The notes beneath the pieces were generated by a model that was given only the letters and a program-made list of their open reading frames with translations, ran no database searches and was not told where the DNA came from. The position numbers and the translations under genes are program-made. From an uncultured Bacillota bacterium (GTDB taxonomy: Bacteria > Bacillota_I > Bacilli_A > RF39 > UBA660), in contig CANSAJ010000009.1 of assembly GCA_947644695.1 (NCBI GenBank), positions 1 through 44,382 of the forward strand: a stretch of 44,382 nt of DNA. Direction: 5' to 3'. This document shows, one piece after another, positions 1-44,382 of this stretch. Position 1 is the first letter of the stretch. Each line of letters begins with the position of its first letter.

Positions 1-1179
1 ACAGGAGTATCACCAAATAGTGGATATGTATTGGATAATGAGAATATGACATGTAATAAAGGAGCAAGTATAACACTAAGCGGAACAACAGCAACAGTAA
101 GTAATATAAATAGTAGTCAGACATGCACAATACCATCATTAATTGCTCCATTATTAAAAGATCAAATATTAGCAGATCATCCAACAAGACCAGGGTCAAG
201 ACCAAATTTAAATAGTGGAGTATTTACAGATAGTAATACAGGTACATTATACACAGCAAGTGGAAATTTAACAGAAGGAGGGAGTACAGTATATTATTTC
301 TCAGGGAATGCACAAGATAACTGGATTCAGTTTGCAGGCCTTTATTGGAGAATAATTAGAATAAATGAAGATGGAAGTGTGCGTCTATTATATGTAGGTT
401 CAGATAAGAATACAGAGGCTGGGTATATAGGAACAAGTGCATATAATAATTTAAAAAATAGTCCAAAGTATGTAGGGTATATGTATGGGTCAAGTGGAAG
501 TGTAGCAAAGAATAGAGAAAATACAACGAATTCTACAATTAAAGGGGTAATAGATACATGGTATGATAATACAATAAAGCCAAGTTATAATGGATATGTA
601 AGTAAGACAGCTATTTATTGCAACGATCGAGCAAGTGAAAGTTATAGTACGTCATCTACTTTTGCTTATGCAACATACAGGAGACTTTATAATTCACAAG
701 CACCATCATATAAATGTGGAAATGACAAAAATAGTAATTTATATACAGGAACAAATGGAGCAAGTGATTTGGATAAATTTACAGCAAGTACAAATATAGG
801 GAATGGAAAGTTAACAAATCCAGTAGCATTAATGACAGCAGATGAACTAACGTTTGCTGGAGGGAAGTATGGTACAAAAGCACCAACATATTATTATTAC
901 AATGCCGCTGGAGGAAGTGTAACTGGAGATATTTGGTGGTGGACGATGAGCCCGTCTGACTTCTGGACTAATAATACCACTAGTTTCTCTAGGATATTTG
1001 CTGTGGCTAATTCAACCATGCCTGGCTACTTTGGCTATTTAGACCTCGACGGCGCTACTAAGGGGGTACGTCCAGTAGTTTCTCTGAAATCTTGCGTTCT
1101 GACATCTTCTGGAAACGGTACAAGCGCAAACCCATATAAAGTAGAAATCAATAGTACATGTAGTAGTGCTGAAAATTAG
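1..1179 (+). CDS. Large surface protein, 3' part, with DGR-type C-terminal variable domain (5' truncated by window)
   Basis: The frame is open from base 1 to the TAG at 1177-1179, so the gene starts upstream of the window; a TTG at 31 is only an internal codon. The visible ~392 residues begin with a short Cys-containing repeat-like stretch (NMTCNKGASITLSG). A globular domain with FAGLYWRIIRINEDG follows. The C-terminus contains WWWTMSPSDFW ... GVRPVVSLKS, the pattern of C-type-lectin/formylglycine-enzyme-like domains found in DGR target proteins. Codon use changes sharply in that part (see the variable-region entry). The N-terminus, where a signal peptide or pilin motif would be, is not visible. 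A degenerate relative lies at 28112-28369. The fold and DGR link are inferred from motif pattern; the ligand is unknown. Confidence 0.75.
   Translation, partial: TGVSPNSGYVLDNENMTCNKGASITLSGTTATVSNINSSQTCTIPSLIAPLLKDQILADHPTRPGSRPNLNSGVFTDSNTGTLYTASGNLTEGGSTVYYFSGNAQDNWIQFAGLYWRIIRINEDGSVRLLYVGSDKNTEAGYIGTSAYNNLKNSPKYVGYMYGSSGSVAKNRENTTNSTIKGVIDTWYDNTIKPSYNGYVSKTAIYCNDRASESYSTSSTFAYATYRRLYNSQAPSYKCGNDKNSNLYTGTNGASDLDKFTASTNIGNGKLTNPVALMTADELTFAGGKYGTKAPTYYYYNAAGGSVTGDIWWWTMSPSDFWTNNTTSFSRIFAVANSTMPGYFGYLDLDGATKGVRPVVSLKSCVLTSSGNGTSANPYKVEINSTCSSAEN
940..1135 (+). other. Putative DGR variable region (VR) in the surface protein gene
   Basis: Within an otherwise very A+T-rich gene, this stretch switches to GC-richer codons (ccg, gac, ttc, ggc, ctc, gcc-type). 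It encodes WTMSPSDFW, a run of mixed residues, then GVRPVVSLKSCVLTSSG. That position (extreme 3' end), the codon shift and the MSP...GVRPVVSL frame are typical of VRs copied from a template repeat by a DGR. No second copy (template repeat) is visible elsewhere in the window, so boundaries are approximate and the assignment is inference. Confidence 0.55.
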
Positions 1180-1266
1180 ACGAGTCGACACCCTGCGTAG
1201 ACATGCATGAAATGCTTGACTAAGTAGGTAACGGCTGTGCTTGCAAAATAAGGTACAAAATAAAAA
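1180..1266 (+). other. GC-richer spacer downstream of the variable region
   Basis: This 87-base stretch between the surface gene and the next gene is visibly richer in G+C than the surrounding intergenic DNA and contains short inverted pieces (GCATgaaATGC near 1204-1214, a GTCGAC palindrome near 1184). It encodes nothing convincing. In DGRs the segment after the VR carries target-recognition sequences, so it may belong to that cassette, but this is only positional inference. Confidence 0.3.
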
Positions 1267-1287
1267 GTGATAAAAAGAGAGGTAATA

Positions 1288-1695
1288 ATGAAAAAAGAAG
1301 TACTATATAATTTAGAAAAAATACGAAATGAAGAAAGTGTAATTCTAGTAAGAAATGGTGCCTTCTATAAAACATTTAGTAATGATGCTATCATACTCTG
1401 GTACTTCTTTAAATATAATGTCATAAATGGAACTTCATCATTTCCTAAAAGTAGACTAGATTCAGTAATAACTACACTAAATAAATATAATCTTAATGTA
1501 ATAATTATAAACTCAAAAGACTCAAAACAAGAATATAAAGTTACCTCTAAAAATAAATATAAAGAACATTTAAAAGAAGCAGTAGAATCATATCAATTTG
1601 TAAGAAAAATAGACGAACTAAAAATAATACTAGAATTAAAACTAAAAAACAGACTACTTGACTTTAGTGAAGTAGAAAAATTCTTAAAAATATAA
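1288..1695 (+). CDS. MutS domain I-like small protein, possible DGR accessory (MSL) protein
   Basis: A 135-residue protein. I chose ATG 1288 because GAGAGG sits 5 bases upstream; a GTG at 1267 lies in front of that SD. The segment ILVRNGAFYKTFSNDA followed by a helix and LDSVITTLNKYNLNVIIIN matches the layout of MutS domain I (the mismatch-recognition domain, MGDFYELFxxDA ... LxxxLxxxGxxVAIxEQ). The rest of MutS (connector, clamp, ATPase) is absent. MutS-like (MSL) proteins have been described as accessory genes beside DGR target genes, and this gene directly follows a DGR-like target. It could instead be an unrelated small MutS-N fragment; the mismatch-binding Phe-x-Glu is changed (FYK), so ordinary mismatch binding is doubtful. 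Confidence 0.5.
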   Translation: MKKEVLYNLEKIRNEESVILVRNGAFYKTFSNDAIILWYFFKYNVINGTSSFPKSRLDSVITTLNKYNLNVIIINSKDSKQEYKVTSKNKYKEHLKEAVESYQFVRKIDELKIILELKLKNRLLDFSEVEKFLKI

Positions 1696-1705
1696 CAAAT
1701 TTTAT

Positions 1706-1735
1706 ACAAGAACAACTCGTTTGTTCTTGTTTATC
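1706..1735 (+). terminator. Terminator-like hairpin after the MutS-like gene
   Basis: Perfect 10-bp stem ACAAGAACAA / TTGTTCTTGT around a 5-base loop (1706-1730), followed by only a weak T-rich tail (TTATC). The 3' arm overlaps the -35 region of the rpmG promoter, so it may separate the two transcription units. Confidence 0.55.
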
Positions 1736-1756
1736 ATATATTTAATATGATATAAT
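1727..1756 (+). promoter_or_regulatory. Sigma-A promoter for rpmG-efp
   Basis: TTGTTT (1727-1732), 18-base spacer, perfect TATAAT (1751-1756), with the rpmG start 29 bases further on behind GGGAGGTG. Confidence 0.65.
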
Positions 1757-1784
1757 ACACTTGGATTTAAGGGAGGTGCATGAA

Positions 1785-1955
1785 ATGGCTAAAAAAGAAA
1801 ACCGTGAAGGTATAGCATTACAATGTACTGTTTGTAAAGAAATAAACTACCTTACTAGTAAGAATAAAAAGAATACTGAAGGTAAATTAGAAATTAAAAA
1901 ACATTGTACTAGATGTAATAAAACAACAATACATAAAGAAAGAAAGGCTGATTAA
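1785..1955 (+). CDS. rpmG: 50S ribosomal protein L33
   Basis: A 56-residue zinc-ribbon ribosomal protein of the large subunit. Two CxxC pairs are visible (CTVC and CTRC) with the basic core NKKNTEGKLEIKKHC expected of L33, so this is the zinc-binding (C+) form. ATG 1785 is preferred over an upstream TTG at 1761 because GGGAGGTG ends 6 bases upstream and MAKK is the usual L33 start. The length is slightly above the usual ~49 residues because of a longer N-terminus. It has its own promoter and is followed 2 bases later by efp, with which it is probably co-transcribed. Confidence 0.93.
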   Translation: MAKKENREGIALQCTVCKEINYLTSKNKKNTEGKLEIKKHCTRCNKTTIHKERKAD

Positions 1956-1957
1956 TT

Positions 1958-2515
1958 GTGATAAACGTAAATGATTTAAAAAATGGAATGACTATCAACT
2001 ATGAAGGAAATGTATATCAAGTAGTAGAATTCCAACATGTTAAACCAGGAAAAGGCAGTGCTTTTGTAAGAACTAAACTTAAAAATTTAAAAACTAATAC
2101 AACACAAGAAATAACATTCAATGCAGGAATAAAAATAGAAAAAGCTACAGTAGAAAAGAAAGCTCTTTCTTATCTTTATAATCAAGGAGATAATTATGTG
2201 TTCATGGATAATGATTCATATGAACAATTAGAACTTCATAAAACAAAATTAGAAGATTATATTAAATTCTTAAAAGAAGGATTAGTAGTTGAAATAATGA
2301 GCTATGAAGGAGAAGTAATTGGTATATCTCTTCCTGAAAAAATAAGTTATGTAGTTACTGAAACTGAACAAGCTGTAAAAGGTAACACAACAAGTGGAGC
2401 ACAAAAAGACGCCACTATTGAAACTGGATACACTTTAAAAGTTCCACTATTCATATCTGAAGGAGAAGAAATAATAATTACTACAAGTGATGGTAAATAC
2501 TCAAGTAGAGCTTAA
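1958..2515 (+). CDS. efp: Translation elongation factor P
   Basis: 185 residues, normal EF-P length, relieving ribosomes stalled at polyproline stretches. The three beta-barrel domains are recognisable: KOW-like N-terminal domain with the loop HVKPGKGSAF carrying the tip lysine Lys32 (the residue modified in Bacillus and in E. coli, there Lys34), then the OB domain and the C-terminal signature TTSGAQKDATIETGYTLKVP. The start is GTG 1958 (MINVNDLKNG), two bases after the rpmG stop, with GAAAGG upstream in the end of rpmG. No EF-P modification enzyme is visible nearby. Confidence 0.95.
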   Translation: MINVNDLKNGMTINYEGNVYQVVEFQHVKPGKGSAFVRTKLKNLKTNTTQEITFNAGIKIEKATVEKKALSYLYNQGDNYVFMDNDSYEQLELHKTKLEDYIKFLKEGLVVEIMSYEGEVIGISLPEKISYVVTETEQAVKGNTTSGAQKDATIETGYTLKVPLFISEGEEIIITTSDGKYSSRA

Positions 2516-2524
2516 TATATTTAA

Positions 2525-2552
2525 GGTTAGCTATAAAAGTTAATCTTTTTTT
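2525..2552 (+). terminator. Rho-independent terminator after efp
   Basis: 8-bp stem GGTTAGCT / AGTTAATC (two G-U pairs) with a 5-base loop, followed by seven T. Confidence 0.75.
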
Positions 2553-2581
2553 GTTATAAAAAAAACAAACCCACATATATT
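2553..2581 (+). promoter_or_regulatory. Possible sigma-E-like (sporulation) promoter for spoIIIAH
   Basis: CATATATT (2574-2581) resembles the sigma-E -10 CATACAnT; 13 bases upstream lies GTTATAAA, a partial match to the -35 GKMATATT. In Bacillus the spoIIIA operon is sigma-E dependent. The AT-rich background makes chance matches common. Confidence 0.3.
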
Positions 2582-2601
2582 TTATCAGATGGAGGATTAT
2601 T

Positions 2602-3093
2602 ATGATAAATAAACAAAGTATGTGGTTTTTAACACTTCTTAGTCTTGTACTAGTACTAGGAGTATACTATGTAACCATGCCTAATGATTTATTAAGTAGT
2701 AAAATTGAAGGGAGTGAAATAAACGAAAAAGCAAATGTCACAGTAACAGAAGGAGATGTTTTAATCGCTATGCGAGCTAACCGTGACGAAAAAGTAGCTT
2801 TAGAGATAGAAGAATTACAAAAAGTTCTAACAAGTGAAACAGCAACTTCAGAAGAAAAAAACACTGCATTTGAAGAACTAAAAGTATTAAATTTAAACAT
2901 TGGTAAAGAAGAAACACTAGAAGAAAAAATAGAAGAAAAATTTGGAATTAAAAGCTATATCGAAATAAGCAAAGACAATATAAAAGTAGTAATAAACTCC
3001 AAAGAACATGATGCTTCACTAGCTAATAATATAATGAGAAGCATTCAAGAAGAATATAAAGAAAAAATGTACATAACAGTACAATTTGAATAA
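2602..3093 (+). CDS. spoIIIAH: SpoIIIAH-like stage III sporulation protein
   Basis: 163 residues. The N-terminus INKQSMWFLTLLSLVLVLGV is a transmembrane anchor of the type typical for SpoIIIAH (KQTVWLLTMLSL in relatives). A charged helical linker follows (residues ~45-105), then a small C-terminal domain (SYIEISKDNIKVVINSKEHD ... IMRSIQEEY) resembling the YscJ/FliF-type ring domain. In endospore formers SpoIIIAH sits in the mother-cell membrane and binds SpoIIQ to form the channel between mother cell and forespore. SD GGAGG lies 7 bases upstream of ATG 2602. The other spoIIIA genes are not in the window; gerE-like and gerM genes follow directly. Confidence 0.8.
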   Translation: MINKQSMWFLTLLSLVLVLGVYYVTMPNDLLSSKIEGSEINEKANVTVTEGDVLIAMRANRDEKVALEIEELQKVLTSETATSEEKNTAFEELKVLNLNIGKEETLEEKIEEKFGIKSYIEISKDNIKVVINSKEHDASLANNIMRSIQEEYKEKMYITVQFE

Positions 3094-3103
3094 ATTACTA
3101 ATT

Positions 3104-3174
3104 ATACATCACCTTATTGCTAAAAGTTCATAAAATATCTTAGTAAGTGTATTAAACTAAGTTAGGTGGTGTAT
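3104..3174 (+). promoter_or_regulatory. Leader structure that can mask the gerE ribosome-binding site
   Basis: ATACATCACCT (3104-3114) can pair along all 11 bases (one G-U) with AGGTGGTGTAT (3164-3174), which contains the SD and abuts the ATG at 3175. The 49-base interior holds a second stem, CTTAGT (3139-3144) with ACTAAG (3156-3161). The complete occlusion of the SD suggests translational control of the regulator gene; no known riboswitch is recognised. Confidence 0.45.
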
Positions 3175-3381
3175 ATGAATAAGTATATTTTAACTGAAAG
3201 AGAAAAAGAAGTATTCTTACTATTAGTGAAAAATAAAACAACAAAAGAAATTGCATCAATTCTTTCTATAAGCGAAAAAACAGTAAGAAATCACATATCT
3301 AATGCAATGCAAAAATTAGAAGTAGAATCTCGAACTGCCGCAGTGGTCGAGCTTTTAAAAATGGGAGAAATATCTTTATAA
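3175..3381 (+). CDS. gerE: GerE-like LuxR-family DNA-binding protein
   Basis: A 68-residue protein that is only a LuxR/FixJ C-terminal helix-turn-helix: LTEREKEVFLLLVKNKTTKE, then the recognition helix SEKTVRNHISNAMQKLEV. Bacillus GerE has the same minimal architecture (~74 residues) and tunes late mother-cell sigma-K genes. ATG 3175 is chosen because AGGTGG lies 5 bases upstream; a GTG at 3166 lies within that SD. The position between spoIIIAH-like and gerM supports the sporulation assignment, but stand-alone LuxR-type domains also occur elsewhere. Confidence 0.75.
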   Translation: MNKYILTEREKEVFLLLVKNKTTKEIASILSISEKTVRNHISNAMQKLEVESRTAAVVELLKMGEISL

Positions 3382-3397
3382 AAGCTTATAGAAATAA

Positions 3398-3426
3398 AAA
3401 CTTTAGTAAAAAGCTAAAGTTTTTTT
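3398..3426 (+). terminator. Rho-independent terminator after gerE-like gene
   Basis: 9-bp stem AAACTTTAG / CTAAAGTTT with a 7-base loop running into a T tract. Confidence 0.8.
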
Positions 3427-3428
3427 AA

Positions 3429-3456
3429 GCATTTTTTTTATTTAAATACATATATT
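3429..3456 (+). promoter_or_regulatory. Possible sigma-E-like promoter for gerM
   Basis: CATATATT (3449-3456) again resembles a sigma-E -10 element, with GCATTTTT 12 bases upstream as a partial -35. The spacing is one base short, so this is weak. Confidence 0.25.
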
Positions 3457-3475
3457 TAAACGAGGGTAGGTGCTT

Positions 3476-4411
3476 ATGCTAAAAAAATTAGGAATTAGAA
3501 AAATAGCCGTAACTACAAGTGCTTTATTCGTAATCGGACTCCTATATTTATTTCCAACTAGTAATGATCTAGAACTTAATACTAAAATATCTTACGTTGA
3601 TGAAAATTCATACAGTCCAGTTTATCTTATAGATTCATATAATTATGTAAGTCAAGTCAGTGTAATAATAAAAGAAACAGAAACTGAAAAAAAACTTAAA
3701 GAAAAACTAGAACTTATGATAGAAAACACTAATGTTAAAGATAAAATCCCTAAAGGATTTAAAGGTATAATACCAGAAAACACAAAAATAAATTCACTTA
3801 AAGTAGAGAATGATACATGTACTGTAGACTTTTCTAAAGAATTTCTAAGTGTAAGTGTAACAGAAGAAGAAAAACTTATAGAAGCTATAGTTTTCACGCT
3901 AACAACAGATAAAGAAATAAAAAAAGTAATTCTAAAAGTTGATGGAAAAGTACTAGATAGACTTCCTATATCAAATAAACTTCTTCCAAGTGTTCTAGAT
4001 AGAACATATGGCATAAATAAAGATTATGATATAAATAGTTTATATGGACTAACTAAAACAACAATATTTTACACAAGTAAAATGGATGATTATACATATT
4101 ATGTACCAGTTACAAAAATAAATAACGATTCCAATGAAAAGATAACCGTTATAGTTAATGAATTAAAAAGTAGTTTATTATATCAAAGTAATTTAAGTAG
4201 CTATCTAAGCAGTAATGCAGAACTTAAAAAATATGAAATGCTGAGCGATGTAATGAATTTAACTTTCAATGATAAAATATTTGATTCAATATATGATCAA
4301 AACATTCTAGAAGAAGTCGCATATACTATTGGTATGAGTGTCCTAGAGAATTATGATGTAGAAAGTGTTGTATTCTATGTAGATGATAAAGAAATATTAG
4401 TTTTCGACTAA
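3476..4411 (+). CDS. gerM: GerM, sporulation/germination protein with two GerMN domains
   Basis: 311 residues: a transmembrane anchor (residues ~8-25, IAVTTSALFVIGLLYLF), a first GerMN domain (~60-165, with INSLKVENDTCTVDFSKEFL and LIEAIVFTLTTDKEIKKVIL), and a second one (~195-311, with MLSDVMNLTFNDKIFD and VVFYVDDKEI). Two tandem GerMN domains are diagnostic of GerM. In B. subtilis GerM helps assemble the SpoIIIA-SpoIIQ channel, so adjacency to spoIIIAH is meaningful. ATG 3476 is chosen over GTG 3470, which lies inside the GGGTAGG SD region. It is slightly shorter than the Bacillus protein and has no lipobox Cys, being membrane-anchored instead. Confidence 0.88.
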   Translation: MLKKLGIRKIAVTTSALFVIGLLYLFPTSNDLELNTKISYVDENSYSPVYLIDSYNYVSQVSVIIKETETEKKLKEKLELMIENTNVKDKIPKGFKGIIPENTKINSLKVENDTCTVDFSKEFLSVSVTEEEKLIEAIVFTLTTDKEIKKVILKVDGKVLDRLPISNKLLPSVLDRTYGINKDYDINSLYGLTKTTIFYTSKMDDYTYYVPVTKINNDSNEKITVIVNELKSSLLYQSNLSSYLSSNAELKKYEMLSDVMNLTFNDKIFDSIYDQNILEEVAYTIGMSVLENYDVESVVFYVDDKEILVFD

Positions 4412-4439
4412 AATAAAAAACTCTTATATATTAAGAGTT
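4412..4439 (-). terminator. Terminator of tRNA-Arg on the minus strand
   Basis: 8-bp stem AACTCTTA / TAAGAGTT; read on the minus strand it is followed by TTTTATTTT. On the plus strand it lies just after gerM but lacks a T tract, so it chiefly serves the tRNA. Confidence 0.7.
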
Positions 4440-4450
4440 AAAATCATAAG

Positions 4451-4527
<77 letters not shown>

Positions 4528-4545
4528 AAGCTAATCACAAAACCA

Positions 4546-4574
4546 ATTATACACTAAAGATATAAAATATTCAA
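4546..4574 (-). promoter_or_regulatory. Promoter of tRNA-Arg
   Basis: Minus strand TTGAAT (4574-4569), 17-base spacer, TATAAT (4551-4546), about 18 bases before the mature tRNA. Confidence 0.7.
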
Positions 4575-4630
4575 GTACCATTTAAAAAATATTTATCTAT
4601 AGTAAGAGACCTCATAAAGGAAGGATAAAT

Positions 4631-5863
4631 ATGAGGAAACCTTTTAAATTAATAATATTAGGTAGTGATGATAATGCATATGGAATATCTAGAAGCTATT
4701 ATGATAAATATGGTGAAAAACCTTTATTATTATGTGGAAGACGTCTCCCACCAACAGAACACAGCAAAATATTAGAAATAAAACTCATAAAAGACTTTGA
4801 TATTGAGAGTATTTGCATTAAAGAAATTGTATCATTAGGTAAATTATTAAAAGAAAAATATGAAAAATTGGTACTAATACCATGTTCAGACTGGTATATG
4901 CAAGTATGTACAAAACACAAAAGTGAGTTAGAAAACATATATGAAAATAAATTTAACGATTATAATTTATTAAAAAGCTTTATTACAAAAGATAAATTTT
5001 ATGAATTATGTGAAAAATATAATTTAAAATATCCAAATACTATAATATGTAAACTAAATGAAAGAACTTCTATTCATAATAAAATAAAATTTAAATATCC
5101 AATCATATTAAAACCTAATAACTCAAATTCTAGTGAATATTTACATGCTGAATTTTCGGGTAAAAAGAAAGTATTTTTATTAAAAAATGAAGAAGAATTA
5201 AAAGAGACTATAAATAATATAAATACATCCATATATAAAGATAATTTAATCATACAAGAATTTATTGAAGGAGATGACACAAATAACGTAGTTATAAACT
5301 GTTATAGTAATAGCAAAGGTAAAGTAGTCGCTGCTTCTTTAGGAAGGGCTATATTAGAAGAATATCATCCAACTGTACTTGGAAACTATGCAGCAATTAT
5401 CTCTGTTCCAGGATATAATAAAATATTTAATAATATTATTAAGTTTCTAGAAAGTATAAAATACAAAGGATTCTCTAATTTTGATTTAAAATATGACATT
5501 AAACGAAAAGAGTATTATTTATTTGAAATAAATTATAGGCAAGGTAGAAGCTCATTTTTCGTTAATGCTGGTGGAATATCTCTAGCAGAATTATTTATAG
5601 ATGATTTAATTTACAAAAAGAATCCTTCAAGAATAAAATATATGGATACTAAAGTTTTGTGGTTAAACATACCTGAATATATTGTTAAAAAATATGTAAA
5701 GAATGAAGAAGTAAACAAAGAAGTAAAAGAATTAATAAATAACAAAAAAGTAGTACATACATTAAAATATAAAAATGACCTGAATATTAAAAGAAAAATG
5801 ATAATAGATAAAATATATATATCTAAAGTAAAACAATATAAAGACTATTTTATAGAGAAATAA
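4631..5863 (+). CDS. ATP-grasp carboxylate-amine ligase (D-aspartate-ligase-like)
   Basis: 410 residues. The start KLIILGSDDNAYGISRSYYD matches the pre-grasp domain of ATP-grasp ligases related to Enterococcus D-aspartate ligase. The grasp domain follows: YPIILKPNNSNSSEY (ATP-binding Lys), IIQEFIEGDD (~residue 213), and the metal-binding FEINYRQGRSS (~298). Such enzymes join a carboxylate to an amine through an acyl-phosphate, often adding an amino acid to a peptidoglycan cross-bridge; the actual substrate cannot be read from sequence. SD AAGGAAGG lies 7 bases upstream. A terminator overlaps its stop codon, so it is a separate unit from the bacteriocin exporter that follows. A role in modifying the downstream peptides is possible but unsupported. 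Confidence 0.75.
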   Translation: MRKPFKLIILGSDDNAYGISRSYYDKYGEKPLLLCGRRLPPTEHSKILEIKLIKDFDIESICIKEIVSLGKLLKEKYEKLVLIPCSDWYMQVCTKHKSELENIYENKFNDYNLLKSFITKDKFYELCEKYNLKYPNTIICKLNERTSIHNKIKFKYPIILKPNNSNSSEYLHAEFSGKKKVFLLKNEEELKETINNINTSIYKDNLIIQEFIEGDDTNNVVINCYSNSKGKVVAASLGRAILEEYHPTVLGNYAAIISVPGYNKIFNNIIKFLESIKYKGFSNFDLKYDIKRKEYYLFEINYRQGRSSFFVNAGGISLAELFIDDLIYKKNPSRIKYMDTKVLWLNIPEYIVKKYVKNEEVNKEVKELINNKKVVHTLKYKNDLNIKRKMIIDKIYISKVKQYKDYFIEK

Positions 5864-5883
5864 CTCAAATGTTATTTCTTTTT
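5856..5883 (+). terminator. Terminator after the ATP-grasp gene
   Basis: 9-bp stem AGAAATAAC / GTTATTTCT with a 6-base loop, then five T; the stem includes the TAA stop at 5861-5863. Confidence 0.75.
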
Positions 5884-5970
5884 ACATATGTTAAATGTAA
5901 AGAAAAATGTAAAATAAAAATAAAAAGCATTTTGGTATATTAAAAGAGTATAAGTAATTAGGAGGACAAA

Positions 5971-8037
5971 ATGAGAAAAAAATTTGTGGTTTTACAAGAA
6001 GATAAATGTGACTGTGCAGCAGCTTGTTTATTATCTATAATTAAATACTATGATGGATATATTAATATAGAAACAATTAGAAAAATTATAGATACTTCCA
6101 AAAATGGAACAAATGCTTATGACTTAATAAAAGGTAGCAAAGAAATTGGCTTTGATTCTTATGGTAAAAAAGTAAGTTTTACTGAAATAGAAAAAGAAGA
6201 AAAATTCTTTCCAGTAATCGCACATGTTAAAAGAAATAATATGTATCACTTCATAGTTATATATAATATTAATCCTCAAAAACAAATATTAGAAATCTTA
6301 GATCCTGCAATTGGATATATAAAAGAAACCTATAAAGATTTTGAAAAAAATTATCTAGGTACTCTAATCTACTTTTCTAAAATTAAAGATTTACCAAAAT
6401 ATAAAGAAAAGAATGAACTACTTAGAATACTTATAAAGTCTTTATTAAAAGATAAGAAAAAAATCATATTACTTTCTTTAATATCTCTTGTAACATTTAT
6501 TTTTAGTTTATTAGATTCATACTATTATAAAATAATAATAGATAACAGTATTACTACAGAAGAACTATGCTATAAAATTTCATTGATATTTATAAGTTTT
6601 ATAATAATTAAAAATTTATTTATATATTTAAGAAATAAATTATCTATTAAAATAAATTATGATATAGAAACTATGATAAATAAAGAAACACTTAAAAGAT
6701 TATTTTGTCTTCCTTACAGCTACTACAAAAACAAATCTACTGGAGAAATAATAAGTCGTTTAAATGATTTAGATACTTTAAGAGATTTATTATCAAATTT
6801 ATTATTGAATACATTTGTGGATATTTTATTAATAATTATTTCTTTTATCTTAATGTTCATATTAAATAAAAAATTAACCTCGATTGCAATATTAATATTA
6901 TTAGTTTATATAATTATAGTAAAAATATATAAAGATAAATTTAACAGAAATATAAAACTAATACAAGAAAGTAAAGGAAAATATCATCAAGATCTAATTG
7001 AAAATATAGAAGGAATGGAAAGTATAAATAATTTAAATATTAAAAATAATAAGATTGCAAAATTACACGAAACTTATAAATTTATAAGTATTCAAAATAA
7101 AAATTTCGATTTTACCTTAAATCGTCAACACTTTTTAAAAGATAACGTATATGATATTGGATTAATTATACTAGTAACTTCTGGCTTTCTAATGGTAATA
7201 AATAAAAATTTATCGCTAGGTAACCTAATGTTAATCTACATGATTGTAAACTACTTTCTAACTATAATAAGAACATTATTAGATAAAGATATAGAAATCT
7301 CTTATGCATTTAAAAATCTTAATAAAGTAAATAACTTTCTAAGTGAAGAAACACTAAAAGATTCTAAAAATTTTATATTAAAAGGAAATATAAAAATAGA
7401 AAATATTTACTTTGAATATAGTAAAGACTCTAAAAAACTGATAATAAAAAATCTAATTATAAAAGAAAATGATAAAGTATTAATAACCGGCTCAAGTGGA
7501 AGTGGAAAAAGCACTCTTATAAAAATAATACTTAAATATCTTAATAATTATAAAGGAACAATAGAGATAAATGGAAAAGATCTAAAAACATTAAACGAAG
7601 AAACGATAAGAGAATCATTTACATATATAGGACAAAATGAAAAACTATTTACAGACACATTTAAAAATAACATATTATTAGATAGAAATATCAAATATAG
7701 TGATTATGAAAAAGTCATAAAAATATGTGAACTAGATAATCTAAAAAACACTAGAAAATTTAAAGATGATTTCTTAATTGAAGAAGGCGGATTTAATATA
7801 AGTGGTGGCGAAAGACAGAGAATAGTTCTTGCACGAGCTTTACTTAAAGAATCTAATTATATCTTTATAGACGAGGCACTAAGTGAAGTAAACTTAAAAC
7901 TAGAAAAGAAAATAATAAATAATATACTAAATTACTACAAAGACAAAACTATTATTTATATCTCGCATAAAGAAAAAGTAAAAGAATTATTTTCAAAAAT
8001 ATATAACATAGAAAGGAGAAGTTATGAACGATACTGA
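5971..8037 (+). CDS. Peptidase-containing ABC transporter (C39), bacteriocin processing and export
   Basis: 688 residues. Residues 1-130 are a C39 cysteine protease: Q9 and DCAAACL with catalytic Cys15, MYHFIVIY with His93, and DPAIG with Asp111, spaced as in ComA/LagD-type PCATs. Six membrane segments follow (~160-440). The ATPase then carries Walker A GSSGSGKST (~506), signature SGGERQR (~609) and Walker B IFIDEALS. Such proteins cut double-glycine leaders and export the mature peptide. The last 14 bases overlap the first of two GG-leader peptide genes, making the substrate link direct. GGAGG lies 5 bases upstream of ATG 5971. No separate accessory (HlyD-like) or immunity gene is visible. 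Confidence 0.93.
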   Translation: MRKKFVVLQEDKCDCAAACLLSIIKYYDGYINIETIRKIIDTSKNGTNAYDLIKGSKEIGFDSYGKKVSFTEIEKEEKFFPVIAHVKRNNMYHFIVIYNINPQKQILEILDPAIGYIKETYKDFEKNYLGTLIYFSKIKDLPKYKEKNELLRILIKSLLKDKKKIILLSLISLVTFIFSLLDSYYYKIIIDNSITTEELCYKISLIFISFIIIKNLFIYLRNKLSIKINYDIETMINKETLKRLFCLPYSYYKNKSTGEIISRLNDLDTLRDLLSNLLLNTFVDILLIIISFILMFILNKKLTSIAILILLVYIIIVKIYKDKFNRNIKLIQESKGKYHQDLIENIEGMESINNLNIKNNKIAKLHETYKFISIQNKNFDFTLNRQHFLKDNVYDIGLIILVTSGFLMVINKNLSLGNLMLIYMIVNYFLTIIRTLLDKDIEISYAFKNLNKVNNFLSEETLKDSKNFILKGNIKIENIYFEYSKDSKKLIIKNLIIKENDKVLITGSSGSGKSTLIKIILKYLNNYKGTIEINGKDLKTLNEETIRESFTYIGQNEKLFTDTFKNNILLDRNIKYSDYEKVIKICELDNLKNTRKFKDDFLIEEGGFNISGGERQRIVLARALLKESNYIFIDEALSEVNLKLEKKIINNILNYYKDKTIIYISHKEKVKELFSKIYNIERRSYERY

Positions 8038-8155
8038 ACTAAAAGAAGTAGTAGGCGGCGCTTCATGGGGAATCTGGGCAGCTATAGGCGGAGTAGTAAG
8101 CTTTGTACTAGGTTTCTTTGAAGGACTAGCAAATCCAGTAAGATGTGGAAGATAA
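8024..8155 (+). CDS. Double-glycine-leader bacteriocin-like peptide 1
   Basis: 43 codons, SD GAAAGGAG 5 bases before ATG 8024, overlapping the exporter gene's end by 14 bases. The leader MNDTELKEVVGG has the Leu/Val spacing and GG of PCAT substrates. Cleavage would release a 31-residue peptide, ASWGIWAAIGG ... GFFEG ... NPVRCGR. It contains a GxxxG motif (GFFEG), a hydrophobic core and one Cys three residues from the end. GxxxG motifs in both peptides are characteristic of two-peptide (class IIb) bacteriocins. Antimicrobial activity and target are inference. Confidence 0.85.
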   Translation: MNDTELKEVVGGASWGIWAAIGGVVSFVLGFFEGLANPVRCGR

Positions 8156-8176
8156 TTAAGAAAGGAAAATAAAAAT

Positions 8177-8335
8177 ATGGAAATAACAAAAGAAGAATTA
8201 ACAAATATTTATGGAGGAATAAGCTTCTCGGCTACAGTTTTAAATGCAATAACTAAAGCTATATCAACTGTATATGATATTGGAAGAAGAATAGGTTCAT
8301 CTATAAATAGACTAAGAAATGGAAATGTATGCTAA
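8177..8335 (+). CDS. Double-glycine-leader bacteriocin-like peptide 2
   Basis: 52 codons, starting 21 bases after peptide 1, with AGAAAGG as SD. The leader MEITKEELTNIYGG ends in GG; the mature 38 residues begin ISFSATVLNAITKAIS and include GRRIG (a GxxxG motif), several Arg, and a C-terminal Cys (GNVC). It is more basic than peptide 1, and the pair fits a class IIb two-peptide bacteriocin. Each mature peptide has a single Cys near its C-terminus, so an intermolecular disulfide is conceivable. A terminator follows immediately. Confidence 0.85.
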   Translation: MEITKEELTNIYGGISFSATVLNAITKAISTVYDIGRRIGSSINRLRNGNVC

Positions 8336-8339
8336 ATTT

Positions 8340-8361
8340 AAGGAAGTGAAAACTTCCTTTT
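8340..8361 (+). terminator. Terminator of the bacteriocin operon
   Basis: 8-bp stem AAGGAAGT / ACTTCCTT with a GAAA loop, followed by TTT. Confidence 0.8.
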
Positions 8362-8392
8362 AAAATGCACCAAAATAATAATAATTTTAAAA

Positions 8393-8456
8393 ATTGGCAT
8401 AAAAATAAAACTGAAAATTGAGCACAAATTTGATATTGAATTTTAAAAATGCCAAT
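8393..8456 (+). repeat. Left copy of a direct repeat flanking toxin-antitoxin locus 1
   Basis: The core AGCACAAATTTGATATTGAA (8421-8440, continuing TTTT to 8444) recurs at 8821-8844 with one change, exactly 400 bases away, and the flanks (GCATAAAAA ... CTGAAAATT) are similar too. This copy is also bounded by a perfect 8-bp inverted repeat, ATTGGCAT (8393-8400) and ATGCCAAT (8449-8456). Confidence 0.65.
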
Positions 8457-8477
8457 ATGAAAAAATGCAAAAAATTA

Positions 8478-8506
8478 TTGAAATAATAATAAATATTTAG
8501 TAAAAT
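8478..8506 (+). promoter_or_regulatory. Promoter of antitoxin-like RNA 1
   Basis: TTGAAA (8478-8483), 17-base spacer, TAAAAT (8501-8506). The expected transcription start (~8513) is exactly at the first hairpin. The second locus has the same layout (TTGAAT/17/TAAAAT at 43771-43799). Confidence 0.75.
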
Positions 8507-8512
8507 GAAACT

Positions 8513-8602
8513 AATGAAGGTGACTTCATAAAAAAAGGAAGACATTTAGATAACTAAATGTCAATCCCTAAATGGATTGACATCCATCAATGGATGTCTT
8601 TT
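8513..8602 (+). ncRNA. Four-hairpin small RNA 1, candidate antitoxin RNA
   Basis: The RNA folds into four consecutive stems. H1 is ATGAAG-GTGA-CTTCAT (8514-8529, GNRA loop). H2 is GACATTTAG-ATAA-CTAAATGTC (8541-8562). H3 is AATCC/GGATT (8563-8578). H4 is GACATCCA-TCAA-TGGATGTC (8579-8598), followed by TTTT as a terminator. The 3' half is antisense to the end of the hydrophobic peptide gene (8587-8685, minus). A paralogous RNA at 43806-43913 keeps every stem with different bases. GATTGACA (8575-8582) can pair with the toxin mRNA leader. Role as a type I antitoxin is inferred from this architecture. Confidence 0.7.
8530..8562 (-). terminator. Minus-strand terminator of toxin mRNA 1 (same DNA as sRNA hairpin H2)
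   Basis: On the minus strand the H2 stem is followed by TTCCTTTTTTT, so the toxin mRNA should end here, while the plus-strand RNA reads through because no T run follows H2 on that strand. The two transcripts thus overlap by about 70 bases. Confidence 0.6.
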
Positions 8603-8685
8603 AAAATAGCTATTAAAATAATAACTAGTGTTAAAATAATACAAATGTAATTCATAACACGTAATATGAATGTTTTACACTTCAT
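8587..8685 (-). CDS. Small hydrophobic peptide 1, candidate type I toxin
   Basis: 32 residues beginning MKCKTFILRVMNYIC, then one hydrophobic helix (IILTLVIILIAILK) and a charged tail DIH. SD AGAAAGGAG (8703-8695) is well spaced to ATG 8685. The TGA stop (8589-8587) lies in the loop of the opposite-strand RNA's terminator hairpin. The paralogue at 43904-43996 shares FIL-V----IC-IL-L-IIL--ILK, showing selection on the peptide. Size, single membrane helix and convergent antisense RNA match Fst/TxpA-type membrane toxins, but I do not recognise the sequence as a named family. Confidence 0.7.
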   Translation of the reverse strand: MKCKTFILRVMNYICIILTLVIILIAILKDIH

Positions 8686-8769
8686 TAAGTCACACTCCTT
8701 TCTGTACACAAATATGTTCAAGATACACGAGTATGACTGACACATAGTTACTAATGTCTTCCTAACTTA

Positions 8770-8798
8770 AATTTATCACATATAAAAATATATGTCAA
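8770..8798 (-). promoter_or_regulatory. Promoter of toxin mRNA 1
   Basis: Minus strand TTGACA (8798-8793), 17-base spacer, TAAATT (8775-8770) with an upstream TG (extended -10). The transcript would start near 8763, giving a ~78-base leader. The same spacing from -35 to a conserved TTAGG occurs in locus 2. Confidence 0.6.
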
Positions 8799-8800
8799 AG

Positions 8801-8850
8801 AGCATAAAAACTTAAAATTAAGCACGAATTTGATATTGAATTTTGAAAAT
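8801..8850 (+). repeat. Right copy of the direct repeat flanking toxin-antitoxin locus 1
   Basis: AGCACGAATTTGATATTGAA (8821-8840, with TTTT following) matches 8421-8444 with one substitution; upstream GCATAAAAA and CTTAAAATT also match the left copy. The repeats bracket the 0.35-kb locus. A shortened relative (CTGAAAATTGAATTTTG) is at 44141-44157 beside locus 2. Confidence 0.6.
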
Positions 8851-8877
8851 TGACTTGATATCAAAATCAAAAAATAG

Positions 8878-8906
8878 TTGATTTTTACTCCAGTTAGTCG
8901 TATAAT
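8878..8906 (+). promoter_or_regulatory. Promoter of rpsO-pnp
   Basis: TTGATT (8878-8883), 17-base spacer, perfect TATAAT (8901-8906). The start near 8913 gives a ~75-base leader. Confidence 0.75.
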
Positions 8907-8930
8907 TAACTAGTAAGTTTTATCTTGGTT

Positions 8931-8953
8931 TAAGAAGTCTCCGCTCTTAGACT
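8931..8953 (+). promoter_or_regulatory. Possible S15-responsive pseudoknot in the rpsO leader
   Basis: TAAGA (8931-8935) can pair with TCTTA (8945-8949) and the adjoining AGTC (8936-8939) with GACT (8950-8953), forming an H-type pseudoknot about 35 bases before the rpsO start. rpsO mRNAs in several phyla carry S15-binding leader structures, so autoregulation is plausible but not demonstrated. Confidence 0.35.
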
Positions 8954-8988
8954 ATGATATAACGGTTTGAAAGAAAGGAGAATTTAAA

Positions 8989-9258
8989 ATGGCTTTAACA
9001 AAAGAGAGAAAAAGTGAATTAGTTAAAGAATATGGAAGAGGACAAAATGACACAGGTTGTGTTGAAGTTCAAGTTGCAATACTTACTGAAGAGATAGCAG
9101 AATTAACAGAACATTTAAAAGAACACATACATGACTTCCATTCAAAAAGAGGACTTTTACAAAAAGTAGGTAAAAGAAGAAGTTTACTAGATTATTTAAA
9201 ACGTACAGATGTTATTAGATATCGTGAACTTATAAATAAATTAGGTATAAGAAAGTAG
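8989..9258 (+). CDS. rpsO: 30S ribosomal protein S15
   Basis: 89 residues, the normal length. Conserved signatures [27 protein letters not shown] and [11 protein letters not shown] are present. S15 binds 16S rRNA early in assembly of the small-subunit platform. SD AAAGGAG lies 8 bases before ATG 8989. It has its own promoter and leader and is followed by pnp after an attenuator-like hairpin, the classic rpsO-pnp pairing. Confidence 0.97.
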
Positions 9259-9283
9259 GCACTTATTTTAAGTGTCTCTTTTT
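9258..9283 (+). terminator. Hairpin/partial terminator between rpsO and pnp
   Basis: 7-bp stem GGCACTT / AAGTGTC (one G-U), then TCTTTTT. It probably lets part of transcription continue into pnp, which has no obvious promoter of its own. Confidence 0.6.
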
Positions 9284-9305
9284 AATTCAAAGAAATGAGG
9301 AAACT

Positions 9306-11450
9306 ATGAAAAAAGTATATGAGTATGAATTTTTAGGAAAAAAATTAGTAATTGAAACAGGTGAATTAGCTCGTCAAGCTTCAGGTGCAGTTTTAGTAAG
9401 ATATGAAGATACAGTAATACTATCAACTGCAGTAATGAGTAATAATGTAAGTACAGCTGACTTTTTCCCGCTTACAATATTATATCAAGAAAAACTATAT
9501 TCAGTTGGAAAAATTCCAGGAGGATTTATAAAAAGAGAAGGTAGACCAAGTGATGCAGCAACGCTAACTGCAAGAGTTATTGATAGACCTATCCGTCCAA
9601 TGTTTGATGAAAATTTTAGAAACGAAGTACAAGTAGTAAATACAGTTTTAAGTGTAGATAATGACTATACTCCAGAAATGACAGCACTATTTGGGACAAG
9701 CCTTGCACTAGGAATATCTAACATTCCATTCGATGGTCCAGTTAGTGGTGTAATAGTAGGAAAAATAGATGGAGAATTAAAAATAAATCCTACTGTAGAA
9801 GAAATGGAAAGAAGCACAATTAATCTTACAGTCGCAGGAACAAAAGAAGCAATAAATATGGTTGAAGCAGGCGCATTAGAAGTTAGCGAAGAAGAAATGT
9901 TAGAAGCTTTAATGTTTGGACATGCTCACATAAAAGAATTATGCGCTATACAAGAAGACATAATTGAAGAAATAGGTACTGAAAAAATAGAAGTAGAGCT
10001 TGCTAAATTAGATGACAATATAATTGCCGAAGTAGAACGTGACATAAAAGAAGAAATGCTAAAGGCTATCCAAATAGAAGATAAAATAGAAAAATATAAT
10101 AGAATAGACGAGCTAAAAGAAATCGCACTAAATTCATATGAAGAAAGGCATAAAGACAGTGAGACTTTATCTGAAGAATTAAAGCAAGTAAAGAAAATAG
10201 CTGATAATATAGAAGCTAGTGAAGTAAGAAGATTAATAACAGAAGAAAAAATCAGGCCAGATGGAAGAAAAATGACAGAAATAAGACCTCTTAGCGCAGA
10301 CATAGATTTACTACCTAGAACCCATGGAAGTGCTTTATTTACAAGAGGACAAACTCAAGCTTTAGCAGTTACAACATTAGGAGCTATAGGAGAACATCAA
10401 ATATTAGATGGTCTTGGAATAGAGGATGCAAAAAGATTTATGTTTCATTATAATTTTCCAGCATTCAGCGTAGGAGAAACAGGAAGATATGGAGCACCAG
10501 GAAGAAGAGAAATAGGGCATGGAGCATTAGCAGAAAGAGCACTTTTACAAGTAATGCCTTCTGAAGAAGAATTTCCTTACACTGTTAGAGTTGTCAGCGA
10601 AGTATTAGAAAGTAATGGTTCAAGTAGTCAAGCAAGTATATGTGCAGGATGTATGAGTCTAATGACTGCAGGTGTACCTATTAAAGCACCAGTAGCAGGA
10701 ATTGCCATGGGCCTAATAACTAAAGATGATAAATATACAATACTAACAGATATACAAGGATTAGAAGATCACATGGGAGATATGGATTTTAAAGTCGCTG
10801 GTACAAGAAAAGGAATAACAGCTTTACAAATGGACATTAAAATAAAAGGAATAACAGAAAATATTTTAAAAGAAAGCCTAGCGCAAGCAGGTATAGCTAG
10901 ACTTGAAATATTAGACCTAATGGAAAGCACAATAAAAACTCCTAGAAATGAACTTAGTCCATACGCACCAAAAATAAAAATGATGAACATAGATCCAGAA
11001 AAAATAAAAGATGTAATCGGACGTGGTGGAGAAATGATAACTAAGATTATATTAGAAAGCTCTAATGTCACAACAGTTAATCATAAAGACGCAGTAAAAA
11101 TAGATATAGAAGACGATGGAAGAATAATTGCCTATCATACAGATTACAGTATTATAGATAAAGCTTTAAAAATGATTGAAGAAATTGTCAAAGAAGTTGT
11201 AATAGGCGAAATATATACAGGTTTAGTTACTAAAGTAGAAGACTTTGGATGTTTTGTAGAACTATGGCCTGGATGTGAAGGATTAGTACATGTAAGTCAG
11301 CTAGATACTAAAAGAGTAAATAAACCGAGCGATTTAGTCAAAGCAGGCGATGAAATAGTCGTTAAAGCAACAGGTTATGATAAACGCGGAAAATTAAATT
11401 TATCTAGAAAAGAAGTACTTACTAAGAAAGAAGAAGAAAAAGAAAATTAA
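9306..11450 (+). CDS. pnp: Polyribonucleotide nucleotidyltransferase (PNPase)
   Basis: 714 residues, close to Bacillus PNPase (~705). Domain order: first RNase PH domain (~1-145), helical linker (~150-310, here rich in Glu/Lys), second RNase PH domain with the phosphate-binding and catalytic region [17 protein letters not shown] and [15 protein letters not shown] domain ([20 protein letters not shown], ~556) and S1 domain ([15 protein letters not shown], ~637). It degrades RNA 3'-5' by phosphorolysis in the cytoplasm, often with other degradosome enzymes. GAGG lies 6 bases before ATG 9306. Confidence 0.97.
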
Positions 11451-11475
11451 TTTTAATAAATAAAAAGGAGTACAA

Positions 11476-11820
11476 ATGCAAAACAAAGATTTAATTTACG
11501 ATTTAGAAAGATACACTATGATAGGAAGAATGCATGCATTAAATAATATAGAAAGTAAAGCTTTAAAAATCTTCAAAAGACTACAATTAGTTTTACAAAA
11601 AGAAGATATATTAAGAATTTTAACCTGTTATTTAACAGGTTATAAAATAGGTGCAGTTGAAAGATCGTTAAAAGATATAGATTTAGAGATGTATTTTGAT
11701 GAAGAAACAAGGTCTTTGAAAGAAATAAATAGTCAAACTAAAATGCCATTTGAGAAAGAATACTTTTCATTAATTAGCTATGCAGAAAAAGAAGCAAAAG
11801 CACTTTTAAAAATTTGTTAA
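11476..11820 (+). CDS. Hypothetical protein, helical, 114 residues
   Basis: I do not recognise a family. The protein looks all-helical (ERYTMIGRMHALNNIESKAL, IFKRLQLVLQKEDILRILT) with an acidic centre (LKDIDLEMYFDEETRSLKEI), no membrane segment and no signal peptide. SD AAAAAGGAG is 6 bases before ATG 11476. It lies 25 bases after pnp and 11 bases before trmL, so it is probably co-transcribed with them and may act in RNA metabolism; that is context only. Confidence 0.75.
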   Translation: MQNKDLIYDLERYTMIGRMHALNNIESKALKIFKRLQLVLQKEDILRILTCYLTGYKIGAVERSLKDIDLEMYFDEETRSLKEINSQTKMPFEKEYFSLISYAEKEAKALLKIC

Positions 11821-11831
11821 AGGAGATATAT

Positions 11832-12341
11832 ATGCTAAATATAGTATTATACGAACCAGAAATACCAGCTAACACTGGAAATATAATGAGAACTTGTGTT
11901 GCTACTGGAACAAAATTACATTTAATTAAACCTTTAGGTTTTAGTTTAGAAGAAAAATACATAAAAAGATGTGGAGCTGGATACATAGATAAATGTAACT
12001 ACACTTTATATGAAAATATTGATGAATTTTTTAAAAAAAACAAAGGTACATATTACTTTCTAACAAGATATGGTCACAAACCTCATTCAAATTTTAATTA
12101 TAGTAAAAAAGAAGAAAATATTTTCTTCATATTTGGTAAAGAATCTACAGGAATCCCATTTGAAATTTTAAAACCTTATATTAATAACTGCATTAGAATT
12201 CCAATGACTGAAGATGTACGAGCTTTAAACGTATCAAACACAGTTGCAATAACCATATATGAAGCACTAAGACAACAAAATTATAATGATTTATTATTTG
12301 ACGAGCCCCATAAAGATAAAGACATAATAATAAATAGTTAA
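11832..12341 (+). CDS. trmL: tRNA (cytidine/uridine(34)-2'-O)-methyltransferase TrmL
   Basis: 169 residues, the compact SPOUT form without an N-terminal RNA-binding domain. Signatures: LYEPEIPANTGNIMRTCVAT at the start, LIKPLGFSL, FIFGKESTGIP, and the knotted SAM-binding end RIPMTEDVRALNVSNTVAIT. It methylates the 2'-O of the wobble base in certain leucine tRNAs. ATG 11832 follows AAAGGAG by 8 bases; an upstream in-frame TTG overlapping the previous gene is ignored. A bidirectional terminator follows. Confidence 0.93.
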   Translation: MLNIVLYEPEIPANTGNIMRTCVATGTKLHLIKPLGFSLEEKYIKRCGAGYIDKCNYTLYENIDEFFKKNKGTYYFLTRYGHKPHSNFNYSKKEENIFFIFGKESTGIPFEILKPYINNCIRIPMTEDVRALNVSNTVAITIYEALRQQNYNDLLFDEPHKDKDIIINS

Positions 12342-12345
12342 ACAA

Positions 12346-12373
12346 AAAATTCGGTTGAGATATACCGAATTTT
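12346..12373. terminator. Bidirectional terminator between trmL and the XRE regulator
   Basis: Perfect 10-bp stem AAAATTCGGT / ACCGAATTTT with an 8-base loop; A- and T-rich flanks serve both converging genes. It overlaps the TAA stop of the minus-strand gene. Confidence 0.8.
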
Positions 12374-12620
12374 AATTTTCTTCAAAAAACTTATCAAGTG
12401 GCACTTCTAAAACCGTAGCTATTCTCCATAATGTTTCTACAGAAAATCCACGTCTGCCTTGTTCGCTCTCAATTCGTCTAATAAACTCAAAACTTCTATC
12501 TGTATATAAAGCAAGCTGTTCTTGAGTATATCCTTTTTCTTTTCTGAACTTCCTAATATTAAGAGCAATAATTTTCTTGATGTCTTTATTAAAATTATAC
12601 TCCTTATATTCATATGCCAT
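12372..12620 (-). CDS. XRE-family helix-turn-helix regulator
   Basis: 82 residues, one Cro/C1-type HTH: NIRKFRKEKGYTQEQLALYT, recognition helix RSFEFIRRIESEQ, then FSVETLWRIATVLEVPLDKFF. An N-terminal stretch (MAYEYKEYNFNKDIKK) precedes it. ATG 12620 is chosen because AGGATGGTG lies 5-6 bases upstream; in-frame codons before it fall within that SD region. It is a single-domain DNA-binding protein with unknown targets, located opposite the spoIVA upstream region. Confidence 0.85.
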   Translation of the reverse strand: MAYEYKEYNFNKDIKKIIALNIRKFRKEKGYTQEQLALYTDRSFEFIRRIESEQGRRGFSVETLWRIATVLEVPLDKFFEEN

Positions 12621-12677
12621 AACGTTCACCATCCTAATTTTCTCATAAAAAGCAGAAAATTAATGTAGTCAGGTTAT

Positions 12678-12695
12678 ACCACTCCGGTGGTTTTT
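12678..12695 (+). terminator. Orphan terminator-like hairpin
   Basis: ACCAC-TCCG-GTGGT followed by TTTTT on the plus strand. No plus-strand gene precedes it within 330 bases, so it either ends an antisense or unseen small transcript from the XRE region, or insulates spoIVA. Confidence 0.45.
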
Positions 12696-12706
12696 AGTCA
12701 TTTATA

Positions 12707-12735
12707 GTAATACTTTTAATACTCTCACATATATT
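12707..12735 (+). promoter_or_regulatory. Probable sigma-E-type promoter of spoIVA
   Basis: GTAATACT (12707-12714) matches 7 of 8 positions of the sigma-E -35 GKMATATT, and CATATATT (12728-12735) matches 7 of 8 of the -10 CATACAnT, with a 13-base spacer. B. subtilis spoIVA is sigma-E controlled, which supports the reading. Confidence 0.5.
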
Positions 12736-12762
12736 TTTAATGTAACATAAAGGAGTGGAAAA

Positions 12763-14241
12763 ATGGATAAAAAAGATTTATTAAAGAGTATCAGCACTAA
12801 AGGTAACGGTGAAATATATCTTGGAGTAGTAGGAGCAGTACGTACCGGAAAAAGTACTTTTATAAAAAAAGTAATTGAGAATTTAGTAGTACCAAACATT
12901 GAAGATGAGTATGAAAAAAGAAGATGTTTAGACGAAATACCTCAAACAGCACAAGGTAAACAAATAATGACAATTGAACCTAAATTCGTACCATCTAGCG
13001 GAGCAAAAATTAAAATAGACGAATTCACTACAAACATTAAACTAATCGATTGTGTAGGCTACATAACTCCGGAATGCAAAGGATATAAAGATGAAAGTGG
13101 AAATCCACGAATGATAAAAACTCCTTGGTTCACGGAAGAACTTGCTTTTGAAAGTGCAGCAGAAATAGGAACAGAAAAAGTAATTAAAGATCATAGTACA
13201 ATAGGCATAGTAATAACAACTGATGGTTCTATTGGTGAAATGTCTAGAAGTAATTATATAGAAGCAGAAAATAAAGTAATAACTGAGTTAAAAAGCATAA
13301 ATAAACCATTCATAGTAATAATGAACACAGTACATCCTAATCACCCAGATACTATTAATATGACAAATGAATTAAGAGAACAATATAATGTTCCAGTAAT
13401 GCCTATAAGCATAATAGACATGAGAGAAGAAGAAATACTCAATGTATTAAAAGAAGCATTATACGAATTTCCAGTAGAAGACATAGAAGTAAAAATCCCA
13501 GATTGGGTAGCAGTATTATCTAAAGATCATGAAATTAAAAAAACATTCATAAATGCAATGAAAGAAAGTGTAGTAAGTGTAGATAAACTAAGAGACATAG
13601 AAAATATAAATTTAAATTTTGAAGCAAGTGACATAATTAGTAATGCATACATCTCTAATTTAAACACAAATACAGGAGAAGTAACAATAAACTTAGAAGC
13701 ACCAGAAACACTATATGATGATGTTTTAAAAGATCTTATAGGAGTAAGCATTAATTCAAAAGCAGAAATGTTAAGAGTATTCCAAGATTTCAGTGAAGGA
13801 AAAAGCGAATATGAAAGCGTTAAATCAGCTCTAAAACAAGTTTATCAAACTGGATATGGAATAGCTTTACCAAGGCTAAATGATATGAAACTAGGAACAC
13901 CTGAAATAATAAAACAAGGTGGAAGATATGGTGTAAAATTAAAAGCAGTAGCAACTAGCATACACATGATAAAAGTAGATGTAGAAAGTACATTCGAGCC
14001 TATCATTGGAAGTGAACTTCAAAGTAAAGAATTAATAGATTCATTAATGAAAGGCAGAGAAGAGTCTCCTAACAATATATGGAAAAGTGAAATATTTGGA
14101 AGAAGCTTAGAAGTAATTGTACAAGAAGGAATACAAGCTAAACTAAACTCAGTTCCAGAAAGTGTTAGATATAAACTAGCAACTACTGTCGGAAAAATAG
14201 TAAATAAAGGAAGTGGAAACTTAATAGCTATAGTTTTGTAG
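12763..14241 (+). CDS. spoIVA: Stage IV sporulation protein A, spore coat foundation ATPase
   Basis: 492 residues, the same length as B. subtilis SpoIVA. The N-terminal TRAFAC-type ATPase has Walker A GVVGAVRTGKSTFIKK (~residue 23), KLIDCVGYITPE and ITTDGSIGEMSRSNYIEAE. The middle and C-terminal domains end in GSGNLIAIVL, as expected for the membrane-targeting tail. SpoIVA polymerises on the forespore surface using ATP and is a hallmark of true endospore formers. AAAGGAG lies 10 bases before ATG 12763, and a sigma-E-like promoter lies 28 bases before the start. hup follows after one small gene, echoing the Bacillus spoIVA-hbs order. Confidence 0.97.
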   Translation: MDKKDLLKSISTKGNGEIYLGVVGAVRTGKSTFIKKVIENLVVPNIEDEYEKRRCLDEIPQTAQGKQIMTIEPKFVPSSGAKIKIDEFTTNIKLIDCVGYITPECKGYKDESGNPRMIKTPWFTEELAFESAAEIGTEKVIKDHSTIGIVITTDGSIGEMSRSNYIEAENKVITELKSINKPFIVIMNTVHPNHPDTINMTNELREQYNVPVMPISIIDMREEEILNVLKEALYEFPVEDIEVKIPDWVAVLSKDHEIKKTFINAMKESVVSVDKLRDIENINLNFEASDIISNAYISNLNTNTGEVTINLEAPETLYDDVLKDLIGVSINSKAEMLRVFQDFSEGKSEYESVKSALKQVYQTGYGIALPRLNDMKLGTPEIIKQGGRYGVKLKAVATSIHMIKVDVESTFEPIIGSELQSKELIDSLMKGREESPNNIWKSEIFGRSLEVIVQEGIQAKLNSVPESVRYKLATTVGKIVNKGSGNLIAIVL

Positions 14242-14308
14242 CATTAAGTTTTTTCTTTACATATAATATAGTATGCCTTAAAATATAATATTGAAAGTAG
14301 TTGATAAA

Positions 14309-14818
14309 ATGAAAAAAAAATATAAACATAATTTAAGATATGATAGCCCCTTTTTGTTAGAGTTAGATACAGAAAAGTTAGAATTTATTGATGGACTCGC
14401 AATAGTAAAATTCGAAAGACCTACGAAAGTATGGAACTATTCATCATTATTAGGTGGCTTTATAGAAATGAAAACTACAGTTACTGGAATATTTGATGAA
14501 AATTTAAATCCAGTTTTAATTCCTCATGAAGAATATGTAGACATTGAAAATTTTGGACAGGGAAATTTCATAGCTAGCTATAATGTAATATGTGGAGATG
14601 GAGAACAAATACATTACTCTAAACACTATAGCCATTTAAGAATATCTGATAATGGAGTAGAAACAGTTAGAAGATTTGGAAAAGTAAATTATAGGAGAGT
14701 AAATGCCATAAACGTATCAATTAATGATCAAATATATGATGTAATAAGTGGAACATTTGAAGGAGAGTTATCTGAAAAAGATATAGCAAAAAAAGAACTA
14801 ACCATTAATAAAAATTAA
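14309..14818 (+). CDS. Hypothetical protein, 169 residues, beta-rich
   Basis: I do not recognise the family. The sequence is predicted mostly beta (FIDGLAIVKFERPTKVWNYS, MKTTVTGIFDENLNPVLIPH, RRFGKVNYRRVNAINVSIND). It has a faint resemblance to WG-type repeats (gIFDENLNPVLIP), no signal peptide and no membrane segment. ATG 14309 is preferred to TTG 14291, although neither has a strong SD. A possible promoter (TTTACA at 14256, TAAAAT at 14280) is just upstream. It sits between spoIVA and hup, so a sporulation role is conceivable only by context. Confidence 0.65.
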   Translation: MKKKYKHNLRYDSPFLLELDTEKLEFIDGLAIVKFERPTKVWNYSSLLGGFIEMKTTVTGIFDENLNPVLIPHEEYVDIENFGQGNFIASYNVICGDGEQIHYSKHYSHLRISDNGVETVRRFGKVNYRRVNAINVSINDQIYDVISGTFEGELSEKDIAKKELTINKN

Positions 14819-14895
14819 AAATAATAACAAAGTGCAAAACAAAATACTATAATCTTTAAACTTCGTAAAAGAAACGTAAAATAGTTAAAAATTTA

Positions 14896-14924
14896 TTGCA
14901 ATTTAGTCATTATATAGATAAAAT
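14896..14924 (+). promoter_or_regulatory. Promoter of hup
   Basis: TTGCAA (14896-14901), 17-base spacer, TAAAAT (14919-14924), 48 bases before the start codon. Confidence 0.7.
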
Positions 14925-14972
14925 TAAAACATAAGCTGTCGTAGCTTAAAATAATAGATGGAGGTAATAGTA

Positions 14973-15245
14973 ATGACTAAAAATGAATTAGTTGAATTCA
15001 TCGCTGCAAAAGCCGGTTTAACAAAAGCTGATGCTAGCAGAGCTTTAGATGCTACATTAGAAGGAATCCAATCAGGATTAAAAAAAGATGGTAAAGTTGC
15101 TTTAGTTGGTTTTGGAACATTTAGTGCTAAAACAAGAGCAGCTAGAGAAGGAATTAATCCTTTAACAAAACAACCATTGAAAATACCTGCAAAAACAGTT
15201 GCAAGTTTCAAGGCTGGAAGCAAATTAAAAGATGCTTTAAATTAA
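14973..15245 (+). CDS. hup: DNA-binding protein HU
   Basis: 90 residues, standard HU length. MTKNELVEFIAAKAGLTKAD, the hydrophobic core VGFGTFSAKTRAAREGINP and the C-terminal KTVASFKAGSKLKDAL are typical; the DNA-intercalating Pro is in INPLTKQP. HU homodimers bend and compact chromosomal DNA. GGAGG ends 8 bases before ATG 14973, preferred over an upstream ATG at 14958 that precedes this SD. It has its own promoter and terminator. Confidence 0.97.
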   Translation: MTKNELVEFIAAKAGLTKADASRALDATLEGIQSGLKKDGKVALVGFGTFSAKTRAAREGINPLTKQPLKIPAKTVASFKAGSKLKDALN

Positions 15246-15246
15246 T

Positions 15247-15270
15247 AAAAAAGGCCATTGGCTTTTTTTT
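15247..15270 (+). terminator. Terminator of hup
   Basis: AAAAAGGCC-ATT-GGCTTTTT stem ending in eight T. Confidence 0.8.
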
Positions 15271-15288
15271 TAGTCAAATCTATAATAT

Positions 15289-16371
15289 ATGAAAGAAAAT
15301 TATAAAAAAATATTAAAACAAATAGAAAAGTATGGTTTTAAAGCTTATATAGTAGGTGGATATGTAAGAGATACAATTCTAGGAATAAGAAGTTCAGACA
15401 TAGATATAATTACAGATGCCAAACCACAAGAGCTTAAAAAAATATTTTCTAATGTATTAACTATTTATAATAAATATGGGTCAGTTAAATTAAAATTAAA
15501 GAGCAAAATAATAGATATAACAACATTTAGAAAAGAACTATCTTATAAAAACGGAAAACCAAATAAAATAGAATACACTAATATTTTAAAAGAAGACTTA
15601 ATAAGAAGAGATTTTAAAATGAATACTATATGTATGGACTCTAATGGAAATATAATAGATTTATTAAACGGTTTAAAAGATATACAAAATAAAAAAATAT
15701 CATGTGTAAGAAATACAGAAACTGAATTAAAAGAAGATCCATCAAGAATTTTACGTGCACTTAGATTCATGAGTGAACTAAACTTTAATCTTGACCAAAA
15801 CATAAAAAACTATATCTTAAAAAATAAAAATCAAATTCTAAAAATAAATCCAATAAAAAAGAAAGAAGAACTTACTAAACTTTTTAAAACAAAAAAAGTA
15901 AAACCATTCTTAGATTTTATAAAATTAGCTGATTTAGAAGAAGTAATAGGAATAAAAAGCATCAACTTTAAAGAAACTAACACAATTATAGGAGTATGGA
16001 GTCAACTAGAAGTAAAAAGTTATTATATGTTCTCTAAAAAAGAAAAAGAACAAATAAAAAAAGTAAAAGCTCTAATAAAAAAACAAAAAATAGATGTATT
16101 TGATTTATATAATAATGGTATATTTATATGTACTATAGCCGCAGATATTTTAGGATTAAATAAAAAAGAATTAAATTTAATCTATACTAATCTCCCCATA
16201 AAAGGTATAATGGATATAGATATAAAAAGTGAAGAAATAATGAACATAATGAATATTAATCCAAGTAAAAAACTAGGAGAAATAATCAAGGTTATAGAAA
16301 AAGAAATAATAAAAGGGAAATTAAAAAATGAAAAAGAAGAAATTATAAAAAGATTAAAAGAACTGAGGTGA
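15289..16371 (+). CDS. cca: CCA-adding tRNA nucleotidyltransferase (class II)
   Basis: 360 residues. The catalytic head has YIVGGYVRDTILG, SSDIDIITDA (metal-binding Asp pair) and LIRRDFKMNTICMD. The nucleotide-selecting motif EDPSRILRALRF follows, and then a helical body/tail. It adds or repairs the 3' CCA of tRNAs; the tRNAs in the window already encode CCA, so here the role is mainly repair. No SD is obvious before ATG 15289, and a TATAAT overlaps the three bases just upstream of the start, so its leader is unclear. It begins the cca-dnaD-nth run; dnaD starts 6 bases after its TGA stop. Confidence 0.9.
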   Translation: MKENYKKILKQIEKYGFKAYIVGGYVRDTILGIRSSDIDIITDAKPQELKKIFSNVLTIYNKYGSVKLKLKSKIIDITTFRKELSYKNGKPNKIEYTNILKEDLIRRDFKMNTICMDSNGNIIDLLNGLKDIQNKKISCVRNTETELKEDPSRILRALRFMSELNFNLDQNIKNYILKNKNQILKINPIKKKEELTKLFKTKKVKPFLDFIKLADLEEVIGIKSINFKETNTIIGVWSQLEVKSYYMFSKKEKEQIKKVKALIKKQKIDVFDLYNNGIFICTIAADILGLNKKELNLIYTNLPIKGIMDIDIKSEEIMNIMNINPSKKLGEIIKVIEKEIIKGKLKNEKEEIIKRLKELR

Positions 16372-16376
16372 AATTA

Positions 16377-16973
16377 ATGAATGATTTAAAAAGCCTATAT
16401 AAGCAAAAGAACTATCAAATAAATTCTTTAGTATTAAAAAGTATAAAGGGATTAAATCTTTCATTAGCTGAATTCTTATTAATATTATATTTTATAAATG
16501 AAGAAGCTTCTCTAAATTTAGAAGGAATAAAAGAAAGCTTGGGTTTAACAGAAGAAGAAATACTAAACACTTATAGTGACTTAATATCAAAAGGAATAAT
16601 AGAAATAATTGTATCTAAAGAAAATGGAAAAGTAACTGAAAAAATATCTTTAGAATTATTTTATGACAAATTAGTACTAAGTAGTAGTAAAGAAAATAAT
16701 AAAGTATCAGAAGATATTTACTCTAAATTTGAAAATGAATTTGGACGTACATTAAGTCCTATTGAATATGAGACAATCAATAATTGGTTAAACAATGGAG
16801 TATCTGAAGAAACGATTGTAAGTGCCTTAAAAGAAGCTGTAATACAAGAAGTTCCAAAACTTAGGTACATAGATAAAATAATATATGAATGGACAAAAAA
16901 GACAAAAAAACCAGAAGACGAAGAATACAAAGAACTTTTTGATTATGATTGGCTAGGTGTAAGTAATGAATAA
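16377..16973 (+). CDS. dnaD: DNA replication initiation protein DnaD
   Basis: 198 residues: an N-terminal winged helix (LSLAEFLLILYFINEEASLN) and the C-terminal DnaD domain with the ssDNA-binding YxxxIxxxW motif (YIDKIIYEW). It helps DnaA/DnaB load the replicative helicase and restart forks. ATG 16377 is chosen because GAGGTGA ends 5 bases upstream; GTG 16368 is part of that SD. It overlaps nth by 8 bases; dnaD-nth is the Bacillus order. Confidence 0.92.
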   Translation: MNDLKSLYKQKNYQINSLVLKSIKGLNLSLAEFLLILYFINEEASLNLEGIKESLGLTEEEILNTYSDLISKGIIEIIVSKENGKVTEKISLELFYDKLVLSSSKENNKVSEDIYSKFENEFGRTLSPIEYETINNWLNNGVSEETIVSALKEAVIQEVPKLRYIDKIIYEWTKKTKKPEDEEYKELFDYDWLGVSNE

Positions 16974-17595
16974 AACTGGAATAATAATGAATGAACTTGA
17001 TAAGCTTTATCCTAATCCTAGATGTGAACTAAATTATAATAAAGATTATGAATTACTTTTAGCTGTTATGTTAAGTGCTCAAACAACAGACAAACGCGTA
17101 AATATGGTAACTGAATCTTTATTTAAAAAATATGATACACTAGAAAAATTAAACTCATTAAGCTTAAAAGAAATCGAAAATGAAATAAAAACAATAGGGA
17201 TGTATAAACAAAAGGCAAAACACTTTAAAAACATTGTAGAAAGCCTTTTATTGCTTGATGGATGCGTTCCAAACGATAGAGAAGTTTTACTTAAAATGAG
17301 TGGGGTAGGAAGAAAAACAGTAAACGTAGTTTTGTCTAATCTTTATAACGAACCATGTATCGCAGTCGACACTCATGTAAACAGAGTAAGTAAACGATTG
17401 AGTCTTGCAAAAGAGACAGACGATGTATTAGAAGTAGAAGAAAAATTAATGAAAAAGTTTCCAAAAACTAAATGGAGTAAATTACACCATCAAATGGTTT
17501 TATTTGGAAGATACCATTGCACAGCAAAACAACCAGACTGTAAAAATTGTAATCTAAAAGATGTATGCACATATTATAAAAAAGAGAATTCGTAA
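16966..17595 (+). CDS. nth: Endonuclease III
   Basis: 209 residues. The helix-hairpin-helix LLKMSGVGRKTVNVVL carries the catalytic Lys, IAVDTHVNRVSKR has the catalytic Asp, and the C-terminal cluster CTAKQPDCKNCNLKDVC is the C-x6-C-x2-C-x5-C 4Fe-4S ligand set. It removes oxidised pyrimidines and nicks the abasic site. The start ATG 16966 overlaps the dnaD stop, so translation is coupled. Confidence 0.95.
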   Translation: MNKTGIIMNELDKLYPNPRCELNYNKDYELLLAVMLSAQTTDKRVNMVTESLFKKYDTLEKLNSLSLKEIENEIKTIGMYKQKAKHFKNIVESLLLLDGCVPNDREVLLKMSGVGRKTVNVVLSNLYNEPCIAVDTHVNRVSKRLSLAKETDDVLEVEEKLMKKFPKTKWSKLHHQMVLFGRYHCTAKQPDCKNCNLKDVCTYYKKENS

Positions 17596-17609
17596 TTTGA
17601 ATTCTCTTT
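17581..17609. terminator. Bidirectional terminator between nth and the PBP gene
   Basis: Perfect 11-bp stem AAAGAGAATTC / GAATTCTCTTT with a 7-base loop that contains the nth stop; it has T tails on both strands for the two converging genes. Confidence 0.85.
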
Positions 17610-20451
17610 ATTTAATATGTATATTTCTAGTCTCTTTATGAAGGGAACCTAAATAACTTACTGAATAAACTATTTCATAAGCTCCTTCTTTAGAATTATC
17701 AATGCTGCTTACTGTTCTACATCCATTGCCATCAGAACAATCTCTAATAGTATACTGAATATCAGATGGACTAAGTGAATCAGTCATATCAATACCGTTT
17801 ACTAAAAACTTAATTGTTTCAACTCCAAAACTTGGAATTGCATCACCAATACTATAAGTTGGATTTAAATAATCTTTTCCATCTCCAGCAGTAATAGCTA
17901 AAAGTTGAACAGTGAATGTAGTAGAAGTGCCACTTAGTTTTTCTTCAATAACATCACTAGAATTATCTTTCCATGACGAATATGCAGCTTTAACAGCAAC
18001 GCCATCATAACCAATAGTATTTTCTATAGTGTATGTTGTATCATCAGTATGTCCCACATAAACAAGCTCGCTACCTTTTTTAAGATATATATCAAATCCA
18101 TAACTACCAAATACACCATCATTATATTGAATACGTTTATCATAATACTTCTGAGCCCATTGCTTATAATTATCATTAAAATATTTAGCTAAATAGTCTT
18201 TATTAACAGCATCTGGAATTCCAGGACTAGTCCAAGTTAAAGTGGCTTTATTTCCATCTTCTAATACTTTAAGATCAGATGGTTTGTCTAATTTACTAAA
18301 TCTTGTAGATTTATCAATAGGTTCTGTGCCTGAAATAAAATAGTGATGTTGTCTAAGATCGCCAGGTGTAAATTCACTAGCAAGTTTTGCTGGAATAGTT
18401 TCAAGCTCAACTTCCACAGATACTATACCTTTTGGAGTGCTAAATCTAGCACCATTATTGAATAAATTTTTAGTTAACATAGATTGAATAGTATTTCTTT
18501 GAACAGTAGCAGGTGCCTGAGTATTATAATGATCTTTAGTGAGTTCATCATAACCATACCAAAATGCTATAGTCAAATCAGTATTATATGTAGCAACCCA
18601 TGAATCTTGAATAGCATCAGCATAAATTCCTAAAGCATGAAGTGCATCAGTCTCATAAGTACTAGTTCCAGTTTTTGTAGCTACATCTGTTCCGCTAACT
18701 CTTGCAACACTAGGTGTAACATCAAATAAAATATTTGTAATTAAGAAAGATGTAGTCTCGCTCATAACTCTTTCGCGATTAGTTTTATGTTCTGTAACAT
18801 CTCCGCTTTCTTTATACTCTAATTTTGAAATAGTATAAGCTTCAGTATAATAACCACCATTGGCAAATGCAGAGTAGGCAGAAGCTAATTGTACAGGATT
18901 AACACCTTCAAAAGCACCTATAGAAGAAGACTCGAATATTCTACCATTATCATTACCAGGAGTAATTCCTAAATTAGTAGCAAATTCCCATTTTTGTTCA
19001 TTAGTTGTAGCTTGAAAAGTTTGAAGTGCAGCAGTATTCATAGATTCTGATAATGCATACTTAGCTGTAACTAAACCTGAATGCTTGTGATTCCAGTTAT
19101 TTACCACACCGCCATTAGTATAAGAATATTCTTCATCAAAAAGTGGGGAATAAGTAGACCAATGTAAATACTCAAAAGCTGGGCCGTAATCTAAAATAGG
19201 TTTAATAGTTGAACCAGGGTGTCTATTAATCATAGTAGCATAATTCATTTGTCTTTCACCAGTTCTATTTCTACCAGCCCCAACTGCTACTAAAGCTCCA
19301 TTTTTATTATCCACAATAGCAATACTTAATTGGATAAATTCATCTTTAAATTCATAACCATAATTACCATTATATATGTTATTAATTACATTTTGTTTAT
19401 CTCTATCAAACATAGTATAAATTTTAAGAGGTACTTGATAAGGATTAACTTTATATTTATTAATAGCTTCTTCTATTACAGTATCTATATAACCTTGATA
19501 TTCATTTTGATTACCTGAGTTACTAGCTAACATTTCAGTTATAGGCATACTCTTAGCAATCTCACATTCTTCTTCACTTATATAACCATGTCTTAGCATT
19601 AGATTTAATACTTGATTTCTACGAGCTTTAGCTTTATCCGGATATACGTAAGGATCATATGCACTAGGAGCCTGATATAATCCAGCAATTAAAGCAGCTT
19701 CAGGTAAAGTTAAATCAGAAGCACTTTTACCAAAATATGTCTGCGAAGCTTGCTCAACTCCATAAGATTGATTACCTAAAAATTCTGAATTAACATAAAG
19801 TTCAAAAATATCTTGTTTAGTATATTGTTTTTCTATTTTAAAAATTGATAAATAAACATCAGTAAATTTTCTTATAATACCTTTAATACCAGTAGAAGTA
19901 GTATCTGTTAAAGCATTTTTACTAATCTGCATCGTTAAAGTAGAAGCACCACCTGCATCATCTCTTCCTAAAACTTGTCCAATAGATGCTTTTATAAATC
20001 TAGCAAGATCAACACCATTATGTTGAAAGAATCTTGAGTCTTCTGTAGCAACTACAGCATCAATAAGAACCTGAGGAAGTTCATCATAAGATAATTTAAC
20101 TCTTTTCTCAACTTCATCACTACCAACATTCATTCCTAAAGTAGCAAGTTCATTACCATCTTTATCATAAATAATAGTTGAATCTTTATTAAATAACTTT
20201 TCTTCATCAAACTCATCTGCATTTATAACTATATAAGCTGCAAAAGCGAAAATAGCTATAAACATTAAAATCGCACCACAAGTTATAAATGATAAAATAT
20301 AATACCAAATCTTTCTCTTATTTTTAGTTTTTCTCTCTTTTTTTACAGCTTTACTTTTTTTATCAGTATTATCTTTCTTTAATTTAGCCTTAACTTTATC
20401 TCCTTTATTTCTAATTTTATTAAATTTAATCTTACTTTTCATACTCGCCAT
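17608..20451 (-). CDS. ponA: Class A penicillin-binding protein 1A (glycosyltransferase/transpeptidase)
   Basis: 947 residues. A basic cytoplasmic N-terminus (KKSKAVKKERKTKNKRK) precedes one membrane anchor. The GT51 domain has ATEDSRFFQHNGVD, ASTLTMQISKNAL and SYGVEQASQTYFGKSA. The transpeptidase domain has HPGSTIKPILDY (active Ser), SESMNTAA (SxN) and ATKTGTSTYE (KTG). The C-terminus adds a fibronectin-III-like domain (LKVLEDGNKATLTWTSPG) and a further beta domain. It polymerises and cross-links peptidoglycan outside the membrane. ATG 20451 follows AAGGAG by 8 bases; an upstream in-frame ATG at 20475 lies before that SD. It overlaps recU by 20 bases, the recU-ponA arrangement of Bacillus. 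Confidence 0.95.
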   Translation of the reverse strand: MASMKSKIKFNKIRNKGDKVKAKLKKDNTDKKSKAVKKERKTKNKRKIWYYILSFITCGAILMFIAIFAFAAYIVINADEFDEEKLFNKDSTIIYDKDGNELATLGMNVGSDEVEKRVKLSYDELPQVLIDAVVATEDSRFFQHNGVDLARFIKASIGQVLGRDDAGGASTLTMQISKNALTDTTSTGIKGIIRKFTDVYLSIFKIEKQYTKQDIFELYVNSEFLGNQSYGVEQASQTYFGKSASDLTLPEAALIAGLYQAPSAYDPYVYPDKAKARRNQVLNLMLRHGYISEEECEIAKSMPITEMLASNSGNQNEYQGYIDTVIEEAINKYKVNPYQVPLKIYTMFDRDKQNVINNIYNGNYGYEFKDEFIQLSIAIVDNKNGALVAVGAGRNRTGERQMNYATMINRHPGSTIKPILDYGPAFEYLHWSTYSPLFDEEYSYTNGGVVNNWNHKHSGLVTAKYALSESMNTAALQTFQATTNEQKWEFATNLGITPGNDNGRIFESSSIGAFEGVNPVQLASAYSAFANGGYYTEAYTISKLEYKESGDVTEHKTNRERVMSETTSFLITNILFDVTPSVARVSGTDVATKTGTSTYETDALHALGIYADAIQDSWVATYNTDLTIAFWYGYDELTKDHYNTQAPATVQRNTIQSMLTKNLFNNGARFSTPKGIVSVEVELETIPAKLASEFTPGDLRQHHYFISGTEPIDKSTRFSKLDKPSDLKVLEDGNKATLTWTSPGIPDAVNKDYLAKYFNDNYKQWAQKYYDKRIQYNDGVFGSYGFDIYLKKGSELVYVGHTDDTTYTIENTIGYDGVAVKAAYSSWKDNSSDVIEEKLSGTSTTFTVQLLAITAGDGKDYLNPTYSIGDAIPSFGVETIKFLVNGIDMTDSLSPSDIQYTIRDCSDGNGCRTVSSIDNSKEGAYEIVYSVSYLGSLHKETRNIHIK

Positions 20452-20992
20452 AATTATTCTCCTTAAAATAAACACTATTTATAGTCTTAATATAATCTAA
20501 TCTTGGAATATATCCTTCATTAATAATATGTCCATATTTCTCTATAATTTCATAAGGAATACTTTTCCTATCATAATTATTTACAAAATCTAGTAAATCC
20601 TTTCCATCTAATAAGAAAAACTTATTATTCATAAATATTATCAGAAAAACAATACCACCATGATTTATTATATTTTGTATATGTGTCATTTGATGAGGTT
20701 TAACATTTGAAAGGGGAAAGGAAGTTCTACTTTTACACTCTTTAGCATCAAACTCTACATATTTTCCCTTATAAATACCATTATAATCTAAAGTACTTGT
20801 TTCACTAAAAACAGCTTTATCTATAATAGTAGTCTTTTTAGATCTATAACACACATTTAATACTTTAATAGGAGTAGGTTTCTTATATATAATAGCTATA
20901 TCACGACTCAAATAAAATTGATTAGAATCATTTATCATATGTTCAAGAAACATACCTCTATTTCCATAACTCTTATTTTTATAGCTAGGCAC
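20432..20992 (-). CDS. recU: Holliday junction resolvase RecU
   Basis: 186 residues. NRGMFLEHMINDSNQFY, IIYKKPTPIKVLNV and the nuclease core STLDYNGIYKGKYVEFDAKE (the D and E-x-K metal ligands), plus HQMTHIQNIINHGGIVFLII, are diagnostic. It resolves four-way junctions in recombination and chromosome segregation. The start is GTG 20992 (MPSYKNKSYGNRG) with AGGTGA 6 bases upstream. It leads the recU-ponA operon. Confidence 0.95.
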   Translation of the reverse strand: MPSYKNKSYGNRGMFLEHMINDSNQFYLSRDIAIIYKKPTPIKVLNVCYRSKKTTIIDKAVFSETSTLDYNGIYKGKYVEFDAKECKSRTSFPLSNVKPHQMTHIQNIINHGGIVFLIIFMNNKFFLLDGKDLLDFVNNYDRKSIPYEIIEKYGHIINEGYIPRLDYIKTINSVYFKENNYGEYEK

Positions 20993-21112
20993 TTAAAATC
21001 ACCTAAACTAATTATACAATAAAAAACTTAAAAAATCTAATTTACATAAACTCGCCAGTAAACTATATGTAAAAACTAGTAAATAAAAAACAAAGAAAAC
21101 ATTTTCTTCATT

Positions 21113-21505
21113 TTATAATATTGATATATTCTCATCTAAAAAAATATTAAACTCTTCATCCACATCATGAGCCTTTATACAAAAATTAATATTAAATTCT
21201 TTTTCGCTAAGTCTTGTCAAATAAATTTCATAATTTCCATCTATTATTGATATCCATCCTTTTTCATCATCATATAAAATATCGCTTATATATTCTTTTA
21301 AATTAGTTTTAACATTGACTTTCATTTGTTTAAACATATCATCTGAAAAAGTAAATTCTAGTCCTATATATTTATTATTGTCTATATTAAAAGTGATAAA
21401 AGGTGCTTTGCCATCTCTTCTTTTTCCATTATTAGTTACATGAAACTTTCCCCAAGAAACTTTATAATCAAAGATAGAATATTTATTTTCATTTATAATT
21501 ATCAT
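21113..21505 (-). CDS. Hypothetical protein, 130 residues
   Basis: Not recognised. It alternates beta-like segments (NKYSIFDYKVSWGKFHVTNN, APFITFNIDNNKYIGLEFTF, WISIIDGNYEIYLTRLS) with an acidic C-terminus (DVDEEFNIFLDENISIL), and has no signal peptide or membrane helix. ATG 21505 is preferred because GAAAGGA lies upstream; an earlier in-frame start lies before that site. It stands alone between recU and the tRNA pair. Confidence 0.65.
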   Translation of the reverse strand: MIIINENKYSIFDYKVSWGKFHVTNNGKRRDGKAPFITFNIDNNKYIGLEFTFSDDMFKQMKVNVKTNLKEYISDILYDDEKGWISIIDGNYEIYLTRLSEKEFNINFCIKAHDVDEEFNIFLDENISIL

Positions 21506-21591
21506 AATAAATCCTTTCTCAATACAATAATAAAAATGACTTATCAAAAGCCACTTCTAATATAACTCAAAATATGAGATTAATTTTAATT

Positions 21592-21667
21592 TGGTGACCT
21601 GTACGGGATTTGAACCCGTGAATGCACGCGTGAAAGGCGTGTGTGTTAACCATTTCACCAACAGGCC
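21592..21667 (-). tRNA. tRNA-Glu (anticodon TTC), CCA encoded
   Basis: Cloverleaf on the minus strand: GGCCTGT acceptor, anticodon stem CACGC/GCGTG with loop CTTTCAC (anticodon TTC), T-loop TTCAAAT, and CCA at 21594-21592. Confidence 0.95.
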
Positions 21668-21676
21668 ATTAAACAA

Positions 21677-21753
21677 TGGTGGGCCTGAATGGACTTGAAC
21701 CATCGACCTTGCGCTTATCAGACGCACGCTCTAACCAGCTGAGCTACAAGCCC
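21677..21753 (-). tRNA. tRNA-Ile (anticodon GAT), CCA encoded
   Basis: Cloverleaf on the minus strand: GGGCTTG acceptor, D-arm GCTC..GAGC, loop CTGATAA (anticodon GAT), T-loop TTCAAGT, and CCA encoded. It lies 9 bases upstream of tRNA-Glu in transcription direction, so the two are probably one transcript. Confidence 0.95.
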
Positions 21754-21905
21754 GTCTCTGTAAAGAAACCTACTTCATTTTATAATACTTTTATGTTTAA
21801 TGCAAGCAAAAAATCACAAAAATAGTAAAAAATTTCACAAAAAATACAAAAAACAAAAAAATTGTAAAAAAATGCCACATATATTATAATAAAGTAGTGA
21901 TTATT

Positions 21906-22988
21906 ATGAGAAGTGTTTATATTCATATACCATTTTGTAAAAGCATATGTAGTTATTGTGACTTTTGTAAATTCTTACATTCTGAAACATGGGCAAATTC
22001 ATACTTAGCTCATTTAGAAAAAGAAATAAAACAATATTATGATAATGACATAATTAAAACTATATATATAGGTGGAGGAACACCTAGTGTTTTAAGCATA
22101 CCTAATTTAAACCATTTAATGGAAATAACTAAAATATTTAAAAAAAATGCTAATATAGAATTTACAATTGAAATGAACGTAAACGATATAACAGAACAAA
22201 AACTTGAAATACTAAAAAAGAATGGGGTAAATAGAATTAGTATAGGTGTAGAAAGTTTTGATAAATACACTTTAAAATACTTGAATAGAAAACATACTAA
22301 AAAAGAAATAATTAATAATATAGAATTAGCGAAAAAATACTTTAACAACATAAATGTAGATTTAATTTACGCAGTTCCTATAGAAAACATGCAAATGCTA
22401 AAAAAGGACATAAAAGAAATTTTAAAACTAAATGTTCCTCACATAAGTACATATAGTCTTATAATTGAAGAGAACACTATTCTAGGAATAAAAAAAGTAA
22501 AACCAATTGAAGAAGATCTAGATTATAAAATGTTTAACTATATAATTAAAGAACTAAAAAGAAAAAACTATATTCATTATGAACTAAGTAATTTTGCTAA
22601 AAAAGGATATGAAAGTATACATAACCTTAATTATTGGAATAATCAAGAATACTATGGATTTGGCCTAGGTGCGCATGGATTTGTAGGAGAACTAAGATAC
22701 GAAAATACAAGAAGCTTCACCACATATCTTAAAGATGAATTTAGATTTAATGAATTTGTAGTACCTAAAAAAGAAGATATGGAAAATGAAGTTATCTTAG
22801 GATTTAGAAAATTAGAAGGAATAGATTTAATAAAGTTCTATAATAAATATGGAGTTAACATACAAGAAGTATTTAACATAAAAGAACTATTAAAAGAAGA
22901 ATTTCTAAAAATAGAAGAAAATAGAATATTTATACCTGAAGATAAAATATATATAATGAACGAAATATTAAATAAAGTATTAAACTAA
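21906..22988 (+). CDS. hemW: HemW-type radical SAM protein (heme chaperone, formerly HemN-like)
   Basis: 360 residues. The radical-SAM cluster motif PFCKSICSYCDF (Cys11, 15, 18, CX3CX2C) starts the TIM-barrel part, with TIYIGGGTPSVL (SAM-binding GGGTP), VNRISIGVESFD and STYSLIIEENT following, and a C-terminal HemN-like domain. Lack of the extra upstream Cys typical of true coproporphyrinogen dehydrogenases points to HemW, which inserts heme into proteins. ATG 21906 starts at the conserved YIHIPFC; upstream GTG 21897 is less likely. Confidence 0.88.
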   Translation: MRSVYIHIPFCKSICSYCDFCKFLHSETWANSYLAHLEKEIKQYYDNDIIKTIYIGGGTPSVLSIPNLNHLMEITKIFKKNANIEFTIEMNVNDITEQKLEILKKNGVNRISIGVESFDKYTLKYLNRKHTKKEIINNIELAKKYFNNINVDLIYAVPIENMQMLKKDIKEILKLNVPHISTYSLIIEENTILGIKKVKPIEEDLDYKMFNYIIKELKRKNYIHYELSNFAKKGYESIHNLNYWNNQEYYGFGLGAHGFVGELRYENTRSFTTYLKDEFRFNEFVVPKKEDMENEVILGFRKLEGIDLIKFYNKYGVNIQEVFNIKELLKEEFLKIEENRIFIPEDKIYIMNEILNKVLN

Positions 22989-23020
22989 GCCCAAAGTATG
23001 TGAAAAATTCATGTAATTCG

Positions 23021-23049
23021 TTGACTTTTATTTTTAAAATAAGTATATT
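23021..23049 (+). promoter_or_regulatory. Promoter of the ABC exporter pair
   Basis: TTGACT (23021-23026), 17-base spacer, TATATT (23044-23049), 29 bases before the start codon. Confidence 0.7.
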
Positions 23050-23077
23050 ATAAAAGCAACATTAAAAGGAGAGTTAT

Positions 23078-25177
23078 ATGAAAAATATTTTAACAACTTT
23101 AAAAGATTACAAATGGCAAATTATATTAGTATTAATATTATTAGTAATTCAAGCTTACTGTAATCTAGCACTACCAACATATACATCAGATATAGTAAAT
23201 GTTGGAATTCAACAAAATGGTATTGAATCCTTAATACCAATATCTATAAAAGAAAGCGATTATAGTTTGGTTAAAAGTTTTTTAACTGAAAACCAAAAAA
23301 CAACTCTAGATAAAGCATACACATATGAAGAAAAAAAAGGACAATATAACCTTGAAAAAATAAGTGAAGAAGAGAAAAAAGAACTGGAAGATATTCTTTT
23401 ATATCCCTTATTTATCACGTTAAACAAAGATAAACTAAATAATACTAGTGAAAACATGCAAGTTGATATGAAAAATTTGCCACAATTAGTAGAAAAATTA
23501 AAAAGCGAATATAAAGGTAATGAGTCATTTATCTCTCAAGGAATAATAAGTTCTTTAAAAGATTACTACGAAAGTATGGACATAGATGTAGAAAAAATGA
23601 GAATGGACTACATTTATAAAACTGGCGGTTACATGATTGCGATAACTGCAGTAGCTATGGTAATAACAATATTAAGTGTCTACTTATCGAGTAAAGTTTC
23701 AGCATATTTTAGTAGAGACTTAAGAAATAAAGCAATAAATAAAGTTATGTCATTTGAAAGTGAAGAAATAAAAGAATTTAGTTCATCATCTTTAATCACA
23801 AGATGTACTAATGACATAGTGCAAGTTCAAATGCTTATAACAGTATTTTTAAGAATAATAATCTATGCACCAATTATGGGAATAGGCGCCATGACAAAAG
23901 TTATTGGAAGCTCTATGGGATGGGTAATAGCATTAGCAGTATTTCTAATTCTGACTCTTATGCTAGTTTTATTTGTAGTAGTAGTTCCTAAATTTAAAAA
24001 ATTCCAAGATTTATTAGATAGATTAAACTTAGTATGTAGAGAGACTATATCAGGATTACCAGTAATACGTGCTTTTGCAAATGAAAAAGAAGAAGAAAAA
24101 CGTTTTGAAAAAGCTAATAATAATTTAACAAAAAATGGATTATTCATAAATCGAGCAATGGCAATTATGTCACCAACATTAACATTCATAATGAATGGCA
24201 TAAGCATTCTAATTGTATGGGTAGGTGCTAATAAAATTGATGCAGGTACTATGCAAGTAGGAACAATGATAGCCTTTATCACATATACTATGCAAATAAT
24301 AATGGCATTTTTAATGGTATCAATGGTTGCAATCATGATGCCAAGAGCTACAGTTTCAATAAAAAGAATAAGCGAAATATTTAATAAAGATATTAAAGTA
24401 AAAGATAAAGAAGTAACAGAAAAATTTGATAAAGAAAAAATTGGTGAAATAGAATTTAAAGACGTGTATTTTAGATATCCAGATGCAACGGAAGATGTTT
24501 TAAGAAATATAAGTTTTAAAGCAACTAAAGGAACAACTACTGCATTTATAGGAAGTACAGGAAGTGGAAAAAGTACATTGATAAATTTAATACCTAGATT
24601 TTTTGATGCAACCAATGGAAAAATAATTATAGATGGAAAAAATATAAAAGATGTAAAAATTAAAGATTTAAGAGATAAAATCGGGTACGTACCTCAAAAA
24701 GGCCAATTATTTTCAGGAACAATTGAATCAAACATAGCATTTGGTCAAAAAAAGAAAGATAAAAACTTAATAGAAGAAGCAGCACGTATAAGTCAATCAC
24801 TTGAATTTATAAACAGTACAGATGAAAAATTTGAAAGACCTATTAGTCAAGGTGGTACTAATGTAAGTGGTGGGCAAAGACAAAGACTTTCAATCGCCAG
24901 AGCTATCGCAAAAGATCCAGAAATATATATATTTGATGATTCATTCAGCGCATTAGACTACAAAACTGATGCAACTCTTAGAAAAGAATTAAATAAAACT
25001 ACTAAAGATAAAACAGTATTTATAGTCGCTCAACGAATTTCTTCAGTAATGCATGCCGACCAAATTATAGTATTAGACGAAGGAGAAATCGTAGGTAAAG
25101 GTACACACGAAGAACTACTTAAAACTTGTGAAGTATACAAAGAAATAAAAATAAGCCAGTTAGGAAGTGAGGAATAG
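23078..25177 (+). CDS. ABC exporter half-transporter A (degenerate-site subunit)
   Basis: 699 residues: six membrane segments with an unusually long extracytoplasmic insertion between TM1 and TM2 (~residues 45-180, rich in Lys/Glu), then an ATPase with Walker A GSTGSGKST (~490), signature VSGGQRQRLS and D-loop SALD. After Walker B (IYIFDDSFS) the catalytic Glu is Asp, which marks the inactive-site partner of heterodimeric exporters such as TM287/288 or BmrCD. AAAAGGAG lies 8 bases before ATG 23078. One base separates its stop from the partner's start. Confidence 0.92.
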   Translation: MKNILTTLKDYKWQIILVLILLVIQAYCNLALPTYTSDIVNVGIQQNGIESLIPISIKESDYSLVKSFLTENQKTTLDKAYTYEEKKGQYNLEKISEEEKKELEDILLYPLFITLNKDKLNNTSENMQVDMKNLPQLVEKLKSEYKGNESFISQGIISSLKDYYESMDIDVEKMRMDYIYKTGGYMIAITAVAMVITILSVYLSSKVSAYFSRDLRNKAINKVMSFESEEIKEFSSSSLITRCTNDIVQVQMLITVFLRIIIYAPIMGIGAMTKVIGSSMGWVIALAVFLILTLMLVLFVVVVPKFKKFQDLLDRLNLVCRETISGLPVIRAFANEKEEEKRFEKANNNLTKNGLFINRAMAIMSPTLTFIMNGISILIVWVGANKIDAGTMQVGTMIAFITYTMQIIMAFLMVSMVAIMMPRATVSIKRISEIFNKDIKVKDKEVTEKFDKEKIGEIEFKDVYFRYPDATEDVLRNISFKATKGTTTAFIGSTGSGKSTLINLIPRFFDATNGKIIIDGKNIKDVKIKDLRDKIGYVPQKGQLFSGTIESNIAFGQKKKDKNLIEEAARISQSLEFINSTDEKFERPISQGGTNVSGGQRQRLSIARAIAKDPEIYIFDDSFSALDYKTDATLRKELNKTTKDKTVFIVAQRISSVMHADQIIVLDEGEIVGKGTHEELLKTCEVYKEIKISQLGSEE

Positions 25178-25178
25178 A

Positions 25179-26996
25179 ATGAGTAAAGAAAATAACAAAA
25201 GTCATGGTCCAGGAAGAATAAATACTGATAAACCAAAAGACTTTAAAAATACATTGAAAAAAATACTTAAAGATTTAAAACCATATTATATTTGGCTAAT
25301 AATAATTATAATTTTTTCAATACTAAGTACTATTTTCACTATAGTAGGACCAAAAATTTTAGGAAATGCTACAACAGAATTATATGTTGGAATAATGAAT
25401 AAGATAAATGCCACTGGTGGTATTAACTTTAGTAAACTTCATAATATTTTAATAACACTTTTAATCTTATACATAATCAGCGCAGTATTTAACTATATTC
25501 AAGGAATAATAATGGCTAATATAAGTCAAAAATACACAAAAAATTTAAGAACTAAAGTTAATAAAAAAATGTCAAAATTACCTATGAAGTATTTTGATAA
25601 AAAAACTAATGGAGAAGTATTATCTTTAATTACAAATGATATAGATACAATAAATCAAAATTTAAATCGAGCAGCAACCGAAATGATAACGTGTGTAGTT
25701 GCAGTAATAGGAATACTTATAATGATGTTTAGTATAAATGTAAGTATGACTTTTGTAACAATTATAATATTGCCAATATCTTTAATGCTAAGTGGATTAT
25801 TTATAGGAAAAAGTCAACATCACTTCACAGATCAACAAAACTTACTGGCAGATGTAAATGGTGATGTTGAAGAAATGTTAGGTGGACATACTGTTATTAA
25901 AGTATTTAATTCAGAAGAAAAAGTAATTAATAATTTTGAAAAGGACAATTGTAATTTAGCAGAAGCTGTATGGAAGAGTAACTTTATGTCTGGACTAATG
26001 AATCCAATAATGACTCTTATCGGTAATTTGGGATATGTAATTGTCGCTATTTTAGGCGGAATATATGTAATAAAAGGAAAAATTACAGTAGGAAACATTC
26101 AATCATTTATAACATATACAAAAAACTTTACTAATCCAATCGCGGAATTTGCAAGTATAATGACTGAGCTTCAAGGTATGATCGCAGCTAGTGAAAGAGT
26201 ATATGAATTTTTAGAAGAACCTGAAGAAAGTATAGTTCATAACAAAGTTAAATTAGGAGACATAAAAGGCGAAGTAGAGTTTAAAAATGTTAAATTTGGT
26301 TATGATGAAGATAATATAATAATAAATAATTTTAGTACAAAAGTAAAAAGTGGTAAAAAAATTGCAATAGTTGGACCTACAGGTGCTGGTAAAACCACTT
26401 TAATAAAACTTCTTATGAGATTTTATGACATTAATGATGGTGAAATCTTAATAGATGGAATAAACATTAAAAATGTAGATAGAGAAGAATTAAGAAAAAA
26501 CTTTGGGATGGTTTTACAAGATACATGGTTATTTAGTGGAACTATAATGGAAAATTTAAGATATGGAAAATTAGATGCCACAGATGATGAAGTTATAGAA
26601 GCTAGTAAAATGGCTTATGTACATCACTTTATACAAACACTACCTGACGCTTATAATATGAAATTAGATGAAGAAACAAGTAACATAAGTGGAGGTCAAA
26701 AACAACTCTTAACCATCGCGCGTGCTATATTAGCAGATCCTAAAATTTTAATATTAGATGAAGCTACTAGTAGTGTAGACACAAGAACAGAAGTTTTGAT
26801 ACAAAAAGCTATGGACAAATTAATGAAAAATAGAACTTCATTTATAATCGCGCATAGACTTTCAACAATAAAAAACGCAGATTTAATATTAGTGTTAAAA
26901 GACGGCGATATAGTAGAACAAGGCACACATGATGAACTTTTAAATAAAAATGGTTTCTATGCAACTTTATATAATAGCCAATTTGAAGAGGCATAA
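25179..26996 (+). CDS. ABC exporter half-transporter B (catalytic subunit)
   Basis: 605 residues: a polar N-terminus, six membrane segments, then an ATPase with Walker A GPTGAGKTT (~405), Q-loop VLQDTWLFSGTI, signature ISGGQKQLL and a canonical Walker B plus Glu, ILILDEATSSVD. Together with subunit A it forms a heterodimeric multidrug-type exporter; the substrate is unknown. ATG 25179 is chosen because GTGAGG lies upstream; GTG 25167 overlaps the end of subunit A. Confidence 0.92.
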   Translation: MSKENNKSHGPGRINTDKPKDFKNTLKKILKDLKPYYIWLIIIIIFSILSTIFTIVGPKILGNATTELYVGIMNKINATGGINFSKLHNILITLLILYIISAVFNYIQGIIMANISQKYTKNLRTKVNKKMSKLPMKYFDKKTNGEVLSLITNDIDTINQNLNRAATEMITCVVAVIGILIMMFSINVSMTFVTIIILPISLMLSGLFIGKSQHHFTDQQNLLADVNGDVEEMLGGHTVIKVFNSEEKVINNFEKDNCNLAEAVWKSNFMSGLMNPIMTLIGNLGYVIVAILGGIYVIKGKITVGNIQSFITYTKNFTNPIAEFASIMTELQGMIAASERVYEFLEEPEESIVHNKVKLGDIKGEVEFKNVKFGYDEDNIIINNFSTKVKSGKKIAIVGPTGAGKTTLIKLLMRFYDINDGEILIDGINIKNVDREELRKNFGMVLQDTWLFSGTIMENLRYGKLDATDDEVIEASKMAYVHHFIQTLPDAYNMKLDEETSNISGGQKQLLTIARAILADPKILILDEATSSVDTRTEVLIQKAMDKLMKNRTSFIIAHRLSTIKNADLILVLKDGDIVEQGTHDELLNKNGFYATLYNSQFEEA

Positions 26997-27001
26997 AAAA
27001 A

Positions 27002-27337
27002 GAACGTTATTATGATGATTTAGAAAAAAGAATGTGACTAGAAGATGCTTTATGAACTCTTTCTACATCTAATAATGGAATATTACCAGACAGTGGAATA
27101 AGCCTTTTACAAATCTCTAATTCTCTTAATGTAAACACAAATACAAGTAAAATTTGGAAAGAAGTATTAAAAGAGATAGAAAAAAACAATTTTGAACTAA
27201 TATACAATATTAATGATGATACATACGAAAATATTACAAATACAAAAGTAATAGACCCACTTTCTGTAGTAATGCAAGATTTAATAAATATCTATCGCGT
27301 GTATGCTTATCACAACAACAAATTTAATAACAAATGA
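27002..27337 (+). pseudogene. Degenerate coding remnant with two in-frame TGA codons
   Basis: From 5 bases after the exporter stop, one frame reads ERYYDDLEKRM-stop-LEDAL-stop-TLSTSNNGILPDSGISLL and on through NTSKIWKEVLKEIEKNN to a stop at 27335-27337. The only interruptions are TGA at 27035-27037 and 27053-27055. The 93-codon tail has no good start codon or SD. The sequence has a helical, possibly DNA-binding look, but no family is recognised. Decayed gene is the simplest explanation, since TGA is a stop elsewhere here. Confidence 0.45.
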
Positions 27338-27383
27338 ATATAAAAATATGGTAGAATATATAAAAAGAAAGGAGGTAGCTACA

Positions 27384-27893
27384 ATGTTTGAATTAAATAT
27401 AGGAAATGGATTCTTACCTACTTCTGAAACAATATTATTAAATAGTGACCTAAAAAGTAGTGTTCAAGATAAAATAGATGCTATAATTACACTAGCAAAT
27501 TGTGTAGTTGAAAATGAAGGATTTATTGCAATTACAAGACAAACAGAAATATTATCCGCGAAAGGTACACCAGAAAGTTTTTCATACAAGACTTTTATAA
27601 CATATTTGCCACAAGTTTGTGAAGGATATAGTGTTGGCTTAAGTAAAAGTTTATGTAAATCAAATGGAACTTCAATGCTACATTTCAGTGAATATTTCCA
27701 TGATGATAGATTGCACGAAGATTTTTTTGGACAAGATAAACCAAAAGAAAGAATCGCCGCACTAATAGCAAAACATTACATTTTAGAAAAACATACATTT
27801 TTAAGCCCAGGGGAAATTGAAGAATTAACAAAATTTATTAATGAACAACCAAGTCAAAATGAAAGTATTCATAAAAAATCATTAGACATATAA
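27384..27893 (+). CDS. Hypothetical protein, 169 residues
   Basis: Not recognised. It starts MFELNIGNGFLPTSETIL after a strong SD (GAAAGGAGG, 8 bases upstream), which rules out the in-frame ATG at 27303. A central stretch FSYKTFITYLPQVCEGYSVG and a long helical C-terminus follow; there are no membrane segments. A terminator follows. Its 5' side abuts the degenerate remnant at 27002-27337, so it may be the last member of a decayed cassette. Confidence 0.7.
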   Translation: MFELNIGNGFLPTSETILLNSDLKSSVQDKIDAIITLANCVVENEGFIAITRQTEILSAKGTPESFSYKTFITYLPQVCEGYSVGLSKSLCKSNGTSMLHFSEYFHDDRLHEDFFGQDKPKERIAALIAKHYILEKHTFLSPGEIEELTKFINEQPSQNESIHKKSLDI

Positions 27894-27901
27894 TCATAAT
27901 T

Positions 27902-27948
27902 AAAAAAGACAATATTGGAACTATAAGTATCTGAAACTGTCTTTTTTA
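27902..27948 (+). terminator. Terminator after the 169-residue gene
   Basis: AAAAAAGACA pairs with TGTCTTTTTT around a 26-base loop, ending in a T run. The large loop makes it less certain. Confidence 0.5.
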
Positions 27949-27975
27949 TTTTAAATATTTAAATATTTAATTTTT

Positions 27976-28108
27976 TCAAAACTATCAAGATTTAATATGT
28001 ATTATAATTTGAAATTTATCTATTGATTTTTTGAATACTGGTAATTTATTCATTTAAAAATCTTGTATCATAATAACACAGTCTGTAAAATTCATTTGAT
28101 AGTTTTGA
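27976..28108. repeat. 133-base segment bounded by a 13-bp inverted repeat
   Basis: TCAAAACTATCAA (27976-27988) and TTGATAGTTTTGA (28096-28108) are perfect inverted repeats enclosing 107 bases. A nested pair, CAAGATTT (27986-27993) and AAATCTTG (28058-28065), also matches perfectly. The interior has no coding capacity. It ends exactly where the surface-protein remnant begins, so it could be a small MITE-like insertion or a large RNA hairpin; no target duplication is clear. Confidence 0.4.
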
Positions 28109-28111
28109 TAA

Positions 28112-28369
28112 ATTAATAGATACTATAATGAATTATATGATCAAGAAGGATGTTTTGATTAAACTGGATTCAATAGAATAGTTAATAATTATAAGTCAGG
28201 AAAGAAACCTTCATACAAATGTGGATATAATACTACTGACTTAACTTCTAGTTATTTAATTTATGATGGTATTTGGAATATGTATGAATATGCAGAAATA
28301 GGTGAATATAGAGATGCAGGTATTCAAGATAAATATACTTACTACAATGGAGAACTTAGCTATCATTAA
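28112..28369 (+). pseudogene. Remnant of a DGR-target-like surface protein
   Basis: The frame reads RYYNELYDQEGCFD-stop-TGFNRIVNNYKSGKKPSYKCG, then NTTDLTSSYLIYDG, to TAA at 28367-28369. The KKPSYKCG segment aligns with YRRLYNSQAPSYKCGNDKN of the gene at 1-1179. An internal TAA (28160-28162), the missing start and the lost C-terminal MSP...GVRPVVSL part show it is dead. A terminator follows immediately. Confidence 0.6.
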
Positions 28370-28394
28370 AATGTTGGTAATCCCAGCATTTTTT
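28370..28394 (+). terminator. Terminator after the surface-protein remnant
   Basis: 8-bp stem AATGTTGG / CCAGCATT (one G-U) with a 5-base loop, followed by six T. Confidence 0.75.
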
Positions 28395-28396
28395 AC

Positions 28397-28425
28397 TTGC
28401 ATTTTAGGACTAATTATGGTACAAT
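28397..28425 (+). promoter_or_regulatory. Promoter of the GNAT gene
   Basis: TTGCAT (28397-28402), 17-base spacer, TACAAT (28420-28425). Confidence 0.65.
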
Positions 28426-28452
28426 CCTTTAAGGAAAAAGGGGTGTTTTAAA

Positions 28453-29025
28453 ATGAATGATAGCTATGCAATACTATTTATGAAAATTAGAAAATTACAA
28501 GAAGAAATAGTCACTCTATTGAAAGTACTTAATACTTTACCTCGTGATAGTGAAGAATATAGAAAAGTGCTAAATAATATAAAAATAAAAAAAGAACAAA
28601 TAAAAAGTACAAAAATTCTAGATACATCTATAAGAGAAATAAGTGCTTCAAACGGTGTAATAGATCTTATTGCTCGCCGTTTTACACAATATCATTATGA
28701 TATTTGCCTATCTGGAACTAATGAAGTAATAGGATATATAGAATATCGCGGAGAACATTGTGGATATTTTTTTGGAGATATTGGTTATAGAATTGAATAT
28801 GATTATAGAGGAAATGGATATGCTTATCAAGCTTTAGAACTTTTAGGAGGAATATTAAAAGAAGATGGAATAGAAGAAGTTTGGATATCAGCTAATCCTA
28901 AAAATGTTAAATCATTAAAAATAATAGAAAAATTTGGCGGAAGTGTAATAAACGAAACTGAAGGAGCAATTTGCTATTCATGCCCAACTAGAGAATCCAA
29001 AAATACTAAAGCAATAATTGCGTAA
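28453..29025 (+). CDS. GNAT family N-acetyltransferase with N-terminal helical extension
   Basis: 190 residues. Residues 1-55 are a helical, coiled-coil-like extension (MKIRKLQEEIVTLLKVLNTL, IKIKKEQIKSTKI). Residues ~60-175 are a GNAT fold with the acetyl-CoA loop YDYRGNGYAYQALELL and VWISANPKNVKSLKIIEKFG, as in RimJ/L-like enzymes. The acceptor substrate is unknown. SD AAGGGGTG lies upstream of ATG 28453, and it has its own promoter. Confidence 0.82.
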   Translation: MNDSYAILFMKIRKLQEEIVTLLKVLNTLPRDSEEYRKVLNNIKIKKEQIKSTKILDTSIREISASNGVIDLIARRFTQYHYDICLSGTNEVIGYIEYRGEHCGYFFGDIGYRIEYDYRGNGYAYQALELLGGILKEDGIEEVWISANPKNVKSLKIIEKFGGSVINETEGAICYSCPTRESKNTKAIIA

Positions 29026-29103
29026 GTCCTAAAATTATTATATAATTAATGTAGTTCTTAAATAGTTGAGAATAATATATAATTAGAAAGAGGAGAGATT
29101 TAT

Positions 29104-29469
29104 ATGAAATGTGACAAATGTGGAGCAGAAATGAGTGAATGGGAAAAATTCTGTCCAGGTTGTGGTGCTAAAACAGAATTTGCAGACAAAGAATTCGGAA
29201 AAATAAAAGTAGATAGACCAGGTTCAGCATTAGCTTTTGCTATTCCATTTTCAGTATTTATTGATGGAAAAAGCAAAGGATCTATTTCAAACGGATCTAC
29301 TTTAACTTTTGATGTACCATTCGGAACTCATGTAGTAGCTTTTAATTCGGCAAAAGATAAAGAAAACAGAGAAATAACATTAAGTGAATCAAAAAAAGAA
29401 ATAACTATAACTATTAAACCAAAAATGGGATTATTAGTAGGAAAAGCAAAAATTCAATCAGTTGAATAA
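29104..29469 (+). CDS. Zinc-ribbon protein with a PEGA-like beta domain
   Basis: 121 residues. The N-terminal zinc ribbon is MKCDKCGAEMSEWEKFCPGCG (two CxxC). The rest is a beta domain with FSVFIDGKSKGSISNGSTLTF and VPFGTHVVAF, resembling PEGA-type repeats. It has no signal peptide or membrane segment, so it is probably cytoplasmic. AGAGGAG lies upstream of ATG 29104. The next gene, 25 bases downstream, has the same kind of zinc ribbon, so the two are probably an operon. Confidence 0.75.
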   Translation: MKCDKCGAEMSEWEKFCPGCGAKTEFADKEFGKIKVDRPGSALAFAIPFSVFIDGKSKGSISNGSTLTFDVPFGTHVVAFNSAKDKENREITLSESKKEITITIKPKMGLLVGKAKIQSVE

Positions 29470-29494
29470 AAAAGCTTAAGAAAGAAGGAAAAAG

Positions 29495-29935
29495 ATGGAA
29501 AGATTTTGCACAAACTGCGGGACTAAAATAAAAGAAGATGCAGACATATGTCTAGGCTGTGGAAAATACCTTGCAAATGATGAAAAAATAATTAAAGAAG
29601 AAGAAAAACAAAATACTAATGACACTATTAATAAAAATGATATAATAGGAATCTCTGGTTTAATATCAGGAGTAATATCCTTTACAATAATATTCTTAAT
29701 AGCTTCAAACATAGAAGATATTGTATATTCTATAAGCTCTGAAGATATATTTATTATTAGGCTTATGTTTGCTTTTATTATAACCATGGGAGCATATTTA
29801 TTTGCAATACCTGGCTTAATCTTATCTATACATAGCATAAAAAAAGAAAAAAATATTTTAAGTATGCTAGGACTAATCTTTACCTTACTTTCAATAATAT
29901 TAACTATAATATTAATACTAATGATAACATTTTAA
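29495..29935 (+). CDS. Zinc-ribbon membrane protein (DUF4190-like)
   Basis: 146 residues: an N-terminal zinc ribbon (FCTNCGTKI ... CLGCGKYL), a charged linker, then three membrane segments (~50-70, 88-112, 121-146). Such ribbon-plus-TM proteins are common in Bacillota and of unknown function. AAGAAGG lies 6 bases before ATG 29495; a terminator overlaps the end. Confidence 0.75.
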   Translation: MERFCTNCGTKIKEDADICLGCGKYLANDEKIIKEEEKQNTNDTINKNDIIGISGLISGVISFTIIFLIASNIEDIVYSISSEDIFIIRLMFAFIITMGAYLFAIPGLILSIHSIKKEKNILSMLGLIFTLLSIILTIILILMITF

Positions 29936-29961
29936 TGCATCTAACAAAAATGCATTTTTTT
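29934..29961 (+). terminator. Terminator of the zinc-ribbon operon
   Basis: AATGCAT / ATGCATT stem with a 9-base loop and a T run; the 5' arm overlaps the TAA stop. Confidence 0.7.
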
Positions 29962-30026
29962 CTTTCTCTATTCTATATTTTTGAATATTGCTATGTTATA
30001 ATAAAATAAGAATAGGAAGGGTATAT

Positions 30027-30926
30027 ATGAAAGTTTTATCAATCGGGCACGCTAGTTATGATATAAGCATGCCAGTAGAAGGTTTTCCAAAAGAAAATAC
30101 AAAATACAGATTAAAAGAAAAAGTTGAATGTCCAGGAGGCCCAGCATTAACCGCCGCATTGCTTTTAGGTTCATGGGATGTAGAAGTATACTATACTGGC
30201 TTTATAGGTAATGATTTTTATGGTCAAAAAATACTAGAAGAAATGAGAAAAAGAAACATAAGTACAGAATATGTAATAAGAGTAAATGGCTTAGAAACTA
30301 CAAAATCTTTTATATTAATAAATAAACTAAATGCTTCTAGAACTCTATTTAACGTAGTTCCTAAATTATCAGGAATCACACCACCTACCTATAATTTTAC
30401 ACCTGACATTATATTAATGGATGGAGAACACTATCCTTTAGCTATAGACGCTATTGAAAAATTTCCAAATGCCATAAAAGTAATAGATGCAGGAAAAGTA
30501 ACCGAAGAAGTTGCAAAGCTTTGCAGAGTAAGTGACTATATTATATGCTCACGTGAATTTGCAGAATTAATAACAAAAGAAAGAATTAACTATAAAGAAC
30601 CAGAAACTTTAAAAGTAGTATTAAATAAATTAACAAGCCTTTATAAAGGTCAAATTATAATAACTCAAGAAGAAAAAGGTTGCTTATATAAATTAGATGA
30701 CAAAATAAAAATGATGAGTGGCTTAAAAGTATTTGCCCAAGATACAACAGGAGCAGGAGATATATTCCACGGAGCTTTTGTATATGGACTTAGTAAAAAA
30801 CTACCACTTGAGAAATGTTTAAAAATAGCCAACATAGCAGCTGGAATTTCAGTAAAAAGAATAGGTTCGACAAATAGTATTCCTGAAGTAGAAGAGGTAT
30901 ACAAAATATATGAGAAAAATAGATGA
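30027..30926 (+). CDS. PfkB/ribokinase-family sugar kinase
   Basis: 299 residues. The N-terminal signature KVECPGGPALTAALLL (GG motif) and the C-terminal DTTGAGDIFHGAFVYGLS with the catalytic Asp and anion hole are diagnostic of PfkB kinases. It phosphorylates a sugar or nucleoside with ATP in the cytoplasm; the substrate cannot be assigned. ATG 30027 follows GGAAGGG by 6 bases, so the TTG at 29988 is rejected. It overlaps smr by 17 bases. Confidence 0.9.
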   Translation: MKVLSIGHASYDISMPVEGFPKENTKYRLKEKVECPGGPALTAALLLGSWDVEVYYTGFIGNDFYGQKILEEMRKRNISTEYVIRVNGLETTKSFILINKLNASRTLFNVVPKLSGITPPTYNFTPDIILMDGEHYPLAIDAIEKFPNAIKVIDAGKVTEEVAKLCRVSDYIICSREFAELITKERINYKEPETLKVVLNKLTSLYKGQIIITQEEKGCLYKLDDKIKMMSGLKVFAQDTTGAGDIFHGAFVYGLSKKLPLEKCLKIANIAAGISVKRIGSTNSIPEVEEVYKIYEKNR

Positions 30927-31191
30927 TCCATTTCTAGCATTTAATCCATACATAGATTTACATGGACTAGATAGAATATCTGCTATAATAAAAACAAAAG
31001 AATTTATAACAGATAGTTTAAAGTTAAAAAAATATGATATAATAATAATACACGGTAAAGGTAGTGGAACATTAAAAGAAAGTGTCCATGAATATTTAAA
31101 GACTGATAAAAGAGTTATAGAATACAAAACTCATAATTTCAATGATGGAATAACAGTAGTAAAATTAGAAGGAGATAGTTATGAAAAGTAA
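30910..31191 (+). CDS. Smr-domain protein
   Basis: 93 residues containing little more than an Smr domain: IDLHGLDRISAIIKTKEFI and the loop IIHGKGSGTLKESVHEYL with HGKGSG. Smr domains are nucleic-acid nicking or RNA-binding modules, best known from the C-terminus of MutS2, of which this could be a free-standing homologue. It overlaps the PfkB gene at its start and the pseudopilin gene (11 bases) at its end, so the three are translationally coupled. Confidence 0.85.
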   Translation: MRKIDDPFLAFNPYIDLHGLDRISAIIKTKEFITDSLKLKKYDIIIIHGKGSGTLKESVHEYLKTDKRVIEYKTHNFNDGITVVKLEGDSYEK

Positions 31192-31711
31192 AAATGGATT
31201 CACACTTGTAGAAATAATTGCAGTAATAGCTTTAATTGGAGTTGTTCTATTACTAGTAGTACCTAATGTAGTAAACTTATATAAAAGCGCAAGAAAATCC
31301 GTTTTTCATGATGAAGTCCTAAGTATATATAATAATGCTTACACTACATATATATATAGATCAAGTGAAGGAGACCATACTAAAAGATTCTGTTTAGGAA
31401 AAGATACAACATTAAATAAAATTGAGATAGAAGAAAAAGAAGATTTATACTATGACATAACAGTTAATCAATATGGAGAAATCCTAAGCTTAAAAGTAAC
31501 TGATGGAATTTATGGAATAGACATGACTAACCAAAATGGTATAAAAAAGAAAAACATAAAATTAGATAACATAACAGATTCATTCGATTTAAACTGTAAC
31601 GGAGGCACTCCTATTGAACCACCAGAAGGATTATCGTGTATAATAACAAACACAAATAGAGAATGTAGAATATTTAACTTTTCATATAATGTAGAAAATG
31701 GAACACTATAG
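31181..31711 (+). CDS. Type IV pilin-like (pseudopilin) protein
   Basis: 176 residues. The start MKSKNGFTLVEIIAVIALIG is a class III signal peptide (cleavage G/F, Glu at +5) followed by the conserved hydrophobic helix. The C-terminus is short, with a Cys pair (CNGG ... LSCIITNTNRECRIFNF). The first 35 residues nearly match the pseudopilin in the Tad operon (38832-39263). No assembly ATPase of the type IV pilus kind is nearby. It overlaps smr by 11 bases. Confidence 0.88.
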   Translation: MKSKNGFTLVEIIAVIALIGVVLLLVVPNVVNLYKSARKSVFHDEVLSIYNNAYTTYIYRSSEGDHTKRFCLGKDTTLNKIEIEEKEDLYYDITVNQYGEILSLKVTDGIYGIDMTNQNGIKKKNIKLDNITDSFDLNCNGGTPIEPPEGLSCIITNTNRECRIFNFSYNVENGTL

Positions 31712-31732
31712 GCGTCAGTTAGACGTCTTTTT
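31712..31732 (+). terminator. Terminator after the pseudopilin gene
   Basis: 6-bp stem GGCGTC / GACGTC (one G-U) with loop AGTTA, then six T. Confidence 0.75.
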
Positions 31733-31759
31733 TACATTTAAAAATAAAAAAGTGTTTCT

Positions 31760-31831
31760 AAATAAAACCTTAGTGCTATAATAAAATCAACCAAAAATAT
31801 ACATAAAAGCAACTTAAAATAGGTTTTATTT
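31760..31831 (+). promoter_or_regulatory. Perfect 11-bp inverted repeat straddling a promoter upstream of the ABC operon
   Basis: AAATAAAACCT (31760-31770) and AGGTTTTATTT (31821-31831) are exact inverted repeats 50 bases apart. A TATAAT (31777-31782) lies between them, so the left arm would sit between -35 and -10 and the right arm ~40 bases downstream of the start. This layout could be a two-site operator; no regulator is encoded adjacent. Confidence 0.4.
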
Positions 31832-31875
31832 CATAAATATAAATAGTATATTTTAAAGTGGCGAAAGGAGAAAAA

Positions 31876-34086
31876 ATGCTAAAATTAAAAAAAGTATCAA
31901 AATTTTATTATTCCAAAGGAATGGTAGCAACTGGGTTTACAAAAGTAAGCATGAACCTAGATATTGGAGAATTTGTTGCTATAACAGGTGAAAGTGGTTC
32001 AGGAAAAAGTACACTCTTAAATGTTATCAGCGGATTAGACTCATATGAAGAAGGAGAAATGTACATAAATGGTGAAGAAACAAGCCATTATTCTGAAAAA
32101 GATTACGAAATATATAGAAAAAAATACATAGGTAATATATTTCAAAATTTTAATCTAATTAGTAGCTACACAGTATATCAAAATGTAGAACTTGTATTAT
32201 TAATAAACGGTTATAAAAGAAAAGAAATAAAAGAAAAAGTTCTAGACATCATAAAAAGTGTAGGACTAACAAAATACAAAAACACTAAAGTTTCTAAACT
32301 ATCAGGAGGTCAAAAACAAAGAGTTGCAATTGCAAGATGTCTTGCTAAAGATACACCGGTTATAATCGCAGATGAACCTACAGGAAATTTAGACTCTAAA
32401 AGTGCTAATAGTATAATAAAACTACTGTATGAAATAAGCAAAGACAAACTAGTAATAGTAGTAACACATAACTATGATCAAGTAAGTGACTATGTTACAA
32501 GAAAAATAACAATGCACGATGGAAGAGTTATAGAAGACTTAAGGATAAAAGAGACAGAAATAAAAGAAGAAATAAATGTATCAAAATATAAAGAAACTAG
32601 TATACCTAACAAATTTAGATTAGGTATTAGAAACACCTTTAATATTGTGCCTAAATTCTTACTAATGCTTGCTGTATATCTTTTTATAGTAGTAGCAATC
32701 TCAGGAACATACTCATCTTTCCAAAAAGGAGAATATGAAACTTCAAAAGAATTCTATAGCCCTTATTTTAGCAGCGAAAACTTAGATAAAAGAATATTAC
32801 TAAAAAAGACAAATAACAGTCCATTTAGCGACGAAGATTATGAAAAAATAGCCAAAATAAATAACATAGACAATATTCTAAAAAACGATTTACTTTATGA
32901 TAGAGAAATATCACTAAATAATGATTATGCATATTTCTATGGCCCAGTATTAAGTGTAGATTTATTTAAAGATACTCTAGATGAAGGCAGAATGCCTGAA
33001 AATGATAATGAAGTTATTATAGTAGCAAACAAAAATGACTGGGTAATTTCTAACATGAAAGATGAAATATTAAATGGAGAATTTTCACTAGACGAAATGA
33101 CTAATTTAAAAGATGGATCTAGCTACAAAGTGAAAGTTGTTGGTATTAAATATAAAGAAAGAGGTTACAACACTAATATTTATGTCACAAATGAAACTGT
33201 AAAGAAAATAAATGAATATATAAATATTTCTAACAATAAAACCACATACAATTATGCAGGAAGAACTTATGAATCTTATGCATATGATTTGACATCTGCT
33301 TTAAGACCTACAGACAAAGTTAACAAAGGCGAAGCATTTATATCTTCAGAAAATACATATAACTGTAAAAATTCTAAATGTATTGGATATGATTTAAATA
33401 TCACGTCTATTAATAAATATTATAAAAATAACTTAACATTAAAAATAACAAAAGAATACGATAAAAATACAATTAACTCACTTACTGGGCTTAACTATGA
33501 AGAATATAACGGAGCTGTATTTATAAATGAAGAAGACTATGCATCTCTATGGAAAGGAGAAAATTATCAATCAAGTGTATTTATAAAAGATGATAAAATA
33601 GTAAGAGATACAGAAAAAGAACTACAACAAATAGGATTTGATACATTCTATTTATTAGATGGAAAAACAGAAGACGGAACTGCACAAATAATAAGAATAT
33701 CAAAAGTAATAGTATTATCTATCTTAATAATCGTGCTATTCTTTATATCATATTTTGTAATAAAATTAATATTAAAATCAAGAAACATTTACTTCAGCAC
33801 AATAAGAATGCTAGGTTCAAGTAGAAAAACAGCCAAACATTTACTAGATATAGAACTAAATACAATAACCAACATTGCGTATATATTATTTCTATCTTTA
33901 ATAATATTATCTAGAACAAACATAGTAAATCTAAAATTTATAAAAGATCTATCTGACTTTTTAAGCCTTAAAGAATACATAATAATATATTTAATTTTAT
34001 TTATAATGAGTTATCTAACAAGTACAAGATACTCTAGTAAATTATTTAAAAAATCTGCAATAAATACTTATAGGGAAGAGGTGTAA
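31876..34086 (+). CDS. Fused ABC ATPase-permease (MacB/FtsX-like), subunit 1
   Basis: 736 residues. Residues 1-225 are an ATPase: GESGSGKSTLLN, signature KLSGGQKQRVAIAR, IIADEPTGNLDSKS. The permease follows, with one membrane segment (~265-285), a large extracytoplasmic domain (~290-590), and three more at the C-terminus (~600-725, FtsX-like). Fusions of a LolD/MacB-type ATPase to an FtsX-type permease belong to mechanotransmission-type exporters, several of which protect against antimicrobial peptides. GAAAGGAG lies upstream of ATG 31876. The second subunit starts 2 bases after the stop. Confidence 0.88.
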   Translation: MLKLKKVSKFYYSKGMVATGFTKVSMNLDIGEFVAITGESGSGKSTLLNVISGLDSYEEGEMYINGEETSHYSEKDYEIYRKKYIGNIFQNFNLISSYTVYQNVELVLLINGYKRKEIKEKVLDIIKSVGLTKYKNTKVSKLSGGQKQRVAIARCLAKDTPVIIADEPTGNLDSKSANSIIKLLYEISKDKLVIVVTHNYDQVSDYVTRKITMHDGRVIEDLRIKETEIKEEINVSKYKETSIPNKFRLGIRNTFNIVPKFLLMLAVYLFIVVAISGTYSSFQKGEYETSKEFYSPYFSSENLDKRILLKKTNNSPFSDEDYEKIAKINNIDNILKNDLLYDREISLNNDYAYFYGPVLSVDLFKDTLDEGRMPENDNEVIIVANKNDWVISNMKDEILNGEFSLDEMTNLKDGSSYKVKVVGIKYKERGYNTNIYVTNETVKKINEYINISNNKTTYNYAGRTYESYAYDLTSALRPTDKVNKGEAFISSENTYNCKNSKCIGYDLNITSINKYYKNNLTLKITKEYDKNTINSLTGLNYEEYNGAVFINEEDYASLWKGENYQSSVFIKDDKIVRDTEKELQQIGFDTFYLLDGKTEDGTAQIIRISKVIVLSILIIVLFFISYFVIKLILKSRNIYFSTIRMLGSSRKTAKHLLDIELNTITNIAYILFLSLIILSRTNIVNLKFIKDLSDFLSLKEYIIIYLILFIMSYLTSTRYSSKLFKKSAINTYREEV

Positions 34087-34087
34087 T

Positions 34088-36520
34088 ATGATAAAAATAG
34101 AAAACGTAAATAAATATTTTAACAGACATAAAAAGAATGAAATCCATGTTATAGATAATACATCTCTAACTTTTGAAAATACAGGACTGGTTGCTTTACT
34201 AGGCCCTTCAGGATGTGGAAAAACAACGCTTTTAAATGTAATAGGTGGACTAGATAAAGTAAATAAAGGTAACATATACATAAATAATGAAAAAATAACA
34301 AATAGAAGAATAGGAAAAATAGATGAGATAAGAAGCTTAAAGATAGGTTACATATTTCAAGACTATAATTTAATAAACAATATTAGTGTTTATGATAATG
34401 TTGCAATGGTTCTAAAAATGAATGGTATAAAAGACAAAGAAGAGATTAAAAAAAGAGTTGATTACTGTCTAGAACGCGTTGGAATGTATAGATACAGAAA
34501 TAGATTTGCAAGTATGTTATCAGGTGGAGAAAGACAAAGAGTAGGTATAGCAAGAGCAATAGTTAAAAATCCAGAAATAATAATCGCAGATGAACCTACA
34601 GGTAACTTAGATAGCCGTAATACTATTGAAGTAATGAACATAATAAAAGCAATTAGTAAAGACAAATTAGTCATACTAGTTACTCATGAAAAAGAACTTG
34701 CTGAATTTTATGCATCAAGAATAATAAGACTCCAGGACGGAAAAGTAATAGATGATAAAATAAACGAACATGATGATGAATTAGATTACAAAATGGATGG
34801 AAAAATATACCTAAAAGATATACAAAACAAAATATCCATTAAAGAAAAGAATTTAAATATAAATTATTATAATGACAACAATGAAAACCTAAACATAAAT
34901 ATTGTCATAAAAAACGGTAATATATATATACAAAGTGATAATAAAGAGAAAATAGAAGTACTAGGCGATGAAAATACTATAGAATTAGTAGACGACCATT
35001 ACAAGAAAATATCTAAACAAATATATGAAAACTATAGCTTTGAATTCTCTAATTTAATAAATAAAAATATAAAACAAAAATATAAAAGCATCTATAATCC
35101 ACTTACATTATTATTAAATGGTTTCAAAAAAGTATTTAACTATGGAATAATAAAAAAACTTTTATTAGGAGGATTCTTTGCTTCTTCAATGTTTATAGTA
35201 TTTGCAGTTTCAACTATATTAGCTTCAATTAGTATAAAGGATGAAGACTTCATAAAATATAACAAAAACTACATAGTTATAAAAGACAATAAAATTACAC
35301 TAGACGAGTTCAATAAATATGCATCTTATGAAAAAACATCTTACATCTTACCAGGAAATTCAATAGTAAATTTTACAGTGCCTATAAATGATTACTATCA
35401 AACTGACTATGAAAAGGCAACTATGAGTGGTTCGTTATCTAGTATTGAAATGATAAATAAAGGTGATATAACAGCAGGTAAAATGCCAACAAATGAAACA
35501 GAAATAATAGTTGATGAAAGTGTATTAAACAATATGATTTCAAATTCTAATGCAAAACAAGCTGGTTATCTTTCTATTAATGATTTCATAGGAAAAAAAG
35601 TCAATATCGGAGGCGTTAAAGAATATACCATAACAGGATTAGTATCTTTAAAGAGCCCTTCAATATACACTAATACTTCTGAATTTATAACTATAATAAA
35701 TAATTCAAGTGAAGTATATGATAATTATATGGGAACTGTAGAAACTGATACAAAAAAAGTCCAAGACTTTAAACTTTATAATGATCAAATAACTTTAACA
35801 GAAGGCGTATATCCACAAAACGATTATGAAACAATAATAAATGAAAATTATAAAGAGACATTTAAAATTGGAAATACAGTTGATGAAAAAATAAATGACA
35901 ACAAACTTAAAGTAGTAGGCTATTATCATAGTGATACAGGACTAGATAAATATTTAGTAACAGAAAACACAATTAAATACAATCTAATAAATACTAAAGA
36001 AGATATAATGGTATACTCAAAAGATAAAGAACAAACATTAAAACACTATCAAGAAGAAGGATTAAACGTTATAGATAGCTATTTAAAAGGAAAAGAAGAG
36101 TATATAGAAAATATAAAAGACTCAATTATATCAAAATTACTATTTAGTGGATTCATATTAGTAGTATCACTAATAGAAATATATTTAATAATAAGATCTA
36201 GTTTTCTATCAAGAATTAAAGAAGTAGGAATACTAAGAGCAATTGGTTTAAAGAAAATAGACATATATAAAATGTTTTCAGGAGAGATATTAGCAATAAC
36301 AATATTAGCAAGTACTCCAGGATTAATATTGATGTCATATATTTTAAAAGAATTATCATCAATAAGTATTCTTTCTAAAGTGTTTACAATTAATCTAACA
36401 GTTATTATTATAAGTATAATATTAATAGTAGGATTCAATTTAATCTTTGGACTAATTCCAGTATTTACTACAATAAGAAAAAGACCTGCCAGAATATTAA
36501 GCAGAACAGATCTTGAATAA
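34088..36520 (+). CDS. Fused ABC ATPase-permease (MacB/FtsX-like), subunit 2
   Basis: 810 residues, with the same architecture as the preceding gene: ATPase with GPSGCGKTTLLN, LSGGERQRVGIAR and IIADEPTGNLDSRN, a longer linker (~220-330), one membrane segment (~355-380), an extracytoplasmic domain, and a C-terminal three-helix FtsX-like part (RIKEVGILRAIGLKKIDIYK). The pair probably forms a heterodimer. The 1-base gap and GAAGAGG SD show co-translation. Substrate unknown; export of or resistance to peptides is plausible. Confidence 0.88.
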   Translation: MIKIENVNKYFNRHKKNEIHVIDNTSLTFENTGLVALLGPSGCGKTTLLNVIGGLDKVNKGNIYINNEKITNRRIGKIDEIRSLKIGYIFQDYNLINNISVYDNVAMVLKMNGIKDKEEIKKRVDYCLERVGMYRYRNRFASMLSGGERQRVGIARAIVKNPEIIIADEPTGNLDSRNTIEVMNIIKAISKDKLVILVTHEKELAEFYASRIIRLQDGKVIDDKINEHDDELDYKMDGKIYLKDIQNKISIKEKNLNINYYNDNNENLNINIVIKNGNIYIQSDNKEKIEVLGDENTIELVDDHYKKISKQIYENYSFEFSNLINKNIKQKYKSIYNPLTLLLNGFKKVFNYGIIKKLLLGGFFASSMFIVFAVSTILASISIKDEDFIKYNKNYIVIKDNKITLDEFNKYASYEKTSYILPGNSIVNFTVPINDYYQTDYEKATMSGSLSSIEMINKGDITAGKMPTNETEIIVDESVLNNMISNSNAKQAGYLSINDFIGKKVNIGGVKEYTITGLVSLKSPSIYTNTSEFITIINNSSEVYDNYMGTVETDTKKVQDFKLYNDQITLTEGVYPQNDYETIINENYKETFKIGNTVDEKINDNKLKVVGYYHSDTGLDKYLVTENTIKYNLINTKEDIMVYSKDKEQTLKHYQEEGLNVIDSYLKGKEEYIENIKDSIISKLLFSGFILVVSLIEIYLIIRSSFLSRIKEVGILRAIGLKKIDIYKMFSGEILAITILASTPGLILMSYILKELSSISILSKVFTINLTVIIISIILIVGFNLIFGLIPVFTTIRKRPARILSRTDLE

Positions 36521-36542
36521 CAAAAAAATACAATAAAGTCAG

Positions 36543-36571
36543 TTGACAATGATAAAAAAATAAGATATCAT
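36543..36571 (+). promoter_or_regulatory. Promoter of tRNA-Ser
   Basis: TTGACA (36543-36548), 17-base spacer, TATCAT (36566-36571). A perfect 10-bp palindrome GTCAGCTGAC lies just downstream of the -10, and its left half AGTCAG also precedes the -35. Confidence 0.6.
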
Positions 36572-36593
36572 TAAATAGTCAGCTGACATAAAT

Positions 36594-36684
36594 GGAGACA
36601 TACTCAAGTGGTCGAAGAGGCGCCCCTGCTAAGGGTGTAGGTCGGGAAACTGGCGCGAGAGTTCAAATCTCTCTGTCTCCGCCA
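36594..36684 (+). tRNA. tRNA-Ser (anticodon GCT), CCA encoded
   Basis: 91 bases with the long variable arm of serine tRNAs; acceptor GGAGACA/TGTCTCC, loop CTGCTAA (anticodon GCT, reading AGC/AGU), T-loop TTCAAAT, CCA encoded. No integrase or duplicated 3' end nearby, so no sign of an attachment site. Confidence 0.95.
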
Positions 36685-36696
36685 ATAGAGTTCAAT

Positions 36697-36718
36697 CCCA
36701 GTATTTACTGGGTTTTTT
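36697..36718 (+). terminator. Terminator of tRNA-Ser
   Basis: 7-bp stem CCCAGTA / TACTGGG followed by six T. Confidence 0.85.
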
Positions 36719-37172
36719 AATACTTATTTTTTATTTACGTAACATTAACGTAACATTTTCCTTAACTATGTAAAAATACTTTATAAAAAAGCGGATATCA
36801 TAAGTATTGAAATAAATAAAAGAATAACTCTTCTAAAATAACTTGTTCAAAAAACAGAGACTTTACTACTTATTGTAAAAAGTTGGTAAAAGTATTCGCT
36901 AATATATCTAAAAAAGTCTTAATACAAAATAGTTGTGCAATAAGTGCCTCTTTCGTAAAATGTTTGTAAAAATATAATATCAATAGTCTTTTAAGTTATA
37001 AAATAAAGTGCTATAATTAAAAATAAGAGTAATACACTAAAAATGCTAATTAAGCTCTTACATTCTTATATTATCATTAGCATTCAAATGTATGACTTTT
37101 TAAACAACAATTGATTTTTCGCACATGAATAGAAAGAGAGGTCGTTGAGTTAGTCATCTCAACTACAATTTT
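36719..37172 (+). other. 454-base intergenic region with competing hairpins before the J-domain gene
   Basis: There is no coding potential. It contains a short tandem (ACGTAACATT twice, ~36735-36756) and a TATAAT (37012-37017) with a poor -35. After that come two mutually exclusive stems: TAAGAG (37024-37029) with CTCTTA (37055-37060), and AATGCTAAT (37042-37050) with ATTAGCATT (37076-37084). A further hairpin, GTTGAG/CTCAAC (37144-37163), lies between the SD AAAGAGAGG (37133-37141) and the ATG at 37173. This looks like a regulated leader. Confidence 0.45.
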
Positions 37173-38255
37173 ATGAAAAAAAATTATTATGAAATACTTG
37201 GAGTAAATAAAAATGCAAGTGAAGCAGAAATCAAAAGTGCATATCGAAAATTAGCTAAAAAATATCACCCAGATTTACCTGAAAATGACGATGGCTTAAC
37301 GGAAAGAATTCAAGAAATAAATGAAGCTTATCATGTTTTAAATGATGAACAAAAACGAAAACAATACGATTTATCATTAACAACTATAGTAGAGAGTAAC
37401 ATTCCAAAACAAGCTTCTGCAAATGCTACTTCAACAACTTATTATTGGAATGAAATGTTTAGTTATTTAAACATAGATATAAGTCAACCATGGAACACGC
37501 CTCCTTCTTTACAAGAAGCATATCAAAGTTTAATAGAATTCATGAATGAAATAGAAACAGAATTTAAAACTTTAGGGTTATCTTTACAAAACTATAAAAA
37601 AATGTTAGAAGAACAAAAAGACACACTAACTTTACAACAAATTAAAAATCATAAAAATGAAATAGAAGAGTCACTTGAAAAATTCAAAAAAAGAGCAAAA
37701 TCTTTTGATGCTTTTCAATTCTATTATTCAAGAACTATTCAAGATATTCATTCTAGAGGTGGAATAGTAGATGAAACACCGTTTACAAAATTAACAGATA
37801 AAAATAACAGAGTGGAATTAGAACCATCAGAATATCAAATTGGTGAAACTCAGTTAAGAGAATTATACAGTGCACAATTAGAAATTCATAGACAAAAAGT
37901 TCAACAATTAAGCAAAGATCTTCAAACTGTTGGACTTACTATAACGGATATACTATTAGAAAAATTATATAGATCAAGTGCTGAATTAACTGCTCAAGAC
38001 ATTCAAGAAGTTCACGAAAAAATAAGTATTATAAAAGAAATAAAAACAAAATTAACTGGCAGTAAAATAACTTTAACAATGCTACTCACAAAACTAAACC
38101 GTAGATTACAAAACTTATCAGTAGAAGAACTAAGAATAATAGACAAAAACTTACTAGACTTTTTAATTCAAAGTCACCTAAGCCGATGGAATTTAAATAA
38201 ACTAGTTAATTTAGTAGAAGCAGAAATAAGTCCTAACACACAAAAGAAACTTTAA
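37173..38255 (+). CDS. J-domain protein with long helical C-terminus
   Basis: 360 residues. Residues 1-70 are a J domain: [30 protein letters not shown] with the HPD tripeptide, and [13 protein letters not shown]. The rest is helical/coiled coil without the Gly/Phe region, zinc centre or C-terminal barrels of DnaJ, so it is a specialised co-chaperone for a DnaK partner. Its start follows the conserved [11 protein letters not shown], although the SD lies 31 bases upstream with a hairpin between them. Confidence 0.88.
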
Positions 38256-38286
38256 ATATAAGGATTCTGCATCACATAAAATACTT

Positions 38287-38583
38287 TTACAAATCATCAC
38301 TTTTTATAGGTAACTCTAAAGTATGTTTAACTCCACTCTTAGGTAAAATAACTCTCCAAGGTTTAATTTCATTATAGACATATAAAACATTATAATCTTT
38401 ATCTAATAAAACTACCTTGATACTTTGAAACATAAAGAATGTATGAATCCCATTAGTATTTGAAAGTAATAGACCATAGTCTATTTTTTTTCTTTTAAAC
38501 ATAAGTCCCAAAAACTTAGAAAAAAAGGTATTTGCCTCTACAATATTTAAATCATAATTCTTAAAAAAATCGTTTTTCTTCAT
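38287..38583 (-). CDS. DUF192 family protein
   Basis: 98 residues. FLGLMFKRKKIDYGLLLSNT, GIHTFFMFQSIKVVLLDKDY and the end VILPKSGVKHTLELP match the DUF192 pattern (GLM-R..L....GmlF ... iHtf.M...idv.fld). The protein lacks the N-terminal signal peptide of exported members, so it is probably cytoplasmic. Function unknown. It is divergent from the Tad operon; a DUF192 gene next to Tad genes is seen in other Bacillota as I recall, but I cannot verify it here. No SD is apparent upstream of ATG 38583. Confidence 0.75.
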   Translation of the reverse strand: MKKNDFFKNYDLNIVEANTFFSKFLGLMFKRKKIDYGLLLSNTNGIHTFFMFQSIKVVLLDKDYNVLYVYNEIKPWRVILPKSGVKHTLELPIKSDDL

Positions 38584-38605
38584 ATTTTTATATTAGCATA
38601 TAGAA

Positions 38606-38634
38606 TTGACAAATACTAGATATTTTTATAAAAT
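38606..38634 (+). promoter_or_regulatory. Promoter of the Tad operon
   Basis: TTGACA (38606-38611), 17-base spacer, TAAAAT (38629-38634). The expected start (~38641) leaves a leader of only about 10 bases, essentially just the AGGTGAG SD. Confidence 0.75.
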
Positions 38635-38650
38635 TAAAATAGGTGAGAAT

Positions 38651-38839
38651 ATGAAAAATAAAAACGGGCAAGCTCTAACAGAATACATACTTATAATCGC
38701 ACTAATAAGTGTAATAGCTATAACACTAGTTAATCTTTTTGGAGGATATTTAAAAGATTCTATTACAAAAACTGGATGCGAACTATCAGGTACTGAATAT
38801 AAAGAAGGTGAAAAACCAGGTGAAGGCTACTGTGAATAA
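38651..38839 (+). CDS. Flp-type pilin (Tad major pilin candidate)
   Basis: 62 residues. MKNKNGQALTEYILIIALIS has the class III signal peptide (cleavage after G, with Glu at +5 of the mature form) and a hydrophobic helix typical of Flp/Fap pilins. A short acidic tail (TGCELSGTEYKEGEKPGEGYCE) with two Cys follows, longer than in classical Flp. ATG 38651 has AGGTGAG 3 bases upstream. It is the first gene of the Tad operon and overlaps the next gene by 8 bases. Confidence 0.85.
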   Translation: MKNKNGQALTEYILIIALISVIAITLVNLFGGYLKDSITKTGCELSGTEYKEGEKPGEGYCE

Positions 38840-39263
38840 AAAAGGTTTTACCTTAGTAGAAGTAATCGCTGTTATAGCATTAATAGGAGTCTTACTACTT
38901 TTCGTTATGCCTAATTTGACAAAAATATTCTCAAACAGTGTTAAAAAGACAATGCAAATACAAGAACATGAAATAGAAGAATCAGGAACTATCTTTTTAG
39001 AAGACTTCTGTAGAAATAAACTTGGTAACAATCTATGTCCAAGTACATTAACAAAAAATAGCGATAGAACTTACTCAGGATATATTAGCCTATCTACACT
39101 AATAAATGAAGAATATATAGAAGATGTAACACTACAAGGAGAGGACTGTAATGGTTGCGTAATATTTACAAATAATAACCCTAAAGCATACATAACATGC
39201 AAAGATAATTCATATGAAACAGAAACAAGCGTTAACTGGAAAAGTATTTGTAATATAAACTAG
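38832..39263 (+). CDS. Type IV pseudopilin inside the Tad operon
   Basis: 143 residues. MNKKGFTLVEVIAVIALIGV is a type IV class III leader plus helix, unlike the Flp-type leader of its neighbour. The C-terminal globular part has paired Cys (FCRNKLGNNLCP, GEDCNGC, YITC). GTG 38832 is chosen because GAAGG lies 6 bases upstream and cleavage falls a few residues in; longer in-frame starts exist back to 38808. Its N-terminus nearly duplicates the pseudopilin at 31181. Confidence 0.85.
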   Translation: MNKKGFTLVEVIAVIALIGVLLLFVMPNLTKIFSNSVKKTMQIQEHEIEESGTIFLEDFCRNKLGNNLCPSTLTKNSDRTYSGYISLSTLINEEYIEDVTLQGEDCNGCVIFTNNNPKAYITCKDNSYETETSVNWKSICNIN

Positions 39264-39273
39264 GAGTGATAAA

Positions 39274-39624
39274 ATGAAGAAAAAAAGGGGACAAGCACTT
39301 GTAGAATTTATAATAATACTTCCAGTCTTAATAATGCTTTTTTTTGGTGCTGTTGACTTTGGAAGAATAATATTAAGAAAAAATGAATTAGAAAGCTTAA
39401 CTTCTGATGTAGTGACACTCTATAAAGAAGGGCGTAGCTATGATGATTTAGAAACATTTCTAAAAGAAAATAATAAAAACAATACTTTAACAGTAACTAA
39501 TAAAGACAATGAATACATAGAATTCGAATTAAAAAGTGAAGTTGATTTTATAACCCCAGGACTAGAAAAAATCTTAGGCGAACCTTACAACATAACTGTA
39601 AGCCGGGTGATATATTATGATTAA
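39274..39624 (+). CDS. tadE: TadE-like pseudopilin
   Basis: 116 residues. RGQALVEFIIILPVLIMLFF and GAVDFGRIILRKNELESL are the TadE signature (prepilin-like helix, then D-F-G-R). TadE proteins are processed minor pilins needed for Tad pilus assembly. AGGAGTGA lies upstream of ATG 39274; it overlaps the next gene by 8 bases. Confidence 0.87.
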   Translation: MKKKRGQALVEFIIILPVLIMLFFGAVDFGRIILRKNELESLTSDVVTLYKEGRSYDDLETFLKENNKNNTLTVTNKDNEYIEFELKSEVDFITPGLEKILGEPYNITVSRVIYYD

Positions 39625-39937
39625 ACTAAACAAAAAAGGCCAATCCCTTATAATGTTTATAATATTTTTACCAATACTTCTCATGTCATTTGCATTAATA
39701 ATTGACGTAGGCATGATGTATAATGCAAAAATAAAAGGTGAATCCTTACTCAAATATGCAAAAAAAGAAGGAGTTAATATAGAAGATTATTTTAAAATAA
39801 ATGAAATAGAAATAATATCTCATGAGACAAATAGAAAAAACAACTCTACTTGTGATATAATCAATTTTAGAATAGAAAGTATATTTGGTAATCTAATAGG
39901 CTATGAAACATATGACATAAAGATAGAAGACTGCTAA
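39617..39937 (+). CDS. TadG/TadE-like minor pilin
   Basis: 106 residues with NKKGQSLIMFIIFLPILLMS and DVGMMYNAK, the start of TadG/TadE-like proteins, but without the large C-terminal von Willebrand domain of full TadG. The Glu at +5 is replaced (SLIMF), so processing by the prepilin peptidase is uncertain. It overlaps tadE at its start. Confidence 0.75.
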   Translation: MIKLNKKGQSLIMFIIFLPILLMSFALIIDVGMMYNAKIKGESLLKYAKKEGVNIEDYFKINEIEIISHETNRKNNSTCDIINFRIESIFGNLIGYETYDIKIEDC

Positions 39938-39962
39938 TTTAAGAAAGAAGGAAAAAAGAATA

Positions 39963-40733
39963 ATGAGTAACATTGGAAAAACTTTATGTATATACTCTCC
40001 AAAAGGTGGAGTAGGTAAATCAATATTATCACTAAACTTAGCTGGTATAGCATCTAAAATGAACTATAAAGTACTATTATTAGATTTTGCAGTACATACT
40101 GGCGTTTTAAACATGATAATAAATGAAGAAATAAAAAAAACACTTTATCATTTAACAGACGATATGGTTAATAATCGTTTTAAAAAAATAGGTGATTATG
40201 TATACAAATACACAGATTCTATTGATGTTTTATCAGCACCAAAAGATCCAAGACAAGGTAACAAAATAAGTAGCCGCTATTTAAGTATGATAATAGAAAA
40301 AGTTAGAAATAATTATGATGTAATTATAATAGACACAGGTGCTAAAATGGATGAAATAAATATTGTAACATTAGATTCAAGTGACTTAATACTATTTGTA
40401 ATAGATAATGATATGTATACATTAAAAAACACACGAAACATACTTAATATATTTAATGATTGTAACATAACAAACTATAAAGTATTACTAAATAACTCAA
40501 TTGATTTTAAAACACCATATTTTAGCATAATGGATATGAAAAAAATAATCGGAGCAAACATAGACTACACTCTTAGTAAAGATTTATTTATGAAAGACTT
40601 AACATCTTACTTATATGAATGCAAAATACCATCACTATTAGATGGATTTGATAAAAAATATAAAGAAGATGAATCTAATATGAGAATAATAATAACAGAT
40701 TTAAAAAGGGGTGAAGTAAATGAAAAAAACTAG
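39963..40733 (+). CDS. tadZ: TadZ/CpaE-like MinD-family ATPase
   Basis: 256 residues. The deviant Walker A SPKGGVGKSILSLNLA opens the protein, with LLLDFAVHTGVLN and VIIIDTGAKMDE as switch and Walker B-like segments. The receiver-like N-terminal domain of many CpaE proteins is missing. In Tad systems TadZ positions the pilus machine at the cell pole. GAAGG lies upstream of ATG 39963; it overlaps cpaF by 14 bases. Confidence 0.87.
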   Translation: MSNIGKTLCIYSPKGGVGKSILSLNLAGIASKMNYKVLLLDFAVHTGVLNMIINEEIKKTLYHLTDDMVNNRFKKIGDYVYKYTDSIDVLSAPKDPRQGNKISSRYLSMIIEKVRNNYDVIIIDTGAKMDEINIVTLDSSDLILFVIDNDMYTLKNTRNILNIFNDCNITNYKVLLNNSIDFKTPYFSIMDMKKIIGANIDYTLSKDLFMKDLTSYLYECKIPSLLDGFDKKYKEDESNMRIIITDLKRGEVNEKN

Positions 40734-42081
40734 TTTAGTAGATGCTTTTGAAGTAACAAAAACACACAGAAGTGTAATCCCCTTAACAGATTATGAAATA
40801 TTTCAAGATAAAGAATTATTAGACGAACTTAGAACTAAAATAATAGAAAACTTAATAGATACAGAAATTCCAGAATCAGCAAGTCTTAATGAATACATAA
40901 ATGCTGAAATAGATAGAAGTATAGAAGGATATGACTTAACAAATTTAGAAAGAAGTCATATATATAATTTAATAGACAATGAAATAAATGGATATGGACC
41001 TTTAACAGAATTATTACAAGATAAAAACATAACAGAAATAATGGTAAACGGTCCAGATGAAATATATATAGAAATAGATGGTCAATTAATAAAAGATGAA
41101 AGTGTTTCATTCATAAATGATGAACATATAATAAGAACAATACAAAGAATGATCCAACCTCTTGGAAGAACAATAGATGCATCTAGTCCAATGGTTGACT
41201 CTAGACTAAAAGATGGTTCTCGTATAAATGCAGTAATCCCACCACTTAGTTTAAAAGGTCCAGTAATAACTATAAGAAAGTTTAAAGAAAGTGTTGGAAC
41301 AATAGACGATCTTTTAAGAATGGGTACTATGACCCCATATATGGCTAGATTTCTTGAAGCTTGTGTATTAGGAAGACTAAACATGATAATATGCGGAGGA
41401 ACTGGCTCAGGAAAAACAACTCTTTTAAATATATTAAGTAGCTTTATAAGTGGAAGAGAAAGAATAGTAACCATTGAAGATGCGGCAGAACTAAGACTTA
41501 TGCAAGAACATGTAATCCCACTAGAAACAAGAGTAATGAATTATGACAGAGATGGAGAAGTAACTATCAGAGATTTAGTAATCAATGCTCTTCGTATGAG
41601 ACCAGACAGAATTATAGTAGGAGAGTGTCGTGGAAAAGAAGCATTTGATATGTTACAAGCGATGAACACAGGACATGATGGATCTTTAACAACACTACAC
41701 GCCAATGGATCGGTAGACGCATTAAATAGATTAGAAACAATGGTACTAATGAGTGGATTAGATATCCCAATAAAAGCAATACGTGAATATATATTTAATG
41801 CAATAGATCTAGTTGTAAACATTGAGAGACTAAATGATGGTAGAAGAAAAGTAGTAAGTATAAGTGAACTAGTTGGAGTAAAAGATGGTTCAATAATACT
41901 AAAAGACATATTTGCATTTAAACAAGAAGGAGTTACTGAAAAAGGTACTGTTAATGGAGAATTTATAAGATATGATTTTACACCTAAAATCCTTACTAAA
42001 CTAAAACAAAAAGGAATAGTGGATATAGATTATATCTTTGAAAATCCAGGAGGTAAAAATGAAACAAGGCGTAATAATTGA
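40720..42081 (+). CDS. tadA: Tad pilus secretion ATPase CpaF/TadA
   Basis: 453 residues. NEINGYGPLTELLQDKNITE and IMVNGPDEIYIEIDGQL form the N-terminal domain. The RecA-like domain has ICGGTGSGKTTLLN (Walker A), IVTIEDAAELRLMQEHVIPL, MRPDRIIVGECRGKEA (Walker B) and DGSLTTLHANG (His box). It is a GspE/VirB11-family hexameric ATPase that powers pilus assembly at the inner face of the membrane. GGGGTGA precedes ATG 40720. Confidence 0.95.
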   Translation: MKKTSLVDAFEVTKTHRSVIPLTDYEIFQDKELLDELRTKIIENLIDTEIPESASLNEYINAEIDRSIEGYDLTNLERSHIYNLIDNEINGYGPLTELLQDKNITEIMVNGPDEIYIEIDGQLIKDESVSFINDEHIIRTIQRMIQPLGRTIDASSPMVDSRLKDGSRINAVIPPLSLKGPVITIRKFKESVGTIDDLLRMGTMTPYMARFLEACVLGRLNMIICGGTGSGKTTLLNILSSFISGRERIVTIEDAAELRLMQEHVIPLETRVMNYDRDGEVTIRDLVINALRMRPDRIIVGECRGKEAFDMLQAMNTGHDGSLTTLHANGSVDALNRLETMVLMSGLDIPIKAIREYIFNAIDLVVNIERLNDGRRKVVSISELVGVKDGSIILKDIFAFKQEGVTEKGTVNGEFIRYDFTPKILTKLKQKGIVDIDYIFENPGGKNETRRNN

Positions 42082-43069
42082 ACTCTTAGTAATACAAATT
42101 ATAATAATCCTCCTATTAATTCTTTTACTAATATATGTAATAAAAGTTAGACACAACATAGCACTAGAAAAAAAATTTAGTAAATACACTATCGGAAGAC
42201 TTGAAAATCATGAAATTTCTATATTTGATAAAATAAATAAATTTATAAGTAACATAATTAAAACAGTATCGAACTTAATAAAAAAATCTGAAATATTATC
42301 AAAATATGGTTTATCTTATGAAAAACATATATCTTATGATGAACTTGAACATAAAAGTGGTATAGATTATATAAGTACTAAAATTCTATTAGGATTAATA
42401 ACTTTAATTTTATACCTTATTACAATGATGTTTCAATATAGCCACGTGACTTTATTAGGACTACTTATGAGTTATTTAGTTGGATTCTTTATAGTTGATT
42501 TATACGTACAAATAGAATTTAGAAAGAAAAGAAAACAAATAAGCGAAGATTTATTAAAAGCTATTATAATAATGAATAACTCATTTAAAAGTGGTATGAG
42601 TATAATGCAAGCAATTGAAATTGTAAAAAATGAGCTAACCGGGGCAATAGGTGATGAATTTAAAAAAATATATTTAGATATGTCTTATGGTCTTACAATA
42701 GAAACTGTATTTGATAGATTCTATAAAAGAGTTCGTCTAGATGATGCAAAATTTATAAGCACTAGTTTAACATTATTAAATAAAACAGGAGGAAACATAG
42801 TAAAAGTATTTAAAAGTATAGAAAGAGAATTCTTTGACAAGAAGAAACTAAATGATGAATTAAAAATGGCAACGGCATCAAGTATGTTTGTATATAAATT
42901 ACTTTTAGTAATACCATTTATAGTATGCTTTTTAATATTTATATTAAATCCAAGCTACTTTAATCCTTTATTTAAAACACAAATAGGTTTACTGGTAATT
43001 TCATTAATATTACTTCTATATATTATGTATGCTATAATTATTAAAAGAATAATGAGGATTGATATATGA
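42059..43069 (+). CDS. tadB: Tad pilus membrane platform protein TadB
   Basis: 336 residues: a membrane segment at the N-terminus (~5-28), two near ~110-150, a cytoplasmic T2SF/GspF domain (KAIIIMNNSFKSGMSIMQAI, SLTLLNKTGGNIVKVFKSIE) and two C-terminal membrane segments. ATG 42059 follows AGGAGG by 5 bases and overlaps cpaF by 23 bases; an upstream TTG 42038 is rejected. It ends in ATGATGA, sharing its stop with the tadC start. Confidence 0.9.
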   Translation: MKQGVIIELLVIQIIIILLLILLLIYVIKVRHNIALEKKFSKYTIGRLENHEISIFDKINKFISNIIKTVSNLIKKSEILSKYGLSYEKHISYDELEHKSGIDYISTKILLGLITLILYLITMMFQYSHVTLLGLLMSYLVGFFIVDLYVQIEFRKKRKQISEDLLKAIIIMNNSFKSGMSIMQAIEIVKNELTGAIGDEFKKIYLDMSYGLTIETVFDRFYKRVRLDDAKFISTSLTLLNKTGGNIVKVFKSIEREFFDKKKLNDELKMATASSMFVYKLLLVIPFIVCFLIFILNPSYFNPLFKTQIGLLVISLILLLYIMYAIIIKRIMRIDI

Positions 43070-43761
43070 TGAACAATAGATTTATAGAAAAAATTTATAC
43101 TAAAAAAAGTATAAACAGAATAAAAAAGAAAACTACCTTATTAGGCATATATAATAAAATAGATCCAATAGATTTTATGAATGCTAGATTAATAATAAGT
43201 TTATTGATATTCTTTATAACTTTTTTAGTTTCTTCTTATGCATATATATTAAGTCCAGTTTTAACTATCGCATTTTATATTGGAGTAGAATATATAGTAC
43301 TAGATATGAGAATAAAAAAACGTAGCTCAAAATTAGATTATGAAGCACTATTTTTCTTTGAAGTTTTAACACTATCATTAGAAACTGGAAGAAATTTAAA
43401 AGGTGCTTTAGATCTAACTGTAAGAAACATTGATAGTGAACTAAGTGCCGAATTTGCCTCTATGCTAGAAACAATTGATTATGGTAAAACATTAACAGAA
43501 GCATTAAATGATATGAAAAAAAGAATACCAAGCGACACAATAAATAATGTTATTCTAAATATAACACATTCTAATGTATTTGGTAATGAAGTAGTTGAAA
43601 CTCTTTACAATCAAGTAGATTACTTAAGAGATAAAAAACTATTTGAAGCAAAAGCCCAAATTGCCAAAATGCCAATAAAGATAAGTGTAGTATCTGTAGT
43701 ATTCTTTATTCCAATAATTTTACTTTTAATTTTAACCCCAGTTTTATTAGAACTAATTTAG
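43066..43761 (+). CDS. tadC: Tad pilus membrane platform protein TadC
   Basis: 231 residues: two membrane segments (~45-85), a GspF domain (FFEVLTLSLETGRNLKGALD, IPSDTINNVILNITHSNVFG) and a C-terminal membrane segment. It partners TadB. The last codons run directly into the promoter of the second toxin-antitoxin-like locus. No prepilin peptidase (TadV) gene is visible in the window. Confidence 0.88.
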   Translation: MMNNRFIEKIYTKKSINRIKKKTTLLGIYNKIDPIDFMNARLIISLLIFFITFLVSSYAYILSPVLTIAFYIGVEYIVLDMRIKKRSSKLDYEALFFFEVLTLSLETGRNLKGALDLTVRNIDSELSAEFASMLETIDYGKTLTEALNDMKKRIPSDTINNVILNITHSNVFGNEVVETLYNQVDYLRDKKLFEAKAQIAKMPIKISVVSVVFFIPIILLLILTPVLLELI

Positions 43762-43770
43762 TTAAAATCA

Positions 43771-43799
43771 TTGAATAAAATAATATAATTTGATAAAAT
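43771..43799 (+). promoter_or_regulatory. Promoter of antitoxin-like RNA 2
   Basis: TTGAAT (43771-43776), 17-base spacer, TAAAAT (43794-43799); start expected near 43806, one base before hairpin H1, as in locus 1. Confidence 0.75.
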
Positions 43800-43805
43800 G
43801 TACTT

Positions 43806-43913
43806 AATGAAGGAAACTTCATAAAATAAAAAGGAAGCATTTAGCATTGCTGAATGCCTACCCAATTTTAGTGGTAGACATTAGTCCATATAAAGGGCTG
43901 ATGTCATTTTTTT
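43806..43913 (+). ncRNA. Four-hairpin small RNA 2, candidate antitoxin RNA
   Basis: Paralogue of the RNA at 8513-8602 with the same order of stems. H1 is ATGAAG-GAAA-CTTCAT (43807-43822). H2 is GCATTTAG-CATTG-CTGAATGC (43837-43857). H3 is CTACC/GGTAG (43858-43877). H4 is an 11-bp terminator stem GACATTAGTCC / GGGCTGATGTC (43877-43905), then A and seven T. Stem bases differ from copy 1 while pairing is kept, with GNRA loops in both H1. GGTAGACAT (43873-43881) is exactly complementary to the toxin mRNA leader. Confidence 0.7.
43823..43857 (-). terminator. Minus-strand terminator of toxin mRNA 2
   Basis: The H2 stem read on the minus strand is followed by TTCCTTTTTATTTT, as in locus 1. Confidence 0.5.
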
Positions 43914-43996
43914 AATATCAACATCAATATGATGCAGAGTATCAAAATTTCACAAATGCGTTTTAAAACACACAGAATAAACTTCTTTAAGTTCAA
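43904..43996 (-). CDS. Small hydrophobic peptide 2, candidate type I toxin
   Basis: 30 residues: MNLKKFILCVLKRICEIL, a hydrophobic stretch ILCIILMLIL, then KK. The start is TTG 43996, 10 bases after a strong SD AGGAGG (44012-44007); an in-frame TAG lies just upstream, so no earlier start exists. The TGA stop (43906-43904) touches the end of the sRNA terminator stem. It aligns without gaps to the peptide at 8587-8685 (F, I, L, V, I, C, I, L, L, I, I, L, I, L, K conserved). Confidence 0.65.
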   Translation of the reverse strand: MNLKKFILCVLKRICEILILCIILMLILKK

Positions 43997-44086
43997 AACC
44001 TACTCACCTCCTCATCAAGTTATTTTCATGATGTATTAATTGGTTGTGATAGGTAGACATCCAGTTACTAAACTGCTCCTAAATAA

Positions 44087-44115
44087 AGACTAACATAGTT
44101 TAAGATGTTTGTCTA
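44087..44115 (-). promoter_or_regulatory. Probable promoter of toxin mRNA 2
   Basis: Minus strand TAGACA (44115-44110), 17-base spacer with TG, then TAGTCT (44092-44087). The -10 is poor, but the distance from the -35 to the conserved TTAGG is 27 bases, exactly as in locus 1. Confidence 0.4.
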
Positions 44116-44140
44116 TAAAAATATGTACCTAAATAAAATA

Positions 44141-44157
44141 CTGAAAATTGAATTTTG
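44141..44157 (+). repeat. Short relative of the repeat flanking locus 1
   Basis: CTGAAAATTGAATTTTG resembles the left (CTGAAAATTGAGC) and right (TTGAATTTTG) parts of the 8397-8450 / 8801-8850 repeats, as if the middle were deleted. It sits at the same side of the toxin promoter. Confidence 0.35.
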
Positions 44158-44232
44158 TTCTCCCAATTTTAATTATTGTATAAATCTTCTAATCAGTAAC
44201 ATACTAGTATTATCTGAAATAATAAAAAGTTA

Positions 44233-44261
44233 TTGACAGTAGTAATATAAAATAATAAAAT
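44233..44261 (+). promoter_or_regulatory. Promoter of the small G-tract peptide gene
   Basis: Perfect TTGACA (44233-44238), 17-base spacer, TAAAAT (44256-44261). Confidence 0.75.
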
Positions 44262-44296
44262 GTAAGTGTAGATAATAAAAGGAGACGCGCGTTACT

Positions 44297-44356
44297 ATGA
44301 AGAAACTAATCTCTCTTGATTTGATAGATAAAAAAATCGGGGGGGGTTACTACTAA
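44297..44356 (+). CDS. Tiny peptide gene with a run of eight G (possible phase-variable GG peptide)
   Basis: 19 codons: MKKLISLDLIDKKIGGGYY, with AAAGGAG 13 bases upstream and a strong promoter. GGGGGGGG at 44339-44346 encodes the Gly run just before the end, extraordinary in such A+T-rich DNA. One extra G would shift the frame and read on past the window end (GGGLLLNPSSFFHV); one fewer would stop after ~22 codons. It may be a peptide precursor, a leader peptide, or the start of a phase-variable gene; the window ends 26 bases after the stop. Confidence 0.5.
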   Translation: MKKLISLDLIDKKIGGGYY

Positions 44357-44382
44357 ACCCTTCTAGTTTTTTTCATGTAAAC

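Follow-up and report, generated by a model that had tools for sequence, protein, structure and literature searches.

Diversity-generating retroelements (DGRs) are normally described as one reverse transcriptase (RT) together with one template. In the BPP-1 element, a folded spacer recruits the Avd-RT complex and primes cDNA synthesis at IMH* (PMC12875486). The accessible parts of published surveys also report single RTs that serve several targets and, in a minority of cases, DGRs that have at least two template repeats (TRs) (PMC6642488, PMC3521204; for Treponema denticola, PMC4891356), including two TRs in Stenotrophomonas and six unique TRs in an atypical case from Pseudomonas (PMC6642488). 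Those same parts, however, describe neither arrays of tens of templates nor template units that each possess a promoter and a conserved RNA structure, and in the openly accessible papers that were searched, we found no account of arrays in which template RNA genes stand alone and number in the tens. A second point of comparison is provided by the vls arrays of Borrelia and the pilS arrays, in which, as here, tandem untranslated cassettes with shared borders resupply a hypervariable domain.

Here, we analyze a stretch of 44,382 nucleotides (the window) on contig C9 of a fragmented MAG (genome G000; 1.25 Mb in 56 contigs) from an uncultured Bacillota bacterium. A multi-template DGR with about 26 targets very likely accounts for the end of the first gene in the window, which would be the variable region (VR) of one of these targets. 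With the BPP-1 DGR, this system has in common an RT with a DGR motif, an Avd-like gene, a VR near the C terminus of the target, adenine-directed differences between TR and VR, near-identical IMH*/IMH borders, and, 3′ of the TR, a structured spacer of the kind that PMC12875486 describes for BPP-1. It differs in that its templates are predicted to be free-standing RNA genes rather than lying between avd and rt, number from 1 to 68 per genome and stand in tandem arrays alongside about 26 targets, and have a leader helix and a putative promoter of their own, and in that an extra MutS-like gene is present. We read the array-borne, stand-alone template RNA genes as what is new here, the DGR kind itself being known.

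Target genes and their variable regions

The first open reading frame of the window (positions 1 to 1179, plus strand) comprises the 3′ 392 codons of a target gene whose 5′ end is cut off by the contig end, and it aligns with 34 paralogues and orthologues at 45 to 78% identity. The initial annotation had pointed to a break in composition and to a WTMSPSDFW...GVRPVVSLKS frame at the end of this gene. Both were confirmed, the former by the composition profile, in which the GC content, about 0.32 at first, reaches 0.47 across positions 901 to 1100 and drops again past 1200, and the latter by the translation, which ends in ...GDIWWWTMSPSDFWTNNTTSFSRIFAVANSTMPGYFGYLDLDGATKGVRPVVSLKSCVLTSSGNGTSANPYKVEINSTCSSAEN (the tail is also read as WWWTMSPSDFWTNNTTSFSRIFAVANSTMPGYFGYLDLDGATKGVRPVVSLKS...). 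Close to the C terminus, a VR core of 111 nt (955 to 1065) is bounded by two conserved borders on the same strand: ATGAGCCCG on the 5′ side (946 to 954), which reads ATGAGTCCG in other targets and in the templates, and the IMH-like GTACGTCCAGTAGTTTCTCT on the 3′ side (1066 to 1085), whose IMH*-like counterpart in the templates is GTACGTCCAG(T)(A)ATTTCTCTT. The rest of the gene (1086 to 1179) is a conserved C-terminal segment, KSCVLTSSGNGTSANPYKVEINSTCSSAEN, shared with paralogous loci. Over and past the stop codon lies a GC-rich element (1174 to 1258, plus strand) that is 95% identical to positions 1 to 85 of contig C36. Directly downstream of the target, also on the plus strand, is a MutS-domain-I (MSL-like) gene (1288 to 1695; PF01624, E = 1.2e-4, 22.7 bits against a cutoff of 20.6), which shares 38% identity with its MSL counterpart in the RT operon described below.

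When positions 900 to 1260 were compared with their own genome, 61 matches were found, falling into three groups that correspond to the upstream border, the downstream border, and the post-stop element. Reading these loci, we found about 26 target-type open reading frames that share the frame and differ in the core between ATGAGTCCG and GTACGTCCAG...TTTCTCT. Since the same pair of borders brackets different cores in 26 such genes of G000, the pattern is not due to chance.

The full-length paralogues start with a hydrophobic N-terminal segment (MNKKFVLYGVV..LLLCVGMSYAYF). Although the window gene itself has no match in Pfam or NCBIfam, DUF6273 (PF19789) was detected as the C-terminal domain of paralogous targets, above the cutoff for the copy on C28 (E = 3.6e-8, 33.9 bits against 23.5) and below it for those on C33 and C23, one of which falls just under it (E = 1.5e-4). 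The combination of this hydrophobic N terminus with the DUF6273-like C-terminal domain makes it likely that the target proteins are located at the surface or secreted. An AlphaFold2 model of the window domain (mean pLDDT, 89.7) weakly resembles DUF6273 phage proteins among viral structure models, and the GVRP..SLKS end is a further likeness to that family. The lectin-like fold suggested in the initial annotation was not confirmed with this confident model: a Foldseek search of the PDB returned no match at E ≤ 0.001, with lectin structures appearing only at E > 2 and with low TM-scores.

Reverse transcriptase operon

A profile search of the genome gave five RVT_1 matches. One of them, on C12 (6345 to 7463; 373 amino acids; RVT_1 E = 2.5e-19), carries the DGR-type motif GNMTSQ and has as its best solved relative 8ub7 (E = 1.5e-26, compared with 6.8e-11 for a group II RT), which we take to be the RT of the Bordetella phage BPP-1 DGR (bRT). 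To judge from these similarities, the C12 enzyme belongs with the DGR RTs. It is the middle gene of an operon that consists of an Avd-like gene overlapping the RT start, the RT, and a MutS-domain-I gene (MSL). The Avd assignment calls for caution, since both supporting scores fall under the curated cutoffs (PF22296, bAvd, E = 2.4e-6, 28.4 bits against 40; NF033474, DivGenRetAVD, E = 6e-8, 32.9 bits over the full length against 80). In the sister genome G008, the operon reads target-Avd-RT-MSL, and of the nine genomes of the genus, six combine templates with an intact RT operon, the remaining three being 74 to 82% complete. The RT that had been predicted to accompany the variable region is therefore present, elsewhere in the genome.

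The other four RVT_1 matches were set aside. By inspection, C3 carries what looks like the RT of a group II intron, and C4 a retron-like RT to which additional sequence is fused; C33 holds a retron-type fragment, and C45 holds a weak match under the cutoff. The C33 RT (L049:1961-2995) adjoins a target gene, and its N-terminal part matches residues 36 to 134 of the retron St85 RT, the remainder being unrelated.

Number and layout of the template units

G000 contains about 29 free-standing, noncoding template units of about 320 bp, arranged in tandem arrays on contigs C6, C12, C49, and C8. They have the same borders as the targets, except that their 3′ border reads TTTCTCTTG where the targets have TTTCTCTGAAATC, and they continue into a common tail; compared with GTACGTCCAGTAGTTTCTCT as the IMH of the window VR, the IMH* of the templates is GTACGTCCAGTAATTTCTCTT or a close variant. 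The initial annotation had tied its reading to the presence of an RT or a template somewhere in the genome, and both are there. It had also proposed to look for a template nearly identical to the window VR: cassettes with the VR borders are abundant, but none in the assembly is nearly identical to the window VR in sequence. Among all assembled templates, we found no donor for positions 955 to 1065, the best local match being patchy and not directed to adenines; since the arrays stop at contig breaks, this search covers the assembled arrays only.

The C12 array lies about 23 kb from the RT operon, and the other arrays are on other contigs. By default, DiGReF searches 5 kb on each side of the RT (PMC3521204); searches that extend no more than a few kilobases from the RT would miss templates as distant as these. 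That the templates are stand-alone genes also suggests that they can act in trans.

A covariance model of the tail found 29, 68, 16, 6, 6, 3, 2, 1, and 1 copies in the nine genomes of the genus (lower bounds, as these are draft genomes), with a sister species carrying about 68 template units, and no copy in 31 tested genomes outside the genus. A scan of IMG/VR for GGAGTACGTCCAGTARTTTCTCT gave no match. The range of 1 to 68 template RNA genes makes the genus a natural comparative series for identifying the parts that a template RNA needs.

Neighboring units on C46 of genome G006 have near-identical flanks around cores that are about 70% identical, a pattern indicating that whole cores are replaced as blocks within arrays. 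In one stretch of this contig (9075 to 10190; L140), the units are spaced at 336 to 337 bp, and three cores are identical and one is replaced, as if the arrays expanded through tandem duplication.

Structure and putative promoter of the predicted template RNA

Often preceded by a promoter-like box, a unit begins with a leader and continues with the template, whose 3′ end (UUUCUCU) is predicted to pair with AGAGAAA; a covarying hairpin is its further component. Folding an alignment of 37 tails with RNAalifold yielded, unprompted, a 7-bp duplex between UUUCUCU and AGAGAAA about 45 nt downstream, with the hairpin enclosed. In this structure, 97.1% of the cells are paired, compared with 45 to 61% in slid controls, and 57 cells show double changes, compared with 20.1 (standard deviation, 5.5) after shuffling. 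The outer duplex hardly varies, so that its support comes from conservation and complementarity, whereas the covariation resides in the hairpin. A structured spacer RNA is thus predicted 3′ of the TR, and its covarying structure can be read straight from sequence. Rfam 15 contained no match to the C6 array at E ≤ 1 and no relevant family for the start of the window.

Upstream of the template, there is a leader, GGATAATATT, that can base-pair with AATATTATCC in the tail, with a complementarity of 15.4 compared with 9.2 (standard deviation, 0.28) for shuffled leaders. Swapping tails within genomes reduced the pairing slightly, to 15.11 from the real 15.43 (15/1000), so that covariation of the leader is modest even though its complementarity is strong. 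When whole units were folded, the leader-tail helix appeared in units of both G008 and G000, and the full model appeared in the G008 unit. In adenine-rich units, the leader is preceded, at a distance of 12 nt, by a TATAAT box.

Adenine-directed differences between templates and targets

The initial annotation had also anticipated that differences between template and variable region would concentrate at template adenines, and this holds for the family, in this genome (G000) as well as in its relatives (G008 and G005). The clearest case is G008, which has one adenine-rich template with codons that are largely AAC, one tail RNA, and seven VRs: 101 of 222 adenines are changed (45.5%), compared with 42 of 544 other bases (7.7%; C, 11/196; G, 16/178; T, 15/170; P = 3.5e-31). 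In G000, the template at C12:30957-31064 differs from the target at C3:41019 at 12 of 29 adenines and at 2 of 73 other positions (P = 2.4e-6). When four targets are taken together, it differs at 47 of 111 adenines and 28 of 274 others. A template and a target of G005 differ at 12 of 26 adenines and 4 of 64 other positions. Between two neighboring G000 templates, C6:53829 and C6:54164, 10 of the 11 differences are at adenines, all of them adenine in C6:53829. We rely on per-base template/target rates and on the single-template genome G008, because pooled counts over diverged pairs (lower identity bands) dilute the bias and because the flanks of the compared G000 templates also differ by many A/G changes.

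One pair behaves differently. The template C49:920 and the target C6:55183 share a 117-nt core with a single A-to-T change between unrelated flanks. At the rates of G008, at most one changed adenine among 27 would be expected about 0.6% of the time, so that the core was possibly copied here with almost no errors, and some transfer is perhaps plain gene conversion.

Model and alternative explanations

The RT operon, templates, targets, borders, adenine bias, covarying RNA structure, and promoter-like boxes observed here can be joined in the following scheme. Every template unit would have a promoter that drives the synthesis of a small RNA comprising leader, TR, IMH*, and structured spacer. The leader GGAUAAUAUU would pair with AAUAUUAUCC of the tail, and UUUCUCU would pair with AGAGAAA around the hairpin; these pairings would position the end of the template so that the Avd-RT complex can prime there, as the spacer does in BPP-1. 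The RT would then make cDNA with errors opposite adenines, and this cDNA would take the place of the core that ATGAGTCCG and GTACGTCCAGTARTTTCTCT enclose, be it in a target gene or, sometimes, in another template unit. We infer that the window VR undergoes the same rewriting as the rest of the family.

Several findings weigh against this scheme: the window VR has no donor among the assembled templates, the arrays are separate from the RT operon, the Avd scores are subthreshold, the pair C49:920/C6:55183 is almost free of adenine changes, the flanks of the compared G000 templates are themselves rich in A/G differences, and many units are adenine poor. The asparagine codons per template in G000 are bimodally distributed (13, 12, 11, 11, 9, 9, and 6, followed by values of 3 or less), and perfect −10 boxes are found in all 7 adenine-rich units but in only 6 of the 18 adenine-poor ones (Fisher test, 0.005). 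The same trend is seen in G005 and G006 (Fisher test across the three genomes, 0.005, 0.024, and 0.037, with a good box in 6/18, 1/8, and 3/30 adenine-poor units). Most G000 templates are thus adenine poor and have weaker promoter boxes, and many may be inactive. One plausible explanation, to which we give slightly less than an even chance, is that the adenine-poor units are retired templates that have been hit by homing and are decaying, leaving a functionally ordinary DGR with several templates, the few adenine-rich ones. The weaker boxes in all three genomes and the altered 3′ borders of some units are consistent with such a fate. However, although the cores are untranslated, 25/25, 11/11, and 38/39 of them in the three genomes are in frame and free of stops. 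Among the adenine-poor cores, the template frame contains a stop in 0/18, 0/8, and 1/30, compared with 11/18, 5/8, and 26/30 for the +1 frame and all of them for the +2 frame, a gap that is partly due to composition and to the shared ancestry of the frame. Open frames in nearly all adenine-poor units, together with a conserved tail RNA, would not be expected under long neutral decay.

Alternatively, the system might work in two stages, with adenine-rich units as active mutagenic templates and adenine-poor, in-frame units as a library of past variants that is copied faithfully and redeployed into targets. The bimodal asparagine counts, the stop-free frames of untranslated cores in units whose +1 and +2 frames usually hold stops, the faithful pair C49:920/C6:55183, and the replacement of cores within arrays all fit this proposal. 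Yet the faithful pair is a single one whose transfer may have run in either direction, and the weak −10 boxes and altered 3′ borders of the adenine-poor units fit retired templates as well, so that we regard two stages as somewhat unlikely. It is tempting to speculate further that the whole forms a retroelement variant library, in which adenine-rich RNA genes mutate and successful variants are stored in frame, untranslated, and redeployed almost unmutated into about 26 genes. This version is less likely still, but it would join DGR mutagenesis and a stored repertoire in one system, and if the in-frame, adenine-poor templates are such a repertoire, the archiving and reuse of DGR variants becomes testable.

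Finally, the arrays could be silent cassettes for RecA-type gene conversion like vls and pilS, with the DGR operon separate or vestigial and the adenine pattern an old trace, as would suit tandem silent cassettes that share only their borders with expressed genes and are mostly adenine poor, the single-base difference between C49:920 and C6:55183, and the exchange of core blocks between G006 units with near-identical flanks; but this is improbable, because the cassettes are not promoterless, inert DNA copies but carry a covarying RNA tail, a complementary leader, and, in the adenine-rich ones, perfect −10 boxes, none of which a donor for DNA recombination needs, because the differences of the closest cassettes and of templates from targets are strongly directed to adenines, and because an intact RT operon accompanies the templates in most genomes of the genus. 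The multi-template DGR also departs from vls and pilS in having cassettes that resemble RNA genes and many expression loci instead of one.

Elements accompanying the target genes

Several further observations concern the surroundings of the target genes. The GC-rich element at positions 1174 to 1258 of the window contains GCATGAAATGC, and its second copy, on C36, lies where another target gene appears to end. Farther along the window, positions 31181 to 31711 and 38808 to 43761 hold N-terminal methylation motifs like those of type IV pilins (PF07963), together with a run of genes that, by inspection, resemble the pilus genes CpaE, CpaF, TadB, and TadC.

A small gene starting with MINEEM.NNRIGRN lies directly 3′ of many targets (C18, C25, C29, C32, C33, C42, C52, and C53), and its copy on C33 reads as an XRE-type helix-turn-helix regulator of 81 amino acids. 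Target and small gene may constitute a repeated target-regulator module. Just 3′ of a target gene on C6 (L031:15041-15066), TGGCCGCGAAAA and TTTTCGCGGCCA form an inverted repeat of 12 bp without mismatches around a loop of 2 nt, and a terminator-like repeat comes next; the inverted repeat could be the DGR recognition stem-loop.

On C3, three small VR genes (at 38.7, 41.0, and 45.4 kb) are located in an apparent prophage, with an SSB-like open reading frame nearby. Their VRs match the adenine-rich template of the host with adenine-directed changes, and the prophage may share the DGR of its host.
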